DNA of 63,550 nucleotides from Alistipes sp. (GTDB lineage: Bacteria; Bacteroidota; Bacteroidia; Bacteroidales; Rikenellaceae), in assembly GCA_017437045.1 (NCBI GenBank), contig JAFSBY010000033.1, forward strand, positions 1 through 63,550, given 5' to 3'. This document shows positions 1-63,550 of the stretch, piece by piece; the first letter of the stretch is position 1, and each line of letters opens with the position of its first letter. A program made the translations under genes and the position numbers. The notes under the pieces are model-generated. The model saw only the letters and a program-made list of their open reading frames with translations. It did no database searches and had not been told where the DNA came from.

Positions 1-1158
1 GTCGATAAGACCAAGTCGGTGAAGAACCTGCAGTTCGCACAGCCGCTGTTCGAGTTCTCGGGTGCTTGCGCCGGTTGCGGTGAGACCCCCTACATCAAGG
101 CTATTACGCAGCTCTTCGGTGATAAGATGATGGTTGCCAACGCTACGGGTTGTACGTCGATCTACTCGGGTTCGGCTCCCTCGACTCCCTACTGCACCAA
201 CGAGAAGGGTCAGGGTCCGGCTTGGGCTAACTCGCTCTTCGAGGATAACGCCGAGTATGGTCTGGGTATGCACGTAGGTATTGAGAAGCTCCGCGATCGC
301 GTTCAGGCGCTGATGGAGGATGCCATTGCCAACTGCGAGAAGTGCTCGGAGGAGCTGAAGGGCGTCATGAAGGAGTGGATCGAGGCTCGCTACTCGTCGG
401 CCAAGTCGGGTGAGGTTTCGGCTCGTCTGATCCCGATGATGGAGGCTTGCGGTTGCGATACCTGCAAGAAGATCCTCGAGATGAAGGATTGGCTGGTGAA
501 GAAGTCGCAGTGGATCATCGGTGGTGACGGCTGGGGCTACGATATCGGCTACGGTGGTGTGGACCACGTGCTGGCATCGGGTATGGATGTCAATATCCTG
601 GTGATCGATACGGAGGTTTACTCGAACACGGGTGGTCAGTCGTCGAAGGCTACGCCGGTGGGTGCCGTTGCGAAGTTCGCATCGAGCGGTAAGCGCATCC
701 GCAAGAAGGATCTGGGTGCTATGGCCATGACCTATGGTTATGTTTACGTAGCACAGGTTTCGATCGGTGCATCGCAGCAGCAGCTGTTCAATGTGCTGAA
801 GGAGGCCGAGGCTTACCAGGGCCCGTCGCTCGTGATCGCCTACGCACCGTGTATCAACCACGGTATCAAGGGTGGTATGACGCGCACGCAGCAGATCGGT
901 AAGGATGCCGTAGCTTGCGGTTACTGGCACCTCTACCACTACAATCCCGATCTGGAGGCACAGGGCAAGAATCCGTTCGTGCTCGACTCGAAGGAGCCGG
1001 ATTGGTCGAAGTTCCAGGGCTTCCTGATGCGCGAGGTACGCTACACGTCGCTCAAGAAGGCCTTCCCGACCGAGGCTCAGGAGCTCTTTGAGGCTGCTGA
1101 GGAGAACGCAAAGTGGCGTTATAACAGCTACGTGCGTCGCTCGAAGATGGAGTTCTAA
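1..1158 (+). CDS. nifJ: Pyruvate:ferredoxin (flavodoxin) oxidoreductase, C-terminal part (5' truncated by window edge)
   Basis: This is the last 385 residues of the single-chain anaerobic enzyme that converts pyruvate and CoA to acetyl-CoA and CO2 and hands the electrons to ferredoxin or flavodoxin. The frame is open from base 1, so the GTG at 19 is internal and not a start; roughly 800 residues should lie upstream of the window. Visible here is the thiamine-pyrophosphate domain: GACAGCGETPY near the left end, NATGCTSIYSGS, an ACGCDTC cysteine group, then GDGWGYDIGYGG followed by NTGGQSSKATP, the TPP/Mg2+-binding segment. The protein should be cytoplasmic. The stop at 1156-1158 is followed by a strong hairpin terminator, so the gene ends its transcription unit. 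Family membership is certain; only the extent of the upstream part is unseen. Confidence 0.96.
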   Translation, partial: VDKTKSVKNLQFAQPLFEFSGACAGCGETPYIKAITQLFGDKMMVANATGCTSIYSGSAPSTPYCTNEKGQGPAWANSLFEDNAEYGLGMHVGIEKLRDRVQALMEDAIANCEKCSEELKGVMKEWIEARYSSAKSGEVSARLIPMMEACGCDTCKKILEMKDWLVKKSQWIIGGDGWGYDIGYGGVDHVLASGMDVNILVIDTEVYSNTGGQSSKATPVGAVAKFASSGKRIRKKDLGAMAMTYGYVYVAQVSIGASQQQLFNVLKEAEAYQGPSLVIAYAPCINHGIKGGMTRTQQIGKDAVACGYWHLYHYNPDLEAQGKNPFVLDSKEPDWSKFQGFLMREVRYTSLKKAFPTEAQELFEAAEENAKWRYNSYVRRSKMEF

Positions 1159-1205
1159 TCAGCGAATCTGCTGAACGGACGAAATAACGTCTAAAGGAAA
1201 GGGGG

Positions 1206-1242
1206 CTGTCCAACAGAAAAGTTGGACAGTCTCTTTTTTTTT
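1206..1242 (+). terminator. Rho-independent terminator after nifJ
   Basis: A 9-bp perfect stem CTGTCCAAC / GTTGGACAG with an AGAAAA loop is followed by a run of nine T. It belongs to a family of CTGTC...GACAG terminators that recurs in this window (near 9635, 11878, 13884 and 29591). Confidence 0.9.
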
Positions 1243-1320
1243 GTGTTGCACAGCGTGGGCCAAGCGGCTGCGGATCTGTTCCTTCCCGGAGAAAAATAGA
1301 CAAAAAAAGCCCCCAAAATA

Positions 1321-1352
1321 TTTGTAATTCCGTAAAAAAAGAGGTAATTTTG
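1321..1352 (+). promoter_or_regulatory. Bacteroidota-type promoter of the 1420 lipoprotein gene
   Basis: TTTG at 1321-1324, a 20-base spacer and TAATTTTG at 1345-1352 fit the Bacteroidota -33/-7 consensus exactly. Transcription would begin near 1358, giving a leader of about 60 bases before the ATG at 1420. Confidence 0.75.
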
Positions 1353-1419
1353 TTTGCTTATTGTCTGACGAGTACGGATAGGCAAACGAGGAAGCAATAT
1401 AAATTTATCATTCCATATC

Positions 1420-4413
1420 ATGAAAAAACAACTTAAAACGCTGGTAGTCATCGCGTTGGGTGCTTTGGCTGCTGCATGTTCCCAGGATGAGGCCCGCTCG
1501 TTTGAGCAGCAGGCTGACACGCAGGTGAGCTTCTCGGCTGCGCTGCCCGCCGTGGCTGTTTCGCGTGCCGCGACGAACGATGGCCTGACGGCTACGGAGT
1601 TGCACTATGCAGTCTTTGCCAGCGACGCTACGACGCCGGCCCTGACCGGTGAGGCGTTGGTTGCCGATCAGAAGACGATGCAGGATGGCAAGACGACGGT
1701 CGATCTGCAGCTGGTGTCGGGTCAGACCTACGACCTGGTCTTCTGGGCACAGGCTCCGGGTCAATATGCGCCCAATTGGAGCACCAAGAGCATTGCCATG
1801 AACTATCTGGGTCAGAACGAGACCGGCTCGAACGAGCTGCGCGATGCCTTTGTGTGGGTGGAGCACGACTTTAAGGTCTCCGGTGCCGGTGGCAAGACGG
1901 TCTATCTGAAGCGTCCCTTTGCCCAGCTCAATATCGGTCTGACGAAGGGTCAGATCGAGGCTGCTGCCGATGCAGGTTTCGTGTTGGGTTCGGTTGAGGT
2001 GACCGCCTCGACGCACCAGAGCTTCTCAGTAGCCGAGGGTCAGGGTGAGCCGAACGACAATCCCGACGTGATGAGCACCATCACCTTCCCCGCAGCCGAC
2101 TATCAGAAGCCGGTGAGCGGTCAGGATGACCAGGGCAATGACCTGCACGAGATTACGGTTGCCGGTACGACCTACGATTGGGTATCGTTCAACTACCTGC
2201 TGGCCTGCACCCCCTCGGAGACGACCGATGTACAGGTGACCTTCTGGAATACGGATAAGTCGAAGTCGATCGCACTCCCCGCCTTTACGTGGGTTCCCGT
2301 GGAGCGCAACCACCGCACGAATATCGTGGGTGACCTGCTGACCGATCCGACGAATTTCAATGTCGAGATCAAGCCGGGCTTCGAGGATGATGACTATGTG
2401 GTCGATGAGCTGATCAAGAACAGCACGGAGCTGGCTGAGGCAGTCAAGGAGGCCGGTGCGACGATCTACCTGGCTCCCAACACGACCTACACGTTGCCGA
2501 GCGAGATGGCCGATGGCGTGACGATCGTGGGTGCTGAGGGTACGGTAGTCGAGGTGGCCGCTACGACGGTTGCTGCCAACAACGTGACGCTGAAGGATAT
2601 GACGATCCTGAACGACGGTAAATCGACTCCGGCGATCAACCTGAAGGGTCTGAACCCGACGCTCGAGAATCTGGTCTTCCTGGGTCCTACGGGCAATGGT
2701 CGCGCTGTGAATGTATCGAACTCGGCCGAGGCCAATGTGGTGACGGTGGTCGGTTGCGACTTCTCGCAGGCCGATTTCTTGAAGGATATGCAGCTCAACA
2801 CCTTCAACGGTACGCTCAAGATCGACAAAACGAACTTTGGCAACGGTTATTGGACCTTCCACATTGATTCGGGTTCGGCCGTGGTTGAGGTGACGAACAG
2901 CAAGGTCTATGGCTTTACGACCAATGGCCGTACGTGTGAGTCGCTGACCTTTACGAATTGCGAGTTTGGCCGTGCTTATCAGCATGCTTGCGCCAACCTC
3001 TACACGACGCACACCTTTGTGAACTGCACCTTCCCGACCAAGGCTGCAGTCAACAACATCTCGAACTATGGTCTCTATGTAGCCGGCTCGGCTGCGGGCA
3101 AGACGATGACGATCACGAATTGCCAGATGTCGGATGGTACGCCGCTCACGGCTGCCAACTTTGCCGTAGCAGATGGCGGTTTCGTGGCTTGGGACTCGGA
3201 TGCTGCCGCTTGCAAGTGGGTGGTAAACGATACGACGATCATCGGCAAGCATCAGGCAACGATCACCCTCGGTGATCAGCCGCAGATGATCTATGGCTTG
3301 AAGGCTACGAAGGGTATCACGCTGGAGGGTCGCGGTACCTTGACGATGAAGAATACGACCATTACCGCCTCGGAGGGCGATGCTCTTGCACTGGCCGAGG
3401 ATGCCGAGCCGATCTTGGTGATTGCCGGTGAGGTGGCCTTGACGGGTGCTACGAGCGGTAACGGCATCAAAGTCCCCGCTTCGGCATGGCTGACTGTGGT
3501 TGGCCCGACCGGTAAGCTGACCGTGAAGGGTAATGGCGGTGTAGATGGCGCCACCAACGTCTTGGGTGGTAGCGGTATCGGTAATGCCGGTGCTTACGTG
3601 GGTCTGATCGATATCACGGGTCTGAAGAACCTGACGGCCGAGGGCTATGGTCGCCACGCTTATGGTATCGGTGGCGATGGCGATGAGGATATGTCGCAAA
3701 CCCGCTCGCTGATCCAGATTGGAGGGGCTACGCAGATCGACTTCGTACGCGGAGGTTTCGTGCAGCCGAACTTTGTGAACGATACGAGCTACGGTAAGTC
3801 GGAGCCTGAGGGTGGTCCGGCCATTGGTGGCCGTTATGTGATCATCACGGGTCATTCGAAGGTGCTCGATGCACAGGGTGGTAGCAAGGCTGCAGCCATC
3901 GGTGCTGCTTATCATCGTTCGACGGCTGTGGCCATTGCCGATGGTTCGTATGTGAAGGCCCAGGGTGGTAATGCCTCGGCAGCCATTGGCGGTAGCCGCT
4001 ATGGTTCGAGTGCCAAGCACGATGTGGAGGTTTCGATCGGTGAGGAGGTCGAGGTAGTGGCTACGGGTGGTGAGTTTGGTGCCGGTATCGGTGCCGGTTA
4101 TGACACCCACTGCAATGGCCAGAACTACACGGCCAAGAATGAGATCTATATCGCCAAGACGGCCAAAGTGACGGCTACGGGCGGTAAGTATGGTGCCGGT
4201 ATCGGTACGGGTTACCACGCGGCATACCTGTCGGGTATGATCGAGGCAGGTGCCCAGGTGACGGCTACGGCCGGTGCTTCGCGCGAGAAGTACACGATTG
4301 CCCAGGGTGTAGGCTACGGCGTAGTCGATCCGGCTCGTGAGTTCTCGGGTGCCAACGCACAGATCACCTTCCAGGTGGCCGGTCAGGTGATTGCTGCTCC
4401 CACGGTGCAGTAA
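1420..4413 (+). CDS. Large surface lipoprotein: DUF6562-like N-terminal module plus right-handed beta-helix-like repeats
   Basis: A 997-residue predicted lipoprotein of unknown function. The signal peptide ends in LGALAAAC, with Cys as the acylated residue followed by SQDEA, an acidic tail compatible with export to the cell surface. Residues about 35-310 form a module shared with the lipoprotein at 34024 (both contain FVWVEHDFKV/FLWVERNLKV, RPFAQLNIG/RPFAQLNVG and RNHRTNIVGDLLTDP) and resembling DUF6562. Residues about 335-570 look like pectate-lyase-type parallel beta-helix (alternating short hydrophobic strands, 'VTLKDMTILNDG', 'NPTLENLVFLGP'). The C-terminal 300 residues carry repeated glycine-rich AAIGAAY/GAGIGAGY units. 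No catalytic motif was recognised. It has its own promoter and probable terminator, so it is monocistronic. A glycan-binding or adhesin role is an inference. Confidence 0.88.
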   Translation: MKKQLKTLVVIALGALAAACSQDEARSFEQQADTQVSFSAALPAVAVSRAATNDGLTATELHYAVFASDATTPALTGEALVADQKTMQDGKTTVDLQLVSGQTYDLVFWAQAPGQYAPNWSTKSIAMNYLGQNETGSNELRDAFVWVEHDFKVSGAGGKTVYLKRPFAQLNIGLTKGQIEAAADAGFVLGSVEVTASTHQSFSVAEGQGEPNDNPDVMSTITFPAADYQKPVSGQDDQGNDLHEITVAGTTYDWVSFNYLLACTPSETTDVQVTFWNTDKSKSIALPAFTWVPVERNHRTNIVGDLLTDPTNFNVEIKPGFEDDDYVVDELIKNSTELAEAVKEAGATIYLAPNTTYTLPSEMADGVTIVGAEGTVVEVAATTVAANNVTLKDMTILNDGKSTPAINLKGLNPTLENLVFLGPTGNGRAVNVSNSAEANVVTVVGCDFSQADFLKDMQLNTFNGTLKIDKTNFGNGYWTFHIDSGSAVVEVTNSKVYGFTTNGRTCESLTFTNCEFGRAYQHACANLYTTHTFVNCTFPTKAAVNNISNYGLYVAGSAAGKTMTITNCQMSDGTPLTAANFAVADGGFVAWDSDAAACKWVVNDTTIIGKHQATITLGDQPQMIYGLKATKGITLEGRGTLTMKNTTITASEGDALALAEDAEPILVIAGEVALTGATSGNGIKVPASAWLTVVGPTGKLTVKGNGGVDGATNVLGGSGIGNAGAYVGLIDITGLKNLTAEGYGRHAYGIGGDGDEDMSQTRSLIQIGGATQIDFVRGGFVQPNFVNDTSYGKSEPEGGPAIGGRYVIITGHSKVLDAQGGSKAAAIGAAYHRSTAVAIADGSYVKAQGGNASAAIGGSRYGSSAKHDVEVSIGEEVEVVATGGEFGAGIGAGYDTHCNGQNYTAKNEIYIAKTAKVTATGGKYGAGIGTGYHAAYLSGMIEAGAQVTATAGASREKYTIAQGVGYGVVDPAREFSGANAQITFQVAGQVIAAPTVQ

Positions 4414-4435
4414 CCGACAGCTGACGCAGATACGA

Positions 4436-4470
4436 GGCAGCCTTCCGCAGGATGGGCTGCCTTGTTGTTT
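4436..4470 (+). terminator. Probable terminator after the 1420 lipoprotein gene
   Basis: Stem GGCAGCC / GGCTGCC (4436-4442 and 4455-4461) followed by TTGTTGTTTG. The T-run is interrupted, so this is less certain than the others. Confidence 0.55.
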
Positions 4471-4508
4471 GTCGGGGTGGGAGTGTAGGAGTTTTGCGAA
4501 ATTTAAGC

Positions 4509-4516
4509 TATCTTTG
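4509..4516 (+). promoter_or_regulatory. -7 element of the rpe promoter
   Basis: TATCTTTG matches the Bacteroidota -7 motif but no TTTG sits at the right distance upstream. Transcription would start about 4522, almost on the ATG at 4524; initiation at the second in-frame ATG (4533) or a nearly leaderless message is therefore possible. Confidence 0.6.
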
Positions 4517-4523
4517 CACAAAA

Positions 4524-5183
4524 ATGAAGGATATGAAGAGAATCATAGCCCCCTCGGTCTTGGCGGCCGATTTTGGACATCTGGAACGTGATGTACGGAT
4601 GGTGGATCGCAGCGCAGCCGATTGGGTCCATGTGGATGTGATGGATGGGCTGTTTGTGCCCAATATCTCGTTTGGCTTTCCGGTGCTGAAGGCGATTCGT
4701 CGAGCGACGACGAAGCTGGTCGATGTGCATCTGATGATTGTCGATCCGGAGCGTTATGTGGCACGCTTTGCCCACGACGGAGCCGACTGGGTGACCTTCC
4801 ATCTGGAGGCTACGCACGATGCGGAGCATTGCATCCACCTGATCCGCGAGAGTGGTGCGAAGGTGGGGGTCTCGATCAAACCCAAAACGGCGGTCGAGAC
4901 GCTGCGCCCGATCTTGCAAGAGGTGGATATGGTGCTGATCATGAGTGTCGAGCCGGGCTTTGGCGGGCAGCAGTTTATCCCCGAGTCGTTAGACCGCATT
5001 CGTGAGTTGCGCCGCATGGCCGAGGAGCTGAATCCGACCCTGCAGATCGAGGTCGATGGCGGTATCTCGAAGGAGAATGCCGGAGCCCTGTTCGAGGCGG
5101 GGGCAAATGTGTTGGTTGCCGGAAGTTCGGTCTTCAAGGCCGAGGACCCGGAGCTGGAGATTAAACAAATGTTGGAGGCGTAA
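4524..5183 (+). CDS. rpe: Ribulose-phosphate 3-epimerase
   Basis: Interconverts D-ribulose 5-phosphate and D-xylulose 5-phosphate in the pentose phosphate pathway; cytoplasmic. The product from this start is 219 residues, the normal family length. It opens with IIAPSVLAADFGHLERD and continues with WVHVDVMDGLFVPNISFG (metal-binding His/Asp and substrate loop), VDVHLMI, VLIMSVEPGFGGQ and the phosphate-binding EVDGGI...GANVLVAGSSVF, all hallmarks of the TIM-barrel epimerase. The open frame extends upstream to 4452, but that part lies upstream of the -7 element and has no similarity to the family, so ATG 4524 (or 4533) is chosen. The ABC-F gene starts 6 bases after the stop, so the two are probably cotranscribed. 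Confidence 0.95.
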   Translation: MKDMKRIIAPSVLAADFGHLERDVRMVDRSAADWVHVDVMDGLFVPNISFGFPVLKAIRRATTKLVDVHLMIVDPERYVARFAHDGADWVTFHLEATHDAEHCIHLIRESGAKVGVSIKPKTAVETLRPILQEVDMVLIMSVEPGFGGQQFIPESLDRIRELRRMAEELNPTLQIEVDGGISKENAGALFEAGANVLVAGSSVFKAEDPELEIKQMLEA

Positions 5184-5189
5184 AGAAAG

Positions 5190-7118
5190 ATGATTTCACT
5201 CGATAATCTGACCGTGTCGTATGGCGGTTGGACCCTTTTTGATAATATTTCGTTTCTGATCAACCCGAAGGACCGCATCGGTCTGGTGGGCCGCAATGGT
5301 GCGGGTAAGACGACGCTGCTGCGCCTGATTACGGGCGAGCAGGCACCGACGTCGGGTGCTGTGACGATCAATGGCGATTGTACGATCGGCTACCTGCCGC
5401 AGACGATGCGCGTACACGATACGACGACGCTGGTCGAAGAGACCGGCAAAGCCTTCGAGGAGGTGTTGCGCCTGGAGGCCGAGATCGAGCAGATGACCGG
5501 TGAGGTGGCTACGCGCGAGGATTACGAGAGCGAGGCCTATGCCGACCTGCTGCACCGCCTGAATGAGGCACAGGAGATGTACCAGCTGTTGGGTGGCGAG
5601 ACGCGCGATGCCGATATCGAAAAGACGTTGCTCGGCTTGGGCTTCAAGCGCAGCGACTTTGGTCGTCCGACGGCCGAGTTCTCGGGCGGTTGGCGCATGC
5701 GTATCGAGCTGGCGAAGTTGTTGTTGCGTCGTCCCTCGATCTTCCTGTTGGACGAGCCGACCAACCACCTCGATATTGAGTCGATCCAGTGGTTGGAGGA
5801 GTACCTGAAGAACTACAACGGCGCGGTGCTGCTCATCTCGCACGATCGGGCCTTTCTAGACAATGTGACCACCCGCACGGTGGAGCTTTCGTTGGGTAAG
5901 ATCACCGATTACAAGGTGCCCTACTCGAAATATGTCGTTCTGCGTGCCGAGCGACGCGAACAGCAGAAGGCGGCCTACGAGAATCAGCAACGCATGATCG
6001 AAAAGACCGAGGAGTTTATCGAGAAGTTCCGCTATAAGCCTACGAAATCCAACCAGGTGCAGTCGCGTATCAAGCAGCTCGAGAAGTTAGATCGTCTGGA
6101 GATCGAGGAGGAGGATCTGTCGCACCTAAACATCAAATTTCCCCCTGCGCCGCGTTCGGGTCAGGTGGTGGCCGAGCTCAAAGAGGCCGGCATGTCCTAC
6201 GGGACGAAGCATGTCTTCTCGGGGGCAGACTTTACGATCGAGAAGGGCGACCGCATCGCCTTGGTGGGTCGCAATGGCGAGGGTAAGACGACGTTGGCGC
6301 GTATGCTGATTGGTCAGCTGACCCCGACCGAAGGGTCGATTCGCCTGGGTGCGAATGTCAATATTGGCTACTATGCCCAGAATCAGGACGATCTGATGGA
6401 TGGCGAGTTTACGGTCTATGATACGCTGGATCGGGTGGCTGTGGGCGATATTCGTACCCGCCTGCGCGATATTTTGGGTGCCTTCTTGTTCCGCGGAGAG
6501 GATATCGACAAGAAGGTGAAGGTGCTCTCGGGTGGTGAGCGTGCCCGCCTGGCGATGGCCCGCATGATGCTCGAACCGCGCAACCTGCTAGTGTTGGACG
6601 AGCCGACGAACCACATGGACATGCGCTCGAAGGATATTTTGAAGGAGGCGATCATGAAGTACGATGGTACGGTGGTCGTTGTCTCGCACGACCGAGAGTT
6701 CCTGGACGGAATGGTCGATAAGATCTACGAGTTTCGGGATGGCGGTGTGCGTGAATACCTGGGAGGCATCTACTACTTCCTCGAGAAGCGCAAGATCGAG
6801 TCGTTGCAAGAGTTGGATCGCCGCGAAAAGAGCACCACGGCAGCTCCGAAGGAGGCTACGCAGGGCAAGATGAGCTACGAGCAGAAAAAGGAGCAGGAGC
6901 GTCAGTTGCGCAAGCTGCGTAAGCGGGTCGAGGAGATCGAGGCGGAGCTGGCCTCGCTCGAGGAGCAGATCGCTGCCTGGGATGCCAAATTGGCCGCTGC
7001 GACGAGCTATAACGAGGCCGATTACAAAGCCTACAACGACCTGAAGGCGCACTACGACCACCAGATGCACGAGTGGGAGAAGGTCTCCTACGAGCTGGAG
7101 ATCGTCGAAGAGGGATAA
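5190..7118 (+). CDS. ABC-F family ATPase (ribosome-associated, Uup/YdiF-like)
   Basis: A 642-residue protein with two ABC ATPase domains and no membrane segments, as in ABC-F translation factors that bind the ribosomal E site or resolve stalled or misassembled ribosomes. First Walker A is GRNGAGKTT (about residues 34-42), first signature FSGGWRMR, Walker B IFLLDEPTNHLD. The inter-domain linker (about 240-310) is charged and helical, as expected for the P-site tRNA interaction motif. The second domain has GRNGEGKTT, LSGGERARLAMARMM and LLVLDEPTNHMD. A lysine/glutamate-rich coiled coil fills about residues 545-642, which points to the Uup/YdiF subgroups rather than to short EttA. It follows rpe by 6 bases and precedes rlmB by 36. 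Whether it is housekeeping or gives antibiotic protection cannot be told from sequence. Confidence 0.93.
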   Translation: MISLDNLTVSYGGWTLFDNISFLINPKDRIGLVGRNGAGKTTLLRLITGEQAPTSGAVTINGDCTIGYLPQTMRVHDTTTLVEETGKAFEEVLRLEAEIEQMTGEVATREDYESEAYADLLHRLNEAQEMYQLLGGETRDADIEKTLLGLGFKRSDFGRPTAEFSGGWRMRIELAKLLLRRPSIFLLDEPTNHLDIESIQWLEEYLKNYNGAVLLISHDRAFLDNVTTRTVELSLGKITDYKVPYSKYVVLRAERREQQKAAYENQQRMIEKTEEFIEKFRYKPTKSNQVQSRIKQLEKLDRLEIEEEDLSHLNIKFPPAPRSGQVVAELKEAGMSYGTKHVFSGADFTIEKGDRIALVGRNGEGKTTLARMLIGQLTPTEGSIRLGANVNIGYYAQNQDDLMDGEFTVYDTLDRVAVGDIRTRLRDILGAFLFRGEDIDKKVKVLSGGERARLAMARMMLEPRNLLVLDEPTNHMDMRSKDILKEAIMKYDGTVVVVSHDREFLDGMVDKIYEFRDGGVREYLGGIYYFLEKRKIESLQELDRREKSTTAAPKEATQGKMSYEQKKEQERQLRKLRKRVEEIEAELASLEEQIAAWDAKLAAATSYNEADYKAYNDLKAHYDHQMHEWEKVSYELEIVEEG

Positions 7119-7154
7119 TCCAAGTAAAAAATACACAATACGCTGCAACAGACT

Positions 7155-7886
7155 ATGGCAGAGAATCTTATTTTTGGTATTCGTCCCGTGGCCGAGGCCA
7201 TCGAATCGGGACAACAGATCGAAAAGCTCTACATCCGCAAGGGGGCTGACGGTCAGCTCATGCAGGAGCTTAAGGACCTGATCATGCGCCACCGCCTGCG
7301 CTATCAGGAGGTGCCGGTCGAGAAGCTCAACCGCCTCACACGGGGCAATCACCAGGGTGTGGTGGCACAGACGGCCCTGATCGAATACGCCACGCTCGAC
7401 GACCTGCGCGAGCGTGTGCCCGAGGATGAAACACCCCTGCTGGTCGCCTTCGATGGGGTGACCGATGTGCGCAACTTCGGAGCTATTGCCCGCTCGGCCG
7501 AGTGTGCCGGTGCGCATGGCCTGCTCTGCCCGATCAAGAATGCCGCGCCGGTCAATGCCGAGGCAATGCGTTCGTCGGCCGGTGCACTGACCGCGATTCC
7601 GGTCTGCCGTGTCGGTTCGTTGCGTATGACCCTTGCGCAGTTGCAGCAGGAGGGCTACCAGATCGTTGCCGCCTCCGAGAAGAGCCGCAAATTGCTCTAC
7701 GATGCCGATTTTACCAAGCCTACGGTCTTGGTGATGGGTGCCGAGGATATGGGTATCTCGCCCGCCATCCTCAAGCTCTGCGACGAGCAGCTGGCCATTC
7801 CGATGATTGGTCACATCGCCTCGCTCAATGTGTCGGCAGCAGCAGCGGTGATGTTATTTGAAGTGGTGCGTCAGCGTATCGGATAG
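7155..7886 (+). CDS. rlmB: 23S rRNA 2'-O-methyltransferase, RlmB/SpoU family
   Basis: A 243-residue SPOUT (trefoil-knot) methyltransferase that in the RlmB group methylates the 2'-OH of G2251 of 23S rRNA using S-adenosylmethionine. The N-terminal substrate-binding domain begins ENLIFGIRPVAEAIESG. The knot motifs are all present: GVTDVRNFGAIARSAECAGAHGLL (motif 1, with the catalytic Asn-Phe-Gly/Arg), LVMGAEDMGIS (motif 2) and IPMIGHIASLNVSAAAAVMLFEVVRQR (motif 3, SAM-binding). The neighbouring ABC-F gene also acts on ribosomes, and the short gap suggests one operon. TrmH-like tRNA methylases share the fold; length and N-terminal domain favour RlmB. Confidence 0.92.
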   Translation: MAENLIFGIRPVAEAIESGQQIEKLYIRKGADGQLMQELKDLIMRHRLRYQEVPVEKLNRLTRGNHQGVVAQTALIEYATLDDLRERVPEDETPLLVAFDGVTDVRNFGAIARSAECAGAHGLLCPIKNAAPVNAEAMRSSAGALTAIPVCRVGSLRMTLAQLQQEGYQIVAASEKSRKLLYDADFTKPTVLVMGAEDMGISPAILKLCDEQLAIPMIGHIASLNVSAAAAVMLFEVVRQRIG

Positions 7887-7902
7887 TTTTTTTTCTGATT
7901 CT

Positions 7903-8071
7903 ATGCGGGCTCTTTTGCACCTTCTCGCTTGCCGTGAATGGGCAGTACGCCTTTGTACAGCCCCATCCACCGCAACCATCGGTCGGCACAAAATAGCCTC
8001 GCCTATAATCGAAAAAAAGTTGTAACGCATGCGGGCTCTTTTGTACCTCCTTGCTTGCTGTGAATGGGTAG
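7903..8071 (+). repeat. Pair of imperfect direct repeats, about 43 bp each
   Basis: Bases 7903-7945 and 8029-8071 are near copies (both start ATGCGGGCTCTTTTG and contain GTGAATGGG), 126 bases apart, with about five transitions between them. They lie in the untranslated gap between rlmB and the YgjP-like gene. No open frame runs through them. Confidence 0.8.
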
Positions 8072-8094
8072 CCGTATGTCGAGCGTGTTTCCCC

Positions 8095-8102
8095 TAATTT
8101 TG
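8095..8102 (+). promoter_or_regulatory. -7 element before the YgjP-like gene
   Basis: TAATTTTG is a perfect -7 motif; no TTTG -33 element is seen upstream. Transcription would start near 8108, which removes the TTG at 8107 as a start and supports ATG 8131. Confidence 0.6.
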
Positions 8103-8130
8103 TACCTTGAATTTGAATCCTACACCTCGC

Positions 8131-8655
8131 ATGATCTGTTCCCCGCGTGCGCGACGCATTACGCTGTCGGTACGTGGGTCGGGTGAGGTACGGCTGACCT
8201 ATCCGCCCGGGGTGTCGCGTGAGCGGGCGTGGCAGTTCTATCTCGAGAAACAGCCCTGGGTCGAACGTGCCCTGCAACGATTGGCACAGCGAGAGGCGAT
8301 TGCTCCGCGCAAGGAGTGCACACCCGAAGAGGTCGAAATCCTGCGGCGTGCGGCCAAGCTGGATCTGCCGCCACGCATCGAACGGCTGGCCCGAGAGACG
8401 GGTTTACGCTATGCGAAAGTCTCGATTCGGGCGGCACGGACCAAGTGGGGGAGTTGCTCGGCGACCAACAGCATCTCGCTCAGCCTCTTTCTGATGGCCC
8501 TGCCCGAACACCTGCGCGACTTTGTGATTCTGCACGAATTGTGTCATACGGTCCATCATGACCATTCGCCCCGCTTCCATGCCCTGCTCGATCGCTTGTG
8601 TGGCGGTCAGGAGCGTGCCCTGCAACGTGAGTTACGCAATTATCGCATCGGATAA
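8131..8655 (+). CDS. YgjP-like zinc metallopeptidase (DUF45 / SprT-like)
   Basis: A 174-residue protein with the zinc-metallopeptidase motif HELCH (residues 135-139, HExxH) followed by HHDHSPRFHALLDRL, in which a downstream His is the likely third ligand. The middle contains TKWGSCSATNSISLS and LPEHLRDFVILHELCH, a pattern typical of the YgjP/DUF45 family. The open frame continues to a TTG at 8107, but a -7 promoter element at 8095-8102 places the transcript start at about 8108, so ATG 8131 is preferred. The biological substrate of this family is not known; nucleic-acid-linked protein quality control has been suggested for SprT relatives. It has no signal peptide and should be cytoplasmic. Confidence 0.85.
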   Translation: MICSPRARRITLSVRGSGEVRLTYPPGVSRERAWQFYLEKQPWVERALQRLAQREAIAPRKECTPEEVEILRRAAKLDLPPRIERLARETGLRYAKVSIRAARTKWGSCSATNSISLSLFLMALPEHLRDFVILHELCHTVHHDHSPRFHALLDRLCGGQERALQRELRNYRIG

Positions 8656-8666
8656 GAAAAATTTAC

Positions 8667-8674
8667 TATCTTTG
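8667..8674 (+). promoter_or_regulatory. -7 element of the fabD promoter
   Basis: TATCTTTG 37 bases before the fabD ATG; no clear -33 TTTG. Confidence 0.6.
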
Positions 8675-8710
8675 CCGCGCCATCATCCATACAACTAAAG
8701 CATAAAGAGC

Positions 8711-9595
8711 ATGAAAAAAGCGTATGTATTCCCCGGTCAGGGAGCCCAATATGTCGGTATGGGCAAAGACCTTTACGAGAACAATGTCGAGGTGCGCGCC
8801 CTCTTTGAGCGTGCCAATGAGGTGTTGGGTTTTCGCATTACCGATCTGATGTTTGCCGGTACGCCCGAGGATCTGCGTCAGACGAAGGTGACCCAGCCGG
8901 CCGTATTCCTCCATTCGGTGGCCTTGGCCAAAGCCCTGCAGGTAACCCCCGATGCCGTTGCCGGCCACTCGTTGGGTGAGTTTTCGGCTTTGGTGGTTGC
9001 CGGAGCACTCTCCTTTGAGGAGGGCCTGAAGCTCGTCTCGAAGCGTGCACAAGCCATGCAGGCCTGCTGTGAGGCGGTGCCGGGCACGATGGCTGCCGTC
9101 ATCTCGCTCGCTGATGCCGAGGTGGAGCAGATCTGCCAATCGACCGAAGGGGGGGTCGTAGCGGCCAATTACAACTGCCCGGGTCAGTTGGTCATTTCGG
9201 GCGAGAAGGCGGCCGTGGAGGCTGCGTGTGTGCGTTGCAAGGAGGCCGGAGCACGTCGTGCGCTCGTGTTGCCGGTGGGTGGTGCGTTCCACTCGCCGCT
9301 CATGGAGCCGGCCCGTGAGGAGTTGGCCCGTGCCATTGCCGAGGCCGAGTTCCACACGCCGATCTGTCCGATCTACCAGAATGTCGATGCGATGCCGCAT
9401 ACCGATCCGGCCGAGATCAAAGAGAATCTGATTGCCCAGCTGACCGCTCCGGTGCGTTGGACGCAGATCGTCGAGCGCATGGTTGCCGATGATATCCTCG
9501 ACTTTACCGAGCTGGGGCCGGGCACGGTCTTGCAGGGGCTGATTCGTAAGATCCATGCCGAGGTGGCGATCACCTCGCGCTGGGCACTCGAATAG
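8711..9595 (+). CDS. fabD: Malonyl-CoA:acyl-carrier-protein transacylase
   Basis: Moves malonyl groups from CoA to acyl carrier protein, feeding type II fatty acid synthesis; cytoplasmic. The 294-residue product starts AYVFPGQGAQYVGMG, carries the nucleophile serine in GHSLGEFSAL (Ser87), the arginine in RAQAMQ, the catalytic histidine in GGAFHSPLM (His194) and the C-terminal ELGPG. Length and motifs match FabD closely. In many bacteria fabD sits with fabH/fabG/acpP; here it stands alone, with its own -7 element in front and a terminator 40 bases after the stop. Confidence 0.96.
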   Translation: MKKAYVFPGQGAQYVGMGKDLYENNVEVRALFERANEVLGFRITDLMFAGTPEDLRQTKVTQPAVFLHSVALAKALQVTPDAVAGHSLGEFSALVVAGALSFEEGLKLVSKRAQAMQACCEAVPGTMAAVISLADAEVEQICQSTEGGVVAANYNCPGQLVISGEKAAVEAACVRCKEAGARRALVLPVGGAFHSPLMEPAREELARAIAEAEFHTPICPIYQNVDAMPHTDPAEIKENLIAQLTAPVRWTQIVERMVADDILDFTELGPGTVLQGLIRKIHAEVAITSRWALE

Positions 9596-9630
9596 GTCGT
9601 TCCGGAGTCGTCGCTGCGACGACAAATCGA

Positions 9631-9672
9631 ACAAGGGCTGTTACAACAGAGATGTTGGACAGCTCTTTTTTA
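9631..9672 (+). terminator. Terminator after fabD (copy A of a 41-bp repeat)
   Basis: Imperfect stem GGGCTGTTACAACA / TGTTGGACAGCTC followed by six T. A 41-base segment (9631-9671) recurs at 11873-11913 with two differences. Confidence 0.8.
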
Positions 9673-9787
9673 GTTAATATATCAAAGAAGCATGCAAAAA
9701 TAATCTAACAGATGGGTAGCTTTGGTGCATGTTTGCTGTGAGTTATTGTACACCTTGCGCATATTAGTCGTTTTTTTGTTTTTATGG

Positions 9788-9820
9788 TTTGTGATAATTG
9801 TTTTTTTTGTACTATCTTTG
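9788..9820 (+). promoter_or_regulatory. Promoter of the BspA-like gene, long leader
   Basis: TTTG at 9788-9791, 21-base spacer, TATCTTTG at 9813-9820. Initiation near 9827 leaves an untranslated leader of about 185 bases, in which no gene or known RNA motif was recognised. Confidence 0.65.
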
Positions 9821-10012
9821 TTCAAAATAGAATATAAACAATTGAATGCGCATCAAAAACCAATCTTGCTCCAACGACCCTCTATTTTGAGTCCTCTTAG
9901 TTGAATGATTCAACTTTTTTGATTTGCCACCTCTCGTAGTGTGTCTATTACGATTGGTAGAGGTTCTATAGGAGTGTAATCAAGTCCAATGCTATAACTA
10001 ATACTCACGACA

Positions 10013-11728
10013 ATGATTAAAAAACTCTTTTTTGCGTTCGCTATCGGCTTATTGATGACGCTGACGTATTGCGGAGGGGATGATACTGAACCTGCATCCG
10101 ATCCGGAATCGGGTCAAACGCAGACGCCTCCAAACGATCCGAACGATCCGAACGATCCGAACGATCCGAATGATCCGAATGATCCGAACGATCCAACCGA
10201 CGATCCGGACGATCCAACCAACGATCCAACCGACGATCCGAATGATCCGGACGATCCAACTGACGATCCGAACGATCCAACTGACGATCCGACCTTGGTT
10301 TGGCATGATGTGGTGTGCGGCCCGAATGAGATATGGTATCGGGTCAATGGCAACATTCCCCTTAAAATCGATGTGAGTGCGGATTATGGTGCAAATGTCG
10401 AACACCAATATTTTACAAACGGTATTGGCTTGATTCGGTTTGATAGACCGGTGGTTAATATTCCCGAGGCAATGATAACTGGCCATTATGATTATGATGA
10501 GAGCTCTTCAAATACGTGCAGACAATTGATAAAGATAAAACTGCCGAGCCAACTGAAGCGTATTGAGCCCTACGCTTTTGCAAATTGCGTGGCGTTGGAG
10601 GATATCGACATACCCCAAAGTGTAACAGAGATCGGCCATTATTGTTTTTACAATTGTCTCTCGTTTACGTCGTTCAGAATTCCATCGGGGATTACTGTCC
10701 TTAAAGGTGGATTGTTTGAAGGGTGTCAGGGTTTGAGAACTGTTGATATTCCAAGCAATATCAAGGTGATAGAGCCTTATGTGTTCCGCTATTGTAGCGG
10801 TATGCAGAGTTTGACCATACCACATACGGTAGAGACTCTTTATGGGCTTATTGCACCTGGGTGTGGTGGTGTGCTTACTGTAAATTGTAATCTTCCGGAT
10901 TGCACCAAAGGCCCAAGTGGAAACGAGTATGGTGCGGATTTTGGGGGAGGCTTTCCCTGGGAGTATGACTTGCTAACGGGTAGCGGAGCCTTCGAGGACG
11001 CGAAATTTACGAAGGTGATTATCGGCGATAAGGTAAAACGTATTGGCAGAAAAAGCTTTTGTCGTAATGTAAGTCTCACCGAGGTGCAATTTAGAGGCGC
11101 GGTGGAGGAGATAGGTGTAGCTGCTTTTATAGACTGCTCCAGCCTTTGACGGCTCGATCTGCCTAAAGGGCTTAAGCGAATTCAATCGTATGCTTTTCGT
11201 GATTGCAGATCGATGCAGAGTCTGACGATTCCCAGTACGGTAGAGGCGTTCGATGCGATGATTGCTGAAGGTTGCACCGGCGAACTTTATCTCGATTGTG
11301 ATATCGTTGCCACTACCAACAATAGGGGTCAACATCCCGAGTTGGACTATTCAGGCAACATTCTCGATAATGATTGCGGAGTGTTCAAGGATGCCGCCTT
11401 TACCCAAGTAACATTTGGGGGTGGTGTAAAGAGGATTGGTAGTGAGGCATTTAACGGTAATTCATCGTTAAGACGCGCTTCAATGAATATGCATAACCCT
11501 CCTTTGCTGGGCGAAAAATGCCTTCCAGTCTCCACCTTGCATCCCGAATTCCAGTTGAAGGTGCCGAGTTTGTCGGTGTTTGTTAAATATTGGTTGGTGG
11601 AAACCGGTTGTTTGTCGCTTGCGTTTGACGTAGATTATAAAGCCTCAATCGATTCGTCGGAGGATGGGAACTCTGTCGAGGTCGTGATTACAAAGTTGCC
11701 GTTCCTGGTAGAGCAATTTACGAACTAA
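10013..11728 (+). pseudogene. BspA-like leucine-rich-repeat lipoprotein, interrupted by an in-frame TGA
   Basis: The gene reads as a 571-codon frame with a single stop, TGA at 11147-11149, after residue 378; the same frame continues to 11728. The N-terminus is a lipoprotein signal (MKKLFFAFAIGLLMTLTYC), then a low-complexity Asp-Pro-Asn linker built of 9-base units (10133-10292), then BspA/LRR_5 repeats on both sides of the stop (for example LEDIDIPQSVTEIGHYCF, LRTVDIPSNIKVIEPYVF before it; RLDLPKGLKRIQSYAF after it). The TGA falls where other repeats have E, T or R; CGA to TGA is the simplest change. The end (VPSLSVFVKYW) is a typical family C-terminus. BspA-like proteins are surface adhesins. 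Codon use is more A/T-rich than the neighbours. Either a broken gene, a truncated 378-residue protein, or a sequencing error. Confidence 0.82.
10133..10292 (+). repeat. 9-bp tandem repeat array coding for Pro-Asn-Asp / Pro-Thr-Asp linker
   Basis: About 18 units of the type AACGATCCG/ACCGACGATCCG. Units vary slightly at third positions. Such arrays change length by slippage; every unit is in frame, so length changes would leave the reading frame intact. Confidence 0.9.
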
Positions 11729-11872
11729 AAGAGTTAGGATTGGCCTCTCCGGAATAGAGTTAAAAATAGTTGAACGCACTTTTTGCGGAATGAGCAGGGC
11801 GGAGTAACGGCTACATGGCTGGCTGGTGGGAGCGTCTTATGAGTTTCGATGTCGTTTCTACGGCTGCAAATG

Positions 11873-11914
11873 AACAAGGGCTGTCACAACAGAGATGTTG
11901 GACAGCCCTTTTTC
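11873..11914 (+). terminator. Terminator after the BspA-like gene (copy B of the 41-bp repeat)
   Basis: Stem GGGCTGTCACAACA / TGTTGGACAGCCC followed by five T; 39 of 41 bases equal the terminator after fabD. Confidence 0.85.
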
Positions 11915-11974
11915 GTGGGTAGGGGTGGAGGTTTGCCGACTTTTTGATGTTTTTTTGCGTTATTTTTTAATTTT

Positions 11975-12006
11975 TTTGTAAAATTGACAAATAGTTTTTA
12001 TATTTG
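11975..12006 (+). promoter_or_regulatory. Promoter of the ROK regulator gene
   Basis: TTTG at 11975-11978, 20-base spacer, TATATTTG at 11999-12006: full consensus. Leader of about 25 bases to ATG 12038. Confidence 0.8.
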
Positions 12007-12037
12007 CATGGTTAGTTAACAAATTCGTTCGCAAAAT

Positions 12038-13267
12038 ATGACCTCTCTTACCGAATTTTTCGTCAAACACGAAGACGAAACGTTAAAGGGTGTATCCCAT
12101 AAAAACAGCATCATCAAGCGCAATATCATTGCTCACATGGCTCTGAATGGCGAGTGTACGCTCTCTGAGCTGACCAAAGAGCTACATATCAGCGTGCCGA
12201 CCATCACGAAGTTGGTGCAGGAGCTTGTCGAGGAGAATATCGTGACCGATCTGGGTAAGGTGGAGACCCCGGGTGGCCGTCGTCCCAATATCTTCGGTCT
12301 GGCCAGTTCGGCCATCTACTTTGCCGGAGTCTATGTCGGCCGTGACAACATGTGCTTCGTCATTACCGACCTGCAAAACAATATCATCGTCGAGTACACC
12401 GATTCGACCTTCGAGTTGCAGGATCGCCCGCAATGTTTCGAGCGGTTGTGTGCCAATATCGAGCAGTTTATTGCAACGTGTGGCGTCGATCGCGACAAGA
12501 TCCTCGGCATGGGTGTCTGCATTGTGGGTCGCGTCAATCCCGATACGGGTCGCAGCTACAAATATTTCACCTCGGCTGATCAATCGTTGCGTGAAATTTT
12601 GGAGGAGCGTATCGGCATCCATGTTTTGATCGAAAACGATACGCGAGCACGTTGCTATGCCGAGTACACCTGTGGCAAATCGAAGGAGGAGAGCAATGTC
12701 CTCTATCTGCACATGGGTCGTGGTGTGGCTATCGGTATTGTGGTCGATGGCAAGCTCTACTACGGCAAGAGCGGTTTTGCCGGCGAGTTTGGCCACATCC
12801 CCTTCTTCGACAACGAGATCATCTGCTCGTGTGGTAAGAAGGGTTGCCTGGAGACCGAGGTCTCGGGTATGGCTATCGAGGAGAAGCTCTGCCGCCAGAT
12901 TGAGCAGGGGGTCAATACGATCCTCAAGGAGCAGTATGCCCGCCAGAAGAGCATCCATATCGACGATATCATTGCCGCCGCGAAGAACGACGACAACCTC
13001 TCGATCGAGCTGATCGAGGAGGCTGGTGAGAAGATGGGTAAGGCCGTGGCCTTCCTGATCAACACCTTCAATCCCGAGACGGTGATCGTGGGTGGTAACT
13101 TAGCCGCTGCGGGCGACTACATCATGCTGCCGCTGAAGTCGGCTACGAACAAATATTCGCTCAACTTAGTCTATAAGGATACGAAATTCCGCCTCTCGAA
13201 GATGTCGGAGAATGCCGGTGCATGGGGTGTAGCGATGCTCATTCGTAATAAGATTATCGGTCTGTAA
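12038..13267 (+). CDS. ROK-family transcriptional regulator (NagC/XylR-like)
   Basis: A 409-residue protein with an N-terminal winged helix-turn-helix (about residues 20-80, 'CTLSELTKELHISVPTITKLVQELVEENIV') followed by a ROK sugar-kinase-like domain. The ROK part shows GVYVGRDNMCFVITDL (phosphate-1-like), the GAGIAL-type RGVAIGIVVDGKLYYG, FAGEFGHIPF and the zinc-site motif CSCGKKGCLETEVSG. This arrangement is that of repressors such as NagC, XylR and Mlc, which bind DNA and respond to a sugar or sugar phosphate. The first residues resemble other Bacteroidales ROK regulators. It starts a two-gene unit with the abutting acetyltransferase; galK lies convergently downstream. The target genes and the sugar are not visible from sequence. 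Confidence 0.9.
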   Translation: MTSLTEFFVKHEDETLKGVSHKNSIIKRNIIAHMALNGECTLSELTKELHISVPTITKLVQELVEENIVTDLGKVETPGGRRPNIFGLASSAIYFAGVYVGRDNMCFVITDLQNNIIVEYTDSTFELQDRPQCFERLCANIEQFIATCGVDRDKILGMGVCIVGRVNPDTGRSYKYFTSADQSLREILEERIGIHVLIENDTRARCYAEYTCGKSKEESNVLYLHMGRGVAIGIVVDGKLYYGKSGFAGEFGHIPFFDNEIICSCGKKGCLETEVSGMAIEEKLCRQIEQGVNTILKEQYARQKSIHIDDIIAAAKNDDNLSIELIEEAGEKMGKAVAFLINTFNPETVIVGGNLAAAGDYIMLPLKSATNKYSLNLVYKDTKFRLSKMSENAGAWGVAMLIRNKIIGL

Positions 13268-13786
13268 ATGCACATCGAGGGGAAAACGATCTGTCTGCGG
13301 GCGGTCGAGCCGGAGGATATCGAGCTGATGTATCGGTGGGAGAACGACCCGACTGTTTGGCCGGTGAGTGGTACGTTGGTGCCCTTCTCTCGCCATACGC
13401 TGCGTCGCTTTCTGGATGAACAGCAGTTTGACCTGACGCAGACCGGCCAACAACGCCTCATCATCGAGAACGAGGAGGGGCGAGCTGTCGGGGCGGTCGA
13501 TCTGTTTGGCTACGATCCGTTGCATGCCCGCGCCGGCATCGGGATCTTGATTGCCGACGAGGAGGATCGTCGTCGAGGCTATGCCCGTGAGGCGATCGAG
13601 ACGCTTTGCCGCTATGGGCGTGAGGTGCTGGGGCTGCATCAGTTGTGGTGCAACGTTACCGAAAGCAATGTGGCAAGTCGAGCCCTCTTTTACGGTTGCG
13701 GTTTTGAGGAGATCGGGCTGAAACGCGATTGGTTGTGGCGACCCGACGGCTGGGAGGGTGAATATACCTTGCAGAAGTTGCTGTAA
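13268..13786 (+). CDS. GNAT-family N-acetyltransferase (RimJ/RimL-like)
   Basis: A 172-residue acetyltransferase of the GNAT fold. It begins with the RimJ/RimL-like opening 'ICLRAVEPEDIELMYRWEND', has the acetyl-CoA-binding segment GIGILIADEEDRRRGYAREAI (motif A, R/Q-x-x-G-x-G/A form RRRGYA) and the usual motif B 'WCNVTESNVASRALFYGCGF'. Possible substrates are the alpha-amino group of a ribosomal protein, a polyamine or a sugar amine; sequence does not decide. The ATG follows the ROK stop codon with no gap (TAA directly before ATG), implying translational coupling. A perfect terminator follows at 13884. Confidence 0.9.
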   Translation: MHIEGKTICLRAVEPEDIELMYRWENDPTVWPVSGTLVPFSRHTLRRFLDEQQFDLTQTGQQRLIIENEEGRAVGAVDLFGYDPLHARAGIGILIADEEDRRRGYAREAIETLCRYGREVLGLHQLWCNVTESNVASRALFYGCGFEEIGLKRDWLWRPDGWEGEYTLQKLL

Positions 13787-13883
13787 GGCTGTAGCCATCT
13801 GAAAGGGGCCCACGATGAAGAATAGACGTGGTGCCGAGGAACTGACGGCCGATATTTCTAAAAAGAGGCCACTATGAACAGCA

Positions 13884-13923
13884 GGAGCTGTCTAACTTTC
13901 GAGTTAGACAGCTCCTTTTTTTA
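13884..13923 (+). terminator. Terminator after the GNAT gene
   Basis: Perfect 14-bp stem GGAGCTGTCTAACT / AGTTAGACAGCTCC closed by a TTCG tetraloop and followed by eight T. Confidence 0.95.
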
Positions 13924-13967
13924 GATCAATCGGGAGTCCATCCTCCGCCCTCTTTATGGTGAGGATG

Positions 13968-15104
13968 TTACAGGCGGCGGGCACCGTCCGAGATAACCAC
14001 CTCATAGACGAGCGGGGTGATCCCATAGCGGGCCTCGAATTGCTGCTTGGCCGTGGCGATAAATGGCTCGTAGAGCTCCTCCTTCACGAGGTTGATCGTG
14101 CAACCGCCAAAGCCGCCACCCATCATGCGCGAGCCGGTTACGCCACACTGCTCGGCGATCTCGGCCAGCAGGTCGAGCTCCTCGCACGAAACCTCATAAT
14201 CGCGCGAAAGGCCCCAATGGGTCTCATACATCAGGCGACCCACCCGTGCGTAATCACCCTGCTCTAAGGCCTCGCAAACGCCCAAGACGCGCTGCTCCTC
14301 GCCAATGACGTAGCGGGCACGGCGGTAATCCTCCTCCGAGATCTGCGAGCGGATAGCCTCCAACTCCTCGAGCGTAGCTCCGCGCAGCAGCTCGCGGCCC
14401 AGGGCCTGCGCTACGCGTTCGCACGAGAGGCGACGGTCGTTGTAGGGCGAGCCGGTCAGCTGGTGCTTGACACACGAATTGATGAGCACCAGGCGGTAGC
14501 CTTGCGGATCGAAGGGGAAGTAGGCATGCTCCATCGAGCGGCAGTCGAGACGCACGAGGCACCCCTGCTTGCCAAATACCGAGGCAAACTGATCCATGAT
14601 GCCACACTTTACACCGCAATAGTTGTGCTCGGTCGATTGGCCGATACGTGCCAACTCCGCGCGGTCAAAGCCACAGCCAAACAGCTCATTGAGGGCAAAG
14701 GCAAAGGTCGATTCCAAGGCGGCCGACGACGACATGCCGGCACCTAACGGTACATTGCCGGCAAAGACGGCATCGAATCCGCCCACCTGGCCGCCCCGCT
14801 TGATCGTCTCGCGGCAGACACCGAAGATGTAGTGCGCCCACGAAGGGGTCGGTTTGTCGGCCTCCTCCAAGCCAAAGATGACCTCCTCATCCATGTCGAT
14901 CGAGTAGAGGCGTACGCGCGCGGTGTCGTTGGGACGAATCGCCGCTACGATCCCTTTATCGACCGCACCCGGAAAGACGAAGCCGCCGTTGTAGTCGGTA
15001 TGTTCACCAATGAGGTTGATACGCCCGGGCGATGCAAAGAGGGTAGCCCCCTCGCCATAGCGGGCTGTAAAAGTCTGGCTCACAGGAGCCTGGAGTGTAA
15101 GCAT
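13968..15104 (-). CDS. galK: Galactokinase
   Basis: Phosphorylates alpha-D-galactose at C1 with ATP, the first committed step of the Leloir pathway; cytoplasmic. The 378-residue product carries the galactokinase signature GRINLIGEHTDYNGG, the GHMP-kinase ATP loop PLGAGMSSSAALE, a substrate/active-site segment CGVKCGIMDQFASVFG and the C-terminal GGGFGGCTINLV. Length is normal. The gene is alone on this strand: no galT, galE or mutarotase is in the window. A -7-like element TATCTTCG sits at 15139-15132 (minus strand), about 30 bases before the start. The gene is convergent with the ROK/GNAT unit, separated by the strong hairpin at 13884. Confidence 0.96.
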   Translation of the reverse strand: MLTLQAPVSQTFTARYGEGATLFASPGRINLIGEHTDYNGGFVFPGAVDKGIVAAIRPNDTARVRLYSIDMDEEVIFGLEEADKPTPSWAHYIFGVCRETIKRGGQVGGFDAVFAGNVPLGAGMSSSAALESTFAFALNELFGCGFDRAELARIGQSTEHNYCGVKCGIMDQFASVFGKQGCLVRLDCRSMEHAYFPFDPQGYRLVLINSCVKHQLTGSPYNDRRLSCERVAQALGRELLRGATLEELEAIRSQISEEDYRRARYVIGEEQRVLGVCEALEQGDYARVGRLMYETHWGLSRDYEVSCEELDLLAEIAEQCGVTGSRMMGGGFGGCTINLVKEELYEPFIATAKQQFEARYGITPLVYEVVISDGARRL

Positions 15105-15178
15105 AATGCGTAGTGTTTGGAATTACGCTTACGAAGATAGCCAAAAAGATTCAAATCTGCAAATCTTTCGCCCTCAGC

Positions 15179-18100
15179 CTACTGCGTGCGCTCGACATCG
15201 CGTACACAGCGGGATGTGGTCGATCGGTGCTCACCGTTGAGGATGCTGTTTTCCATGTAGACATTCCATTGGTCGCGCGCCCATCCGGTCTTCTGTTGGT
15301 TGTTGACGGATGGATCGACCTCGGTAGGTTTGGGGTTGCTACCATTCACACCGTAGGAGTAGTAGGTGCGGGTATAGAACTGCTTGTTGCTCTCCCAAAA
15401 CGAGGAGGCGCAATAGAAGTGCATCAATGTGATCTCGCGCTGGTTGGGCAGACGATACCCGGGCGGACAATAGGGATTGTTGCCGAGCGAACGGTCGAGT
15501 GCCGTCTGCATGGCCGGGAAGGTGGTGGCACTGAAGGTCGGGCAGCCGACCGAGGTGGCCTCAAACTGCCAATAGAGGCGGTTTTGAGCCGACAACTCAT
15601 CCGAATAGATCAGATCGACACCCTCCTGCCCCAAGTAGCGGATCGACTTCTCGTTCAGGTAGGAGAGGTCAAAGAGCGGGATGGCATCCGTACCCTTGAC
15701 CTGGACGTAGTCGGTCGCCGTAGCGGTCAGATCGGCATCGTCCGTATCGTCCATGCCGAGGTTGCGGACACAACGTACCTCCCATTCGGTCATGCGACCC
15801 CAGGTGGTAGAACCGCTCAAATCGCCCGTCGAAGAGCCCTCCTCGGCCCACACGATGTAGGGCGAGTTGCTGTTGCCGTTGTAGAGGGTGCTGGAGACGA
15901 TGTGCTGACGCCATGCCCGCTCATCATCGCTGGCCATTTCGCTGGCCGAACGTTTGTACATACGGGCCGTGTTGTCGATGCCGTCGGCACCCATCCAGAG
16001 GCCAATGAGCTGCTTGATCGAAGCCATATACCAGCGGACTTCGCCCGGATCGATCACCCCGTCACCGTCGTTGTCGCGGTTGCGGCTCAAGCAGGAGTAG
16101 CGCAGGTATTTGTAGTTGGCATCGTTGAGCGTGCCATCGCGCAGTTCGGACTGCTCATTGGTGGCTGTCAGGTTGAGGAACGTATCCCACCGCTGCCCAT
16201 AGATGAAGCTGGGAGCGGTATTGCTTCCGCTGACCAAGCCCCACTCGCGGAGCGTGTTCAGGCGGCCGTTGTAGTCGAGGCTGTTGTTGCGATTCTCGGA
16301 GGTCGAGGGTGCCGTGGCGTTGTAGGGCAGTTGGCTATACTCGTCCGTATGCTCCGTACCCCAAGCTGTGGCAAGTTCTGCGTGGTTCTCGTTATAGATG
16401 GTCTGAATCGAACGCTGCTGAATCGTGAACGAGGAGCCTACGACCGAACTTTCGCGGTCGAGACTCTCCTTCGTGTCGGAGAGGATGTGCATCAGACGCA
16501 TGTCGTCGTGATTGACCACACGCTTCCAGAGCAACGGACCGGCCGTCGAGGTGAAGGGGTGCTCGTCGTAATAGAACTCATTGACGAAGGCCGTGACGAT
16601 GATCTTGCCGTTGCTGTCGAAGAGGTTGGCCTGACCGGCATCGTAGGCCGCCTTCTGTTCGCGCAGGAGCTTGACTAACTCATCGACATACATCGTCTTG
16701 CCGTCCGAGGTGGGGTAGGGATTTCCCGCCGCATCGACCTTGGTGCTGTGCGGAATGTAGGGCACGCGCTTCTCGGAGTAGATGTTGCTCCACTTCTCGT
16801 TCAGGCGGAACTCCACCCATTTGAAATCCAAACCGGTCGTGACATCCGTGCCACCGACCACCGTGGGCTTACCCTCGCTGAAGGGGGTGCGGACATACCA
16901 CGTCACGTCGTCGGCCTTGATGTAGTTTTGGTCGAAGCTCATCACGTGCGAGGCGTAGTGGGCGTCGCAGTCGTAGATCTCCTGGAGGGCAATCGTCACC
17001 TCGCCCGTAGCACCCGGAGCTGCCTCGGTGATCCCCTCCTGATCGTCGTTCGAGGTCTCGACCTCGACGCGAATGTCGTTCACGCCGTTGATCGTGATCG
17101 TGTAGGTGTAGGAGGTGTTGCGCTCGGTCGAGAAATCGGCCGGACCGCTGTGCGAGAAGTCGCCCAGATGGACCACGTAGCGCACCTCGGCATTGAGCGT
17201 GCAACCATCTTTGGTCGATCCGTCGGCCAGCTCGTAGCTCGTATCCATCACCACACGCCCCGTCAGGACCACGTAGGTCGAGTTTTCGTTGGCATAGGCC
17301 CACTCGCCATTCAACCCCTCGGCATCCTTGACCTGTCGTTCGCGGTCGCTATACAGGGTGGGCGTCTGTTTGGGTTGCAGGGCATTTTCGAGCAGATAGA
17401 ACGAGAATCCGTAGCGGACGCGGTCGTCGTCGGTCGTGGTGCTCGAGCCGGCATCATAGACCTCTTCGTCCTCGGCATTTTTGGTCAGTGTATTAAAATA
17501 GGCTCGCCCCGAATCGGCCGTCGTGATGCCATACTTCTGGCGTACATCGCGGCTCATCAAGTAGCTGTCGGCCGAGACATTGAAGAGCTGCCAACGTTTC
17601 AGCTCGAAGGACTCGATGTCGTCGTTGCCGATCTTGACCCAGAAGCGCACCTTGGCATCCATGCGGTGGAGGTTCAGCGTACCGCTCAAGGCGGCTGTAT
17701 TGACAGGCGACAGCTCGCCACTCATCGGGAAGAAACCACTGCGCTCGACAAACTCCTGGTTGAGCGATACGACCATCTCCAACAATTCATCCTCGTGTTG
17801 GAGCTGGCTGAGCGTCTCGGGCGAGAGCGAGACCATCTTCGAGTCGATGTTCGCAATACCGAAAATCTTACAACCCGAGCGGGCCATCGTGTGTATCTTG
17901 ACCGTACCCGAGCAATCCTGACTGTCACCCTCGGGAATGGTCACATACCAAGCATCCTCGTCCGAGGCCTCGACCGCCGCCGTCGAAGAGAGCGCATCGG
18001 CTACGTCGAAATAACGACCATACATCTTGTTACCCTCGCTGTCGAAGATGTAGAGATAGAGGTTCCAAATCTTCGACTCGTCGGCGATCTCGGGCATCGT

Positions 18101-18259
18101 CTGGCGCGTGACAACCGTCTCGGCAGGTGTTTGCGCACCGATACGGAGCAGCAGCGTGACCGGATCACCCTCCTGGACGACCGGCTGATCGTCCGTCAGA
18201 TCGGTCGAACAGCTGACGAGCAGCGGTAGTAACAATAGGTAGTATAGCAGTCGTTGCAT
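15179..18259 (-). CDS. Large fimbria accessory/tip lipoprotein candidate (DUF4906-like) with C-type-lectin-like C-terminus
   Basis: A 1026-residue lipoprotein (signal ending LLLPLLVSC). The N-terminal 350 residues ('VTLLLRIGAQTPAETVVTRQTMPEIADESKIWNLYLYIFD') look like the fimbrillin-type fold of DUF4906 proteins found at fimbrial tips in Bacteroidales. The last 100 residues, NPYCPPGYRLPNQREITLMH...RCVRDVE, resemble FISUMP/C-type-lectin-like domains, a ligand-binding fold. It is the last gene of the minus-strand fimbria operon, starting 9 bases after the previous stop, which matches the usual position of tip genes. A weak hairpin (AAAGATT / AATCTTT, 15145-15168) past the stop may be the operon terminator. 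Role as tip adhesin is inferred from context and fold, not shown. Confidence 0.82.
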   Translation of the reverse strand: MQRLLYYLLLLPLLVSCSTDLTDDQPVVQEGDPVTLLLRIGAQTPAETVVTRQTMPEIADESKIWNLYLYIFDSEGNKMYGRYFDVADALSSTAAVEASDEDAWYVTIPEGDSQDCSGTVKIHTMARSGCKIFGIANIDSKMVSLSPETLSQLQHEDELLEMVVSLNQEFVERSGFFPMSGELSPVNTAALSGTLNLHRMDAKVRFWVKIGNDDIESFELKRWQLFNVSADSYLMSRDVRQKYGITTADSGRAYFNTLTKNAEDEEVYDAGSSTTTDDDRVRYGFSFYLLENALQPKQTPTLYSDRERQVKDAEGLNGEWAYANENSTYVVLTGRVVMDTSYELADGSTKDGCTLNAEVRYVVHLGDFSHSGPADFSTERNTSYTYTITINGVNDIRVEVETSNDDQEGITEAAPGATGEVTIALQEIYDCDAHYASHVMSFDQNYIKADDVTWYVRTPFSEGKPTVVGGTDVTTGLDFKWVEFRLNEKWSNIYSEKRVPYIPHSTKVDAAGNPYPTSDGKTMYVDELVKLLREQKAAYDAGQANLFDSNGKIIVTAFVNEFYYDEHPFTSTAGPLLWKRVVNHDDMRLMHILSDTKESLDRESSVVGSSFTIQQRSIQTIYNENHAELATAWGTEHTDEYSQLPYNATAPSTSENRNNSLDYNGRLNTLREWGLVSGSNTAPSFIYGQRWDTFLNLTATNEQSELRDGTLNDANYKYLRYSCLSRNRDNDGDGVIDPGEVRWYMASIKQLIGLWMGADGIDNTARMYKRSASEMASDDERAWRQHIVSSTLYNGNSNSPYIVWAEEGSSTGDLSGSTTWGRMTEWEVRCVRNLGMDDTDDADLTATATDYVQVKGTDAIPLFDLSYLNEKSIRYLGQEGVDLIYSDELSAQNRLYWQFEATSVGCPTFSATTFPAMQTALDRSLGNNPYCPPGYRLPNQREITLMHFYCASSFWESNKQFYTRTYYSYGVNGSNPKPTEVDPSVNNQQKTGWARDQWNVYMENSILNGEHRSTTSRCVRDVERTQ

Positions 18260-18268
18260 AGCGTTCGT

Positions 18269-19699
18269 TTAGTTAAATTCGACCTCCTCGTTCTTCTCAA
18301 CCCACGGGGTGACCTTGAAGTTGAAACTTCCGTCGGTATCGTTGTAGTAGGCGTTGATCGAAACGATGATGTGTTGGTTGCGCAGCTGCTCGCTCATGGG
18401 CGTTACGGCGGCCGTCACGGGGTCCACCACTTTGATCTGGCTGTCGGTCAGCGAGGCCGATTGAGCGGTCAATTCGCGCAGTCGCCAATAGCTCGTGTTG
18501 TTGCTGGTGGTGGAGTAGCTGACCGAACCGTTGTTGTCGCGCAGATAGTATGAGCGGGTGCCGCTTCGATAGGAGATACGGAGGTATCCGCTCGACCAGG
18601 CGAAGGTGAGCGAACTGCCCGACGAAGCGGCCGATGTGGAGCGATAGAAACGATTTCCGGTCGCTACATTGATGATATAGCCGCTGCTTGTGCCGCTGAA
18701 ACGCCACAAGGCGTGCTCCTGCGAGCGCGCATCCTCCAACGCATCCACGACCGCCAATCGGCCATTGCCGTTATCCACCAAATAGCTGCCCGTCGAACGG
18801 TTGCTCAGCGCGTAGGCTTTCGAGGTGCTAATCGCCACGGCATCGGTCCACATAGCACCTCCGACACCGACCTGAAGGCTCATTGTGTAGCTCGGTGCAC
18901 GGTTTTCAAAGAGAGCTGTCTCATAGATGGTCTGCTCGGTGTTGGGCGCAACGACCAGATCTGTGCCATTCGTGTACTCCTCTAACGAGGGCAGCGAACG
19001 ATAGGTCGTCGCGTTTGGAATCGTACCACCGTGGGGGAGCAGGTAGCCCGTCGAGGGGTTGAAATTGCTGAACGAGATCTCCTGAATCTGCATCTCCTGC
19101 TCCGAGTGGTTGAAGAGGCGCACCTCAAACCAGACCACGGGACGCAGCAGGTCGATCTGCTCCGACGAATTGCCGATGCCGATTTCGACCTCCTTAAAGG
19201 CGGTCAGCAGCAGCGGCTCGGAGGTGTGGATTCGGGGCGTTGTCGTCCCGCTCATGGCCGTGAAGAGGGCATCGCGCGTGGCGGTTGTGAAGGTGTCACC
19301 CTGCGCGAGGCTTGCCAGCAGTGTGCGGGCCTCGCTGAGTTGGGCTCGCTCGGTGTTGGCATAGGCATAGATCGTGTAGTTGCCGACGTCGAGGTTCGAG
19401 AAGGTGACCGTCTTGATCGTCTGCTCCGCTCCGGTGAGCCCCGTAAGGTGGCTGATCTCGGAGATGCGTCCCACGGGATTGACCAAGACGAGGCTTAGAT
19501 CCTCCATGCCGCCACCTCCCGCGAGGTTGCCGTCGCCCGGTGTTACGGCCCGTGATGCAGGCGTGGAGGCGATCGTCAGCGTGAGCGACCCGCTACCTTG
19601 TGGCGCAGGAAGGCTCTCCTCCTCCTGCGAACAGGCAAAGAGGGCCACGAGAATCATCCAGCTTGTGAGGAGTTTATAGAGTGTCGGTTGTTGGATCAT
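18269..19699 (-). CDS. Fimbria accessory lipoprotein with a beta-trefoil (ricin-like) insert
   Basis: A 476-residue lipoprotein (signal ending ILVALFAC, followed by SQEEES, an acidic surface-export-like tail). Residues about 35-290 are fimbrillin-like ('SLTLTIASTPASRAVTPGDG', 'LDVGNYTIYAYAN'). Residues about 296-410 differ: ALSNRSTGSYLVDNGNGRL, ALWRFSGTSSGYIINVATGNRFY and SYWRLREL repeat the Q/W-x-F/W pattern of a ricin-type beta-trefoil carbohydrate-binding domain. The C-terminus (HIIVSINAYYNDTDGSFNFKVTPW) returns to a fimbrillin-like ending. It lies between the second fimbrillin gene and the 1026-residue tip candidate, 9-10 bases from each, in one operon. Proposed minor fimbrial subunit with sugar-binding capacity. 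Confidence 0.8.
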   Translation of the reverse strand: MIQQPTLYKLLTSWMILVALFACSQEEESLPAPQGSGSLTLTIASTPASRAVTPGDGNLAGGGGMEDLSLVLVNPVGRISEISHLTGLTGAEQTIKTVTFSNLDVGNYTIYAYANTERAQLSEARTLLASLAQGDTFTTATRDALFTAMSGTTTPRIHTSEPLLLTAFKEVEIGIGNSSEQIDLLRPVVWFEVRLFNHSEQEMQIQEISFSNFNPSTGYLLPHGGTIPNATTYRSLPSLEEYTNGTDLVVAPNTEQTIYETALFENRAPSYTMSLQVGVGGAMWTDAVAISTSKAYALSNRSTGSYLVDNGNGRLAVVDALEDARSQEHALWRFSGTSSGYIINVATGNRFYRSTSAASSGSSLTFAWSSGYLRISYRSGTRSYYLRDNNGSVSYSTTSNNTSYWRLRELTAQSASLTDSQIKVVDPVTAAVTPMSEQLRNQHIIVSINAYYNDTDGSFNFKVTPWVEKNEEVEFN

Positions 19700-19709
19700 C
19701 GCGTCAGCT

Positions 19710-20780
19710 TTATTGGATTACGATATCACCCACCGAGCCGTTCACTTCGTCCCATTCGGTGGTGCGCACCTCGATGTCGAAACGATCGGGTTGCACGGTG
19801 ATTAAATAGATGTATTTGCGGCCGGCACGCCAGACCATTTCGTTGCCCGAGCTGTCGGTCGTGGGGAGCTCGATGGTCATCGTGATCGTGTCGGTCGTGC
19901 CCCAAATCACATCGACGGTGAAGGTGATGCTCGGCTTGGCAATCCCCGCACCGACCACGAGCGATTGGGGTAGGAAGAGGTCAAACTCCTCGGGATAGTC
20001 GTCGATCGAGGCCGGAATGACCCGCCCTTCGGTCGAGGACCATTCGCGCAGACGCTCCGAGTTGAAGATGTTGGTCGGATCGACATAGCTGCGCGAACCC
20101 TCGGTGTAGACCCAATCGTGGGTGACGTCCGGCTCCTGGTCGGTCGAGTCGAAGGGGAGGGCTCCGATGTAGTTCAAACTCGTGAAGAAGAGGTTCTTGA
20201 GGCGGTATTCGCACTCCGAATCCACCGAGCAGAACTTCACGGCCACGGCTGCTAACGTGTGGTGGAATTGCAGGGGTACGGGCTGTCCGTTGTTGCCCGT
20301 CGGACACTCGGTGTAGGCCACCATCAGGTCCTCGTTGCGGGTCAGCATGCTGTACTCCAGCGCCAGCGTGCGCGCCGTAGCCGTTCCCAAGACGGGGGCA
20401 GCAGCCGGCCAATAGGCACGGAACTCATAGCGACCTCCGGGCTGCCAATACTTCACCGGACTGTAGTTCCAGCCCGAGGGCGAGGGGGGCGTGCCGTTGT
20501 AGCTCACCTCCACATTGTGGAAGACCTCGCGGCGATCGCCGGCCTCGTTGTAGATCCAATCGCCATAGACGGCCAGCGGCTGGCTGCGGAACTCCGCTTG
20601 GTCGGTCGCTCCGATCAAGGTCGAGGCACGCCCCTTGACATCCTCGGCCGTGCCAAAGGTGATGGCTTGCGGCTGATCGGGCTGTGGCGTGGGTTCGGGC
20701 ATCTCGTCGCCCGACGATTGGCTACATCCGACCAGCAACAGGGTTGCCAGCAGGCTCACGATGGTCGATCTTTGCAACAT
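19710..20780 (-). CDS. Fimbrillin-family lipoprotein (second subunit)
   Basis: A 356-residue protein from the ATG at 20780 (MLQRSTIVSLLATLLLVGC lipoprotein signal); the frame extends to 20855 but that part is a lysine-rich run before the signal peptide and is unlikely to be translated. After the lipobox come 'ITFGTAEDVKGRASTLIGATDQAEFRSQPLAVYGDW', 'VKYWQPGGRYEFRAYWPAA' and 'LMVAYTECPTGNNGQPVPLQFHHTLAAVAVKF', the standard FimA/Mfa-like fimbrillin pattern, and a final strand 'TTEWDEVNGSVGDIVIQ' of the kind donated to the next subunit. It is the fourth gene of the operon and could be a minor or alternate shaft subunit. Confidence 0.87.
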   Translation of the reverse strand: MLQRSTIVSLLATLLLVGCSQSSGDEMPEPTPQPDQPQAITFGTAEDVKGRASTLIGATDQAEFRSQPLAVYGDWIYNEAGDRREVFHNVEVSYNGTPPSPSGWNYSPVKYWQPGGRYEFRAYWPAAAPVLGTATARTLALEYSMLTRNEDLMVAYTECPTGNNGQPVPLQFHHTLAAVAVKFCSVDSECEYRLKNLFFTSLNYIGALPFDSTDQEPDVTHDWVYTEGSRSYVDPTNIFNSERLREWSSTEGRVIPASIDDYPEEFDLFLPQSLVVGAGIAKPSITFTVDVIWGTTDTITMTIELPTTDSSGNEMVWRAGRKYIYLITVQPDRFDIEVRTTEWDEVNGSVGDIVIQ

Positions 20781-20896
20781 AGCGTTGGGTTGTGGTTTCT
20801 TCTTTTTTTTGTTTTTAGGGAGCAGGGTGGGGATCAACCCGCCCTGCCCAAACAACTGCCCTCATCGCTTGGAGGGGCAGCATAGGTCGCGCTCGA

Positions 20897-22015
20897 TTAG
20901 AGCGAAATGACACCGTTTACATCCTCCCAATCAACTACGGCAGGAGCGAAGTGGATCTCATCACCCACGGGGTCGATCTCGATCGTGTAGATGATGTTCT
21001 TGCCCATCTCCCAAGCCGGAACAGCCGGGAAATCGTTGAAGAACTTCGTAGCCGAGTACTCCTTCGTGCCCACCTGAGCTCCGGGAGCGGTCGTTACGAT
21101 CGTGTAGTCGATCGTGATCTTCTGCATCTGGGCAGCCAGTGCCTGCGGCAGGATGAAGTAACCCTCGGCGAGGTCGGTCATACCGGCACCATAGGTACGA
21201 GCCGTCGTGGTCAGCGCCTGATCGAAGGTCCACGTCTTGCTCGTCGTCGAGCTGGTGTTCGACCATACGTTGTAGGGAATCGTCGAGATCGTGTTCGTCC
21301 ACTGAACGGTCGTAGCACCTGCATCGTGTACGTTGGTCGTCTTCATCGTCACGCTACCCTCATCATAGATGTTCTCGATCGTGATCTTGTTCACCGTGAT
21401 AGCCCAGCTCGTCACGGCGTCGGGCGACTCGTCGGCGTTGTTCATGCGGAAGGCCTTCACGCGGAAGTTCAACTTCGCCAGTGCGTGGTGGAAGAGCGTC
21501 GGCACACCTACGAAACCGTAGTTAACCGTGTTGGCCGTCTGCTGCATCGCCTTGTCCGAGTAGAGCAGGTCAACCGGCTGCGAGGCGTCTACCTTGAAGC
21601 CCTCATACTTGATCGTCTGCTGCGTGTCGTCGTCGCTGATCTTGGGAACAGCCGGCGAGGTTGCATCCTCGTTGTAGGGAGCATAGCTGATGAAATCGAG
21701 GTGACCCTGCGTAGGCCAGTAGTAGGTCTCACCCTTGGCAGCCCAATACGAGGTCGTACCGCTCACCTTGTTGATGATCTCGGCGTTGTTGATGAAGATC
21801 GAGTGACCGGCCGTCAGGTTGTTCTCGTAGTAGGCATAGGTACCGAAGCTCTGGTCGGTCGGGAATGCCACCTCGGCACGCGACGACGTCGGCTTGTACT
21901 TGGCCACCTCAAAGGTGATCTCCTGATTGGTCGAAGCCTTGTCGGCTCCCTCTTCCTTCGTACAGCTCGTGAATGCTACACCCACGACAGCTGCTAAAAA
22001 CAGAAGTTTTTTCAT
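20897..22015 (-). CDS. Major fimbrillin-like protein (FimA/Mfa1-like)
   Basis: A 372-residue lipoprotein precursor (signal MKKLLFLAAVVGVAFTSC). The body follows the Bacteroidales fimbrillin pattern: 'ITFEVAKYKPTSSRAEVAFPTDQSFGTYAYY', 'YWPTQGHLDFISYAPYN', 'VPTLFHHALAKLNFRVKAF', 'GYFILPQAL', and the C-terminal strand 'PAVVDWEDVNGVISL'. Such precursors are lipidated, exported and cleaved by a gingipain-like protease before strand-exchange assembly. Its highly biased codon use (many GTC/ACC/CTC on this strand) and its position just after the anchor gene suggest that it is the main shaft subunit. It is separated from the anchor gene by 75 bases without an obvious promoter. Confidence 0.9.
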   Translation of the reverse strand: MKKLLFLAAVVGVAFTSCTKEEGADKASTNQEITFEVAKYKPTSSRAEVAFPTDQSFGTYAYYENNLTAGHSIFINNAEIINKVSGTTSYWAAKGETYYWPTQGHLDFISYAPYNEDATSPAVPKISDDDTQQTIKYEGFKVDASQPVDLLYSDKAMQQTANTVNYGFVGVPTLFHHALAKLNFRVKAFRMNNADESPDAVTSWAITVNKITIENIYDEGSVTMKTTNVHDAGATTVQWTNTISTIPYNVWSNTSSTTSKTWTFDQALTTTARTYGAGMTDLAEGYFILPQALAAQMQKITIDYTIVTTAPGAQVGTKEYSATKFFNDFPAVPAWEMGKNIIYTIEIDPVGDEIHFAPAVVDWEDVNGVISL

Positions 22016-22090
22016 GCTAAAAAAAATTAAGTGATTGAGTGTTAATGAAATTGTGTTAATTAGGTGATTTTATGTTTCGTATGTTTCGTT

Positions 22091-23140
22091 TTATCCTTTG
22101 GGACCGATCGGAATCACCTCCTCGATGTCGTCCCAGTCGTCCACCTCGGGGTTGAAACCGCCGCCACCCGAGTCGGGATAGACCGGTACGGGGATCTCCC
22201 ACACCTCGTCGATCAGTAGCCAATGGCGTAGGCGGGCATCCTCGGTGGCAAAGATCGGCTCCATGTCGATCACCTTCTGGTGGGTCTTGCCATCGCGGGT
22301 CAGGATGCTCAACACGGCTCGCAGATCGCTATGCCTGTCGGGCAGCTTGCCGAAGGTGTTGAAGGTGGCGCACAGCACATCCTGATTCTGATCCTCGATG
22401 CGCGGGTCGGTGCTCTTCTTCATCTCGAAATAGACGGCTACCGACTCTTGGTCGATTCGCTCGTTGCTACCGAAGCGGTTGCCCGGAGCCAGCCCCGACA
22501 AGGTGGCCACACCGGCGGCGTTGGCTGCCATGTGTTCGGGCCCCGAGATGCGAATTTGTATATAATAGGTATCGACCACCGTATGGGCATCCAGGTCGAT
22601 GCGCAGGAGGTCGTGGTGCGGTCGTACGGTGAGCAACTCTTGGCGTGCCACCATCAGGTGGTCGGGCTGATAGACAATCTTGCCCACCTCGTCGGCGCGC
22701 GTGCCAAAGCGGCTGTAGAGTTTCTCGGGGATCTCCTGCGTGTAGCCGTAGATCGTTGCGTAGCTCTCTTGGTCGGTTACCTGGATTGTCTCTAAGTCGA
22801 AGTTGTAGTTCAGCAGGCGGTACTCGCCCGGCGAGAGTTGGATGGCGGCACCCAGCGTCTCGTAGCCGCGTTCGTCGATCGTGTAGTTGGTCAGCATGCC
22901 CTGCGAGAGGATCGGCTGGCCCGAAGGGTCGTAGATCAAGGAGCGCACCGCCTCCGAAGTGATCACAGGGGCCTCGATCGCGGGGTTGTAGATGTTGCAG
23001 GTTACGTTGTTGATCCCCTCGGTCACTAAGTGCACGTTGAGCAAGGCTGCATCCTCGGGGTCGGTCAGCGGACGACGGTGGCAAGCCGTCAGGAGCAGGG
23101 TCGCAAGGAGCGAGGCGATGAACAGACTACGGCGTATCAT
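22091..23140 (-). CDS. Fimbria anchor lipoprotein (DUF5119 / FimB-Mfa2-like)
   Basis: A 349-residue lipoprotein (signal SLLATLLLTAC). The sequence 'ALLNVHLVTEGINNVTCNIYNP', 'SGQPILSQGMLTNYTIDERGYETLGAAIQLSPGEYRLLNYNFDLE' and 'RHWLLIDEVWEIPVP' is typical of DUF5119 proteins that replace FimB/Mfa2 as outer-membrane anchors and length regulators in gut Bacteroidales. After the lipid Cys the residues are HRRPLTDPED, not an acidic export tail, so an orientation different from the shaft subunits is possible. Its start overlaps the stop of the upstream DUF3575 gene by four bases (ATGA), so the two are translationally coupled. Confidence 0.85.
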   Translation of the reverse strand: MIRRSLFIASLLATLLLTACHRRPLTDPEDAALLNVHLVTEGINNVTCNIYNPAIEAPVITSEAVRSLIYDPSGQPILSQGMLTNYTIDERGYETLGAAIQLSPGEYRLLNYNFDLETIQVTDQESYATIYGYTQEIPEKLYSRFGTRADEVGKIVYQPDHLMVARQELLTVRPHHDLLRIDLDAHTVVDTYYIQIRISGPEHMAANAAGVATLSGLAPGNRFGSNERIDQESVAVYFEMKKSTDPRIEDQNQDVLCATFNTFGKLPDRHSDLRAVLSILTRDGKTHQKVIDMEPIFATEDARLRHWLLIDEVWEIPVPVYPDSGGGGFNPEVDDWDDIEEVIPIGPKG

Positions 23141-24372
23141 CGGCGACCTCCTTTCTTCTTATAGGGGATTTGCAACGGCCACACGAGCGCAATTTTGGCC
23201 TTCGTCGGGCCAAAGTAGCTCTTGCGTCCCTGGTCGTAGTGGTCGCGCCACAGCTCGCTGTAGTCGTCGGCCGGGAAGTAGTGGCGGTAGGCGGTCGAAA
23301 GGTAGCCCACCGAGATCGAAAACTCCAGGTTGAAACGGCGCGAGAGGCGCATCGAGTAGCCGTAGGTGATACCTGCCGACCAAAACTCGCCCTGATAGCA
23401 GGCGTCGTAGTCGCGCTGGAAGTCGTATTTGCCCGACATGGCGTAGCCACCCAAGAAGTGGCCTTGCAGTTTGTGGGCGTGGTAGTAGTTGTCGCGGAAG
23501 TAGTAGCGACCCTCGATGCCCATCTCCCACAATTGCAGACAATATTTGTTGCCGCTCTCCCACCACGGGAAGAGATCCTCGACAGCCACCGACCAATGGC
23601 GACCAATGGGCACCTCGACCTCGAAGTTGAGCGCCGTGACGGCATCGTAGAGGAGGTTGGTTTTGAGGGCCACGGTGAGCGTGTCGCGTTGCGGGAGGGG
23701 CGGACGTTGGAACAGTTCGTGCGGGAAGGTGCGCGGGCCCATGTCGGCCTCTTTGAGCTCAAAGGCGGGCACCTCGACCGAAGGGGTTCGCTCGATGGCA
23801 CGATAATAGACCACGCAGATCATCGAGTTGCGGATCAGCGGGTAGTAGGTGCGGTAGAGGTAGCGATAGACCGGATCCTCCGTGATGCGGCGTTTGCGGG
23901 TCTCGATCGAGATCGTACGGTCGTCGATGATCTTCAGCACGCGGTCGATCGAGCTGTTTTTGAGCCGTTGGTCGGTGCGGACATATTCGCGCAGCTGGCT
24001 CCACGACTCACCGTCGGGATTGACCGAGAGGCGATCCGTCAGGGCGGGGTAGCGGCGCATCATCTCTTTGCGCATCGTGGCGGCACGACGAGCCGAGAGG
24101 TTTTGGTTGTAATACCAGGGGCCTTCGGGCGATGATTGGGAGATGATGACCACCGAGTCGATGCGCGAAAGGCCGATCGAGTCGATGCGGCGATCCAACG
24201 CCTGCAAAGCGCGGTCATTGCCCAGGTAGAGGGTATCGAGTTTTGAGCGATCCCAGCGGAAGTGGATTTCGGTCGTCAGACTGTCGGTTTCGATACGCGA
24301 TTGTTGGGCTGTCGAGTGGTTGATCCACCCCAGCAATCCGAACAGCAGCAAGTATTTCATCAATCTCGCCAT
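23137..24372 (-). CDS. DUF3575 / OmpA-like outer-membrane protein heading the fimbria operon
   Basis: From ATG 24372 the product is 411 residues (an alternative ATG at 24360 gives MKYLLLFGLLGWINHSTAQ as signal peptide). Residues about 35-190 look OmpA-like ('TEIHFRWDRSKLDTLYLGNDRALQALDRRIDSI', 'LSARRAATMRKEM'). The C-terminal half is a DUF3575 beta-barrel: 'LTVALKTNLLYDAVTALNFEVEVPIGRHWSVAVEDLFPWW', repeated aromatic strands and the end 'AKIALVWPLQIPYKKKGG'. DUF3575 proteins regularly head fimbria operons in Bacteroidales. The open frame continues upstream to 24516, but that part has no signal peptide and contains a hairpin, so it is read as 5' leader. The function may be peptidoglycan attachment or assembly support. 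Confidence 0.85.
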   Translation of the reverse strand: MARLMKYLLLFGLLGWINHSTAQQSRIETDSLTTEIHFRWDRSKLDTLYLGNDRALQALDRRIDSIGLSRIDSVVIISQSSPEGPWYYNQNLSARRAATMRKEMMRRYPALTDRLSVNPDGESWSQLREYVRTDQRLKNSSIDRVLKIIDDRTISIETRKRRITEDPVYRYLYRTYYPLIRNSMICVVYYRAIERTPSVEVPAFELKEADMGPRTFPHELFQRPPLPQRDTLTVALKTNLLYDAVTALNFEVEVPIGRHWSVAVEDLFPWWESGNKYCLQLWEMGIEGRYYFRDNYYHAHKLQGHFLGGYAMSGKYDFQRDYDACYQGEFWSAGITYGYSMRLSRRFNLEFSISVGYLSTAYRHYFPADDYSELWRDHYDQGRKSYFGPTKAKIALVWPLQIPYKKKGGRR

Positions 24373-24493
24373 TTCGTATAACCTAAACGACCTAAAATAG
24401 TGTACTTTTTTATGCGTCTGTTTGCCGGCCGAATCACCTCCGAGAAGGGCCTTCAGGCCCTTTAGCGGATGAAAAGAGCAAATCGGCACAATG

Positions 24494-24501
24494 CAAATAT
24501 A
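24494..24501 (-). promoter_or_regulatory. -7 element of the fimbria operon
   Basis: Reverse complement reads TATATTTG; no TTTG at the normal distance was found. Leader would run from about 24488 to 24373 and contains the AAGGGCC/GGCCCTT hairpin. Confidence 0.5.
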
Positions 24502-24842
24502 ACAAGAAGTTGTCAATAAAAAATGGGTTTTGGCATAATTTTTTCGTGCGCGCGTGATGTTTTGTTTCGTTTTTATTGTAAATTGTTGATAAACAACCGT
24601 TTAGGGGGGGTAATTTTAAGAGCTGCAAGAGGTGGAAAGGGGGGGCAAAATGATTCAAAATATCCTTTTTTGTTTGGGGCGGAATTTGCGGGCTGCTTGC
24701 GCTTCTCGTTGAGCCTTTTGGGGAGGAGGTTAGGGCACTCCCGATCGACCGATAGATTGCTGCAACGTGGGTCGTGGAGGGCCTCTGCGAAGCAGGGTGG
24801 CAGATAAATCCGAAAAGATTTTCTTTTTCGCTGTTTTTGTTG

Positions 24843-24850
24843 TATCTTTG
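24843..24850 (+). promoter_or_regulatory. -7 element of the pqqD-like gene
   Basis: TATCTTTG, 6 bases before the ATG at 24857; initiation would fall on or next to the ATG, so the message may be nearly leaderless. Confidence 0.55.
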
Positions 24851-24856
24851 CGACCT

Positions 24857-25123
24857 ATGAAGATTCGATCCGCTTGTAAAGTTCGTGAAATGGCTGGGGA
24901 GCACATCGTGGTGATGCCCGGAACCTATGGCGTTGATATGACGCGCGTTATTTCGCTCAATGCCTCGTCGCTCGTGTTGTGGGAGGCTTTGGCCGGTAGC
25001 GATTTTGAGCTGGCTGATGTGGTTCGCGTGCTGACGGACCATTACGAGGTCGATCAGGCAACGGCCGAGCGTGATGCGGCGGCGTGGATCGAACAACTCA
25101 AACAGTGTGGTGTGGTCGAGTAA
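24857..25123 (+). CDS. PqqD-like small protein (RiPP-recognition-element fold)
   Basis: An 88-residue protein of the PqqD family, whose winged-helix fold binds peptide precursors in RiPP pathways. 'VDMTRVISLNASSLVLWEAL', 'FELADVVRVLTDHYEVDQATAERDAAAWIEQLKQCGVVE' follows the family pattern (hydrophobic strand, L-N-x-S/T-A, D/E-V, Y-x-V-D, D at the helix start). No PQQ or radical-SAM enzyme gene and no precursor peptide gene is nearby, so a classical peptide-modification role is unsupported. The frame is open upstream, but ATG 24857 directly follows a -7 element. It is followed after 12 bases by the Cys/His-rich small protein and may share its transcript. Confidence 0.82.
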   Translation: MKIRSACKVREMAGEHIVVMPGTYGVDMTRVISLNASSLVLWEALAGSDFELADVVRVLTDHYEVDQATAERDAAAWIEQLKQCGVVE

Positions 25124-25135
25124 AAGGGTGGCAGG

Positions 25136-25558
25136 ATGCAAAGACGACGTTACATAGCCATGTTGCTCGCTGCGGTCTATTTGTGGACCGTGGGAGGTAT
25201 GGCCTTTGCGTTGTTGTACTGCCCGTGTCAGTCGCACCATGCAAAGAGTCCCTGCTGTGAGGGCGGTTGTCATCATGTGCACCAATGTGCCCCGCAGAAC
25301 GATTGTCTGCACTATACGGCCGATTGTTATTGCGATCGCCATGCGAATACGCAGATTCTCTATACCTACGTGGGCGATGATGAGGTGCGTCGCATGGTGT
25401 CGGTGCTCCTCGTGACCGAGGCTCTCTATGGTGAGCCGACGGTGAGTGACGGCTGGCAGGTCGCTGTGCAATTGGATCGGGCAGGGCCGCCTATCTTGCC
25501 CCTGTTGGCGGGCTACTATACCGCCCGCTCGCTACGAGCACCTCCCGTAATGGCATAA
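25136..25558 (+). CDS. Cys/His-rich small membrane-anchored protein upstream of a TonB receptor
   Basis: A 140-residue protein of no family I can name with confidence. It opens with one hydrophobic segment (IAMLLAAVYLWTVGGMAFALLY) that may be a signal anchor or uncleaved signal. It is followed by a dense metal-ligand-like cluster within about residues 28-65: CPCQSHHAKSPCCEGGCHH, HQCAPQNDCLHY and DCYCDRH. The C-terminus ends RSLRAPPV, an ending seen in short periplasmic proteins next to metal-linked TonB receptors in Bacteroidota. Position directly before a TonB-dependent receptor with a His-rich loop and a CxxC heavy-metal protein points to metal binding or transfer. That role is an inference. 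Confidence 0.75.
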   Translation: MQRRRYIAMLLAAVYLWTVGGMAFALLYCPCQSHHAKSPCCEGGCHHVHQCAPQNDCLHYTADCYCDRHANTQILYTYVGDDEVRRMVSVLLVTEALYGEPTVSDGWQVAVQLDRAGPPILPLLAGYYTARSLRAPPVMA

Positions 25559-25629
25559 AACACCTTGACGGTTGCCGATCAGATCGGTCACCGCTCCATG
25601 TTTTTATGTTCCATTATGCGAAGAAATCT

Positions 25630-27996
25630 ATGAAAATCAAACACATTGTAAGTTTTGTTGCCTTGTTGTCGGTGGCCGCGACGGCCTCGGCGCAAACGTT
25701 GCGTGGCCGTGTGACCGATCAGCAGGGCGAGCCGCTCATCGGAGCATCGGTCTATTGGGCCGAAACGACGGTTGGTAGCAGCACGGCTGCCGATGGCGGG
25801 TTTACGATCTATCGGGTGCGCAACTACGATCGCTTGGTTGCCTCCTATCTGGGCTATGAGAATGATACGTTGCAGGTGGCTGCCGGACTTGAGCAGGTGG
25901 AGTTCCGCCTCCGGGCCGAGGGCGTAGCCGTGGAGAGCGTCGTGGTCGAGGGTGCGCAAAGCGGTAACTTCGTCAAGCGCGACGGCATCATGAAAAACGA
26001 GATGATCTCGTTTGCCGGTCTCTGCAAAATGGCCTGCTGCAACCTGGCCGAGTCGTTTGAAAATTCGGCCTCGGTGACGGTGGGCTATAGCGATGCCATC
26101 TCGGGAGCCCGCCAGATCAAGATGCTCGGCCTGGCCGGTACCTATACCCAGATTCTGGACGAGAATCGCCCCATTATGCGTGGGTTGAGTGCCCCCTACG
26201 GGTTGAGCTATACGCCCGGTATGTGGCTCAACTCGATTCAGGTGTCGAAGGGCGTAGCCTCGGTGGCGGCCGGTCACGAGGCGATCACCGGACAGATCAA
26301 CCTCGAACACCGCAAACCGACCGATGAGGAGCGTCTGTTTGTGAACCTCTACCTCGATGATGAGTTGCGCCCCGAGATCAACCTCTCGTCGGCCATCCCC
26401 TTGACCGAGGATAAACGCCTCTCGACGGTCATCCTCTTCCACGGCTCGGCCGATACGGATGTGCGCGAGATGGACCACAACCACGACCATTTCCGCGATC
26501 AGCCCGAGACCAATCTGCTCTCGCTTTCGAATCGTTGGCTCTATCAGGCTCCCAACGGGGCGCAGATCCGCTGGGGCTTCAAGCTCCTGCAGGAGAATCG
26601 CTTGGGCGGTATGATGAACTACGAAGACAACGAGGAGCAGCGTCGTCGCATGCACGAGGAGTGGGATTGGCAGGAGCGCGGCCTGCAGATGCCCGATTAC
26701 GGCTCGCACATCCGCAACCGCGAGGCCGGAGCCTACTTCAAGATGGGTATGCCCCTCGGTGCGGCGGTCTATAACCCCGATGAGCAGGAGGAGCTGCGCT
26801 CGAACCTGGCTTTGGTGGCCGATTTTGACCACTACGACGAGCAGGCCTACTTCGGTCTGAATGATTATGCCGGCAGTGAGAATTTTGTCTCGCTCAACCT
26901 CATGTATAACCACTATTTCACCCACCGCTCGTCGCTCATTCTGGGTTTGCAGGCGCACCATGCCTCGACCAACGAGCGGGTGATGAACCGCACGCCCTGG
27001 ATCGTCGAGAATCCCCTGGCCGAATACCTGCTCGACCGCAACGAGGAGGAGGTGGGCGGCTATGCCGAGTACACCTATGCCATCAAGGATAAGTTCTCGC
27101 TCGTGGCCGGTGTGCGTGGCGACTACAACGCCTTCTACGATCGGTTGTTCTGCACGCCGCGCGGCCATGTTCGTTGGAACATCACGCCGCTGACCACGCT
27201 GCGTCTGTCGGCCGGCTTGGGCTATCGTTCGACCAATATCTTTACGGACAACATCGGTGTGCTGACGACCGGTCGCCACATCGTCTTCAACCATGGTCAG
27301 CACCTTACGCCCGAGCAGTTCGAGGCCTTCGATCGCATGGAGAAGGCCGTCACGTTAGGCGGATCATTGACCCATACCTTCTCGTTGGCCGGCTCGGAGA
27401 ATGCGACGTTGAGTGTCGATTACTTCCGTACGCAGTTCTCGGATGCCGTGGTGGTCGATCAGGAGTACAACCCTGCGTGGATCGACATCTACACCTCGGA
27501 CGGGAAATCCTATACGGACACCTACCAGGTGGACTTCTCGTGGACGCCCGTCGAGCGGTTGGATATCTTCGCCACGTTCCGCTATACGGACTCGAAGATG
27601 ACGATCGACCGCCCGGATGGGACGACGGCCGAGGTGGAGCGTCCGCTGGTCAATAACTACAAAACGCTGCTCAACGTGCAATATGCAACCCGCTTCCGTC
27701 GTTGGGTCTTTGATGTGACGGCGCAGCTCAACGGCTCGGCACGCATCCCGAGTCAGACGGGTAACCTGGCCGATGACAGCCACTCGCCCGAGTACCCGAT
27801 GTACTATGCCCAGGTGACGCGCAAGGTGGGTCGTTTCGATCTCTATGTGGGGTGCGAGAATATTGCCGATTATCGCCAGAAAGAACCCATCATGAATGCG
27901 GCGAATCCCTATTCGACGGCCTTCAACTCGATGAACGTCTGGGGCCCGCTGATGGGACGTAAGTTCTACTTCGGCCTCCGTTTTAACCTGTATTAA
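25630..27996 (+). CDS. TonB-dependent outer-membrane receptor, probably metal-related
   Basis: A 788-residue receptor from ATG 25630 (signal MKIKHIVSFVALLSVAATASAQ; the frame is open from 25606 but that adds residues before the signal). Order of domains: carboxypeptidase-regulatory-like beta-sandwich ('LRGRVTDQQGEPLIGASVYWAETTVGSSTAADGGF'), plug ('RQIKMLGLAGTYTQILDENRPIMRG', 'VSKGVASVAAGHEAITGQINLEH') and a beta-barrel ending 'RKFYFGLRFNLY'. It lacks a SusD partner, so it is not a glycan SusC. A His-rich stretch MDHNHDHFRDQ (bases about 26468-26500) in an early barrel loop could bind a metal. The downstream gene, 22 bases away, encodes a CxxC heavy-metal-associated protein. Copper uptake is the most likely theme. 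Confidence 0.9.
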   Translation: MKIKHIVSFVALLSVAATASAQTLRGRVTDQQGEPLIGASVYWAETTVGSSTAADGGFTIYRVRNYDRLVASYLGYENDTLQVAAGLEQVEFRLRAEGVAVESVVVEGAQSGNFVKRDGIMKNEMISFAGLCKMACCNLAESFENSASVTVGYSDAISGARQIKMLGLAGTYTQILDENRPIMRGLSAPYGLSYTPGMWLNSIQVSKGVASVAAGHEAITGQINLEHRKPTDEERLFVNLYLDDELRPEINLSSAIPLTEDKRLSTVILFHGSADTDVREMDHNHDHFRDQPETNLLSLSNRWLYQAPNGAQIRWGFKLLQENRLGGMMNYEDNEEQRRRMHEEWDWQERGLQMPDYGSHIRNREAGAYFKMGMPLGAAVYNPDEQEELRSNLALVADFDHYDEQAYFGLNDYAGSENFVSLNLMYNHYFTHRSSLILGLQAHHASTNERVMNRTPWIVENPLAEYLLDRNEEEVGGYAEYTYAIKDKFSLVAGVRGDYNAFYDRLFCTPRGHVRWNITPLTTLRLSAGLGYRSTNIFTDNIGVLTTGRHIVFNHGQHLTPEQFEAFDRMEKAVTLGGSLTHTFSLAGSENATLSVDYFRTQFSDAVVVDQEYNPAWIDIYTSDGKSYTDTYQVDFSWTPVERLDIFATFRYTDSKMTIDRPDGTTAEVERPLVNNYKTLLNVQYATRFRRWVFDVTAQLNGSARIPSQTGNLADDSHSPEYPMYYAQVTRKVGRFDLYVGCENIADYRQKEPIMNAANPYSTAFNSMNVWGPLMGRKFYFGLRFNLY

Positions 27997-28018
27997 CAAC
28001 TCAAAAAAAGATAGTAAG

Positions 28019-28336
28019 ATGAAAAAGTTACTCGTGATTTGCCTCGCCCTGGTGATGGGTGCAGGTGTTGCCATGGCACAGAAGCCGGCCAAGAAAGGTG
28101 GTAAGGAGTTCAAGACGACGGTCTTTGTGACCAATCTCGACTGCCCGAATTGCGCCAAGAAGGTGGAGAATAACATTCCGGTACTGGGTAAGGGTATCAA
28201 GGACTACGCCATCAACCTCGAGTCGAAGGAGGTGACGGTGACCTACGATGCCTCGAAAAACAGCGATGAGAACATCATCAAGGGCTTCAACACGCTCAAG
28301 GTGGAGGCCGAGGTGAAACCCGCAACCGAGAAATAG
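28019..28336 (+). CDS. Periplasmic heavy-metal-associated (HMA) domain protein
   Basis: A 105-residue protein with a cleavable signal peptide (MKKLLVICLALVMGAGVAMAQ) and one HMA ferredoxin-like domain. The metal motif is TNLDCPNCAKKVE (Cys42 and Cys45), a variant of the usual M-x-C-x-x-C. The remainder ('IKDYAINLESKEVTVTYDASKNSDENIIKGFNTLKVEAEV') matches the family's beta-alpha-beta pattern. Domains like this bind Cu(I) or another soft metal. It comes 22 bases after the TonB receptor and 10 bases before kdgK, so it closes the metal-related part of the transcript. Confidence 0.9.
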   Translation: MKKLLVICLALVMGAGVAMAQKPAKKGGKEFKTTVFVTNLDCPNCAKKVENNIPVLGKGIKDYAINLESKEVTVTYDASKNSDENIIKGFNTLKVEAEVKPATEK

Positions 28337-28346
28337 AGCCGACGCG

Positions 28347-29381
28347 ATGAAAGTGGTGACCTTTGGCGAGCTGATGCTCCGCCTGACACCTCCGTCTTTT
28401 GATCGCTTTACGCAGACCGGACGTTTTGAGGCCAACTTTGGTGGCAGTGAGGCCAATGTAGCGGTCTCGCTGGCCAACTATGGCCTTGAGAGTGAGTTTG
28501 TGAGCTGTCTGCCGACCAATCGGTTGGCCGATGCTGCCATCGCGGATCTGCATCGATATGGCGTAAAGACCGACCGCATCGTGCGCAAAGAGGGGCGTTT
28601 AGGCCTCTACTACATGGAGGAGGCCGTCGCTATGCGCTCTTCGCAGGTGGTGTACGACCGTGCCGCCTCGGCCTTCGATACGGTCCAGGTGGGGGATATT
28701 GATTGGGATGCCGCCTTTGCCGATGCCGATTGGTTCCATTGGTCGGGTATCTCGGCGGCGGTGAGTGCCGGTGCGGCAGCGGTGTGTGCCGAGGCGATTG
28801 CTGCGGCCCGTCGTCGCGGTCTGGTCATCTCGTGCGACATCAACTACCGTCGCAACCTCTGGAAGTATGGCAAGCGTCCCCACGAGGTGCTGCCTCCGCT
28901 GATGGCCGAGAGCGATATTCTGTTCGGTACGGAGTTGGAGTTCCAGCAGTCGTTGGGGGTCGAAATGCCGCAGTTCAAGGCCTTGGATACGCACTATCGG
29001 ATGGAGATGGAGGCCTATACCCGGGCGGCCGAGGAGGTGGCTCGCCTGATGCCCCGTTGTCATACGATGGTATTCGCCCTGCGCAATGTGATCAACGCAC
29101 AACACCACCTGCTCGGCGGAGTGATGTGGCATCGCGGTCAGATGTACCCGGCGCGCATCTACGATATCGAAGGGGTAGTCGATTGTGTGGGCGTAGGCGA
29201 TGCTTACAATAGTGGCATCATCTACGGCATGTTGCACAACCTGCCGATCCAACGATCACTCGACTTGGGAGCTGCCGCCTGTGCCCTGAAAAACACGGTG
29301 CCGGGCGACTATGCCCAATTCCCGATCGAGGAGATTGAGGCGGTGGCTGATGGGGCGACCAGTGGGCGCGTACAACGATAG
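28347..29381 (+). CDS. kdgK: 2-dehydro-3-deoxygluconokinase (PfkB family)
   Basis: A 344-residue PfkB-family sugar kinase that phosphorylates 2-keto-3-deoxygluconate to KDPG in uronic-acid and related catabolism. It starts VVTFGELMLRLTPP, has GGSEANVAVSLANYG (PfkB signature 1 region, substrate side), the KDGK-like RLGLYYMEEAVAMRSSQVVYDRAASAF and the catalytic 'DCVGVGDAYNSGIIYGML' with its base Asp. No KDPG aldolase or uronate isomerase is adjacent. It starts 10 bases after the HMA gene, so transcription from the metal operon could run into it, although the functions seem unrelated. It is followed by the palindromic element at 29385 and a terminator at 29591. Confidence 0.88.
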   Translation: MKVVTFGELMLRLTPPSFDRFTQTGRFEANFGGSEANVAVSLANYGLESEFVSCLPTNRLADAAIADLHRYGVKTDRIVRKEGRLGLYYMEEAVAMRSSQVVYDRAASAFDTVQVGDIDWDAAFADADWFHWSGISAAVSAGAAAVCAEAIAAARRRGLVISCDINYRRNLWKYGKRPHEVLPPLMAESDILFGTELEFQQSLGVEMPQFKALDTHYRMEMEAYTRAAEEVARLMPRCHTMVFALRNVINAQHHLLGGVMWHRGQMYPARIYDIEGVVDCVGVGDAYNSGIIYGMLHNLPIQRSLDLGAAACALKNTVPGDYAQFPIEEIEAVADGATSGRVQR

Positions 29382-29384
29382 GGG

Positions 29385-29506
29385 AGAAGCCGTCTAACAA
29401 GGTGATTTCTGCGTTACGCTTGTCTTTGAAATCCTCACATACGTTTAGTATGCTACGGTTTCAAAGCCTTCGCAAGCCTTGAAATCCCGCTTGTTATACG
29501 GCTTCT
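29385..29506 (+). repeat. Long near-palindromic MITE/REP-like element (copy 1)
   Basis: Outer arms of 17 bp (29385-29401 and 29490-29506) pair with one mismatch: GAAGCCGTCTAACAAG against CTTGTTATACGGCTTC. Inside, GCTTG...CTTTGAAA (from 29418) pairs imperfectly with TTTCAAAG...GCAAGC (to 29477), closing on CATAC-GTTTA-GTATG. The whole 122-bp unit can fold as one long hairpin. It contains no gene. Confidence 0.8.
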
Positions 29507-29530
29507 TTGACGGGGTGAACCGATTTATCT

Positions 29531-29585
29531 TGGTGATATTTGCGTTACGCTTGTCTTTGAAATCCTGCTTGTTTACGGTGTCAAA
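29531..29585 (+). repeat. Internally deleted second copy of the 29385 element
   Basis: Bases 29532-29566 copy 29401-29435 (33 of 35 identical). Then, at the shared TTGAAATCC, the sequence jumps to the right-end sequence GCTTGTT(T/A)-ACGG. This is what recombination between the two TTGAAATCC copies inside the full element (about 29428 and 29479) would leave. Confidence 0.75.
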
Positions 29586-29589
29586 CAAA

Positions 29590-29626
29590 GGGGCTGTCAC
29601 AATCTTAACGTTGTGACAGCCCTTTT
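29590..29626 (+). terminator. Terminator after kdgK
   Basis: Perfect 12-bp stem GGGCTGTCACAA / TTGTGACAGCCC, loop TCTTAACG, then TTTTT. It separates kdgK from the convergent hydrolase gene. Confidence 0.92.
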
Positions 29627-29642
29627 TGTGTAGGTCGTTGTG

Positions 29643-30386
29643 TTATTCCATCGGGAAGATGCGCACCTCGGTGATCCCTTCGAGCGCAGCTTTGAGGGCA
29701 TCGAGATCGGTCTTTTGCTCCACCTGACCGTAATGGTAGGGGTAGAAGATCGTCGGACGGATCGCCTTGACCGCCTCCGTGGCTTGCTCGACGGTCATCG
29801 TGTAAGGCTGATTGACCGGCAGGAAGGCGATGTCGATCTCCTTCAGGGCCTTCATCTCGGGCGTCAGCTCCGTATCACCGGCAATGTAGATGCGGGAGCC
29901 GCCCAACGTGAGGATGTAGCCGCAATCTTCGCGCTCCTTGGGGTGGAATTTGGTGTGTCCCTCGGAGGTGTTGTACGCGGCAACGGCCTCGATGCGCAGC
30001 CCCTCAATCGGGTTGGCCACGCTGCCCGGACGCATCGTGTGGCAATTCATCTCGAAAGCCTCGGCCGAGGTGCGATCGCAGACTACCTCCGATTGGCGCG
30101 TGGTGAGCTCATCGACCGCCTGACGATCGAGGTGGTCTGAGTGGTGGTGGGTCACCACGACAACGTCGGCTTTCGGCAGCCGCGAATAGTCGGCATGTTC
30201 CATCACCGGATCGATGTAGATCCATTTGCCGCCATACTCAATGGCCAGCGAGGCGTGGGCGTAGAAGTGGAAGGTGAGCTCCTCGCCTGCGCGGGTCGTG
30301 ATCGTGTCGCTCGGATATTGGGGAGCCTTGCCCCCGAAGAGTGCACTGAAAAAAGACATAATCGTAATAAAATATAGGGTTTTCAT
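29643..30386 (-). CDS. Metallo-beta-lactamase-fold hydrolase (UlaG/YtkL-like)
   Basis: A 247-residue MBL-fold protein with the metal motif VTHHHSDHLD (H-x-H-x-D-H type, about residues 79-88), an earlier FYAHASLAIEYGGKWIYIDPVM, a central 'SRIYIAGDTELTPEM' Asp ligand and the final 'IFYPYHYGQ' His. This is the small UlaG-like group of metal-dependent hydrolases with unknown or lactonase-type substrates. From ATG 30386 the N-terminus MKTLYFITIMSFFSALFGG may be a signal or membrane segment. An alternative ATG at 30359 gives 238 residues and fits better a -7-like TATCTTGC at 30397-30390. It is divergent from the TIR gene, sharing a short promoter region. Confidence 0.85.
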   Translation of the reverse strand: MKTLYFITIMSFFSALFGGKAPQYPSDTITTRAGEELTFHFYAHASLAIEYGGKWIYIDPVMEHADYSRLPKADVVVVTHHHSDHLDRQAVDELTTRQSEVVCDRTSAEAFEMNCHTMRPGSVANPIEGLRIEAVAAYNTSEGHTKFHPKEREDCGYILTLGGSRIYIAGDTELTPEMKALKEIDIAFLPVNQPYTMTVEQATEAVKAIRPTIFYPYHYGQVEQKTDLDALKAALEGITEVRIFPME

Positions 30387-30470
30387 ACGGCAAGATAGGA
30401 AGAAAAATCGAAATCTGCAAATCGGCCGGCAGTGAAAAATCGAAGGCCGGGGGAGTCGTTCTGCTACGAA

Positions 30471-30501
30471 TTTGCGGTTTCGCTTTTTTGTGCTATCTTT
30501 A
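30471..30501 (+). promoter_or_regulatory. Promoter of the TIR-domain gene
   Basis: TTTG at 30471-30474, 19-base spacer, TATCTTTA at 30494-30501 (one mismatch to the -7 consensus). It supports ATG 30525 and not the upstream open frame from 30432. Confidence 0.6.
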
Positions 30502-30524
30502 CCCACTCTTTTGTGCTATTTTTT

Positions 30525-31748
30525 ATGCAATACGACGTTTTTATCAGCTATTCGCGCAAAGATACGGCTACGGCCGATCGCATTGCGGCTGCATTTGATC
30601 GGGCCGGAATAAGCTATTTTATCGACCGTCAAGGCATTGGCGGTGGTTTTGAGTTTCCGGTCGTCTTGGCCGAGGCAATCCTTTCGAGTCGGATTGTGCT
30701 GTTTTTGGGAAGCAAAAATTCTTATGAGTCGAAGTTTACCAATGCCGAGCTGACCTTTGCCTTCAACGAAAAGCCGAAAAATTCGATCCTGCCCTATATT
30801 ATTGATGGCAGTACGATGCCTCCGGCTTTGCGCTTTGTCTTCTCGAGTATCAATTGGCGGACGCTTGAAAGCCATCCGATCGAACCGGCCTTGGTGGAGG
30901 ATGTGTTGCATCTGCTGGGTCGCGAGCGGCGCGATGGCAAGGCGGAGGCCGAGCGGAGAGCGCGTGAGCAAGCCGAACAAGAACGAGTAGCCCGCGAGCA
31001 GGCCGAGGCAGAGCGTCGTGCTAAAGAGCAGGCTGAACGCGAGCGCAAAGAGCGCGAAGAACGTGCGGCTCGAGAAAAGGCCGAACGGGAGCGGATAGCC
31101 CGAGAAAAAGTCGAAGCGGAGCGTCGTGCTAAAGAGCAGGCCGAACGCGAGCGCACAGAGCGTGAAGAGCAGCAGTTTCGGTTGAATGGTCGGGGGCGTT
31201 TTGGGACATTCCGCGTTGGAGACTATTATGATGATGGTCAAAAAGAGGGTGTTGTTTTCGAGGTAGATAGTACAGGTCGTCACGGTAAGATTGTGAGCCT
31301 GCAAGAAACTACAGCGGTGTGGGCTGCAGATAAAAATTTTGGGACATGGTTACGGTCGGATAATCCCTGCAAACTGTGGTTAGGACTGAAGGATCGGGAA
31401 GATGGAAGGAGGAATCTGCAACGGATTATGCAGCTTGATAATTGGGAAAAACGATATCCTGCGTTTGGTGTTTGTGTGGGGATGGGCCCCGAATGGTATC
31501 TTCCGGCGGTTGATGAGTTGAAACGATTGGCTGAAAGTTCGGTGTATGACGCTGTAAATTTTACATTGTCAGAAAAAAGAGGTCGGCGACTCTTGGCCGG
31601 AAGAGAGTATTGGTATTGGTCCTCGACAGAGAGTGACGATGCGACTTCGGGCTATCTCTGCGCACAATGTGTCCGGATGATTACGAGCGATGTGGTTGAT
31701 GACTTTGCCTATAACTCCGGCTATGTTCGTGCCGTAGCAGCATTTTAG
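30525..31748 (+). CDS. TIR domain - charged helical linker - FISUMP/C-type-lectin-like protein
   Basis: A 407-residue protein from ATG 30525. Residues 1-132 are a TIR domain: YDVFISYSRKD, GISYFIDRQGI, IVLFLGSKNSYESKFTNAEL, ILPYIIDG. Glu75 in NAEL is at the position of the catalytic glutamate of TIR NADases. Residues about 133-216 are almost only E, R, A, K and Q and should be one long helix or coiled coil. Residues about 222-407 match DUF1566/FISUMP-type C-type-lectin folds: 'GPEWYLPAVDELKRL', 'YWYWSSTESDD' and the terminal 'SGYVRAVAAF'. There is no signal peptide, so it is probably cytoplasmic. TIR proteins of this kind act in phage defence or signalling; here the lectin-like end would be the sensor. 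No partner enzyme is adjacent, only the divergent MBL-fold hydrolase. Confidence 0.88.
   Translation: MQYDVFISYSRKDTATADRIAAAFDRAGISYFIDRQGIGGGFEFPVVLAEAILSSRIVLFLGSKNSYESKFTNAELTFAFNEKPKNSILPYIIDGSTMPPALRFVFSSINWRTLESHPIEPALVEDVLHLLGRERRDGKAEAERRAREQAEQERVAREQAEAERRAKEQAERERKEREERAAREKAERERIAREKVEAERRAKEQAERERTEREEQQFRLNGRGRFGTFRVGDYYDDGQKEGVVFEVDSTGRHGKIVSLQETTAVWAADKNFGTWLRSDNPCKLWLGLKDREDGRRNLQRIMQLDNWEKRYPAFGVCVGMGPEWYLPAVDELKRLAESSVYDAVNFTLSEKRGRRLLAGREYWYWSSTESDDATSGYLCAQCVRMITSDVVDDFAYNSGYVRAVAAF
31011..31166 (+). repeat. Internal 48-bp direct repeat in the TIR-gene linker
   Basis: Bases 31011-31058 and 31119-31166 are nearly identical (both begin GAGCGTCGTGCTAAAGAGCA), 108 bases (36 codons) apart, so the repeat is in frame and adds a helix segment. 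Confidence 0.8.
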
Positions 31749-31815
31749 ACCGGCAAAAAAAAATGCTTTGGCGAAAAAATCCTGCAAAAAAGATTGTCGG
31801 TTGCAAAATTTTGTG

Positions 31816-31823
31816 TACTTTTG
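31816..31823 (+). promoter_or_regulatory. -7 element of the rpmI-rplT promoter
   Basis: TACTTTTG, with ATTG at 31793-31796 and a 19-base spacer as a degenerate -33. Leader of about 25 bases to rpmI. Confidence 0.65.
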
Positions 31824-31856
31824 CGGGCTATGTTTAACAATTAACTATTTACGACA

Positions 31857-32051
31857 ATGCCAAAAATGAAAACTAATGCCGCGGCGAAGAAGCGTTTTAC
31901 CTTCACCGGCACAGGAAAGATCAAGCGCAAGCACGCTTATCACAGTCACATCCTGACCAAAAAGACGACGAAACAGAAGCGTAACCTCTGCTATTCGAGC
32001 ACCGTTTCTGCGGCTGATGAGGCCAAAATCAAGAACCTGTTGGTGAAATAA
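31857..32051 (+). CDS. rpmI: 50S ribosomal protein L35
   Basis: A 64-residue highly basic protein with the L35 pattern [36 protein letters not shown] (quoted in part: [27 protein letters not shown]). It binds 23S rRNA in the large subunit. It precedes rplT by 118 bases; in most bacteria infC comes directly before it, but here the preceding gene is the TIR protein and no infC is in the window. Confidence 0.96.
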
Positions 32052-32169
32052 ATAGCATCGGGCAACCGAATTTTGACCAACAAACCAATTTTTTTTAATC
32101 GGGAGCGGAACAGCCCCAAAGAATGCGGGAGAACCGTGTCGCTGTGAGCTCTACTAAAACTTTTACATT
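32052..32169 (+). other. rpmI-rplT spacer, possible autoregulatory leader of L20
   Basis: A 118-base gap, long for this pair. It includes an A/T run (TTTTTTTTAATC) and a G/C-rich segment (32100-32150) that can fold. In other bacteria L20 represses its own operon by binding mRNA structures that mimic rRNA; nothing here proves the same. Confidence 0.35.
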
Positions 32170-32514
32170 ATGCCACGTTCAGTAAATGCTGTTGCGTCTC
32201 GTGCGCGCAGAAAGAAAGTTTTGAAACTTGCCAAGGGTAACTTTGGTTCAAGGGGAAACGTATGGACCGTTGCGAAAAATACGGTCGAGAAGGGTTTGCA
32301 GTATGCTTATGCACACCGCCAGCTCAAGAAGCGTACATTCCGTTCGTTGTGGATCACCCGTATCAACGCTGGTGTTCGCGCTTACGGTATGACCTATTCG
32401 CAGTTTATCGGTAAGCTCAATCAGAAGGGTATCGCCCTGAACCGTAAGGTGCTGGCTGACCTGGCGATGAACGAGCCGAAGGCATTCGAGGCAGTAGTTA
32501 ACGCCGTTAAATAG
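32170..32514 (+). CDS. rplT: 50S ribosomal protein L20
   Basis: A 114-residue basic protein with the family opening [19 protein letters not shown], then [40 protein letters not shown] and '[24 protein letters not shown]', all L20 hallmarks. It is an early 23S rRNA-binding assembly protein. Length is normal. A terminator follows at 32542. Confidence 0.97.
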
Positions 32515-32541
32515 CATGTGAGCCGTAAGGCACGCATTATA

Positions 32542-32579
32542 GGGGGCTGTTCTTTCGAGAGCAGCCCCTGATTTTTTTT
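32542..32579 (+). terminator. Terminator after rplT
   Basis: Stem GGGGCTG / CAGCCCC (32543-32549 and 32562-32568), TTCG in the loop region, then eight T. Confidence 0.9.
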
Positions 32580-32651
32580 CGATAGAATGCGTCTGAATTC
32601 GGGTGAAAGGCTCCGTGTGGTGCCTCGCGCAAAGACTCCAAGCGGGGCGGA

Positions 32652-33452
32652 TTAGCTCTCTCGTTCGGCCGGGCGGGCAAAGCAGATGCCGGCCTCATAG
32701 AGCAGGTAGAGGGGCAGAAAGACCACCATCAGCGTGAAGGGGTCGCCCGAGGGGGTGATCAGCGCCGCGGCAACGAGCAGGATGACCACCGCATGGCGGC
32801 GGTAGTATTTCAGCTGTTCGCGGGTCACCAGACCGATGCGCGAAATGAGCCAGGTGAGGATCGGCAACTCGAAGGCGACGCCCATCATGAAGATCGTCCC
32901 CAGGAAATTGCCCATGTAGGAGTGGAGCGCGATCTGGTTGGCAATCTCGGCGCTGAGTTGATAGTCGGCCAGGAAGCGGAACATGATGGGGAAGACCACC
33001 AGGTAGCCCACCGCACATCCGGTAAAAAAGAGGGCCGTGCCGGTCGAAAAGGCAGCCGCTACGGCGCGTCGCTCGGCACGATAGAGTGCCGGGCGCACGA
33101 ATCGCCAAATTTCATAGATCAGATAGGGAAATGTGGCCACTAATGCACACCAAAACGAGGTGCTGATGTGGGTCATGAATTGCGAGGCGACGCGGATGTT
33201 AATCAGCTCGACCTCAAATTGTTGATAGCTTACGGCAAACTCGCCTCCGGCCAGCCGGGCGATCCAGCGATATAGAAGAAAATCGCCGTGTGTCGGGGCT
33301 AAAATCAGGTGGTCGAACAGCCATGGCATGGCGGCAAAAAAGCCGACCATCGCCACCAGCAACACCCCCAACGAGCGCAGGATGGCCCAGCGCAACGCCT
33401 CGAGGTGCTCCCAGAACGATTGCGTCGTCTCGTGGGGCTGTTCGTGGGCCAT
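32652..33452 (-). CDS. tatC: Sec-independent protein translocase subunit TatC
   Basis: A 266-residue polytopic inner-membrane protein from ATG 33452 (the frame is open farther but into tatA). TatC binds the twin-arginine signal of folded proteins. Seen: the N-terminal SFWEHLEALRWAILRSLGV (conserved E and L-R), six hydrophobic segments, the periplasmic-loop/TM2 'PYLIYEIWRFVRPALYRAERR' (P-x-x-x-Y-E-x-x-x-F-x-x-P-x-L pattern) and FELPIL. The C-terminal tail is short. It begins one base after the tatA stop, so the two are a tight operon, tatA first. Confidence 0.95.
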   Translation of the reverse strand: MAHEQPHETTQSFWEHLEALRWAILRSLGVLLVAMVGFFAAMPWLFDHLILAPTHGDFLLYRWIARLAGGEFAVSYQQFEVELINIRVASQFMTHISTSFWCALVATFPYLIYEIWRFVRPALYRAERRAVAAAFSTGTALFFTGCAVGYLVVFPIMFRFLADYQLSAEIANQIALHSYMGNFLGTIFMMGVAFELPILTWLISRIGLVTREQLKYYRRHAVVILLVAAALITPSGDPFTLMVVFLPLYLLYEAGICFARPAERES

Positions 33453-33453
33453 G

Positions 33454-33657
33454 CTACTCCTTTTTGTCGGGATTGTCGGTCGGTTGGTCGATCTGTTTCT
33501 CGACCTCGTTGAGCCCCTCTTTGAAGGAGCGTACACCCTTGCCCATGCCCTTCATCAGTTCGGGAATCTTCTTACCGCCGAAGATCAGCAGGATGACCAG
33601 CAGGATGATGATCAACTCGGGCCAACCCAAGTTACCGAAAAGCAACAGATGTGTCAT
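33454..33657 (-). CDS. tatA: Sec-independent protein translocase subunit TatA/E
   Basis: A 67-residue protein from ATG 33657, with one N-terminal membrane helix ([24 protein letters not shown]; the F-G-x-x-K/P hinge is intact) followed by an amphipathic helix ([23 protein letters not shown]) and a charged tail. TatA forms the translocation patch with TatC. The frame is open upstream to 33735, but that stretch is basic and lacks a family match. A -7-like TACATTTG lies at 33740-33733 on the minus strand. Length and motifs fit TatA/E. Confidence 0.94.
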
Positions 33658-33838
33658 AATTGTGCGTATTAACGAATGCTCGTTTTGTTGTTTTTGCTTA
33701 CCTTCGATTCGCCCTCTGTGCGAACCTTTTGACAAATGTACAACTTTTTTTCGATTTTTGAAAATTTCCGAGAGCGAAATACGCGGTGCGAAACGAACTC
33801 TTTGTTGAAAAATGATCGTAAAAAAAGTGCGGAAACAA

Positions 33839-33869
33839 TTTGTAAAACAAAATCTTATTGCTACCTTTG
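33839..33869 (+). promoter_or_regulatory. Promoter of the 34024 lipoprotein gene
   Basis: TTTG at 33839-33842, 19-base spacer, TACCTTTG at 33862-33869, the strongest -7 form (as in the rRNA promoters at the right end). Leader of about 148 bases, including a T-rich run before the ATG. The rest of the 33658-34023 gap holds only the tatA -7 element at 33740-33733 (minus) and no gene. Confidence 0.8.
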
Positions 33870-34023
33870 TTGTACGATCAAACGCACAACCAACAACCGT
33901 CCGAGCTGTGAAAAGCGGTGACGGGGTGTTGAGTTGTTGTATGTTGATGTGTGTAACAGATTGAAACTAAATACAATACACTTAATTACTTTTTTAACTT
34001 TTTTTTAACTTTTTTAACCAATC

Positions 34024-37000
34024 ATGAAAAAACTGTTTCGTTTTCTTGCAGCGACGGCTTTGGTAGCTTTTGCTGCAGCGTGCGGTCAGGATGGTGCGGA
34101 TCCCTACAATCCGACCAGCGGTGACACGGACGTGACGTTCAGCGTAGCAGCACCGGGTGGTGTTGCATCGCGTGCGGTGGCTGATGGTCTGAAGGCAACC
34201 GAACTTCAGTGGGCCATCTATTTGACGGGCGACCTGGAGAAGGCCGACATGGCTCCGGTACAGCAGGGTACGGCTACCTTTGTGAACCGTGAGACCGAGG
34301 TGAAGGTGCGTCTTGTAGCCGGTAAGAGCTACGACATCATCTTCTGGGCTCAGGATCCCGATTGCACGGACTATGCAATCGACTGGATGACCAAGAAACT
34401 CTCGATCACCTACAACGATGTTGAGGAGGGTAACAACGACGATCGTGACGCATTCCTGTGGGTTGAGCGCAACCTGAAGGTGAACGGCGCCATCGAGAAG
34501 GACATCTGGCTCTATCGTCCCTTCGCTCAGCTCAACGTAGGTATCAGCTATGCTGACATCAACGTGGCTCTGCAGCACAAGTATGAGCTGGCCGGCACGA
34601 AGGTGAAGGCTTCGACCTACACGCAGTTCGACTTCACGGCTGTGGGTACGGATAAGGAGGGTAACTACCTGCCCGGTAAGCCCGTAGGCGAGATGAAGGA
34701 GATCACGTTCGACTGGGCTGCTCCGGTGAGCAAGAACCAGACGACTGATGTGGAGAAGCTGAAGCTCAACGACGGTTCGGAGTACTTCTGGGCATCGTTC
34801 AACTACCTGCTGGCCGATACGCCGGCTTCGACGACCGATGTAGCTATTTGGTTCAACTACACGACTGACAGTAAGGAGGAGCCTATTGGTCCCTTCACGT
34901 GGGTTCCCATCGAGCGCAACCACCGTACGAACATCGTGGGTGATCTGCTGACCGATCCCGCAACCTTCAAGGTATATATCGACAATGAGTTCGACGAGCC
35001 GGCACACGAGCTGACGCCGTGGAATGGCAAGTTGGAGCCGCTGCCGGTAGCAGGTGCTGATGGTTACATCAACATCGAGACTCCGGGTCAGATGGCTACG
35101 CTGTTGGCGAACGCTTCGGGTCTGAAGGCTAAGTTGGCCGAGGATCTTGACATGGCCGGTTATACGGTAGCTGTGAACCCCGAGCTCACGCGCAACCTGG
35201 AGCTGGATGGTCAGGGTCACATGGTGAAGAACCTGGTTGTTGAGTCGGGTGCCAAGGTGAACGGTCTGTTCCCCTCGCTGGTATCTTCGACGGTGAAGAA
35301 CCTCGTGATCGACGGTATCGTGGTTATGCCCGCTGCTGCTCGTGCAACGATCGAGGGTGACTACTATGCCGGTGGTCTGGCCGGTGCTACCTATGGTACG
35401 GTGAACGTGGAGAAGGTAACGGTGAAGGGTGCTAAGGTTGCCGGCGTAAACAAGGTCGGTGGTCTGGTAGGTTTCGTTGCCGAGAACGTGTTGAACGTAG
35501 ACGGTGCTGTTGTGGAGGCTTCGGAGGTTTCGACCTTGAGCGAGGCTGACGGCGGTTGCGTTGGTGGTCTGATCGGTTATGTAACGCCGAACGCTACGGT
35601 GAAGAACTCGACGGTTAAGAATACGAAGATCGTGGCTATCAACTCGGCCGGTGCTGCTAAGCGCGCTAACAGCGAGTTTATCGGTGCTTACCATGGTTCG
35701 AAGGGTACGACGCTGGCTATCGAGAAGGCTGTGATCGAGGGTAACACCTTCGCTGAGACGGCTAACGGCTATGTTGCTCCCGACTATTTCTTGGGTCTTG
35801 TTGGTGGTAACCGCAATGGTGAAGGTCTGGTAACGATCGACGGCAAGGAGGCTACGGACGCTGTTCCTTCGCCCTGGTGCCTGATCGGTGTAAACGGCGA
35901 GTGGACGAAGGATGTTCCGATGGTCGTTGCCGAGAATGGTATGGCTGTTGCTTACGGCATCGAGCTGAAGGAGGGTGGCTTCAAGGTTCGTATTCCGAAT
36001 GATGATGGCTCGTGGAACGACGCTGCCAACTATGGCGTTGATCCCAGCGTTGCCGGTGCTAAGGTATATGCCAATATGCCGATCCCCGTATTTACGAGTG
36101 GTGGTAGCAGCGACATCGTTCCGGTGGTTTATGCTACCTATGATATCTATTTCGACGAGGCTAACAAGGTTGTCTATCTGATGGAGGCCGGTAAGCCCGT
36201 ATCGGAGGCTGTTGAGTTTGAGAAGTTCCGCGAGAAGCTGAATCTGGCTGAGGGTAACACGTGGGGCATCGTTGGTACGTTCACTGATTGGGGCGAGGAT
36301 ATCGCCACGATGGAGATTGGTGAGATCGACGGTGAGCTGTGGGCTGTTGCCAAGAACTTGAAGATTACGGCTGCCGACGAGTTTAAGTTCCGTGCCAACG
36401 GTCAGTGGACGTTGAACTATGGTGGTCCTCAGGATATGGAGATCGGTAAGTTGTATGAGGGTATTATTAACTCGAGTAACAACATGAGTGTTGCTGCCGA
36501 TGGTTACTACAACCTCTACTTCTCGATGGACTATGCTACGATTAAGATCGAGGCCGGTGATGCTCCGGTTATCACGCCCGAGATCGTGAAGGTAAGCGTT
36601 GAGTCGCTTGAGTTTGCTGCCGAGGGTGGTGAGCAGACCATTGAGATCGAGCTGGTCGGTGAGGCTGAGCTGCAGATCACGACGCCCGAGTGGGTATCGA
36701 TCAATGCTGCCGAGAATGTACTGACCGTTAGCGTAGCAGCCAACGAGACGACCGAGGTGATCGAGGGCGTGATCGTGCTGACCTATGGCGAATCGACGGT
36801 TGAGATCCCCGTTATGCAGGCTGGTAAAGAGGTAGTGCCCGATGTAACTTATGAGTTGGCAGCATTGGATGCTGATAAGTATTACTACTACAAGAAAGCT
36901 ACGGCTGTAGAGCCCGGTAAGTGGTATCTGTGGGCTTCTGGTGAGGGCCGTGCTGCTCAGGGTCTGTCGGGTAACTATGGTTATCTGAAGGATCTGGTGG

Positions 37001-38004
37001 AAATCGGCTCGGGTGAAACCGTTTCGGCTCCTGCTGCTGCTGCCTTCGGTGTGCTGCCTGTTGAGGGTGGTTACACGATCCAACAGTGGAACGGTAAGTA
37101 TGTATATATGTCGGGCACCTATGATAGCTTCAATGTGGCTGCTGATGTACCTGCAGAGGGTGGTCATGTTTGGACCATCGAGGCTGAGGCTGCCGGTACG
37201 TATGTCATCAAGAACGTATTGAAGGAGAAGTGGGTACAGTTTGATACTACCTACAACTCGTTTGGTTCCTACAATACACAGAAGGGTTTCAATCCGGTAC
37301 TCTATGAGTTGACCGAGGTCGATAATACGCCGAAATTCTTGGGCTTGGGAGCTTCGAGCCTTTCGTTCCAAGCTGATGGCGGTGCCAAAGATATTTTAGT
37401 ACAGATCTACGGCGAGGGTACGATCACTGCATCGGATAATGCTGATTGGGTGACGACCGCTGTTAATGGTGAGACGGTAACGGTAACGGTTGCTGCCAAT
37501 GAGGGCGATGCTCGTGAGGCTGAGGTGACGGTTTCGTTCGCTGGTGCAAGTGCTACGGTTGTTGTTTCGCAGGCTGCTAAACCTGCAGGAGGCGATGAAG
37601 CTGAGCCGGTATCAGCAACGCTTACCTTTGATGATAAGAGTAAACGTACGGCCTTTGATACGAACCACCAAGTTTGGGAGGAGGACGGTATTGTTGTGAC
37701 TAACAATAAGGCTCAATCGACTAGCAATGTGGCAGACTATGCTAAGCCGGCTCGTTTCTATAAGAGCTCTGAGATCATCGTAGAGGCTCCGGGTCAGATC
37801 ACCGAGATTGTATTCGATGCGAACAGTGATTCGTACGCAACGGCGCTGAAGAATTCGATCACTGCAACTGACGGTGGTACGGTATCGGTATCGAGTGATA
37901 AGGTAACGGTTAAGTTTGAAGAGGCTGTTGCTTCGTATAAGATTGCCTCGTTGACGGGTGGTCAGGTTCGTCTGGATGCCGTTACGGTAACCTACCTGAA
38001 GTAA
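34024..38004 (+). CDS. Large multidomain surface lipoprotein (DUF6562-like, SusE/F-like, BACON domains)
   Basis: A 1326-residue predicted lipoprotein (signal ending AFAAAC). Domain order as I read it: DUF6562-like module about 35-320, shared with the lipoprotein at 1420; a repeat region about 340-640 with GLUG-like units (GGLAGATYGTVNVEKV, GGLVGFVAENVLNVDG, GGLIGYVTPNATVKN); a SusE/SusF-like starch-binding-type domain ('WGIVGTFTDWGEDIATMEIGEIDGELWAVAKNL', about 730-850); a BACON domain ('VSVESLEFAAEGGEQTIEIELVGEAELQITTPEWVSI'); a Tyr/Trp-rich region; a second BACON domain ('LGASSLSFQADGGAKDILVQI...ADWVTT'); and a C-terminal beta-sandwich. BACON and SusE/F-like domains bind glycans or mucin. 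No SusC/SusD gene is adjacent. It has its own strong promoter and terminator. Glycan or mucin binding is inferred. Confidence 0.88.
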   Translation: MKKLFRFLAATALVAFAAACGQDGADPYNPTSGDTDVTFSVAAPGGVASRAVADGLKATELQWAIYLTGDLEKADMAPVQQGTATFVNRETEVKVRLVAGKSYDIIFWAQDPDCTDYAIDWMTKKLSITYNDVEEGNNDDRDAFLWVERNLKVNGAIEKDIWLYRPFAQLNVGISYADINVALQHKYELAGTKVKASTYTQFDFTAVGTDKEGNYLPGKPVGEMKEITFDWAAPVSKNQTTDVEKLKLNDGSEYFWASFNYLLADTPASTTDVAIWFNYTTDSKEEPIGPFTWVPIERNHRTNIVGDLLTDPATFKVYIDNEFDEPAHELTPWNGKLEPLPVAGADGYINIETPGQMATLLANASGLKAKLAEDLDMAGYTVAVNPELTRNLELDGQGHMVKNLVVESGAKVNGLFPSLVSSTVKNLVIDGIVVMPAAARATIEGDYYAGGLAGATYGTVNVEKVTVKGAKVAGVNKVGGLVGFVAENVLNVDGAVVEASEVSTLSEADGGCVGGLIGYVTPNATVKNSTVKNTKIVAINSAGAAKRANSEFIGAYHGSKGTTLAIEKAVIEGNTFAETANGYVAPDYFLGLVGGNRNGEGLVTIDGKEATDAVPSPWCLIGVNGEWTKDVPMVVAENGMAVAYGIELKEGGFKVRIPNDDGSWNDAANYGVDPSVAGAKVYANMPIPVFTSGGSSDIVPVVYATYDIYFDEANKVVYLMEAGKPVSEAVEFEKFREKLNLAEGNTWGIVGTFTDWGEDIATMEIGEIDGELWAVAKNLKITAADEFKFRANGQWTLNYGGPQDMEIGKLYEGIINSSNNMSVAADGYYNLYFSMDYATIKIEAGDAPVITPEIVKVSVESLEFAAEGGEQTIEIELVGEAELQITTPEWVSINAAENVLTVSVAANETTEVIEGVIVLTYGESTVEIPVMQAGKEVVPDVTYELAALDADKYYYYKKATAVEPGKWYLWASGEGRAAQGLSGNYGYLKDLVEIGSGETVSAPAAAAFGVLPVEGGYTIQQWNGKYVYMSGTYDSFNVAADVPAEGGHVWTIEAEAAGTYVIKNVLKEKWVQFDTTYNSFGSYNTQKGFNPVLYELTEVDNTPKFLGLGASSLSFQADGGAKDILVQIYGEGTITASDNADWVTTAVNGETVTVTVAANEGDAREAEVTVSFAGASATVVVSQAAKPAGGDEAEPVSATLTFDDKSKRTAFDTNHQVWEEDGIVVTNNKAQSTSNVADYAKPARFYKSSEIIVEAPGQITEIVFDANSDSYATALKNSITATDGGTVSVSSDKVTVKFEEAVASYKIASLTGGQVRLDAVTVTYLK

Positions 38005-38027
38005 TTCTTTTCGATAGATTGTAAATT

Positions 38028-38059
38028 GGAGCCATCCGAAAGGGTGGCTCCTTTTTTTT
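38028..38059 (+). terminator. Terminator after the 34024 lipoprotein gene
   Basis: GGAGCCATCC / GGGTGGCTCC stem (38028-38037 and 38042-38051) with GAAA loop, then eight T. Confidence 0.93.
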
Positions 38060-38072
38060 CGGGGGGGGTAAT

Positions 38073-38144
38073 GAGAGTGGTGGGAGTAATGAGAGTAATG
38101 GGAATCATGGGAGTGGTGGGAGTGGTGGAAGTGGTGGGGAGGTG
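38073..38144 (+). repeat. Noncoding 9-bp tandem repeat, about 8 units
   Basis: Units of type GRGAGTRRT (for example GAGAGTGGT, GGGAGTAAT, GGGAATCAT, GGGAGTGGT), preceded by a run of eight G at 38061-38068. The top strand has almost no C. It lies between the terminator at 38028 and the LacI promoter at 38165. Confidence 0.85.
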
Positions 38145-38164
38145 CTAAATTCTGCCTGCTAAAG

Positions 38165-38196
38165 TTTGCTTTTTTAACTATTTATATATATATTTG
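38165..38196 (+). promoter_or_regulatory. Promoter of lacI-like gene and probably of the whole PUL
   Basis: TTTG at 38165-38168, 20-base spacer, TATATTTG at 38189-38196. Initiation near 38203 gives a 220-base leader with a CCGAACG/CGTTCGG hairpin (38215-38232) and the 22-bp palindrome at 38327. Confidence 0.8.
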
Positions 38197-38326
38197 TACG
38201 CGATAAACCGTTCCCCGAACGTGGGCGTTCGGAAAATTACTTAAGCAGAAAGTGAGATAATATATTGAAGGTCTGGGGGTTAAAGCCTTGAAAAGAGACG
38301 GATCCCTCGGATTTTAATGTACCGAT

Positions 38327-38348
38327 TAACTTAAAACGTTTTAAGTTA
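38327..38348 (+). promoter_or_regulatory. Perfect 22-bp palindrome, likely LacI-family operator
   Basis: Centre AAAACGTTTT flanked by TTA/TAA and symmetric to 22 bp, with the central CG step typical of LacI-family operators. It lies about 125 bases inside the leader of the LacI-type gene, so binding would block elongation (road-block) or a promoter not seen. Confidence 0.7.
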
Positions 38349-38421
38349 TAACCGCCAAAAACGAGCGGACGAGCAACGCGCGGGGCAAAAAAAAGAGAAA
38401 ATTTGCAAAAAAAATAGAGTT

Positions 38422-39459
38422 ATGATTAACAAAAAACAGGTGACCATTAAAGACATTGCACGCGAAGCGGGGGTTTCGCCTGCGTTGGTGTCGTTTGCGC
38501 TGAACAATACGATCGGCGAGAATGGCCAAAAACGCTACAAGGTGAATGATGAGACGGCAAGCCGCATCCTGGCCATTGCCGAGAAGTATCATTACACGCA
38601 GAATCAGGCCGCCCGAAGCCTGCGCAGCCGCCGTAGCCGTGCCATTGGTGTGATCCTGTCGGATATCTCGAACAGCTTCTTCTCGAGCATCGCGCGTCAG
38701 ATCGAGGATGAGGCCTTCTCGGCCAACTACACGGTGTTGTTTGGCTCGACGGACGAGAAGCCCGAGAAGATGGAGCGACTGATCCGCACCTTCCTCAGCA
38801 AGGGTGTCGATGGGTTGATCATCGTGCCGTGCGAGCAGTGTGAGCCGATCATCGCCTCGGTGTTGGAGCGTGGGGTGCCTGTGGTGCTGCTCGACCGCGA
38901 CATCGAATCGTTGCCGGTCAATCGCGTGGTGCTCGATAATGAGTCGGCCTGCCGTCAGGCGGTGCAGCGGCTGGTTGAGGGCGGCTACCGTCGTGTGGAG
39001 ATGATCTCGTATGACATGGCTGTGTCGAATATTGCCCACCGCGAGGCGGGCTATCGTGCCGAAATGGCTGAGCTGGGGCTCGAGGAGGTGGTCAAGGTGC
39101 ACCGCGTGAGCTACGGCGATGTGGATAATGCGATGGATGGATGTCTGTCGAATATCAATTTTGAGGAGACCGACGCGCTGATCTTTGCGACGAATACCCT
39201 CTCGGTGGCGGGTGTGAAGGCGCTGCATCGCAAGGGGTTAGCCCTGCCGCGCAAGATCGGCATGGTGGCCTTTGATGGTAGCGAGGCCTTCGACCTCTAT
39301 CCCACCTCGATAGCCTATATTCAGCAGCCGGTAGGGCAGTTCGCCCACGAGGCGTTGCTGCGGGTGATCCGTTGCATCAACCATCCGAGTGAGCCGGCGG
39401 CGACGTTAGTGCTGGCCCCGAACTTTGTGGATGGCGATTCGGTGCGACGCGAGGAGTAA
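38422..39459 (+). CDS. LacI-family transcriptional regulator
   Basis: A 345-residue regulator. Residues about 6-60 are the LacI helix-turn-helix and hinge (VTIKDIAREAGVSPALVSFALNN...AASRILAIAEKYHYTQNQAARSLRS), followed by the periplasmic-binding-protein-like sensor (RRSRAIGVILSDISNSFFSSIARQIEDEA, GVDGLIIVPCEQCEPI, VPVVLLDRDIE, 'IGMVAFDGSEAFDLYPTSIAYIQQPVGQFAHEA'). Such proteins bind a palindromic operator and release it on binding a sugar. A perfect palindrome lies in its own leader. The next gene starts 43 bases downstream with no promoter seen between, so it heads and probably controls the PUL. The effector is unknown. Confidence 0.93.
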   Translation: MINKKQVTIKDIAREAGVSPALVSFALNNTIGENGQKRYKVNDETASRILAIAEKYHYTQNQAARSLRSRRSRAIGVILSDISNSFFSSIARQIEDEAFSANYTVLFGSTDEKPEKMERLIRTFLSKGVDGLIIVPCEQCEPIIASVLERGVPVVLLDRDIESLPVNRVVLDNESACRQAVQRLVEGGYRRVEMISYDMAVSNIAHREAGYRAEMAELGLEEVVKVHRVSYGDVDNAMDGCLSNINFEETDALIFATNTLSVAGVKALHRKGLALPRKIGMVAFDGSEAFDLYPTSIAYIQQPVGQFAHEALLRVIRCINHPSEPAATLVLAPNFVDGDSVRREE

Positions 39460-39502
39460 CCAACTGACCAACCTACGAAAAAATTATTAACTACTAACAG
39501 AT

Positions 39503-42325
39503 ATGATGCAAAAATCTCATTTTCGGGGGTCGATGAAGGGCCTCGCATTGGCTTTGGTGGCGCTGATGACATTCACGGCGGCACAAGCACAATACCAAGT
39601 GGCTGCGCGCAACTCGCGTGCGATTCTTGTGAAACACAACAATCCCGGCTTGGAGGTCGATCTGGGCGTGGGTCTGTGGGGTATTCCGATTCCGACGGAC
39701 TACGATCAAGATGGCCGCATGGACCTGCTCGTTTCGTGCCCCGACAAGCCCTACAAAGGGTTGTACTACTTCCAGAATATCGGTACGTCGTCCGAACCGC
39801 TCTTTGCACCGGCCAAGAAGCTGCACAAGAAGGGGTTGAACAACATTCGCGTGTCGGAGGTCGATGGCAAGCAGTATGTGTTGGCCAAGGGGGTGGAGTA
39901 TCCCAACTTTGTGAAGGCTCCCTACGTCGAGGAGCAGCCCATCGTGTATGAGGGCGAGGTGCTGGGTGCTACCTACAACAAATCGCGCAGCAATATGTGG
40001 AATTATGCCGATTGGGACAACGATGGCGATCGCGACATCATCGTCGGCATCGACACGTGGGACGACTACGGCTGGGACAACGCCTACAATGCCCAGGGCG
40101 AGTGGACGCGCGGCCCGCTGCACGGCTATGTCTATTGGTTGGAGAATGTGAACGGCAACTATATCAATCGCGGCAAGGTGAAGGCCGGTGAGGGGGTGAT
40201 CGACACCTACGGCGCACCGAATCCCTGCATCGCCGACTTCGATGGCGATGGCGATTTGGACCTGATCTGCGGTGAGTTTCTCGATGGGCTGACCTGGTTT
40301 GAGAATATCGGTACGCGCAATGAGCCGAAGTTTGCCGAGGGGCGCCGCCTGAAGAATCGGGAGGGCGAGATTCGTTTCCACTTGGAGATGATCGTGCCGG
40401 TAGTCTCGGATTTCGATGGCGATGGCCATGCCGACCTGCTCGTCGGTGATGAGGATGGCCGCGTAGCGTGGTTGCGTCATACGGGCAAGATCGAGGGTGG
40501 CATGCCGCAGTTTGAGTCGCCCTACTACCTGCGTCAGCAGGCCGAGCTGGTGAAGTTCGGTGCGTTGGCTACGCCCTGCACGGTCGATTGGGACGGTGAC
40601 GGCAAGGAGGATATCGTAGCGGGTAACTCGGCCGGTGAGATCGCCCTGATCCGCAACCTCTCGGGCGGTAAGCGTCCGACGTGGGGCGAGCCGGAGCTCT
40701 TCAAGGTGGAGGGTAAGCCGCTGCGCATCCAGGCCGGCTACAACGGCTCGATTCAGGGCCCTGCCGAGGAGAAGTGGGGCTACACGGTCCTCTCGGTGGC
40801 CGACTGGGATGGTGACGGCAAGCAGGATATCATCATCAATTCGATCTGGGGTAAGATCGAGTGGCTGCGCAATCCGGGTAAGAGCGATTGCCTCGAGCTG
40901 GAGGCTCCGCAGCCCGTATTGGTGGATTGGAAGAAGAACAAGATGCCGCGCGTAGCGTGGAACTGGTGGACGCCCGAGCCGGGTACGCTGACGACGCAGT
41001 GGCGCACGACGCCCGTGGCCATCGACTGGAACAAGGATGGGTTGATGGACCTCGTAGTGCTCGATACGGAGGGCTATTTGGCCTATTTCGAGCGTTTCCG
41101 CGCCAAGGATGGTCGCCTGCTGCTGAAGCCCGGTGAGCGTATCTTCTATAGCACGAACTGCTCGCTCTACGATAACCGCAAGGGTGTGGCAAATGCCGAG
41201 CCGGGTGTGCTGCGTCTGAACGAACTGACGGCCGGAAAGTCGGGTCGTCGCAAGATCTGCTTCACGGATTGGGATAACGATGGTCGTCTGGATCTGATCG
41301 TCGATAGCCAGAATGCCGCGTGGTTCCGCAACGTGAAGGAGGAGAAGGGTAAAGTATGGTATGAGTATATGGGTAATGTAAGTGAGACGATTTTGGCCGG
41401 TCACACGACCTGCCCGACGACGGTCGATTGGAATGGCGACGGCGTGCGCGATCTGCTGCTGGGTGCCGAGGATGGTCACTTCTATGTGGTTCGCAACCGC
41501 CCGCAGCCGATCTATGTGAAGCTCTTCCCCGAGGGTACGCCCTCGAAAAATGGCCTGGAGGATGTTCCCGAGGGGCTGAACGAAAAGAACTATTATATCA
41601 ACGTCAGCGACCCCGAGCTGGAGATCTTCCTGCCCGCGAAGACGAAGCGCCCGACGCAGGCTATGCTGGTCGTGCCGGGTGGCGGCTACGAGAAGGTGTG
41701 CGTGACGCATGAGGGCTACAAGACGGCCCAGTGGCTCAACGAGCAGGGTATTGCCGCCTTTGTGCTGAAGTATCGTATGCCGAATGGTCATCCCGATCTG
41801 CCGCTGGAGGATGCGCAGCGTGCCATGCAGATCATCCGCGAGCGTGCTGCCGAGTGGAACATCAATCCCGAGTCGGTCGGTGTGATCGGTTTCTCGGCCG
41901 GAGGTCACTTTGTGTCGAATCTGATCACGCGTTATACGGATAAGAAGTATCGTCCCGACTTTGCGGTGTTGATCTACCCCGTGACGTCGAACGAGTATCC
42001 GAATAGCAATACCAGCCTATGCCTGCTGGGTGAAGAGGGGATGAAGAATAAGGCCATGCGCGATAAATACAACCCCTGTATGAATGTCCACAAGGAGGTG
42101 CCGCCGACGATGATCGTGCTTTGCGATAACGACAAGGCGGTCGATCCGCGTCAATGTGTGGAGTTCTATATCGAACTGAAAAAGGCGGGTGTGAAATCCG
42201 AGATGCACATCTTCCCGACCGGTGGTCACGGCTTCTGGATGCGCGATCGCTACAAGTTTAAGCAGGAGACCTATCCGATGGTCATGCGCTGGATTCAGCA
42301 ATATAAAGAGAGCCCGAAAAAATAA
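39503..42325 (+). CDS. VCBS/FG-GAP-repeat protein fused to an alpha/beta-hydrolase (acetyl-esterase type)
   Basis: A 940-residue secreted protein (signal MKGLALALVALMTFTAAQAQ after a short pre-sequence). Residues about 30-670 form VCBS/FG-GAP-like blades, each with a D-x-D-x-D-G calcium loop: DYDQDGRMDLL, DWDNDGDRDII, DFDGDGDLDLI, DFDGDGHADLL, DWDGDGKEDIV, DWDGDGKQDII, DWNKDGLMDLV, DWDNDGRLDLI, DWNGDGVRDLL. The last 240 residues are an alpha/beta-hydrolase with oxyanion motif VVPGGGYE, nucleophile GFSAGGH, acid in 'VLCDNDKAVDP' and base 'PTGGHGF', of the BD-FAE/acetyl-xylan-esterase-like group. Likely an outer-surface or periplasmic carbohydrate esterase on a propeller scaffold. Second gene of the PUL. 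Confidence 0.88.
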   Translation: MMQKSHFRGSMKGLALALVALMTFTAAQAQYQVAARNSRAILVKHNNPGLEVDLGVGLWGIPIPTDYDQDGRMDLLVSCPDKPYKGLYYFQNIGTSSEPLFAPAKKLHKKGLNNIRVSEVDGKQYVLAKGVEYPNFVKAPYVEEQPIVYEGEVLGATYNKSRSNMWNYADWDNDGDRDIIVGIDTWDDYGWDNAYNAQGEWTRGPLHGYVYWLENVNGNYINRGKVKAGEGVIDTYGAPNPCIADFDGDGDLDLICGEFLDGLTWFENIGTRNEPKFAEGRRLKNREGEIRFHLEMIVPVVSDFDGDGHADLLVGDEDGRVAWLRHTGKIEGGMPQFESPYYLRQQAELVKFGALATPCTVDWDGDGKEDIVAGNSAGEIALIRNLSGGKRPTWGEPELFKVEGKPLRIQAGYNGSIQGPAEEKWGYTVLSVADWDGDGKQDIIINSIWGKIEWLRNPGKSDCLELEAPQPVLVDWKKNKMPRVAWNWWTPEPGTLTTQWRTTPVAIDWNKDGLMDLVVLDTEGYLAYFERFRAKDGRLLLKPGERIFYSTNCSLYDNRKGVANAEPGVLRLNELTAGKSGRRKICFTDWDNDGRLDLIVDSQNAAWFRNVKEEKGKVWYEYMGNVSETILAGHTTCPTTVDWNGDGVRDLLLGAEDGHFYVVRNRPQPIYVKLFPEGTPSKNGLEDVPEGLNEKNYYINVSDPELEIFLPAKTKRPTQAMLVVPGGGYEKVCVTHEGYKTAQWLNEQGIAAFVLKYRMPNGHPDLPLEDAQRAMQIIRERAAEWNINPESVGVIGFSAGGHFVSNLITRYTDKKYRPDFAVLIYPVTSNEYPNSNTSLCLLGEEGMKNKAMRDKYNPCMNVHKEVPPTMIVLCDNDKAVDPRQCVEFYIELKKAGVKSEMHIFPTGGHGFWMRDRYKFKQETYPMVMRWIQQYKESPKK

Positions 42326-42400
42326 GGGCGATCGTCTCAACTGAAATAAAGAGAGAAAAAAATAACAATAATTTATTTACAAAACAAACAACCAACAACC

Positions 42401-43312
42401 ATGGAAAAGATTAAAGGTATTATTCCCCCGATGATTACCCCGCTGAAGGGCAACGACGAATTGGACCGCGAAGGTGCTGTGCGCCTGGTCGAGCATATGA
42501 TTGCCGGTGGCGTGCACGCCATCTTCATCCTCGGCACGACGGGTGAGGCCCAGAGCCTGACCTACAAGTTGCGCTACGAGTTTGTGGAGCTGGTACTGAA
42601 GCAGGTGGCCGGTCGTGTGCCCGTGCTGGTCGGTGTGACCGATACGTCGCTCGACGAGAGCGTGAAGCTGGCCGAGCATGCCAAGGCATGTGGCGCAGTG
42701 GGTGTCGTAGCAGCTGCTCCCTACTACTTTGCCGCTTCGCAGCAGGAGCTGATCGAGTACTACACGGCCCTGGCCGATGCACTCTGCCTGCCGCTCTACC
42801 TCTACAATATGCCCTCGCACGTGAAGGTGTTCTTGGAGGCCAAGACGGTCGCTGTGCTGGCTGATCACCCCAATATCGTGGGTCTGAAGGATTCGTCGGC
42901 CAACATGAACTACTTCGAGACGTTGATCTACCTGCTGGGTGGTCGTGAGGACTTCTCGCTCTACGTAGGTCCGGAGGAGCTGACCGGTGAGTGCGTCCTG
43001 ATGGGTGCCGAAGGTGGTGTGAACGGTGGTGCCAACATGTTCCCCGAGCTCTATGTGGAGATGTACAACGCTGCCGAGGCCGGTGACCTGCAGAAGGTGC
43101 GTGAGCTGCAGCGTCGCATCATGCAGATCTCGACGACGATCTACACGGTGGGTAAGTATGGCTCGAGCTACCTGAAGGGTGTGAAGTGCGCCCTCTCGCT
43201 GCTGGGTATCTGCGACGACTATCTGTCGTATCCCTATCGTAAGTTCCGCGCCGAGGAGCGTGCCAAGATCCGCGAGGCATTGGTAGCGCTGGGTGCAACG
43301 TGTGTTGAGTAA
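42401..43312 (+). CDS. DHDPS/N-acetylneuraminate-lyase-family aldolase
   Basis: A 303-residue cytoplasmic class I aldolase with a TIM barrel. Seen: GTTGEAQSL (carboxylate-binding loop, residues 45-53), the catalytic Tyr in LYLYNMPSH (Tyr135) and the Schiff-base Lys in VGLKDSS (Lys163). In the family this chemistry cleaves or forms 2-keto acids: N-acetylneuraminate, KDG, or 4-hydroxy-tetrahydrodipicolinate. The loop is T-T-G-E, not the S-T-G-E usual in sialic acid lyases, and Y-N-M-P differs from Y-N-I-P, so a classical NanA call is not supported. Its place between esterase and symporter genes says that it acts on the imported sugar. It starts 75 bases after the esterase gene. Confidence 0.88.
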   Translation: MEKIKGIIPPMITPLKGNDELDREGAVRLVEHMIAGGVHAIFILGTTGEAQSLTYKLRYEFVELVLKQVAGRVPVLVGVTDTSLDESVKLAEHAKACGAVGVVAAAPYYFAASQQELIEYYTALADALCLPLYLYNMPSHVKVFLEAKTVAVLADHPNIVGLKDSSANMNYFETLIYLLGGREDFSLYVGPEELTGECVLMGAEGGVNGGANMFPELYVEMYNAAEAGDLQKVRELQRRIMQISTTIYTVGKYGSSYLKGVKCALSLLGICDDYLSYPYRKFRAEERAKIREALVALGATCVE

Positions 43313-43349
43313 AAAGATGGTCTAACGTATTAAAAAGTAAAGAAACAGG

Positions 43350-44915
43350 ATGTTTAATCTACTCAATACAGCCGCCTCGACGGAGGTGATGTCGGCCGGT
43401 GGTACGACGTGGCTCGACTATTTGGTGTTCTTTATCTTTGTGGGTGGTGTAGCTCTCTTTGGTTGCTCGTTCTACTTCCGTTCGAGCAAGGGTGCTGCCG
43501 CCTTCACGAAGGCCGAGGGTTCGCTGCCGACCTGGGTAGTTGGTATGTCGATCTTCGCTACCTTCGTGTCGTCGATTTCGTTCCTCGGTCTGCCGGGTCA
43601 GGCTTTGGCCGGTAACTGGAATCCGTTTGTCTTCTCGCTGTCGATTCCGCTCGCTACGTGGTTGGCTGCCAAGATCTTCATTCCGCTCTATCGCAATGTG
43701 AACAGCGTTTCGGCTTACCACTATCTGGAGCAGAAGTTTGGCTATTGGGCACGTTGCTATGTGGCCATTTGCTACCTGCTGACGCAGTTGGCACGTATCG
43801 GCTCGATTCTGTTGCTGTTGGCGCTGCCGATCAACGCTATGTTCGGTTGGGATGTGCAGCAGATCATCATCTGGACGGGTATTGCTACGCTGATCTATAC
43901 GCTGCTGGGTGGTATCGCGGCCGTGGTTTGGACCGATGCTATTCAGGGTATTATCCTGATCGTGGGTGCATTGGCGTGCGCTGTGTTGCTCACCTTCTCG
44001 ATGCCCGAGGGCCCGAACCAGCTCTTTGAGATCGCTGCTGCAAGCGATAAGTTCTCGCTGGGTAGCTTTGGCGCTTCGCTCACCGAGGCAACCTTCTGGG
44101 TGGTGCTCATCTATGGTCTGTTTACCAACATGCAGAACTACGGTATCGACCAGAACTACGTACAGCGTTATATGACGACCAAATCGACCAAGGATGCTGT
44201 CAAATCGACCCTCTTCGGTTCGCTTCTCTACATCCCCGTGTCGCTCGTCTTTGTCTATATCGGTACGGCGCTGTTTGCCTACTATACGGCACAGCCCGAG
44301 TTGCTGCCCGATGCGGCTATGGATCCTGTAACGGGCGTGAAGGCGCTGGGTAATATGGCTTCGGACCAGGTGTTCCCCTGGTTTATTGTCGAAGGTCTGC
44401 CGATGGGTATTACGGGTCTGGTGATTGCTGCTATCTTCTCGGCCGGTATGTCTACGGTGGCTACGAGTATCAACTCGTCGGCTACGATCGTGCTGACGGA
44501 CTTTGTGAACCGCTTTGCCAAGAAGGAGGCATCGGAGAAGAAGAATATGCGCGTGCTCTACCTCTCGTCGTTCTTCGTGGGTGGCCTGGGTATCGTGATG
44601 GGTCTGTTGATGATGCACATCGACGGTGTGCTGGATGCTTGGTGGAAGCTCGCTTCGATCTTTAGCGGAGGTATGCTCGGTCTGTTCCTCTTGACGCTGG
44701 TTTGCAAGACGGTGCGTAAGGCTCATGGTGTATTGGCCGTGATCGTCGGTCTGCTGGTGATCGCTTGGATGAGCCTCTCGCCGCTGATCAATGAGGGTCA
44801 GCCCTTCTACGAGTTCCGCTCGGAGCTGCACACCTACCTGACCATCGTCTTTGGTACGACGGCCATCTTCTTGGTGGGCTTTATCCTGACGAAGCTCTTC
44901 CCGAAGCGTAAATAA
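43350..44915 (+). CDS. Sodium:solute symporter (SSS family)
   Basis: A 521-residue inner-membrane transporter with about 13-14 hydrophobic segments. Family features seen: an early 'WLDYLVFFIFVGGVALFGCSFYFRSSKGAAAFTKAEGSLPTWVVGMSIFATFVSSISFLGLPGQAL' (TM1-TM2 SSS pattern with G-x-S), 'GGIAAVVWTDAIQGIILIVGALA' (the SSS signature region) and 'VEGLPMGITGLVIAAIFSAGMSTVATSINSSATI' (the A-x-x-S-S motif). SSS members import sugars, sialic acid and organic acids with Na+. Next to an aldolase and after LacI, this one probably takes up the monosaccharide or keto acid released by the PUL enzymes. A strong hairpin follows before susC. Confidence 0.93.
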   Translation: MFNLLNTAASTEVMSAGGTTWLDYLVFFIFVGGVALFGCSFYFRSSKGAAAFTKAEGSLPTWVVGMSIFATFVSSISFLGLPGQALAGNWNPFVFSLSIPLATWLAAKIFIPLYRNVNSVSAYHYLEQKFGYWARCYVAICYLLTQLARIGSILLLLALPINAMFGWDVQQIIIWTGIATLIYTLLGGIAAVVWTDAIQGIILIVGALACAVLLTFSMPEGPNQLFEIAAASDKFSLGSFGASLTEATFWVVLIYGLFTNMQNYGIDQNYVQRYMTTKSTKDAVKSTLFGSLLYIPVSLVFVYIGTALFAYYTAQPELLPDAAMDPVTGVKALGNMASDQVFPWFIVEGLPMGITGLVIAAIFSAGMSTVATSINSSATIVLTDFVNRFAKKEASEKKNMRVLYLSSFFVGGLGIVMGLLMMHIDGVLDAWWKLASIFSGGMLGLFLLTLVCKTVRKAHGVLAVIVGLLVIAWMSLSPLINEGQPFYEFRSELHTYLTIVFGTTAIFLVGFILTKLFPKRK

Positions 44916-44950
44916 GCCATCGTGGTAGTTAACATACGCAAATAAATATT

Positions 44951-44990
44951 GGTCATGATGCAGAAACCGCGTTGTTTCTGCATCATGACC
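44951..44990 (+). promoter_or_regulatory. Perfect 17-bp hairpin between symporter and susC-like genes
   Basis: GGTCATGATGCAGAAAC pairs with its exact complement, loop CGCGTT. No T-run follows (CTCAAAATC), so it does not look like a simple terminator. It may be an mRNA-stability or processing element, or an attenuator. Confidence 0.7.
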
Positions 44991-45012
44991 CTCAAAATCA
45001 CCAACAAAATAG

Positions 45013-48000
45013 ATGAAAACTATGAAACCTTCAATCTTCAAGATGCTTTCCGTGCTACTGATCGCCCTGTTGGCGGTGAGTGGTTTGTGGAGCGTCGAAG
45101 CTGTGGCTCAAAATGCTACAGTGACGGTGAAGGGTAAGGTCTCCGATTCGGAGAACCAACCCATGGCCGGTGCTGTTGTTCTGGTGAAGGGTACGGCTCG
45201 TGGTACGACCACAACGGCCGATGGTACCTTTACGATTCGAGCCAAACAGAGTGACTACCTGGTCTTCTCGATGCTGGGTTATGCCGAACAGGAGATCCTG
45301 ATCGGTAAGCGTACGACGCTCGATGTGGTGCTGCAGGATGAGGCCAGCGCCATCGATGAGGTCGTGATCGAGGTGGGTTATGGCTCGCAGGTGAAGAAAG
45401 ATATTACCGGTACGGTCAGCATGCTCGAGGTGGATGAGGTGCTGAAGGCGCCGGTTGTGAACTTCGACCAGGCACTGACGGGTCGAATTGCCGGTGTGGC
45501 CGTATCGTCGGCCGATGGTCAGCCGGGTGAGGATATGGATGTCGTAATCCGTGGTCGCAACTCGCTGACGCAGAGCAACTCGCCGCTCTATGTGGTGGAT
45601 GGCTTCCCGATGGAGAGCTTCTCGGCTGCAGCCGTGAATACGAACGATATCGAGTCGTTCACGGTCCTGAAAGATGCCTCGGCTACGGCTATCTATGGTG
45701 CACGTGGTGCCAACGGTGTTATCATCATCGAGACGAAGAAGGGTATGGAGGGTAAACCGACCATTACCTACAACGGTCAGTATGGTTTCCAGGAGGTTGC
45801 CAAGCAGATGGATATGATGGATGCTGCCGAGTTCGTGGAGTACATCATTGAGCGCCAGCCTTCGCAGACGGATCGTTATCTGACCGATTTGGGCCGCACG
45901 ATGGAGGACTACAAGGCGATGGGTGCCGGTATCGAATGGCAGGATAAGCTCTTCCAGACGGCTCCGATCTCGATGCACAACGTCTCGTTGCGTGGTGGTA
46001 CGAAGCAGACCAAATATTCGATCTCGCTGTCGGCTGCCAACCAGGATGGTGTGATCATCTGCTCGGGTTATGAGAAGTATCAGGGTCGTATCTCGCTGAC
46101 GCAGCAACTCAACAAGAAAGCCAAGCTGACCTTCAACGCCAGCTATACGGCCGACAAGACGCATGGTCAGACCTCATCGACGGCCCAGGCTACGAGCAAC
46201 GCCTACGCCTCGTATCTGATGTACCGTACGTGGGCCTTCCGTCCCGTGGTGCTGTCGGGTGGTGAGACGCTCGATGACGAGCTCTTCGATGATGCCTTCG
46301 ACGGCTCGGCCTCGGCGGTGATGAACCCGATCCTCTCGACCAAGAACGATTATAAGGTCCGCAAGAAGCACAACTTCTCGACCAATGCCAAGTTGGAGTA
46401 CAACCTGACCAAGTCGCTCAAGCTGACCATCTCGGGTGGTTATACCGACGCCCGCAATCAGGCTACCGAGTTCAACAACTCCTCGACCTACAAGGGTTAC
46501 CCGACGCTGACCAATACGAAGGGTGTGAGCGGCTCGTACTCGAATACGGAGACCACCTCGTGGATGAACGAGAATATGCTCTCCTACAAGAAGAATTGGA
46601 ACAACAACCGCCATAAGTTTGACGCTGTGATCGCCTTCACGATGGAGGGTGTCAAGAGTGAGCGTTTTGGCTACTCGAGCAAGCTGATTCCGGTCGAGGG
46701 CTTGGGTATGAGCGGTATCGATGAGGGTCTGCCCGATACGATGACGGCCGTGTTGAGCGAGAATGCGCTCATGTCGTGGTTGGGTCGTATCAACTATAGC
46801 TACCGTTCGCGCTACATGCTGACGATGTCGTTCCGTGCCGATGGTTCGTCGAAGTTTACGAAGAACAACCGCTGGGGTTACTTCCCCTCGGCGGCCGTAG
46901 CTTGGCGTATCGGTGAGGAGAAGTTCATGCGCAACGTGCGTTGGATCAACGATCTGAAACTGCGTGCATCGTATGGTGTGACGGGTAACAACCGCGTGGG
47001 TGACTTCTCGACCTGGCCGGCAATGCAGCTGAACGACTACTATTCGTTTGGCAACATGACGCCGGGTGAGGCAATGCTCCCGACGAGCCTCGGTAACCGC
47101 GACCTGACGTGGGAGAGCACCGAGCAGATCGACCTCGGTTTGGATGTTCGTCTGTTCAAGAATCGCTTGAGCCTGACCGTCGATGCTTATCAGAAGATGA
47201 CGCGCGACCTGCTGCTCAACGCCAATGTCCCCTACAACTCGGGTTATACGACTGTTTATAAGAACATCGGTAAGATTCGCAACCGCGGTATGGAGTTTAC
47301 GCTCAATACGGTCAATATCCGCACGAAGAATTTCGAGTGGACATCGGATTTGAACGTGGCCTTTAACCGCAGCCGCGTGATGGCACTGGCCGAGGGCGAG
47401 GAGAACCTGCTTTCGTCGGTGAGCCTGACGGCCGATTTCAACGGTACGTACCTCTACCTGGCCCAGGTGGGTCAGCCCATTGCCCAGTTCTACGGTATTG
47501 CCTGGGATGGCTGCTATGGCTATGAGGATTTCGATCAGGATGCTGCCGGAAACTACGTTCTGAAGAACAACGTGCCGACCAACGGTAACGACCGCTCGGT
47601 GATCCAGCCCGGTGATATTAAGTATGTCGATCAGAATGGTGACGGCGTGGTCAATGACCAGGATATGGTTGTGATTGGTCGTTGCGAGCCGATCCATGAG
47701 GGTGGTTTCAACAACAACTTTACCTATAAGGGTCTTACGCTCGGCATCTTCCTGCAGTGGCGTTATGGCTGCGATGTGATGAATGCCAACCGTATCTTCT
47801 TCGAGGGTAACTATGGTAACAAGAACATCAACCAGTTTGCCAGCTATGTGGATCGTTGGTCGCCGTCGAACACCGACAGTAAGAACTTCCGCGTAGGCGG
47901 TCGTGGTCCTGCGGGTGTCTATTCGTCGCGTACGATCGAGGATGGTTCGTTCCTGCGTCTGAAGACCCTTTCGCTGAGCTACAGCTTCCCCAAGAAGTTG

Positions 48001-48186
48001 GTGCGCAAGCTGCGTCTGCAATCGCTCGCATTGACCCTCTCGGCCCAGAACCTGTGGACGTGGACCGACTATTCGGGTCTCGATCCCGAGGTTTCGACGC
48101 GTAACTCGGCCCTGACGCCCAACTTTGACTACTCGGCCTATGCGCGTAACAAGACCTATATGGCCGGTCTGAAAGTAACGTTCTAA
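45013..48186 (+). CDS. SusC-like TonB-dependent outer-membrane transporter (RagA family)
   Basis: A 1057-residue receptor: signal peptide to about residue 33 (...VEAVAQ), a carboxypeptidase-regulatory-like domain ('VTVKGKVSDSENQPMAGAVVLVKGT', about 37-115), a TonB box region 'IDEVVIEVGYGSQVKKDITG', the plug ('GRIAGVAVSSADGQPGEDMDVVIRG', 'SFTVLKDASATAIYGARGANGVIIIETKKG') and a long barrel ending TYMAGLKVTF with the usual terminal Phe. SusC proteins import glycan fragments together with a SusD lid; the susD gene follows after 9 bases. This is the hallmark pair of a PUL. It follows the hairpin at 44951 and could have altered message stability. Confidence 0.97.
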   Translation: MKTMKPSIFKMLSVLLIALLAVSGLWSVEAVAQNATVTVKGKVSDSENQPMAGAVVLVKGTARGTTTTADGTFTIRAKQSDYLVFSMLGYAEQEILIGKRTTLDVVLQDEASAIDEVVIEVGYGSQVKKDITGTVSMLEVDEVLKAPVVNFDQALTGRIAGVAVSSADGQPGEDMDVVIRGRNSLTQSNSPLYVVDGFPMESFSAAAVNTNDIESFTVLKDASATAIYGARGANGVIIIETKKGMEGKPTITYNGQYGFQEVAKQMDMMDAAEFVEYIIERQPSQTDRYLTDLGRTMEDYKAMGAGIEWQDKLFQTAPISMHNVSLRGGTKQTKYSISLSAANQDGVIICSGYEKYQGRISLTQQLNKKAKLTFNASYTADKTHGQTSSTAQATSNAYASYLMYRTWAFRPVVLSGGETLDDELFDDAFDGSASAVMNPILSTKNDYKVRKKHNFSTNAKLEYNLTKSLKLTISGGYTDARNQATEFNNSSTYKGYPTLTNTKGVSGSYSNTETTSWMNENMLSYKKNWNNNRHKFDAVIAFTMEGVKSERFGYSSKLIPVEGLGMSGIDEGLPDTMTAVLSENALMSWLGRINYSYRSRYMLTMSFRADGSSKFTKNNRWGYFPSAAVAWRIGEEKFMRNVRWINDLKLRASYGVTGNNRVGDFSTWPAMQLNDYYSFGNMTPGEAMLPTSLGNRDLTWESTEQIDLGLDVRLFKNRLSLTVDAYQKMTRDLLLNANVPYNSGYTTVYKNIGKIRNRGMEFTLNTVNIRTKNFEWTSDLNVAFNRSRVMALAEGEENLLSSVSLTADFNGTYLYLAQVGQPIAQFYGIAWDGCYGYEDFDQDAAGNYVLKNNVPTNGNDRSVIQPGDIKYVDQNGDGVVNDQDMVVIGRCEPIHEGGFNNNFTYKGLTLGIFLQWRYGCDVMNANRIFFEGNYGNKNINQFASYVDRWSPSNTDSKNFRVGGRGPAGVYSSRTIEDGSFLRLKTLSLSYSFPKKLVRKLRLQSLALTLSAQNLWTWTDYSGLDPEVSTRNSALTPNFDYSAYARNKTYMAGLKVTF

Positions 48187-48195
48187 CCTACAACG

Positions 48196-49845
48196 ATGAA
48201 CAAGATGAAAAAGATAGTATTAGCATTGCTTTCGTTGGGTGTGGTGTGCTCCACCTCCTGCTCGTTGCTCGATACCGAACCGCAGGACTTTGTCACCCCG
48301 AGCGAATTTTATAACAATGCCCAAGAGGTCGATATGGCTGTGGCTGCGACCTATGCCGTCCTGGCCGAGGGTAACCTCTATGGCGGTAACCTGCTGGGCC
48401 GTATGGGTCTGGCGGCCGATATCGGCTATGAGAGCTACAGCTCGGACTATGGTACGGTGGGCGATTATGATGTGATGCCTTCGGATACGAAGGTGGCAGC
48501 CTATTGGCGTTGGTACTACAACGGTATCAACCGTGCCAATATGCTGATGGAGAATATCGATAAGGCATCGGATATGTCCGAGGCCGAGAAGAACCGTGTG
48601 CGTGCCGAGGCTCGCTTCCTGCGTGGTTTCTACCACTTTATGTTGGTCGTGCGCTTCAACAACATTCCGGTGATCCTGCACTCGGTCAGCGATGCCAACG
48701 CCGAGTCGGTGCAGATTGCCCAATCGACGCCGCGTGACACCTATTTGCAGATCATTGCCGACATGGAGGCTGCTGCTGCCGATCTGCCGGCCGCTTCAGT
48801 GCTCGAGATGCCGGGTCGCGTGAGTCAATCGACCGCCTACGGTATGTTGTCGCGCGTATGCCTCTACATGGCCGGTTATCCGGTCAAGGAGCCGGGTATG
48901 TATGCCAAGGCTCGTGAGTATGCCGATAAGGTGATCTCGAATGGATACCACCGCCTGAACCCCTCGTTCCAGGAGCTGTTCCTCTGCTATATCCAGGATC
49001 GCTACGATCCGCAGGAGAGCCTCTTCGAGGTGGAGTTCTATGGCAACAACGAGGGCGCCTATACGACAACGGCCGGTCAGGTAGGTCGTACGAACGGTAT
49101 CGGTTGCTCGGCCACGAAGATCCCGGGTACGGGTCAGACGCTGATCGACCTGTTTGGTTATTCGATCGGTGCCATCCGCGCAACGCCCTACTTCTTGTCG
49201 CTCTATGAGACGACGGATTTGCGTCGTGATTGGACGATTTGCCCCTTCTCGTATAATGTAAACTATCCCGAGACCGGTTATAAGGTGGCCCTGACGAGTG
49301 GTGACACGTGGAGCCGCTATTGCGGTAAGTTCCGCCGTGAGTATGAGGTGATCTTGCCGCGCTCGACGAACTACACCTCGATCAACTATCCGCTGTTGCG
49401 TTATGCCGAGGTGCTGCTCAACTGGGCCGAGGCTGTTGCGGCCGATCCGGCAAATCAGAGCGCCGAGGATCTGGCACGCGCATACGAGCTGGTGAACCAG
49501 GTACGTCGTCGTGGCTATGGTGTGGACATCTATACGCCGAATGCCGATGTCGATCTGGAGATGGGCGATAAGTGGATGCTGCTCGAGCAGATCAAAGATG
49601 AGCGTCCGCGTGAGCTGGGCTTCGAGAATCTGCGCAAGGATGATATCGTGCGCTGGGGCGAGTTCAACAGCCGCATGCGTTACATCCGTCAGATGGTGCT
49701 GACGATTCCCGAGAGCTACACGTCGAGCTACTATGCGAATGCGAAACGTTACTATGCCAATTCGGAGGCGCGCGATGAGTTCTGGCCCATCCCGACCCGT
49801 GAGTTGGGTGTGAACCGTAAACTGGTGCAGAATCCCGGATGGTAA
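48196..49845 (+). CDS. SusD-like glycan-binding lipoprotein (RagB family)
   Basis: A 549-residue lipoprotein (signal ending CSTSC). The SusD/RagB pattern is complete: 'DTEPQDFVTPSEFYNNAQEVDMAVAATYAVL', 'NRVRAEARFLRGFYHFMLVVRFNNIPVI' (TPR segment), 'GRVSQSTAYGMLSRVCLYMAGY', 'PLLRYAEVLLNWAEAVAAD' and 'ELVNQVRRRGYG', 'ERPRELGFENLRKDDIVRWG', and a C-terminal FWPIPTRELGVNRKLVQNPGW. It forms the lid of the SusC barrel and binds the glycan at the cell surface. Spacing of 9 bases to susC and 22 to the next gene puts it inside the operon. Confidence 0.97.
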   Translation: MNKMKKIVLALLSLGVVCSTSCSLLDTEPQDFVTPSEFYNNAQEVDMAVAATYAVLAEGNLYGGNLLGRMGLAADIGYESYSSDYGTVGDYDVMPSDTKVAAYWRWYYNGINRANMLMENIDKASDMSEAEKNRVRAEARFLRGFYHFMLVVRFNNIPVILHSVSDANAESVQIAQSTPRDTYLQIIADMEAAAADLPAASVLEMPGRVSQSTAYGMLSRVCLYMAGYPVKEPGMYAKAREYADKVISNGYHRLNPSFQELFLCYIQDRYDPQESLFEVEFYGNNEGAYTTTAGQVGRTNGIGCSATKIPGTGQTLIDLFGYSIGAIRATPYFLSLYETTDLRRDWTICPFSYNVNYPETGYKVALTSGDTWSRYCGKFRREYEVILPRSTNYTSINYPLLRYAEVLLNWAEAVAADPANQSAEDLARAYELVNQVRRRGYGVDIYTPNADVDLEMGDKWMLLEQIKDERPRELGFENLRKDDIVRWGEFNSRMRYIRQMVLTIPESYTSSYYANAKRYYANSEARDEFWPIPTRELGVNRKLVQNPGW

Positions 49846-49867
49846 ACCTCAAAAGAGTGAGTAAGTT

Positions 49868-50869
49868 ATGAAAAGAAGCTATAAATATATGCTGATGGCG
49901 GCTTCGCTGCTGCTCATCACAACTGCCTGCCGCAAGGACTTTGAGAAGGTCGATGGGGTTTCGTTTGAAGCTCGACTCGACTCGGAGGTTTTCAAGGTGG
50001 GTGAGCCGGTTACCTTCCATTTTGAGGGTAACCCGAACCTGATCACCTTCTGGTCGGGTGAGGAGGGGCACGATTATGCCTATGTGGACAAAGATCGTAT
50101 CACGGATACCGAGATGTACTTTGCCTTCAACGCAACTACCGGATCGGGTGTGGTAGGTCATGCCAATCCGAGCTCGTGCCCGATCAGCTATTCGACCGAT
50201 TTCTCGGGCGAATATACCTTAGAGGCAATGAATGCCGCTACGTGGATCGACATCACCGATCTGTTTAAGATGCCGAACGATACGGAGATCAAATCGCTCT
50301 ACTCGGGCGATGTGAAGGTGTCGGATTTCTATACCGATCCCGAGAAACCGATCTATTTCCGATTCTTCTTCCATGTCGAGGGTGGTGAGTATGCCCAGAC
50401 GTATGGTCGTACGCAGTGGTTTATCCAGTCGCCGCAGTTCAATGGCGTAGCCGGCGAGAAGAGCGTCGAGTTGTATGACATTGTGGCTTCGGGCTGGACC
50501 TTCCTCCACTCGGAGAATTGGGAGGCGGTATCTCCTAAGAACTGGCCCAACATCAATGCCAGCCGTTTCCAATTCAACTCGATTTTCCGTCCGAGCGAGA
50601 CACTCGAGAGTTGGTGTATCTCCGGCCCGATCAAGAAGTACGAGTCGCTCAACAATGGTCCTGACCACGGTGTGGGCATCAAGGCGTTGGCCGATGGCAC
50701 GTTGCACGAGTTTAAGTACACGTTCAACGAGCCGGGTGAGTACGAAGTGGTCTTCGTGGCTGCCAATGCCAACGTGTGGGATCGTGACGACAAGGTCGTG
50801 AAACTGAAGGTAACGATCGTTGAGGATGAGGGTGGTCTGACGCCTCCCCAGCCCGAGGATTGGAAATAA
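49868..50869 (+). CDS. DUF5017-like PUL surface lipoprotein
   Basis: A 333-residue lipoprotein (signal ending LLLITTAC). 'FKVGEPVTFHFEGNPNLITFWSGEEGHDYAYVDKDRI' is the mark of DUF5017-type proteins, which occupy the SusE position in many PULs. Middle: 'WIDITDLFKMPNDTEIKSLYSGDVKVSDFYTDPEKPIYFRFFFHVE'. The end ('FKYTFNEPGEYEVVFVAANANVWDRDDKVVKLKVTIVED') is an Ig-like strand set. It has no enzymatic motif; glycan binding at the surface is inferred. The following protein carries a second copy of this domain. Confidence 0.85.
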   Translation: MKRSYKYMLMAASLLLITTACRKDFEKVDGVSFEARLDSEVFKVGEPVTFHFEGNPNLITFWSGEEGHDYAYVDKDRITDTEMYFAFNATTGSGVVGHANPSSCPISYSTDFSGEYTLEAMNAATWIDITDLFKMPNDTEIKSLYSGDVKVSDFYTDPEKPIYFRFFFHVEGGEYAQTYGRTQWFIQSPQFNGVAGEKSVELYDIVASGWTFLHSENWEAVSPKNWPNINASRFQFNSIFRPSETLESWCISGPIKKYESLNNGPDHGVGIKALADGTLHEFKYTFNEPGEYEVVFVAANANVWDRDDKVVKLKVTIVEDEGGLTPPQPEDWK

Positions 50870-50886
50870 TCAACCACGCTAAAAGG

Positions 50887-52854
50887 ATGAACAAGATGAA
50901 AAAGCATATCCTCTATATCGCAGCCGCCCTGATGATGGCGAGCTGCGCAAAGGATGCGGCAACCGAGGGCCTGCAACCGCAGACCGGTGAGCCGCTGGCC
51001 TTCTCGGCCGTGAGTGCCTCCACGTCGCGTACGGTGACCTCGCTCGGTGAGGGTGGCCTGCTCGATATGGTTTGGGAGCAGGGTGACCAGGTGGGTATCT
51101 ATGCTACGACCGACGGTCGTACGTCGGGTGCCAATGTCGCCTATACGGCTACGCCGACCCGCAACGATGCTACGCGTTGTACGTTTGCTGCTGCCGTGGA
51201 GGGCGAAATGATCTATTGGCAGGGTCGATCGCAGCAGGGTTTCTATGCCTACTATCCCTTCACTGCGGTGATGGATCGTGAGCCTACGCCTACCGAACAC
51301 CCGATCGTACTGCCCGCCGTGCAGACGCAGGCGGCTGCCAATTCGCCGGCCCACCTTTCGACCTATGGAACGTTGGTGGCCCAGCCGGTGACGGTGGAGG
51401 CGAATGCCCTGATGGGCGGTGGTATTCAGTTTGCCTTCTCGCACATCTTCTCGGTCGTAGAGTTCCGCCTGAAGAGCACGCCCGACTGCCCGCTGGCCGA
51501 GCTGCCGATCAAGGAGCTGAAGCTGACCGCTGCTGCGGGTGCGTTGAGCTATCCGTCGGCGATGATGAATCTGACCGCGCCCGTCTCGGCCGATGCTGCG
51601 CCGCAGCTGACCGTGTTGGAGGAGTCGGCCTCGGTGACGCTGGATTTGGCCAAGGAGGTAGGGCTGAAGCGTGATGCTACGCAGAGCTTCTACATGCTGG
51701 TGGCTCCGGGTACGCATGCTGCCAAGGGGCTGACCCTTGAGGTGAAGGCCATCGACAACTCGGTCTATACGGTGGAGATCCCCGAGGGGGTCACCTTCCG
51801 CCCGAACAAGCACTACGTACGTGAATACACGCTTGAACTCGACGGCTTCAAGCAGGCCGATCCCTTCGAGGTGGATATTCCGGTGCTGACGACCCAGGTG
51901 GGTAAGCCGTTGCAGGTCTCGCTGTCGGGTGCAGCCGATCAGATCGACTTCTGGTCGGGTGAGCAGTTCCACGACTATGCTTACGTAGCGACCGATCGTA
52001 TGATGACCGCCACGGTGCAGATGGAGTTTAAGTTTGCGCTGGCCAATGGTACGCAGCGCGAGCCGGCTCGTTTCAAGATCTCGCACAATTTCGATGGTAC
52101 GATGACTGAGGATGCTATCCAAGAGGCCGATTGGACCGATGTTACGGAGATGTTTGATATGTATCCGGTGCCGGTCTATGGTCTGGATCCCGAGATGGGT
52201 GCCTACTCGACGAGCAAATCGGAGCCCTTCACGAAGAGTGCCGTGTGCGACGAGTGGTTTGGCGAAGAGCAGACCTGCTATTTGATGCTGCATTATCATG
52301 TCGCTCAGTATGTTGCGGATTATGTCGATCCGGCGACGAATACGGCAGGAAATGGTCGTACCTATCTGTATATGTATGACAGTGCGATCTGGGCTACAGC
52401 CTATGGAACAGCTGCGCAGACTCCGCTCTATGAGCAGGTTCACTCCATGGTGTATGGTACGGGCGTGGTATCTCACTTCAAGGAGGAGGAGGGTGCTCCT
52501 ACGCTGGTCTATGGCGCAACGATTGATTCGGGAGACTGGACACAACCGAGAGCATATAATATGACGGTCAATGGTGTAAAATATCCGTATGCATATCGTC
52601 TGGGTACGACTTTCCGTCCCACGACCTATAAGGATATATATTTGGTCTATCCGCTGTTGAAACTCCCCGAGCCGACCAATATCGGTCCCGACCAGCCGAT
52701 TGTTTTGCAGGCTGCCGGTGCAGATACCCCCTCGGCATGGAGCTATACGTTCGAGAAGGCCGGAAGCTATCGCGTGGTGATTGTCGGTACGGTGAAGACG
52801 CTGGCCGGCGAGAAGCAGGTGGTCAAGGAGTTTACGGTCGAGGTAACCGAATAA
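50887..52854 (+). CDS. Fimbrillin-like / DUF5017-like fusion lipoprotein
   Basis: From ATG 50887 (or 50896) the product is about 655 residues with lipoprotein signal YIAAALMMASC. The first half is fimbrillin-like ('LAFSAVSASTSRTVTSLGEGGLLDMVWEQGDQVGIYATTDG', 'FYAYYPFTAV', 'IQFAFSHIFSVVEFRLKS', 'YMLVAPGTHAAKGLTLEVKAID', 'VTFRPNKHYVREYTLELDGF'), the second half repeats the DUF5017-like unit of the preceding gene ('QIDFWSGEQFHDYAYVATDRM', 'EADWTDVTEMFDMYPVPV', 'YTFEKAGSYRVVIVGTVK'). The fusion suggests a fimbrillin domain used as a stalk or glycan-binding part in place of a fimbria subunit. The frame is open from 50860, overlapping the previous stop, but the signal peptide sets the start. Confidence 0.82.
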   Translation: MNKMKKHILYIAAALMMASCAKDAATEGLQPQTGEPLAFSAVSASTSRTVTSLGEGGLLDMVWEQGDQVGIYATTDGRTSGANVAYTATPTRNDATRCTFAAAVEGEMIYWQGRSQQGFYAYYPFTAVMDREPTPTEHPIVLPAVQTQAAANSPAHLSTYGTLVAQPVTVEANALMGGGIQFAFSHIFSVVEFRLKSTPDCPLAELPIKELKLTAAAGALSYPSAMMNLTAPVSADAAPQLTVLEESASVTLDLAKEVGLKRDATQSFYMLVAPGTHAAKGLTLEVKAIDNSVYTVEIPEGVTFRPNKHYVREYTLELDGFKQADPFEVDIPVLTTQVGKPLQVSLSGAADQIDFWSGEQFHDYAYVATDRMMTATVQMEFKFALANGTQREPARFKISHNFDGTMTEDAIQEADWTDVTEMFDMYPVPVYGLDPEMGAYSTSKSEPFTKSAVCDEWFGEEQTCYLMLHYHVAQYVADYVDPATNTAGNGRTYLYMYDSAIWATAYGTAAQTPLYEQVHSMVYGTGVVSHFKEEEGAPTLVYGATIDSGDWTQPRAYNMTVNGVKYPYAYRLGTTFRPTTYKDIYLVYPLLKLPEPTNIGPDQPIVLQAAGADTPSAWSYTFEKAGSYRVVIVGTVKTLAGEKQVVKEFTVEVTE

Positions 52855-52878
52855 CCAACTTAAAACGGAACGAAACCT

Positions 52879-54468
52879 ATGAAAAACTACTGGAAAATAG
52901 CCGTGATGCTCGTGGCTGCTTCGGTGGCGTGGAGCTGTTCGGACGATGATGACGATGCTTTCCAGCCCGCTCAAAATAATCCGATCGAGGTACGTGGATC
53001 GTTGATCGATGTGCGCACATTTACCTCCGGAGAGCAGCTCTTCCCGCAACACACGGGATATAAGTTGCCCGGTGAGGTCGATAATTTCTTCAGCTCGCCC
53101 TTTCACTATGCGGTGGGTCTGAAGGATGGTGTCGGCGTGGAGGCTGTACGCATCCAGAGCGATTATGACGAGGAGGTGCTCTATATTGCCAACGAACTGC
53201 CCAACATGAATCATTTGGGTTGGTTGGCTACGGGTAAAATCTTTACGGCCGGGGATGTGACCTACCACATCCACTGGAAGACGGTCGAGGGGGGTGAGTG
53301 GATCACCCTGCCTCGTGCCGAGGAGCAGACCCTGCCGACGATGGTGCTGGGTCGCCAGATCTCGGTCGATGTACCGCCCATTCCGGGTGTGGTGATTACG
53401 CGCATGGCCGATGATGGCTTCCGCGATCGTCACCTGACCAACAACTGTATTCTGATCCTGCCCGATGGCTCGTATCTGGCGTCGTGTACCAACGTGCACG
53501 AGTTCCGCGGTACGGAGGTCTATCGCTCGGTGGATAAGGGTCAAAGCTGGGAGCTCTGGTCGGAGGGCTACTATCCGATCAACTTCGGTACGATGTTCCT
53601 GCATCGTGGTCAGCTCTACCTGATGGGTGTACGCTATCCCGATGGCGATCTGATCCTCTGCCCCTCGTCGGATAAGGGTAAGACGTGGCTGATGCCCGAA
53701 GAGACAGGGCGTGGCGTGCTCTTGGCCGGTAACTACCATTCGGCGCCGGTGCCGGTGGTGGTGCATGATGGCCGTATTTGGCGCGCTCTTGAGTCCCGAG
53801 GCGAGCGATGCGAGTATCCCTTTGTGATTTCAGCTCCGGAGGATTCCGATCTGCTCGATCCGGCCAACTGGACCCGCACGAATATCGTACAGAACGATGC
53901 CGGATGGACAGCGGGGAGCCATACGCTCACCGAGGCCATCGAGGGTAATGTCGTGATCGGCCCGCAGGGCGAGGTGTACAACCTGCTGCGTGGCAGCTGC
54001 TCGAGCACGAGTTCGTATGCGCTGTTGGGCGAGGTAACCTCGACGATCGGCACGTTCGAGTATAACTTAGCGGTGAACGAAGTCATCACGATGCCGGGTG
54101 GCGGTAAGAAGTTCACGGTGCGCTATGACGAGGTCTCGAAGTGCTATTGGGCTATTACGAACCCGGCACACGAGGCAGGCATGAAGCATAGCGGCATCTA
54201 CGCCAAGGGTATTACGTATGACCTGATGCGTAACCACGCCGTGTTGTGCTACTCGAAGAATCTGGTCAACTGGGTGCCCTACAAGACGGTGGTCTTCGAC
54301 GAGGATCCCTTCTTCCACGGTTACCAATATTTCGATTGGGTCTTTGATGGTGACGATATCGTGGCGGTGAGCCGTACGGCATGCCCCGAGGAGCGTGGTC
54401 TGCCGGTGCGTCAGCACGATGCCAATATGATGACGTTCCATCGTATTCCCAATTTTAGAACCCTCTAA
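52879..54468 (+). CDS. Sialidase-fold (Asp-box propeller) lipoprotein, first of a tandem pair
   Basis: A 529-residue lipoprotein. The lipobox (SVAWSC) is followed by SDDDDD, a textbook Bacteroidota surface-export signal, so it should face outside. Asp boxes (S-x-D-x-G-x-T/S-W) are seen in SVDKGQSWE and SSDKGKTWL, typical of sialidase-like six-blade propellers. The place of the FRIP motif of GH33 sialidases reads RHLTNNCILILPDGSYLA, without the Arg-Ile-Pro, so it is not a standard sialidase. The C-terminal part ends 'GLPVRQHDANMMTFHRIPNF'. Its neighbour is a paralogue (same Asp-box order, same 'QHDAN' end). It may be a different exo-glycosidase, a lyase or a binding protein. Confidence 0.85.
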   Translation: MKNYWKIAVMLVAASVAWSCSDDDDDAFQPAQNNPIEVRGSLIDVRTFTSGEQLFPQHTGYKLPGEVDNFFSSPFHYAVGLKDGVGVEAVRIQSDYDEEVLYIANELPNMNHLGWLATGKIFTAGDVTYHIHWKTVEGGEWITLPRAEEQTLPTMVLGRQISVDVPPIPGVVITRMADDGFRDRHLTNNCILILPDGSYLASCTNVHEFRGTEVYRSVDKGQSWELWSEGYYPINFGTMFLHRGQLYLMGVRYPDGDLILCPSSDKGKTWLMPEETGRGVLLAGNYHSAPVPVVVHDGRIWRALESRGERCEYPFVISAPEDSDLLDPANWTRTNIVQNDAGWTAGSHTLTEAIEGNVVIGPQGEVYNLLRGSCSSTSSYALLGEVTSTIGTFEYNLAVNEVITMPGGGKKFTVRYDEVSKCYWAITNPAHEAGMKHSGIYAKGITYDLMRNHAVLCYSKNLVNWVPYKTVVFDEDPFFHGYQYFDWVFDGDDIVAVSRTACPEERGLPVRQHDANMMTFHRIPNFRTL

Positions 54469-54483
54469 AAAAGATTTTTGATC

Positions 54484-56100
54484 ATGAAACGCTTGATGCG
54501 TTACGTGCTACTGCTGCTTGGTTGGTTGGTGGTGTCCGCGGTCACTTTGACCGCGGCACCGCAGCAGGAGCCAATCTTGCAGGTGCGCGGACGCCTAATT
54601 GATATTCGCACGGCAAAAGCCGGCCAAGATGCCTTCCCGCAGTACAAACGCCACCGCTTTGGCAAGTCGTTGCCGGCGGCCTATGTCGGTATGCGCTATG
54701 CCGTGAGCCTGAAGGAGTTTGCGGGTGCCGAGGCGGTACGTGCCGATCGGCCCTGCCAATTGCGCATTGCTATTTGTGGCCAGGTGCCCGATGCCGCTGT
54801 TTGGCAGCCTACGGGGGAGCACCTGTATATCAACAAGAATCGTTTTGTGATCTATAAGGCGCAATACACCACCCCAAACCAGTGGATGAGCCTGCCCACG
54901 GCCGGCGAAGGAGGCCTTTCGACGATGCTCTTCGGGCGACGACTGAAGGTGGTCGATACGGCACCGCTCCCCGGTACGGTGGTGGCCCGCATCAAGAAAC
55001 TGCGCGGGGGGCATATCACCAATCCGAATATCTTGATCTGCAAGGACGGCACCTATCTGGCGGCATGCACCAATGCCAATCAGAAACGCGGCACGGAGAT
55101 CTACCGTTCGACGGATCGCGGTGAGAGTTGGCAGTTGTGGTCCGAGGGGCACTATCCGATCAACTTCTTCACCCTCTTTGAGCATGGCGAACGGCTCTAT
55201 ATGCTAGGTACCTGGTCGCCCGAGGGGCATGTGATCATCTGCGAATCGACCGACGGAGGCCGCACGTTCAGCTTTCCGAAGGATGAGTTTGATCGCGGGG
55301 TGCTGTTCCGTGGTCGTTACCACTCGGCACCGATGCCGATGGTGGTGCGCGATGGGCGTATCTGGCGATCCATGGAGACCAATTTTAAGGATGAACAGCG
55401 TCGAGCCTGCGTGATCTCGGTCCCTGAAAAGGCCGATCTGATGAAGGCTTCGAGCTGGAAGATGAGCCAGGAACTGGATTACGACCAGACGTGGCCGACC
55501 AGGGCCGGAGGCGACACCTTCCGCCAATGGATCGAGGGGTGTCTGGTGCCGACCCGCGAGGGGGGCTTGGTCAATGTGATGCGTGTCGATGAACATACGG
55601 TGGGCCGTACGGCGGCCATCATCACGGTCGATTCACCCCGAAAATTGCGCTTCGATCCTGAGCAGGATATTATCGAGATGCCGGGTGGCGGCAAGAAGTT
55701 TACGATTCGCTACGATGCCACTTCGGATCGCTATTGGGCTTTGGTGACGCCGGCCGATCCGGCCTCGCTCGGTCGGAAGCATGGCGGCATCTACGCCAAC
55801 GGCATCCATGCCGGATTGACGCGTAATACACTGATGCTCATCAGCTCGGACGATCTGCGCACGTGGCGTGAGGAGCGCATCGTCATTGCGAGCGACAACC
55901 CCTTCTTCGATGGATTCCAATATGTCGATTGGCAATTCGATGGCGAGGATATCGTCTGCGTGATTCGCACGGCGATGGAGGAGTCGCGTGGTCTGCCTAC
56001 GCGCCAGCACGATGCTAACTTCCTGCTCTTTAAGCGGGTCGAGAAGTTCCGTCAGGCGGGTGGTGGTGAGCCGGTGTTGGTGGAGACCTTGAACAAGTAA
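54484..56100 (+). CDS. Sialidase-fold (Asp-box propeller) secreted protein, second of a tandem pair
   Basis: From ATG 54484 the product is 538 residues with a cleavable signal (RYVLLLLGWLVVSAVTLTAAPQ); a TTG at 54478 is a weaker choice. It is a paralogue of the preceding protein: RGTEIYRSTDRGESWQLWSEGHYPINF against RGTEVYRSVDKGQSWELWSEGYYPINF, and QHDANFLLFKRVEKF against QHDANMMTFHRIPNF. Asp boxes: STDRGESWQ and STDGGRTFS. The RIP position again reads GGHITNPNILICKDGTYLA. Unlike its partner it has no lipobox, so it is probably periplasmic, which suggests a surface/periplasm split of the same activity. Substrate unknown. Confidence 0.85.
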   Translation: MKRLMRYVLLLLGWLVVSAVTLTAAPQQEPILQVRGRLIDIRTAKAGQDAFPQYKRHRFGKSLPAAYVGMRYAVSLKEFAGAEAVRADRPCQLRIAICGQVPDAAVWQPTGEHLYINKNRFVIYKAQYTTPNQWMSLPTAGEGGLSTMLFGRRLKVVDTAPLPGTVVARIKKLRGGHITNPNILICKDGTYLAACTNANQKRGTEIYRSTDRGESWQLWSEGHYPINFFTLFEHGERLYMLGTWSPEGHVIICESTDGGRTFSFPKDEFDRGVLFRGRYHSAPMPMVVRDGRIWRSMETNFKDEQRRACVISVPEKADLMKASSWKMSQELDYDQTWPTRAGGDTFRQWIEGCLVPTREGGLVNVMRVDEHTVGRTAAIITVDSPRKLRFDPEQDIIEMPGGGKKFTIRYDATSDRYWALVTPADPASLGRKHGGIYANGIHAGLTRNTLMLISSDDLRTWREERIVIASDNPFFDGFQYVDWQFDGEDIVCVIRTAMEESRGLPTRQHDANFLLFKRVEKFRQAGGGEPVLVETLNK

Positions 56101-56128
56101 ATTTACAAACAACTAAATAGATGAACCT

Positions 56129-58093
56129 ATGAAAATGATGAAACGTATGGTGTTGCTCGCCATCTTGATGGTGATGGCAACCGCAACGGCCTTTGCGCAG
56201 CCGATTCTGCGTATGCCGGCTGTTTTGAGCGATCACATGGTGCTCCAGGAGCAGAGCACGGTGACGATTTGGGGTTGGGCCGATCCGAATTGTACGGTGA
56301 CGGTAACGCCCTCGTGGGGTGAGGCCGTGCAGACCAAATCGCACTACGACACCTCGTGGGCGGTGAAGATTCAGACCCCGGCGGCTACGGCCGAGGCGCA
56401 GTCGATCGTGATCAAGACCAACAAGAAGGCCGAGGAGACGATCGAGGATATCTTGATCGGTCAGGTATGGCTCTGCTCGGGTCAGTCGAACATGAATTGG
56501 AGCGCGGTACACGGCTCGGCCGATATGAAACAGGCACTCGAGGGTGAGCAGTATCCCCAGATGCGTCTCTTTACGGTGACGAAGAATTGTACGGGCAACC
56601 TGCAGGCCGATTGCGACGGCGAGTGGATCGTCTGCGGGGATGAGGAGACGAAATATTTCAGTGCCGTAGGTTATTTTTTTGGTCGTCACCTCTTCGAGAA
56701 GCTGAATCGTCCGGTGGGTCTGATCAACTCGTCGTGGGGTGGTACGCCGATCGAAATGTGGATGACGGCGAATGATGCCAAGCAGAATAAGGAGGCCTAC
56801 GATCTCTTTGTGAAACGTTATGCAAAGCGTTCGGGATGGCGTGCCGGTGGTCTGTATGGCGCGATGATCCACCCGCTCCGCAACTTTGAGATTGCCGGTG
56901 CGATCTGGTATCAGGGATGTTCGAATGCCTATAATCCGGAGGTGTATGGCGAGCAGCAGGCCCTGATGATCCATGCTTGGCGCAAGGCGTTCGGTCAGCC
57001 CGACATGCCTTTCTATTTGGTGCAGCTCGCCCCGCACGGTCGTGAGGCCAAGCTGGGTGGTAAGACCCTCGTGCGCGAGCAGCAGGAGCGCGTAGTGCGC
57101 GAGATCCCCAACACGGGTATGGTTACGATCAGCGACCAGGTGGAGGATGTGACGAACATCCACCCCACGAACAAGAAGCAGGTGGGCATCCGTCTGGGTA
57201 ACTGGGCTTTAGCCGAGGTCTACAAGCAGGATGTGGGCAAGTATAAGCCTACGATGATGAAGTCGGTTGAGTTCAAGGGCGGTCGTGCCATCGTGACCTT
57301 TGAGAATGCCGAGGGTGGCATTGAGTGCCGTGGTGATGCGGTTGCTAATCTGGAGATCGCGGATGCTTCGGGCGTATTTAAGCCTGCGCAGGGTATGATC
57401 GACGGCGAGGGTCGTCTGCTCGTTTGGAACAAGCAGGTGCGCAAGCCCGTAGCCGTACGCTACTGCTTCAATGAGACGGCTATCGGTAACCTGTTCGATG
57501 CTGCCGGTATGCCCGTAGCACCGTTCCGCAGCGATAAGCCCGCTTTTGCTCCGCTGCCGAAGCCTGAGCCGGTGAATCCGGCGGCCAACGATCGCGTGGC
57601 ACAGGTGGTGACCGCGTCGCAGCAGACCGTCTCGTCGCAGACAGGTGCCAATGTGGAGCTGAAGAAGGTCGGTGTCAAGGTGGTTGGTAAGGGCCACACG
57701 AAGCTGAAGCTGACCAATGGCGTTCGTCTGCACCCCAACCGTGGCTATCAGCTGACGAAGGTGCCCGCCTCGCTGGTGGGTTGGGATTTCTTGCAACACG
57801 CATGCCCCAATAAGGGCGACGCGGAGCGTAATCCCCACCGTGCGAAGGTTACGGCCATGGGCGATGGTGAGATCTATGTTTTGGCTCGTCAGCACAAACT
57901 GATTGATGAGGCTTTGACCAAGTGGAAGAAGGTCGGAACGATCATGTTGAAGATGGGTGGCGACAAACCGTCGATACCCATGACGATATTTGCCCTACCG
58001 GTCAAGGAGGGACAAACTGTGACCTTGCCCCATACGGACCATTTCAACGATCTGTCATTGCTTGCTGTTCAGATTGACTACGTAGAGGAATAG
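56129..58093 (+). CDS. SASA/DUF303-type carbohydrate O-acetylesterase
   Basis: A 654-residue secreted protein (signal MVLLAILMVMATATAFAQ). N-terminal jelly-roll-like part ('LRMPAVLSDHMVLQEQSTVTIWGWADPNCTVTV'), then an SGNH/DUF303 domain with block I 'LCSGQSNMNW' (catalytic Ser), 'LINSSWGGTPIEMWM', 'IAGAIWYQGCSNAYNP' and block V 'VTNIHPTNKKQVG' (catalytic His). This group contains sialate O-acetylesterases and other carbohydrate acetylesterases, so the common name 'sialate O-acetylesterase' does not by itself prove the substrate. The last 170 residues are an added beta-rich domain without a family I recognise. It follows the two sialidase-fold genes by 28 bases. Confidence 0.9.
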   Translation: MKMMKRMVLLAILMVMATATAFAQPILRMPAVLSDHMVLQEQSTVTIWGWADPNCTVTVTPSWGEAVQTKSHYDTSWAVKIQTPAATAEAQSIVIKTNKKAEETIEDILIGQVWLCSGQSNMNWSAVHGSADMKQALEGEQYPQMRLFTVTKNCTGNLQADCDGEWIVCGDEETKYFSAVGYFFGRHLFEKLNRPVGLINSSWGGTPIEMWMTANDAKQNKEAYDLFVKRYAKRSGWRAGGLYGAMIHPLRNFEIAGAIWYQGCSNAYNPEVYGEQQALMIHAWRKAFGQPDMPFYLVQLAPHGREAKLGGKTLVREQQERVVREIPNTGMVTISDQVEDVTNIHPTNKKQVGIRLGNWALAEVYKQDVGKYKPTMMKSVEFKGGRAIVTFENAEGGIECRGDAVANLEIADASGVFKPAQGMIDGEGRLLVWNKQVRKPVAVRYCFNETAIGNLFDAAGMPVAPFRSDKPAFAPLPKPEPVNPAANDRVAQVVTASQQTVSSQTGANVELKKVGVKVVGKGHTKLKLTNGVRLHPNRGYQLTKVPASLVGWDFLQHACPNKGDAERNPHRAKVTAMGDGEIYVLARQHKLIDEALTKWKKVGTIMLKMGGDKPSIPMTIFALPVKEGQTVTLPHTDHFNDLSLLAVQIDYVEE

Positions 58094-58117
58094 CATCCTA
58101 GTTAAATAAATAGAGTT

Positions 58118-60133
58118 ATGAAACGCCTGTTGATGATACTGGCGCTGGTAGGCCTCTCGCTTTCGGGCACAGAGGCTGCCACGCCGTTGAAGAATGCCCA
58201 GCCGCTGCCGGCGGGTGGTGCCGAGGGGCTCTCGCCGATGTCGTTTGGCTTGACCTACAACAACTCCCCGAAGGGTTTTGCCTACCTCTCGTCGGAGCAG
58301 CAGCCCGATATTTTCGTCTCGGTGCAGCACGGAACGCCCCAAGCGAAGGGTTTCTTCCGTTGTCGTTTCGACCGCATGAGCGAAAGCGGTGATCCGATCT
58401 ACCACAGCCCCGAGAAGGTGCAAACGCCGTGGAGCGCGGCCAAGACCTTCCCGTCGAATGTGCGCATCTTCCAGGATGGCGACCAGGTATGGGCCGTGCG
58501 TCTGGCCAAGAGCTATATCCACGTCTCGCAATGGAACGGTACGGGCTTCGAGGAGGTGTGCAAAAACCAGATTTCGGGTTTTGAGTACCCCGTAGCCTCG
58601 TTCGACATGGTACGCCGTAAGCGCGGTGAGGTGGAGGTTGTCGTACTCTGCCACGATGGTGGCACCTACCGCCCCGAAACCTATCCGGGTGACCGTCAGT
58701 CCTACTACGATGGTGCCGGCATGTATCGTGGCGATCTGCACGCTTCGGGTCTCTTCCGCTTCACGGTCGATGATGATTGGCAGCAGATCACCCGCGTCGA
58801 GCAGGTGAGCCAGCATATGCGTCTGATGGTGGGTGCTTCGCGAGTGGCATGTGTCTATAACAAGGCCCGCACGCTCGACGGCTACCTCGTGGCCGGCCGC
58901 CTCGGCAGCTTGAAATATATCCCCTATGTGGCCAAGCTGCCCAAGGGTGGTGTCCCGGCTCTCCACGTGATGAAGAACGACGACGAGGTGCGTGTTCATG
59001 TCGCTTATAGCACCCAGATGGTGCCCTACTCGGCTGAGCGGGGCGATTGCTCGGGGTTGCTCATTGGCGGTGAGTCGGCCATGTACACCTATCGCTTCGA
59101 GCGTATGACGGCCAAGGGTGCTCCGATCTATGCAGCTCCGCACGTGGTGTTGGAGGCTCATGCTCCGCTCTACGGTGGCTCGCTCACGGTGCCCAACGTG
59201 GTCGATTGGGACGGTGACGGTGTGCTGGATATCGTGGCCGGTAACTCGGAGGGTCGTCTGCTCTTCTTCAAGAACAACGGCACGGATCGTCAGCCCGATT
59301 TTGCCCGCTCGGTCGAGTTGGAGGCGGGTGGCAAGCCCATCCTGCTGCGTCCGGGCTACTACGTCGTGCAAGGCCCCTTCGAGGCTTCGTGGGGTTATCT
59401 CTGCCCGACGGTCTTCGACTGGAACCAGGATGGCCTGTTGGATGTTGTCGTGTCGGGCTCGCGTGCCAAGTATGAGGTGATGCTCAATCGCGGCACGAAG
59501 AACGAGCCGAAACTCGATGCTCCGCAGGTGATCTCGTGCGACAACCTCGAGCTGCATGGCTCGTGGCGTGTGCGTCCGGCTATTGCCAAGGTGGGCGACC
59601 GCGTGGTGATGGTAACGATGGACGACGATAATGCCCTCCACCTCTATGGTCGTGTCGATGATCTGCATGTTGAGGACCTCGGTCTGCTGCGCCTGCACGA
59701 CGGCCGTCGCATCACGGGCCACAACGAGCTGCCCAAGGAGAAGACGCGCCTCGGTCAGTGGGGTAGAGGCAAGCTCCGCTTCGTGGATTGGAATGGCGAC
59801 GGCAAACTGGACCTCTTTGTCGGTTCGGTGAAGCGTTCGAGTTACCCCTCGCCCGAGCAGGGTCTGCCCCTGGCTCGTTTCCTGAAGAAGCGTTATGGCT
59901 TGCAGGTGATGTATTTCGAGAATGTGGGTACGAACGAGGATATGCGCTTTGCCGAGCCCAAGCAGATGCAGGTCGATGGCAAGGATGTCTATCTGGGTGC
60001 ACACTCGAATGCCCCCGAGCCGTGTATGCTGGGCGATACGTCGCAGGGCTGGAACCTGCTGGTGGGTGCCGAGAGTGGCAAGTACTTCTTCTTCGAGCGA
60101 GCCCACCTGACCTATGCCGGTTATGATGATTAA
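58118..60133 (+). CDS. VCBS/FG-GAP-repeat secreted protein, last gene of the PUL
   Basis: A 671-residue protein with a signal peptide (MILALVGLSLSGTEA). D-x-D-x-D-G loops mark propeller blades: DWDGDGVLDIV, DWNQDGLLDVV, DWNGDGKLDLF. It shares phrases with the non-esterase part of the 39503 protein (GNSEGRLLFFKNNGT, FVDWNGDGK, YFENVGTNEDMRFAEPK), so the two are relatives that bracket the locus; this one has no hydrolase domain. The role could be glycan binding or a scaffold; possible enzyme activity cannot be excluded because some propeller proteins of this kind are lyases or glycosidases. A strong terminator follows. Confidence 0.85.
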   Translation: MKRLLMILALVGLSLSGTEAATPLKNAQPLPAGGAEGLSPMSFGLTYNNSPKGFAYLSSEQQPDIFVSVQHGTPQAKGFFRCRFDRMSESGDPIYHSPEKVQTPWSAAKTFPSNVRIFQDGDQVWAVRLAKSYIHVSQWNGTGFEEVCKNQISGFEYPVASFDMVRRKRGEVEVVVLCHDGGTYRPETYPGDRQSYYDGAGMYRGDLHASGLFRFTVDDDWQQITRVEQVSQHMRLMVGASRVACVYNKARTLDGYLVAGRLGSLKYIPYVAKLPKGGVPALHVMKNDDEVRVHVAYSTQMVPYSAERGDCSGLLIGGESAMYTYRFERMTAKGAPIYAAPHVVLEAHAPLYGGSLTVPNVVDWDGDGVLDIVAGNSEGRLLFFKNNGTDRQPDFARSVELEAGGKPILLRPGYYVVQGPFEASWGYLCPTVFDWNQDGLLDVVVSGSRAKYEVMLNRGTKNEPKLDAPQVISCDNLELHGSWRVRPAIAKVGDRVVMVTMDDDNALHLYGRVDDLHVEDLGLLRLHDGRRITGHNELPKEKTRLGQWGRGKLRFVDWNGDGKLDLFVGSVKRSSYPSPEQGLPLARFLKKRYGLQVMYFENVGTNEDMRFAEPKQMQVDGKDVYLGAHSNAPEPCMLGDTSQGWNLLVGAESGKYFFFERAHLTYAGYDD

Positions 60134-60179
60134 ACATTGTTGAGTATCAATTAAATGCCGCGAGGTCGGCTTTTGGGGT

Positions 60180-60217
60180 GTTGTGTTGCGTCTTGTCGGG
60201 CGCAACACAACCTTTTT
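60180..60217 (+). terminator. Terminator of the PUL operon
   Basis: Perfect 11-bp stem GTTGTGTTGCG / CGCAACACAAC followed by CTTTTT. The rest of the gap up to 60420 holds the -7 element at 60357 and nothing else I recognise. Confidence 0.9.
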
Positions 60218-60356
60218 ATAGTCTTGAGGAAACCGATCGCGCGGCTACGATCCGCTGGATAGCCCTGCGCGCTATGAAGAACCGGCATTGGGTGGAGATT
60301 CTGAAAACGGATTTGCAAAAAAAACTCAAAAAGTATGGAAATTGTCGAAATTTTTA

Positions 60357-60364
60357 TAACTTTG
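60357..60364 (+). promoter_or_regulatory. -7 element for the 44-residue peptide and fimbrillin-like gene
   Basis: TAACTTTG; no -33 TTTG at normal distance. Leader of about 50 bases to ATG 60421. Confidence 0.55.
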
Positions 60365-60420
60365 TGATTATTAAGGCGAAAATTAAACGAAACTAATATT
60401 TTTAATTAAAACAACAGCAA

Positions 60421-60555
60421 ATGAAAACAACCAAATTAACCTATGAAGAACCTCGTTTCGAGCTGTGCGAGGTAGTTGTCGAGCAGGGCTTCCTGGTCTC
60501 GGACGGAACGATTGAGGACATGGAGCCGGGCGACGACTGGGCTCCGGCAGAGTAG
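60421..60555 (+). CDS. Acidic 44-residue peptide upstream of a fimbrillin-like lipoprotein
   Basis: A short open frame from ATG to TAG: it begins MKTTKLTYEEPRFELCE, goes on with VVVEQGFLVSDGTIEDMEP and ends GDDWAPAE. It has 12 acidic residues, one Cys and no signal peptide. The form (a Y-E-x-P-x-x-E-L/V opening, E-x-G-F in the middle, Gly/Asp-rich end) resembles small uncharacterised Bacteroidales peptides that precede lipoprotein operons. It has a -7 element in front and is followed after 25 bases by the fimbrillin-like gene, so the two are probably cotranscribed. A regulatory leader peptide, a secreted peptide or a precursor are all possible. Confidence 0.65.
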   Translation: MKTTKLTYEEPRFELCEVVVEQGFLVSDGTIEDMEPGDDWAPAE

Positions 60556-60580
60556 TAACAAACAAAAACGAGAGAGAAAG

Positions 60581-62620
60581 ATGAAAAAGATTTTTTATGC
60601 TTTGTTTGCCGCTGCTTTTGCCATGTCGTGCAGCGAGGCAACGGTTGATGAGGGTGCCATTCAGCCCGAGGTAGGGCAGGGCACGCCTATCGAGTTCTAT
60701 GCCGAGGGTTCGGCCGATAGCCGTACGACCTATTTCGAGGGCGATGGCCTGAGTGTTTATTGGGAAGAGGGCGATCTGGTTCCGATTATTGTTCGTGGTT
60801 ACTATGATAAGGAGGGTGTTCAAACTGAAACGCGTAACCGTGGACAGTATATTGCTGAGTCGTCGGGCGCTTCTACCAAATTAGTCCATAATAACTCGGA
60901 TGAGTTGGCGTGGGACTTTACGCTGAAAAATACCAATAAGACTATTACGGAGCAACCGGTTGATTTCGTATCGTTCTACTGCAATCCCTATTCGAGTATG
61001 ACAACCATTTATGCCGGTATCGGTGTCTATTCGGATTACAATCAAGAGCAGGCGGCTGCCAATGACTATTCGCACATCGGCAATTATATGGTGATGGCTT
61101 CGAATATCGTACACCGTGAAGCGGGTGATACGACGCCGGTTACGTTTAAGTACACCAATGTTATGTCGATTGTGGAGTTGACCCTCAAGGGTGATGCTGC
61201 GAAAAAGGTTACGGCTGTAGAGTTGACGTCGGCATCGTCTGCGCTGGGCTTTACGCAGGGAACGCTTTTTGTGGAGGATGCCACGAAAACGACGGATGTT
61301 GTAGAGGAGCCGTATTCGATTGATCCTGTTGCAGATTTGAGCTCGAACACAGTGAGACTGCAGCTGACTGAATATGCGCCCCTTTCGTCGGAAGGAACGA
61401 AATTCTATATGGTTGTATGCCCCGGTGAGCATACTTCTGGCGATATTACGCTGACGGTACACTGCTCGGATGGTACCTACTCCACGGTTAAGATGGGTGC
61501 GATTAACTTTGAGCGCAATAAGGTTTATAAGCCGAGTGTTACGTTGGTAAATTATGAGCAGAAGCAAGCTGCAGACATCACGCATCTCTTTACGGATGAT
61601 GCAAATGGTCGTTATGAGGCTCCTGTCGTATTTGAAGATGGTGCTCTGGTGATCACCAATCGAACCAACTATCCTATATGGAATGTCCCTGCTTACATGC
61701 AGACCTACCAGTCGGCAACGATCAATGCAACAACCTATCCTACCCTGAATTCGATTACGGCCAACAATGACGGTTATGTCTATGTTATGGTAGGTACCAC
61801 CACGGACTATTATGAGAACTCTCACGCGAATATGATCAAAGAGGGTTGGATGATGGTTACCCCGCGCACATCGAGCGGTGACAAAGACCTTGAAAATTAC
61901 AAAGATGGTCAGGTATTCTATGGTAGTGATAATACCACCCCTGTGGGCACCTGGACTATTTATGAGCGTTATATGAAGGCTGGTGAGACTTATGATCTCA
62001 CGGTATTGTACGCATTCTACTCGAAGTTCCAAGGTATTCGTCCGATTGCTAAAACGATCACGAATTCGGTAGCGACCCAGAAAATTCTGACCTTTGATTT
62101 TAATTCGCTGCCGACCGGTTGGACTGCGTATAAGAATTTTAATTCGATCATCTTGAATGTAATTCAGGGTAAGAAAGCCTATCAAATGTCGGATACCGAG
62201 TCTTACGATCTCGATTTCTCGTATACGCTACATACGGCAGTAGATGCGAACGGAAACCCGACAGATGGCGGTGGCTCGGGTTATCATAGTAGCAAATATC
62301 TGCTGGTGAACTTAAATTATACGGATGCTCAATCTGTAGGTTTCCCCGCTTTGGAGGGGTACAAGTTGGTAGAGGTGCAAGCAACTACGCATTCGAGTTG
62401 CAATGCTGCTACGGTCGGTATTTCTTCAGTGCCGGCTCCGGAGGCTGCAGTATATGTAAGTACACCTGAAACGATTAAGTTTGAAAAATCGACGGTAGCT
62501 ACCTATTCGTGGACAATTGAGAATTCGACTGCGAATACTCCTTACTATTTGTATGTAGGTCCGAATAAGCAGCATGGTCGCTTTACGGAGTTGAAGGCGA
62601 TTTACGACCAGACTAAGTAA
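60581..62620 (+). CDS. Fimbrillin-like lipoprotein with an added C-terminal domain
   Basis: A 679-residue lipoprotein from ATG 60581 (signal MKKIFYALFAAAFAMSC); the open frame upstream overlaps the 44-residue peptide gene in another frame and is not used. Residues about 25-340 are fimbrillin-like: 'IEFYAEGSADSRTTYFEGDGLSVYWEEGDLVPIIVRG', 'VDFVSFYCNPYSS', 'VTFKYTNVMSIVELTLKGDA', 'KFYMVVCPGEHTSGDITLTVHCSDG', 'INFERNKVYKPSVTL'. Residues about 350-679 are a Tyr/Thr-rich beta region that I cannot assign. The design parallels the fimbrillin/DUF5017 fusion at 50887. It may be another surface glycan-binding or fimbria-like protein. The A/T-richer second half suggests lower expression or more recent exchange. 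Confidence 0.82.
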   Translation: MKKIFYALFAAAFAMSCSEATVDEGAIQPEVGQGTPIEFYAEGSADSRTTYFEGDGLSVYWEEGDLVPIIVRGYYDKEGVQTETRNRGQYIAESSGASTKLVHNNSDELAWDFTLKNTNKTITEQPVDFVSFYCNPYSSMTTIYAGIGVYSDYNQEQAAANDYSHIGNYMVMASNIVHREAGDTTPVTFKYTNVMSIVELTLKGDAAKKVTAVELTSASSALGFTQGTLFVEDATKTTDVVEEPYSIDPVADLSSNTVRLQLTEYAPLSSEGTKFYMVVCPGEHTSGDITLTVHCSDGTYSTVKMGAINFERNKVYKPSVTLVNYEQKQAADITHLFTDDANGRYEAPVVFEDGALVITNRTNYPIWNVPAYMQTYQSATINATTYPTLNSITANNDGYVYVMVGTTTDYYENSHANMIKEGWMMVTPRTSSGDKDLENYKDGQVFYGSDNTTPVGTWTIYERYMKAGETYDLTVLYAFYSKFQGIRPIAKTITNSVATQKILTFDFNSLPTGWTAYKNFNSIILNVIQGKKAYQMSDTESYDLDFSYTLHTAVDANGNPTDGGGSGYHSSKYLLVNLNYTDAQSVGFPALEGYKLVEVQATTHSSCNAATVGISSVPAPEAAVYVSTPETIKFEKSTVATYSWTIENSTANTPYYLYVGPNKQHGRFTELKAIYDQTK

Positions 62621-62646
62621 TTGCTGAACTCAATACGATTCGAGTT

Positions 62647-62678
62647 GGGGCTGTTCCTTTGGGGACAGCCCCTCTTGT
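62647..62678 (+). terminator. Terminator after the fimbrillin-like gene
   Basis: GGGGCTGTTCC / GGGACAGCCCC stem with a short TTTG loop, then CTTGTTTTG. Confidence 0.8.
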
Positions 62679-62696
62679 TTTGTCGATAGGGTGGGG

Positions 62697-62940
62697 TGTT
62701 GCAAGCCTTTCCTTTCGTGTGCGCCTCCTTCCCTTCTATCCGCCCGCTCCATTCCGCTCCTTCCTACTCCTCGCTTTCTCCACCCGTCCTCCTCGCACTG
62801 CCGGCTCTCTGCTCCCTCCTCGCGCTGCCCGTTCCTTCTCTCTCGCACCTCCTCCCGCCTCGCGCCGTTCGTCCCATCCATTTGCTCCTCTCCGCCCTGT
62901 GCCGTCCGTGCTATCCCTCCCATCTTTCCCATACCTCCCA
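62697..62940 (+). other. Noncoding polypyrimidine tract upstream of the rRNA operon
   Basis: About 240 bases with an excess of C and T on this strand (for example CCTCCTTCCCTTC, CTCCCTCCTCGCG, CCCATACCTCCCATTA). Open frames cross it on both strands only because of the skewed composition. No gene is supported. The remaining 62941-63090 is A/T-rich and empty. Confidence 0.6.
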
Positions 62941-63093
62941 TTATACCTATATTTATATATATAAGCACCTTCCTCGGGATATATATCAGAATTTGCAATT
63001 TTTTTAATTTTATTAAAATGCTGATTATTAGCGATAATTGGCTGTTTTCGATGTCTGTATGTGAAAATTTGACAGAAAAAAGACGGTGAAATA

Positions 63094-63124
63094 TTTGCAG
63101 ATTCGGAAAAAGTCACTACCTTTG
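63094..63124 (+). promoter_or_regulatory. rRNA operon promoter P1
   Basis: TTTG 63094-63097, 19-base spacer, TACCTTTG 63117-63124. First of three tandem rRNA promoters. Confidence 0.85.
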
Positions 63125-63204
63125 CACCCGCAATGAGATCAAAACGACCTCTGAAGCACAAACAAAGGTTCTGAAAAAGTTTTTTGAAAAATCTTGAAAA
63201 AAGA

Positions 63205-63236
63205 TTTGGAAGTTTGAAAAACTTGCCTTACCTTTG
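63205..63236 (+). promoter_or_regulatory. rRNA operon promoter P2
   Basis: TTTG 63205-63208, 20-base spacer, TACCTTTG 63229-63236; the transcript would start with a GCTTTCG/CGAAAGC hairpin (63242-63264). Confidence 0.88.
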
Positions 63237-63303
63237 CATCCGCTTTCGCCTCAAAAACGAAAGCAGCGTTCTAAAAAAAAGTTTGAAAAATCTTGTAAAA
63301 AGA

Positions 63304-63335
63304 TTTGGTGGTTACGAAAAAAGGTTTTACCTTTG
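63304..63335 (+). promoter_or_regulatory. rRNA operon promoter P3
   Basis: TTTG 63304-63307, 20-base spacer, TACCTTTG 63328-63335; followed by a CCGCT/AGCGG hairpin (63345-63361). P2 and P3 share the upstream phrase TTTGAAAAATCTTG. Confidence 0.88.
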
Positions 63336-63429
63336 CACCACTTTCCGCTATGAAAAAGCGGTCAAGCGAGGAGGCTCGAAAGAGCGCTCCGATGAACAAG
63401 AAATGTTCTTATAGCGATATACGAACAGC

Positions 63430-63438
63430 GTTCTTTGA
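63430..63438 (+). promoter_or_regulatory. Possible boxA-like antitermination signal
   Basis: GTTCTTTGA in the rRNA leader resembles the boxA core (consensus around GCTCTTTAA) bound by NusB/S10 in rRNA antitermination. Position between promoter P3 and 16S is right. Confidence 0.45.
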
Positions 63439-63534
63439 AGTTATTGAGCAGCAAAGTTTTTATCCACTCGAAAGAGTGATTTCAAACAATACCTTTGAGA
63501 TTAGAGCTAAAGATTTAACAAAACTATTTTTTAT

Positions 63535-63550
63535 ACAATGGAGAGTTTGA
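63535..63550 (+). rRNA. 16S ribosomal RNA, first ~16 bases (3' cut by window edge)
   Basis: ACAATGGAGAGTTTGA matches the universal 16S 5' end (AAATTGAAGAGTTTGATC in E. coli). Three strong tandem promoters precede it. The mature 5' end is placed at about 63535 by alignment to E. coli position 1. Confidence 0.92.

Follow-up and report, generated by a model that had tools for sequence, protein, structure and literature searches.

In cyanobacteria, diversity-generating retroelements (DGRs) vary the lectin ends of kinases and orthocaspases and, more rarely, those of TIR-like proteins, remote sites included (PMC7517822). Ternary conflict systems have also been described (PMC7159879). In a survey of the human microbiome DUF1566 was the commonest DGR target domain (PMC4159848), and this domain was reported with CLec folds (PMC6642488). 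Other accounts deal with a gut phage DGR that acts on the phage's own tail fibre (PMC12135933), a gut phage DGR whose target lies near the phage's own defence genes (PMC8008677), and the tip pilins of Bacteroides (PMC12632263). A global DGR survey states that remote targets escape its detection (PMC8144416).

The window (the whole stretch of 63,550 nucleotides that was analysed) carries a TIR gene whose end is Lcl_C/DUF1566-like. TIR effectors need a sensor, and the end is the presumed sensor of this protein.

The window gene and its surroundings

The features discussed below are the following:

29643..30386, minus strand: divergent neighbour, metallo-hydrolase-like (by eye); start taken at an inner ATG
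30525..31748, plus strand: whole gene, TIR, charged helix and Lcl_C/DUF1566-like end; 407 residues plus stop
30525..30917, plus strand: TIR domain, residues 1-131; Pfam TIR_2 at 8.5e-18 over 5-115, model and PDB TIR matches over about 1-135
30747..30749, plus strand: codon of Glu75, invariant in 17 of 17 aligned sequences
30936..31184, plus strand: charged E/R/A/K helix, residues 138-220; from composition, and one helix in the model
31194..31745, plus strand: Lcl_C/DUF1566-like end, residues 224-407
31659..31733, plus strand: homologue of the paralogues' DGR variable region (25 codons, CAQ to VRA), itself not currently varied from the template found
31734..31793, plus strand: 3' terminus of the gene plus flank; [TC]GCTTTT and TTAG[GA]CTT, carried at this place by diversified relatives, are both missing
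31857..32051, plus strand: downstream neighbour rpmI (by eye); in three sister genomes it adjoins the hydrolase-like gene with no TIR gene between them

The TIR domain and long charged helix described in the initial annotation are both borne out: the protein scores 65.5 bits with TIR_2 (Pfam cut-off 28) and 24.3 with Pfam TIR (cut-off 21.3), and its predicted model, in which 83 residues form a single helix, is matched by solved TIR folds, including SPARTA and AbTir, in a comparison with PDB folds. A single-sequence search against PDB sequences gave helix-type matches only. Glu75, which we take to be the catalytic glutamate position of NADases, had been expected to be conserved and proved invariant. 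The C-terminal part had been described as a FISUMP/DUF1566-type lectin-like end. The second half of that name holds, though with 23.3 bits the end stays below the Lcl_C cut-off of 34.9 (Pfam); since relatives do match Lcl_C (the paralogue L011 of the same genome at 39 bits), it is named Lcl_C-like. FISUMP was dropped as a family name, no FISUMP model matching the protein. The fold comparison of the whole model, whose rows are mostly TIR, also matched 4eps; the C-terminus of 4EPS resembles TvpA (PMC4159848). TvpA and Mtd themselves do not appear in that comparison, which, crowded as it is with TIR entries, is uninformative on this point.

The window protein has no membrane segment and is therefore probably cytoplasmic throughout. 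Its layout recurs in L030, L185, L187, L189, L190 and L272. In L030, the closest full-length relative, the linker is rich in Pro, Lys and Gln, and in L187, L189 and L190 it is short; because the helix thus varies or is missing among close relatives, it is, to judge from these alignments, more likely a spacer than a conserved relay, and the earlier idea that it passes a signal is weakened. The same or a similar TIR module was also seen, mostly by eye, joined to repeat-type ends, to Sel1 repeats, to Sel1 plus Lcl_C, and to a coil plus FHA-like end (L188, L186/L031, L191, L044); the Sel1 of L191 was called by Pfam, and genome G135 encodes a TIR-Sel1 protein.

Of the 31 genomes searched, 26 have rpmI. 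In three of them (G008, G012, G007) the hydrolase-like gene and rpmI are directly adjacent and the TIR gene is absent; in the other 22, own genome excluded, the hydrolase-like gene was not found near rpmI within the stretch fetched. Because the site is empty in these three genomes the window gene is, judged by gene order, an accessory insertion. The role in defence once proposed finds no backing in the surroundings of this copy: the gene sits between the hydrolase-like gene and rpmI, a housekeeping-type setting, and none of 10 neighbouring ORFs matches PADLOC, so that a defence island around this copy is rejected. Membership of Thoeris was likewise rejected (ThcB4 at 36.3 bits against a cut-off of 220), and other named defence systems gave matches to the TIR part only, far under the cut-offs where these exist. 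As a side observation by eye, an infC-like ORF precedes rpmI on its 5' side in other members of the order, and none was seen there in this genus (window position 31857, loci L280-L305).

Hypermutation in the family of the end

In the genome of the window itself (2.22 Mb, 92.8% complete) the window protein as query gave 19 matches, itself counted, and the end is present in 14 other ORFs at E < 1e-4: seven are kinases to judge by eye, L011 and L013 are TIR proteins that have a membrane segment, and five are short proteins of secreted type. The window protein is a membrane-free TIR member of this family. Across the genus such an end is found on Ser/Thr kinases, on TIR proteins and on proteins of secreted type, a good number of which show a DGR signature. 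One kinase fragment of own contig C44 (L021:4-1476) has the same membrane segment and coil, with a FISUMP-looking end (by eye) replacing the Lcl_C end.

The signature is seen in seven of these ORFs, six kinases and the TIR protein L011, in which the stretch between CAW and YVRAV changes at the first and second codon positions and keeps its third bases. Over all pairs of the seven, identity in the scaffold is 88.6% at positions 1 and 2 and 71.4% at position 3; in the variable stretch it is 52.6% and 95.2%, respectively. This reversal of codon positions is, in terms of sequence pattern, what results when a template of AAC/AAT codons is rewritten at its A positions; ordinary coding selection gives no such result. 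The template was predicted from the tails before it was located. The tail-derived pattern hit seven places in own genome (reversed control none) and revealed no template copy there; beside reverse transcriptase genes in the sister genomes G101 and G106, the template reads CAWNVNMNNGNTNNNNKNNNNYVRAVSEF, in agreement with the prediction.

All tail fits were counted against this one template (44 non-A and 31 A positions), leaving aside the other templates that occur in the genus, where four templates were read out. The seven own targets fit at 37 to 41 of the 44 non-A and 12 to 20 of the 31 A positions; own ORF L019_6148 fits at 38/44 with three gap columns, and the remaining six own ORFs counted range from 20/43 to 27/44. 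Fits of the TIR relatives, out of 44, are 43 (L192_5650), 41 (L190 and L272), 39 (L195 and L196), 37 (L035), 36 (L185), 32 (L192_6821), 30 (L030 and L197), 29 (L187), 28 (L189) and 22 (L191). The window gene stands at 28/44 and 10/31.

A census with the variable-region pattern (up to 3 mismatches, places counted by hand) across 180 genomes of the genus, own genome included, gave 100 places in 37 genomes, and none with the reversed control. Two places are templates (G101 and G106) and 98 are variable regions, some of them inside phage genes. As the pattern leaves A positions free, the next 36 bases, not bound by it, were tested in 99 places (the G106 template out, that of G101 in): positions with A in the template match in 953 of 1683 cases (57%), other positions in 1652 of 1881 (88%). 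Cut or short places, 23 of the 99, were left out of the domain tally, which covers 72 proteins, a few of which still have an open far end. At E <= 0.001 Pfam finds in them Lcl_C (72), Pkinase (23), PEGA (17), CarboxypepD_reg (15), TIR_2 (10), FGE-sulfatase (4), LRR_5 (3) and Trypsin_2 (1). By hydropathy most kinase relatives have a membrane-like segment ahead of the end, which would place the end outside the cytoplasm; among the 10 TIR carriers such a segment was seen in L011, L205 and L196 and is absent in the other seven. L272 (genome G029, cut by the fetched stretch) combines the window layout, TIR followed by a long E/R/A/K stretch and the end with no membrane segment, with a fitting variable region; its diversified end is followed by another charged stretch and then by the end once more. 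A number of genes with variable regions are cut off at contig ends (L217, L230, L250, L268, L273 and others), as if hypervariable repeats had broken the assemblies and hidden such arrays.

Downstream of the variable region a second mark appears. Among the 99 places, [TC]GCTTTT is terminal in 81, TTAG[GA]CTT follows shortly in 63, and 56 have both; in control windows TTAG[GA]CTT occurs in 68 of 11,608 (0.6%). In the template GCTTTT is replaced by GAATTT, a difference that resembles the IMH/IMH* pair of known DGRs. A hairpin of at least 6 pairs lies 3' of the variable region in only 26 of the 99 places, within the stretch searched, and none is claimed as a feature of these regions. Template fit and 3' signal do not always go together: L035, of another family, fits at 37/44 and has no 3' signal, L013 has the signal but fits at 25/44, and L185 fits at 36/44. 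L013:5098-6528, the second own TIR gene, thus has both 3' motifs with a tail of poor fit, and perhaps has another template.

The link to DGRs drawn for this domain family at the outset therefore has to be divided: it stands for relatives in the genus, including the TIR proteins L011 (own), L190, L192, L195, L196 and L272, and is not supported for the window tail. As a current target of the template found the window gene was rejected, its 28/44 lying below the 37-41 of own targets and the 3' signal being absent: neither [TC]GCTTTT nor TTAG[GA]CTT was present when both were looked for at its 3' end and flank. The tail also lacks the NNC/NNT register. We infer that the window copy is a member of fixed specificity. 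In a tree of 50 scaffolds with the variable stretch removed (44 of the 72 carriers and 14 others given; 8 carriers without anchors left out), it stands beside L185 among diversified members, with no starred branch and on a long tip; the six longest tips all fall in the 14 non-diversified rows and none in the 36 diversified. These long tips suit, and do not prove, a copy that has left the DGR regime.

Reverse transcriptase and a possible writer

Own genome, 92.8% complete, has no RVT_1 match and no match to two DGR enzymes, and an RVT_1 match is missing in 26 of the 37 carrier genomes. The enzyme was matched in 7 of the 37 at 1e-6, near full length in 6. In G040 (98% complete), which has 14 variable regions, the sole RVT_1 match is a frame of 289 residues without the DGR-type motif, and G041 has the enzyme and four variable regions with no template recognised adjacent. 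Given how few carriers have a reverse transcriptase, the writer is not a permanent resident of the chromosome next to its targets; it may be a phage, may have been left out during binning, or may have disappeared. In a PHROGs scan of two cassettes (ten proteins in all) both lay among phage genes: in G006 an Avd (phrog_3206), a template of another version and the reverse transcriptase lie near terminase genes (phrog_38, 1.5e-99), and in G101 a baseplate hub (phrog_4930, 1.4e-80) lies on the same contig as the enzyme. A relative of the enzyme is encoded at 18 loci in viral contigs, one of which, L320 (82% identical), is accompanied by a template of the same protein reading; exact template DNA was found at 0 places there, and the variable-region pattern at one, in a short phage-like ORF (by eye). 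Phage records held no template DNA, and plasmids gave distant reverse transcriptases only, all below 60% identity (best listed 38.9%).

It is conceivable, though we think it improbable, that a phage-borne DGR, with reverse transcriptase and template, writes in trans the sensor ends of host receptor kinases and TIR proteins in this Bacteroidota genus, the window gene standing outside as a fixed sensor; a bacterial receptor repertoire would then be diversified by a visiting mobile element. Against this, genomes with a matching template have few variable regions by this pattern (G101 one, G106 none, and G111 two, besides the template), and the assemblies have the look of metagenome bins, from which mobile elements are lost. 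At a few non-A sites the own tails depart from the G101 template, so that the exact writer of these tails was not seen.

Function of the window protein and comparison with known systems

With moderate confidence we regard the window protein as a soluble single-gene TIR receptor-effector. Its end would bind an intracellular ligand, which might be a product of a phage; this would bring the TIR domains together, and these, once clustered, might cleave NAD+ or make a signal, so that growth stops. NADase activity and a role in defence are thus putative. Speaking against this reading are the context, which is not defence-like, the end, which taken alone is under the Lcl_C cut-off, and the helix, which is not conserved in close relatives.

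TIR domains can also be scaffolds without enzyme activity. The protein could accordingly be a scaffold or regulator of ordinary signalling, for example with receptor kinases of the same family, with neither NAD+ cleavage nor an anti-phage role. This we consider unlikely: of the 14 further ORFs carrying this end 7 are kinases, which by hydropathy mostly have a membrane segment, and the gene's context is of housekeeping type, yet the glutamate at the catalytic position is invariant (17/17) and active NADase TIRs such as AbTir have a similar fold. Less probable still is that the window gene is a DGR target of another template outside those found. The homologous stretch is the one diversified in relatives, own L013 has the 3' signal though its tail does not fit (25/44), and further templates exist in the genus; the window tail itself, however, with 28/44 (one template counted), has neither the shared 3' signal nor the register. 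A gene without function, formed by accidental joining of a mobile TIR module to a surplus end or now decaying, for which the many different ends of such modules, the long branch and the empty site in three relatives might speak, is very improbable given the intact frame, the motifs conserved in both domains, and the recurrence of the layout in six relatives.

The window protein has, in the same chain as its TIR domain, a presumed sensor of a family diversified by targeted hypermutation in relatives, a bacterial parallel to anticipatory receptor diversity. A copy that is fixed, as this one looks, offers a stable protein for a ligand search and for testing TIR activity.

With Thoeris ThsB, SPARTA and AbTir the protein shares the TIR fold, with structural matches to SPARTA and AbTir and weak matches to TIR-only models; in contrast to them its sensor is in the same chain, and whole-system models stay far under cut-off. 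The DUF1566-type DGR targets of gut bacteria and phages (PMC4159848, PMC6642488) have the same domain family at the diversified end, with 4EPS as a structural relative; TIR or kinase parts, present here, are not mentioned in the accessible text of those papers. The DGR conflict systems of Thiohalocapsa (PMC10907252) also join DGR-diversified sensors to TIR, kinase or NTPase parts. They have NACHT/STAND, MoxR-vWA or other parts, whereas here we see single-chain receptors in a gut-associated genus, such partners not having been sought systematically. Such conflict systems are tied to multicellular bacteria (PMC10907252); the carriers here are Bacteroidota, and the named relatives come from animal gut samples. 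The 98 variable regions were found from the pattern alone, while remote targets would be missed by the global survey (PMC8144416).

Among the matches listed, the open-licence literature held no account of Bacteroidota receptors, TIR or kinase, whose DUF1566 ends are varied by a DGR. The term undescribed system, used in the initial annotation, nevertheless goes too far, as cyanobacterial kinases and TIR-like proteins with DGR-varied lectin ends are published (PMC7517822). Those proteins too have signalling N-termini on a lectin-like end with rewritten last codons, dispersed remote targets, and paralogues. The present set differs in its Bacteroidota hosts, its Lcl_C/DUF1566-like end, the non-diversified window copy, and the lack of an RVT_1 match in 26 of 37 carrier genomes. 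Kinase and TIR proteins with DGR-varied lectin ends being already in print for cyanobacteria, the Bacteroidota set is a variant of them and the window gene its non-diversified member.
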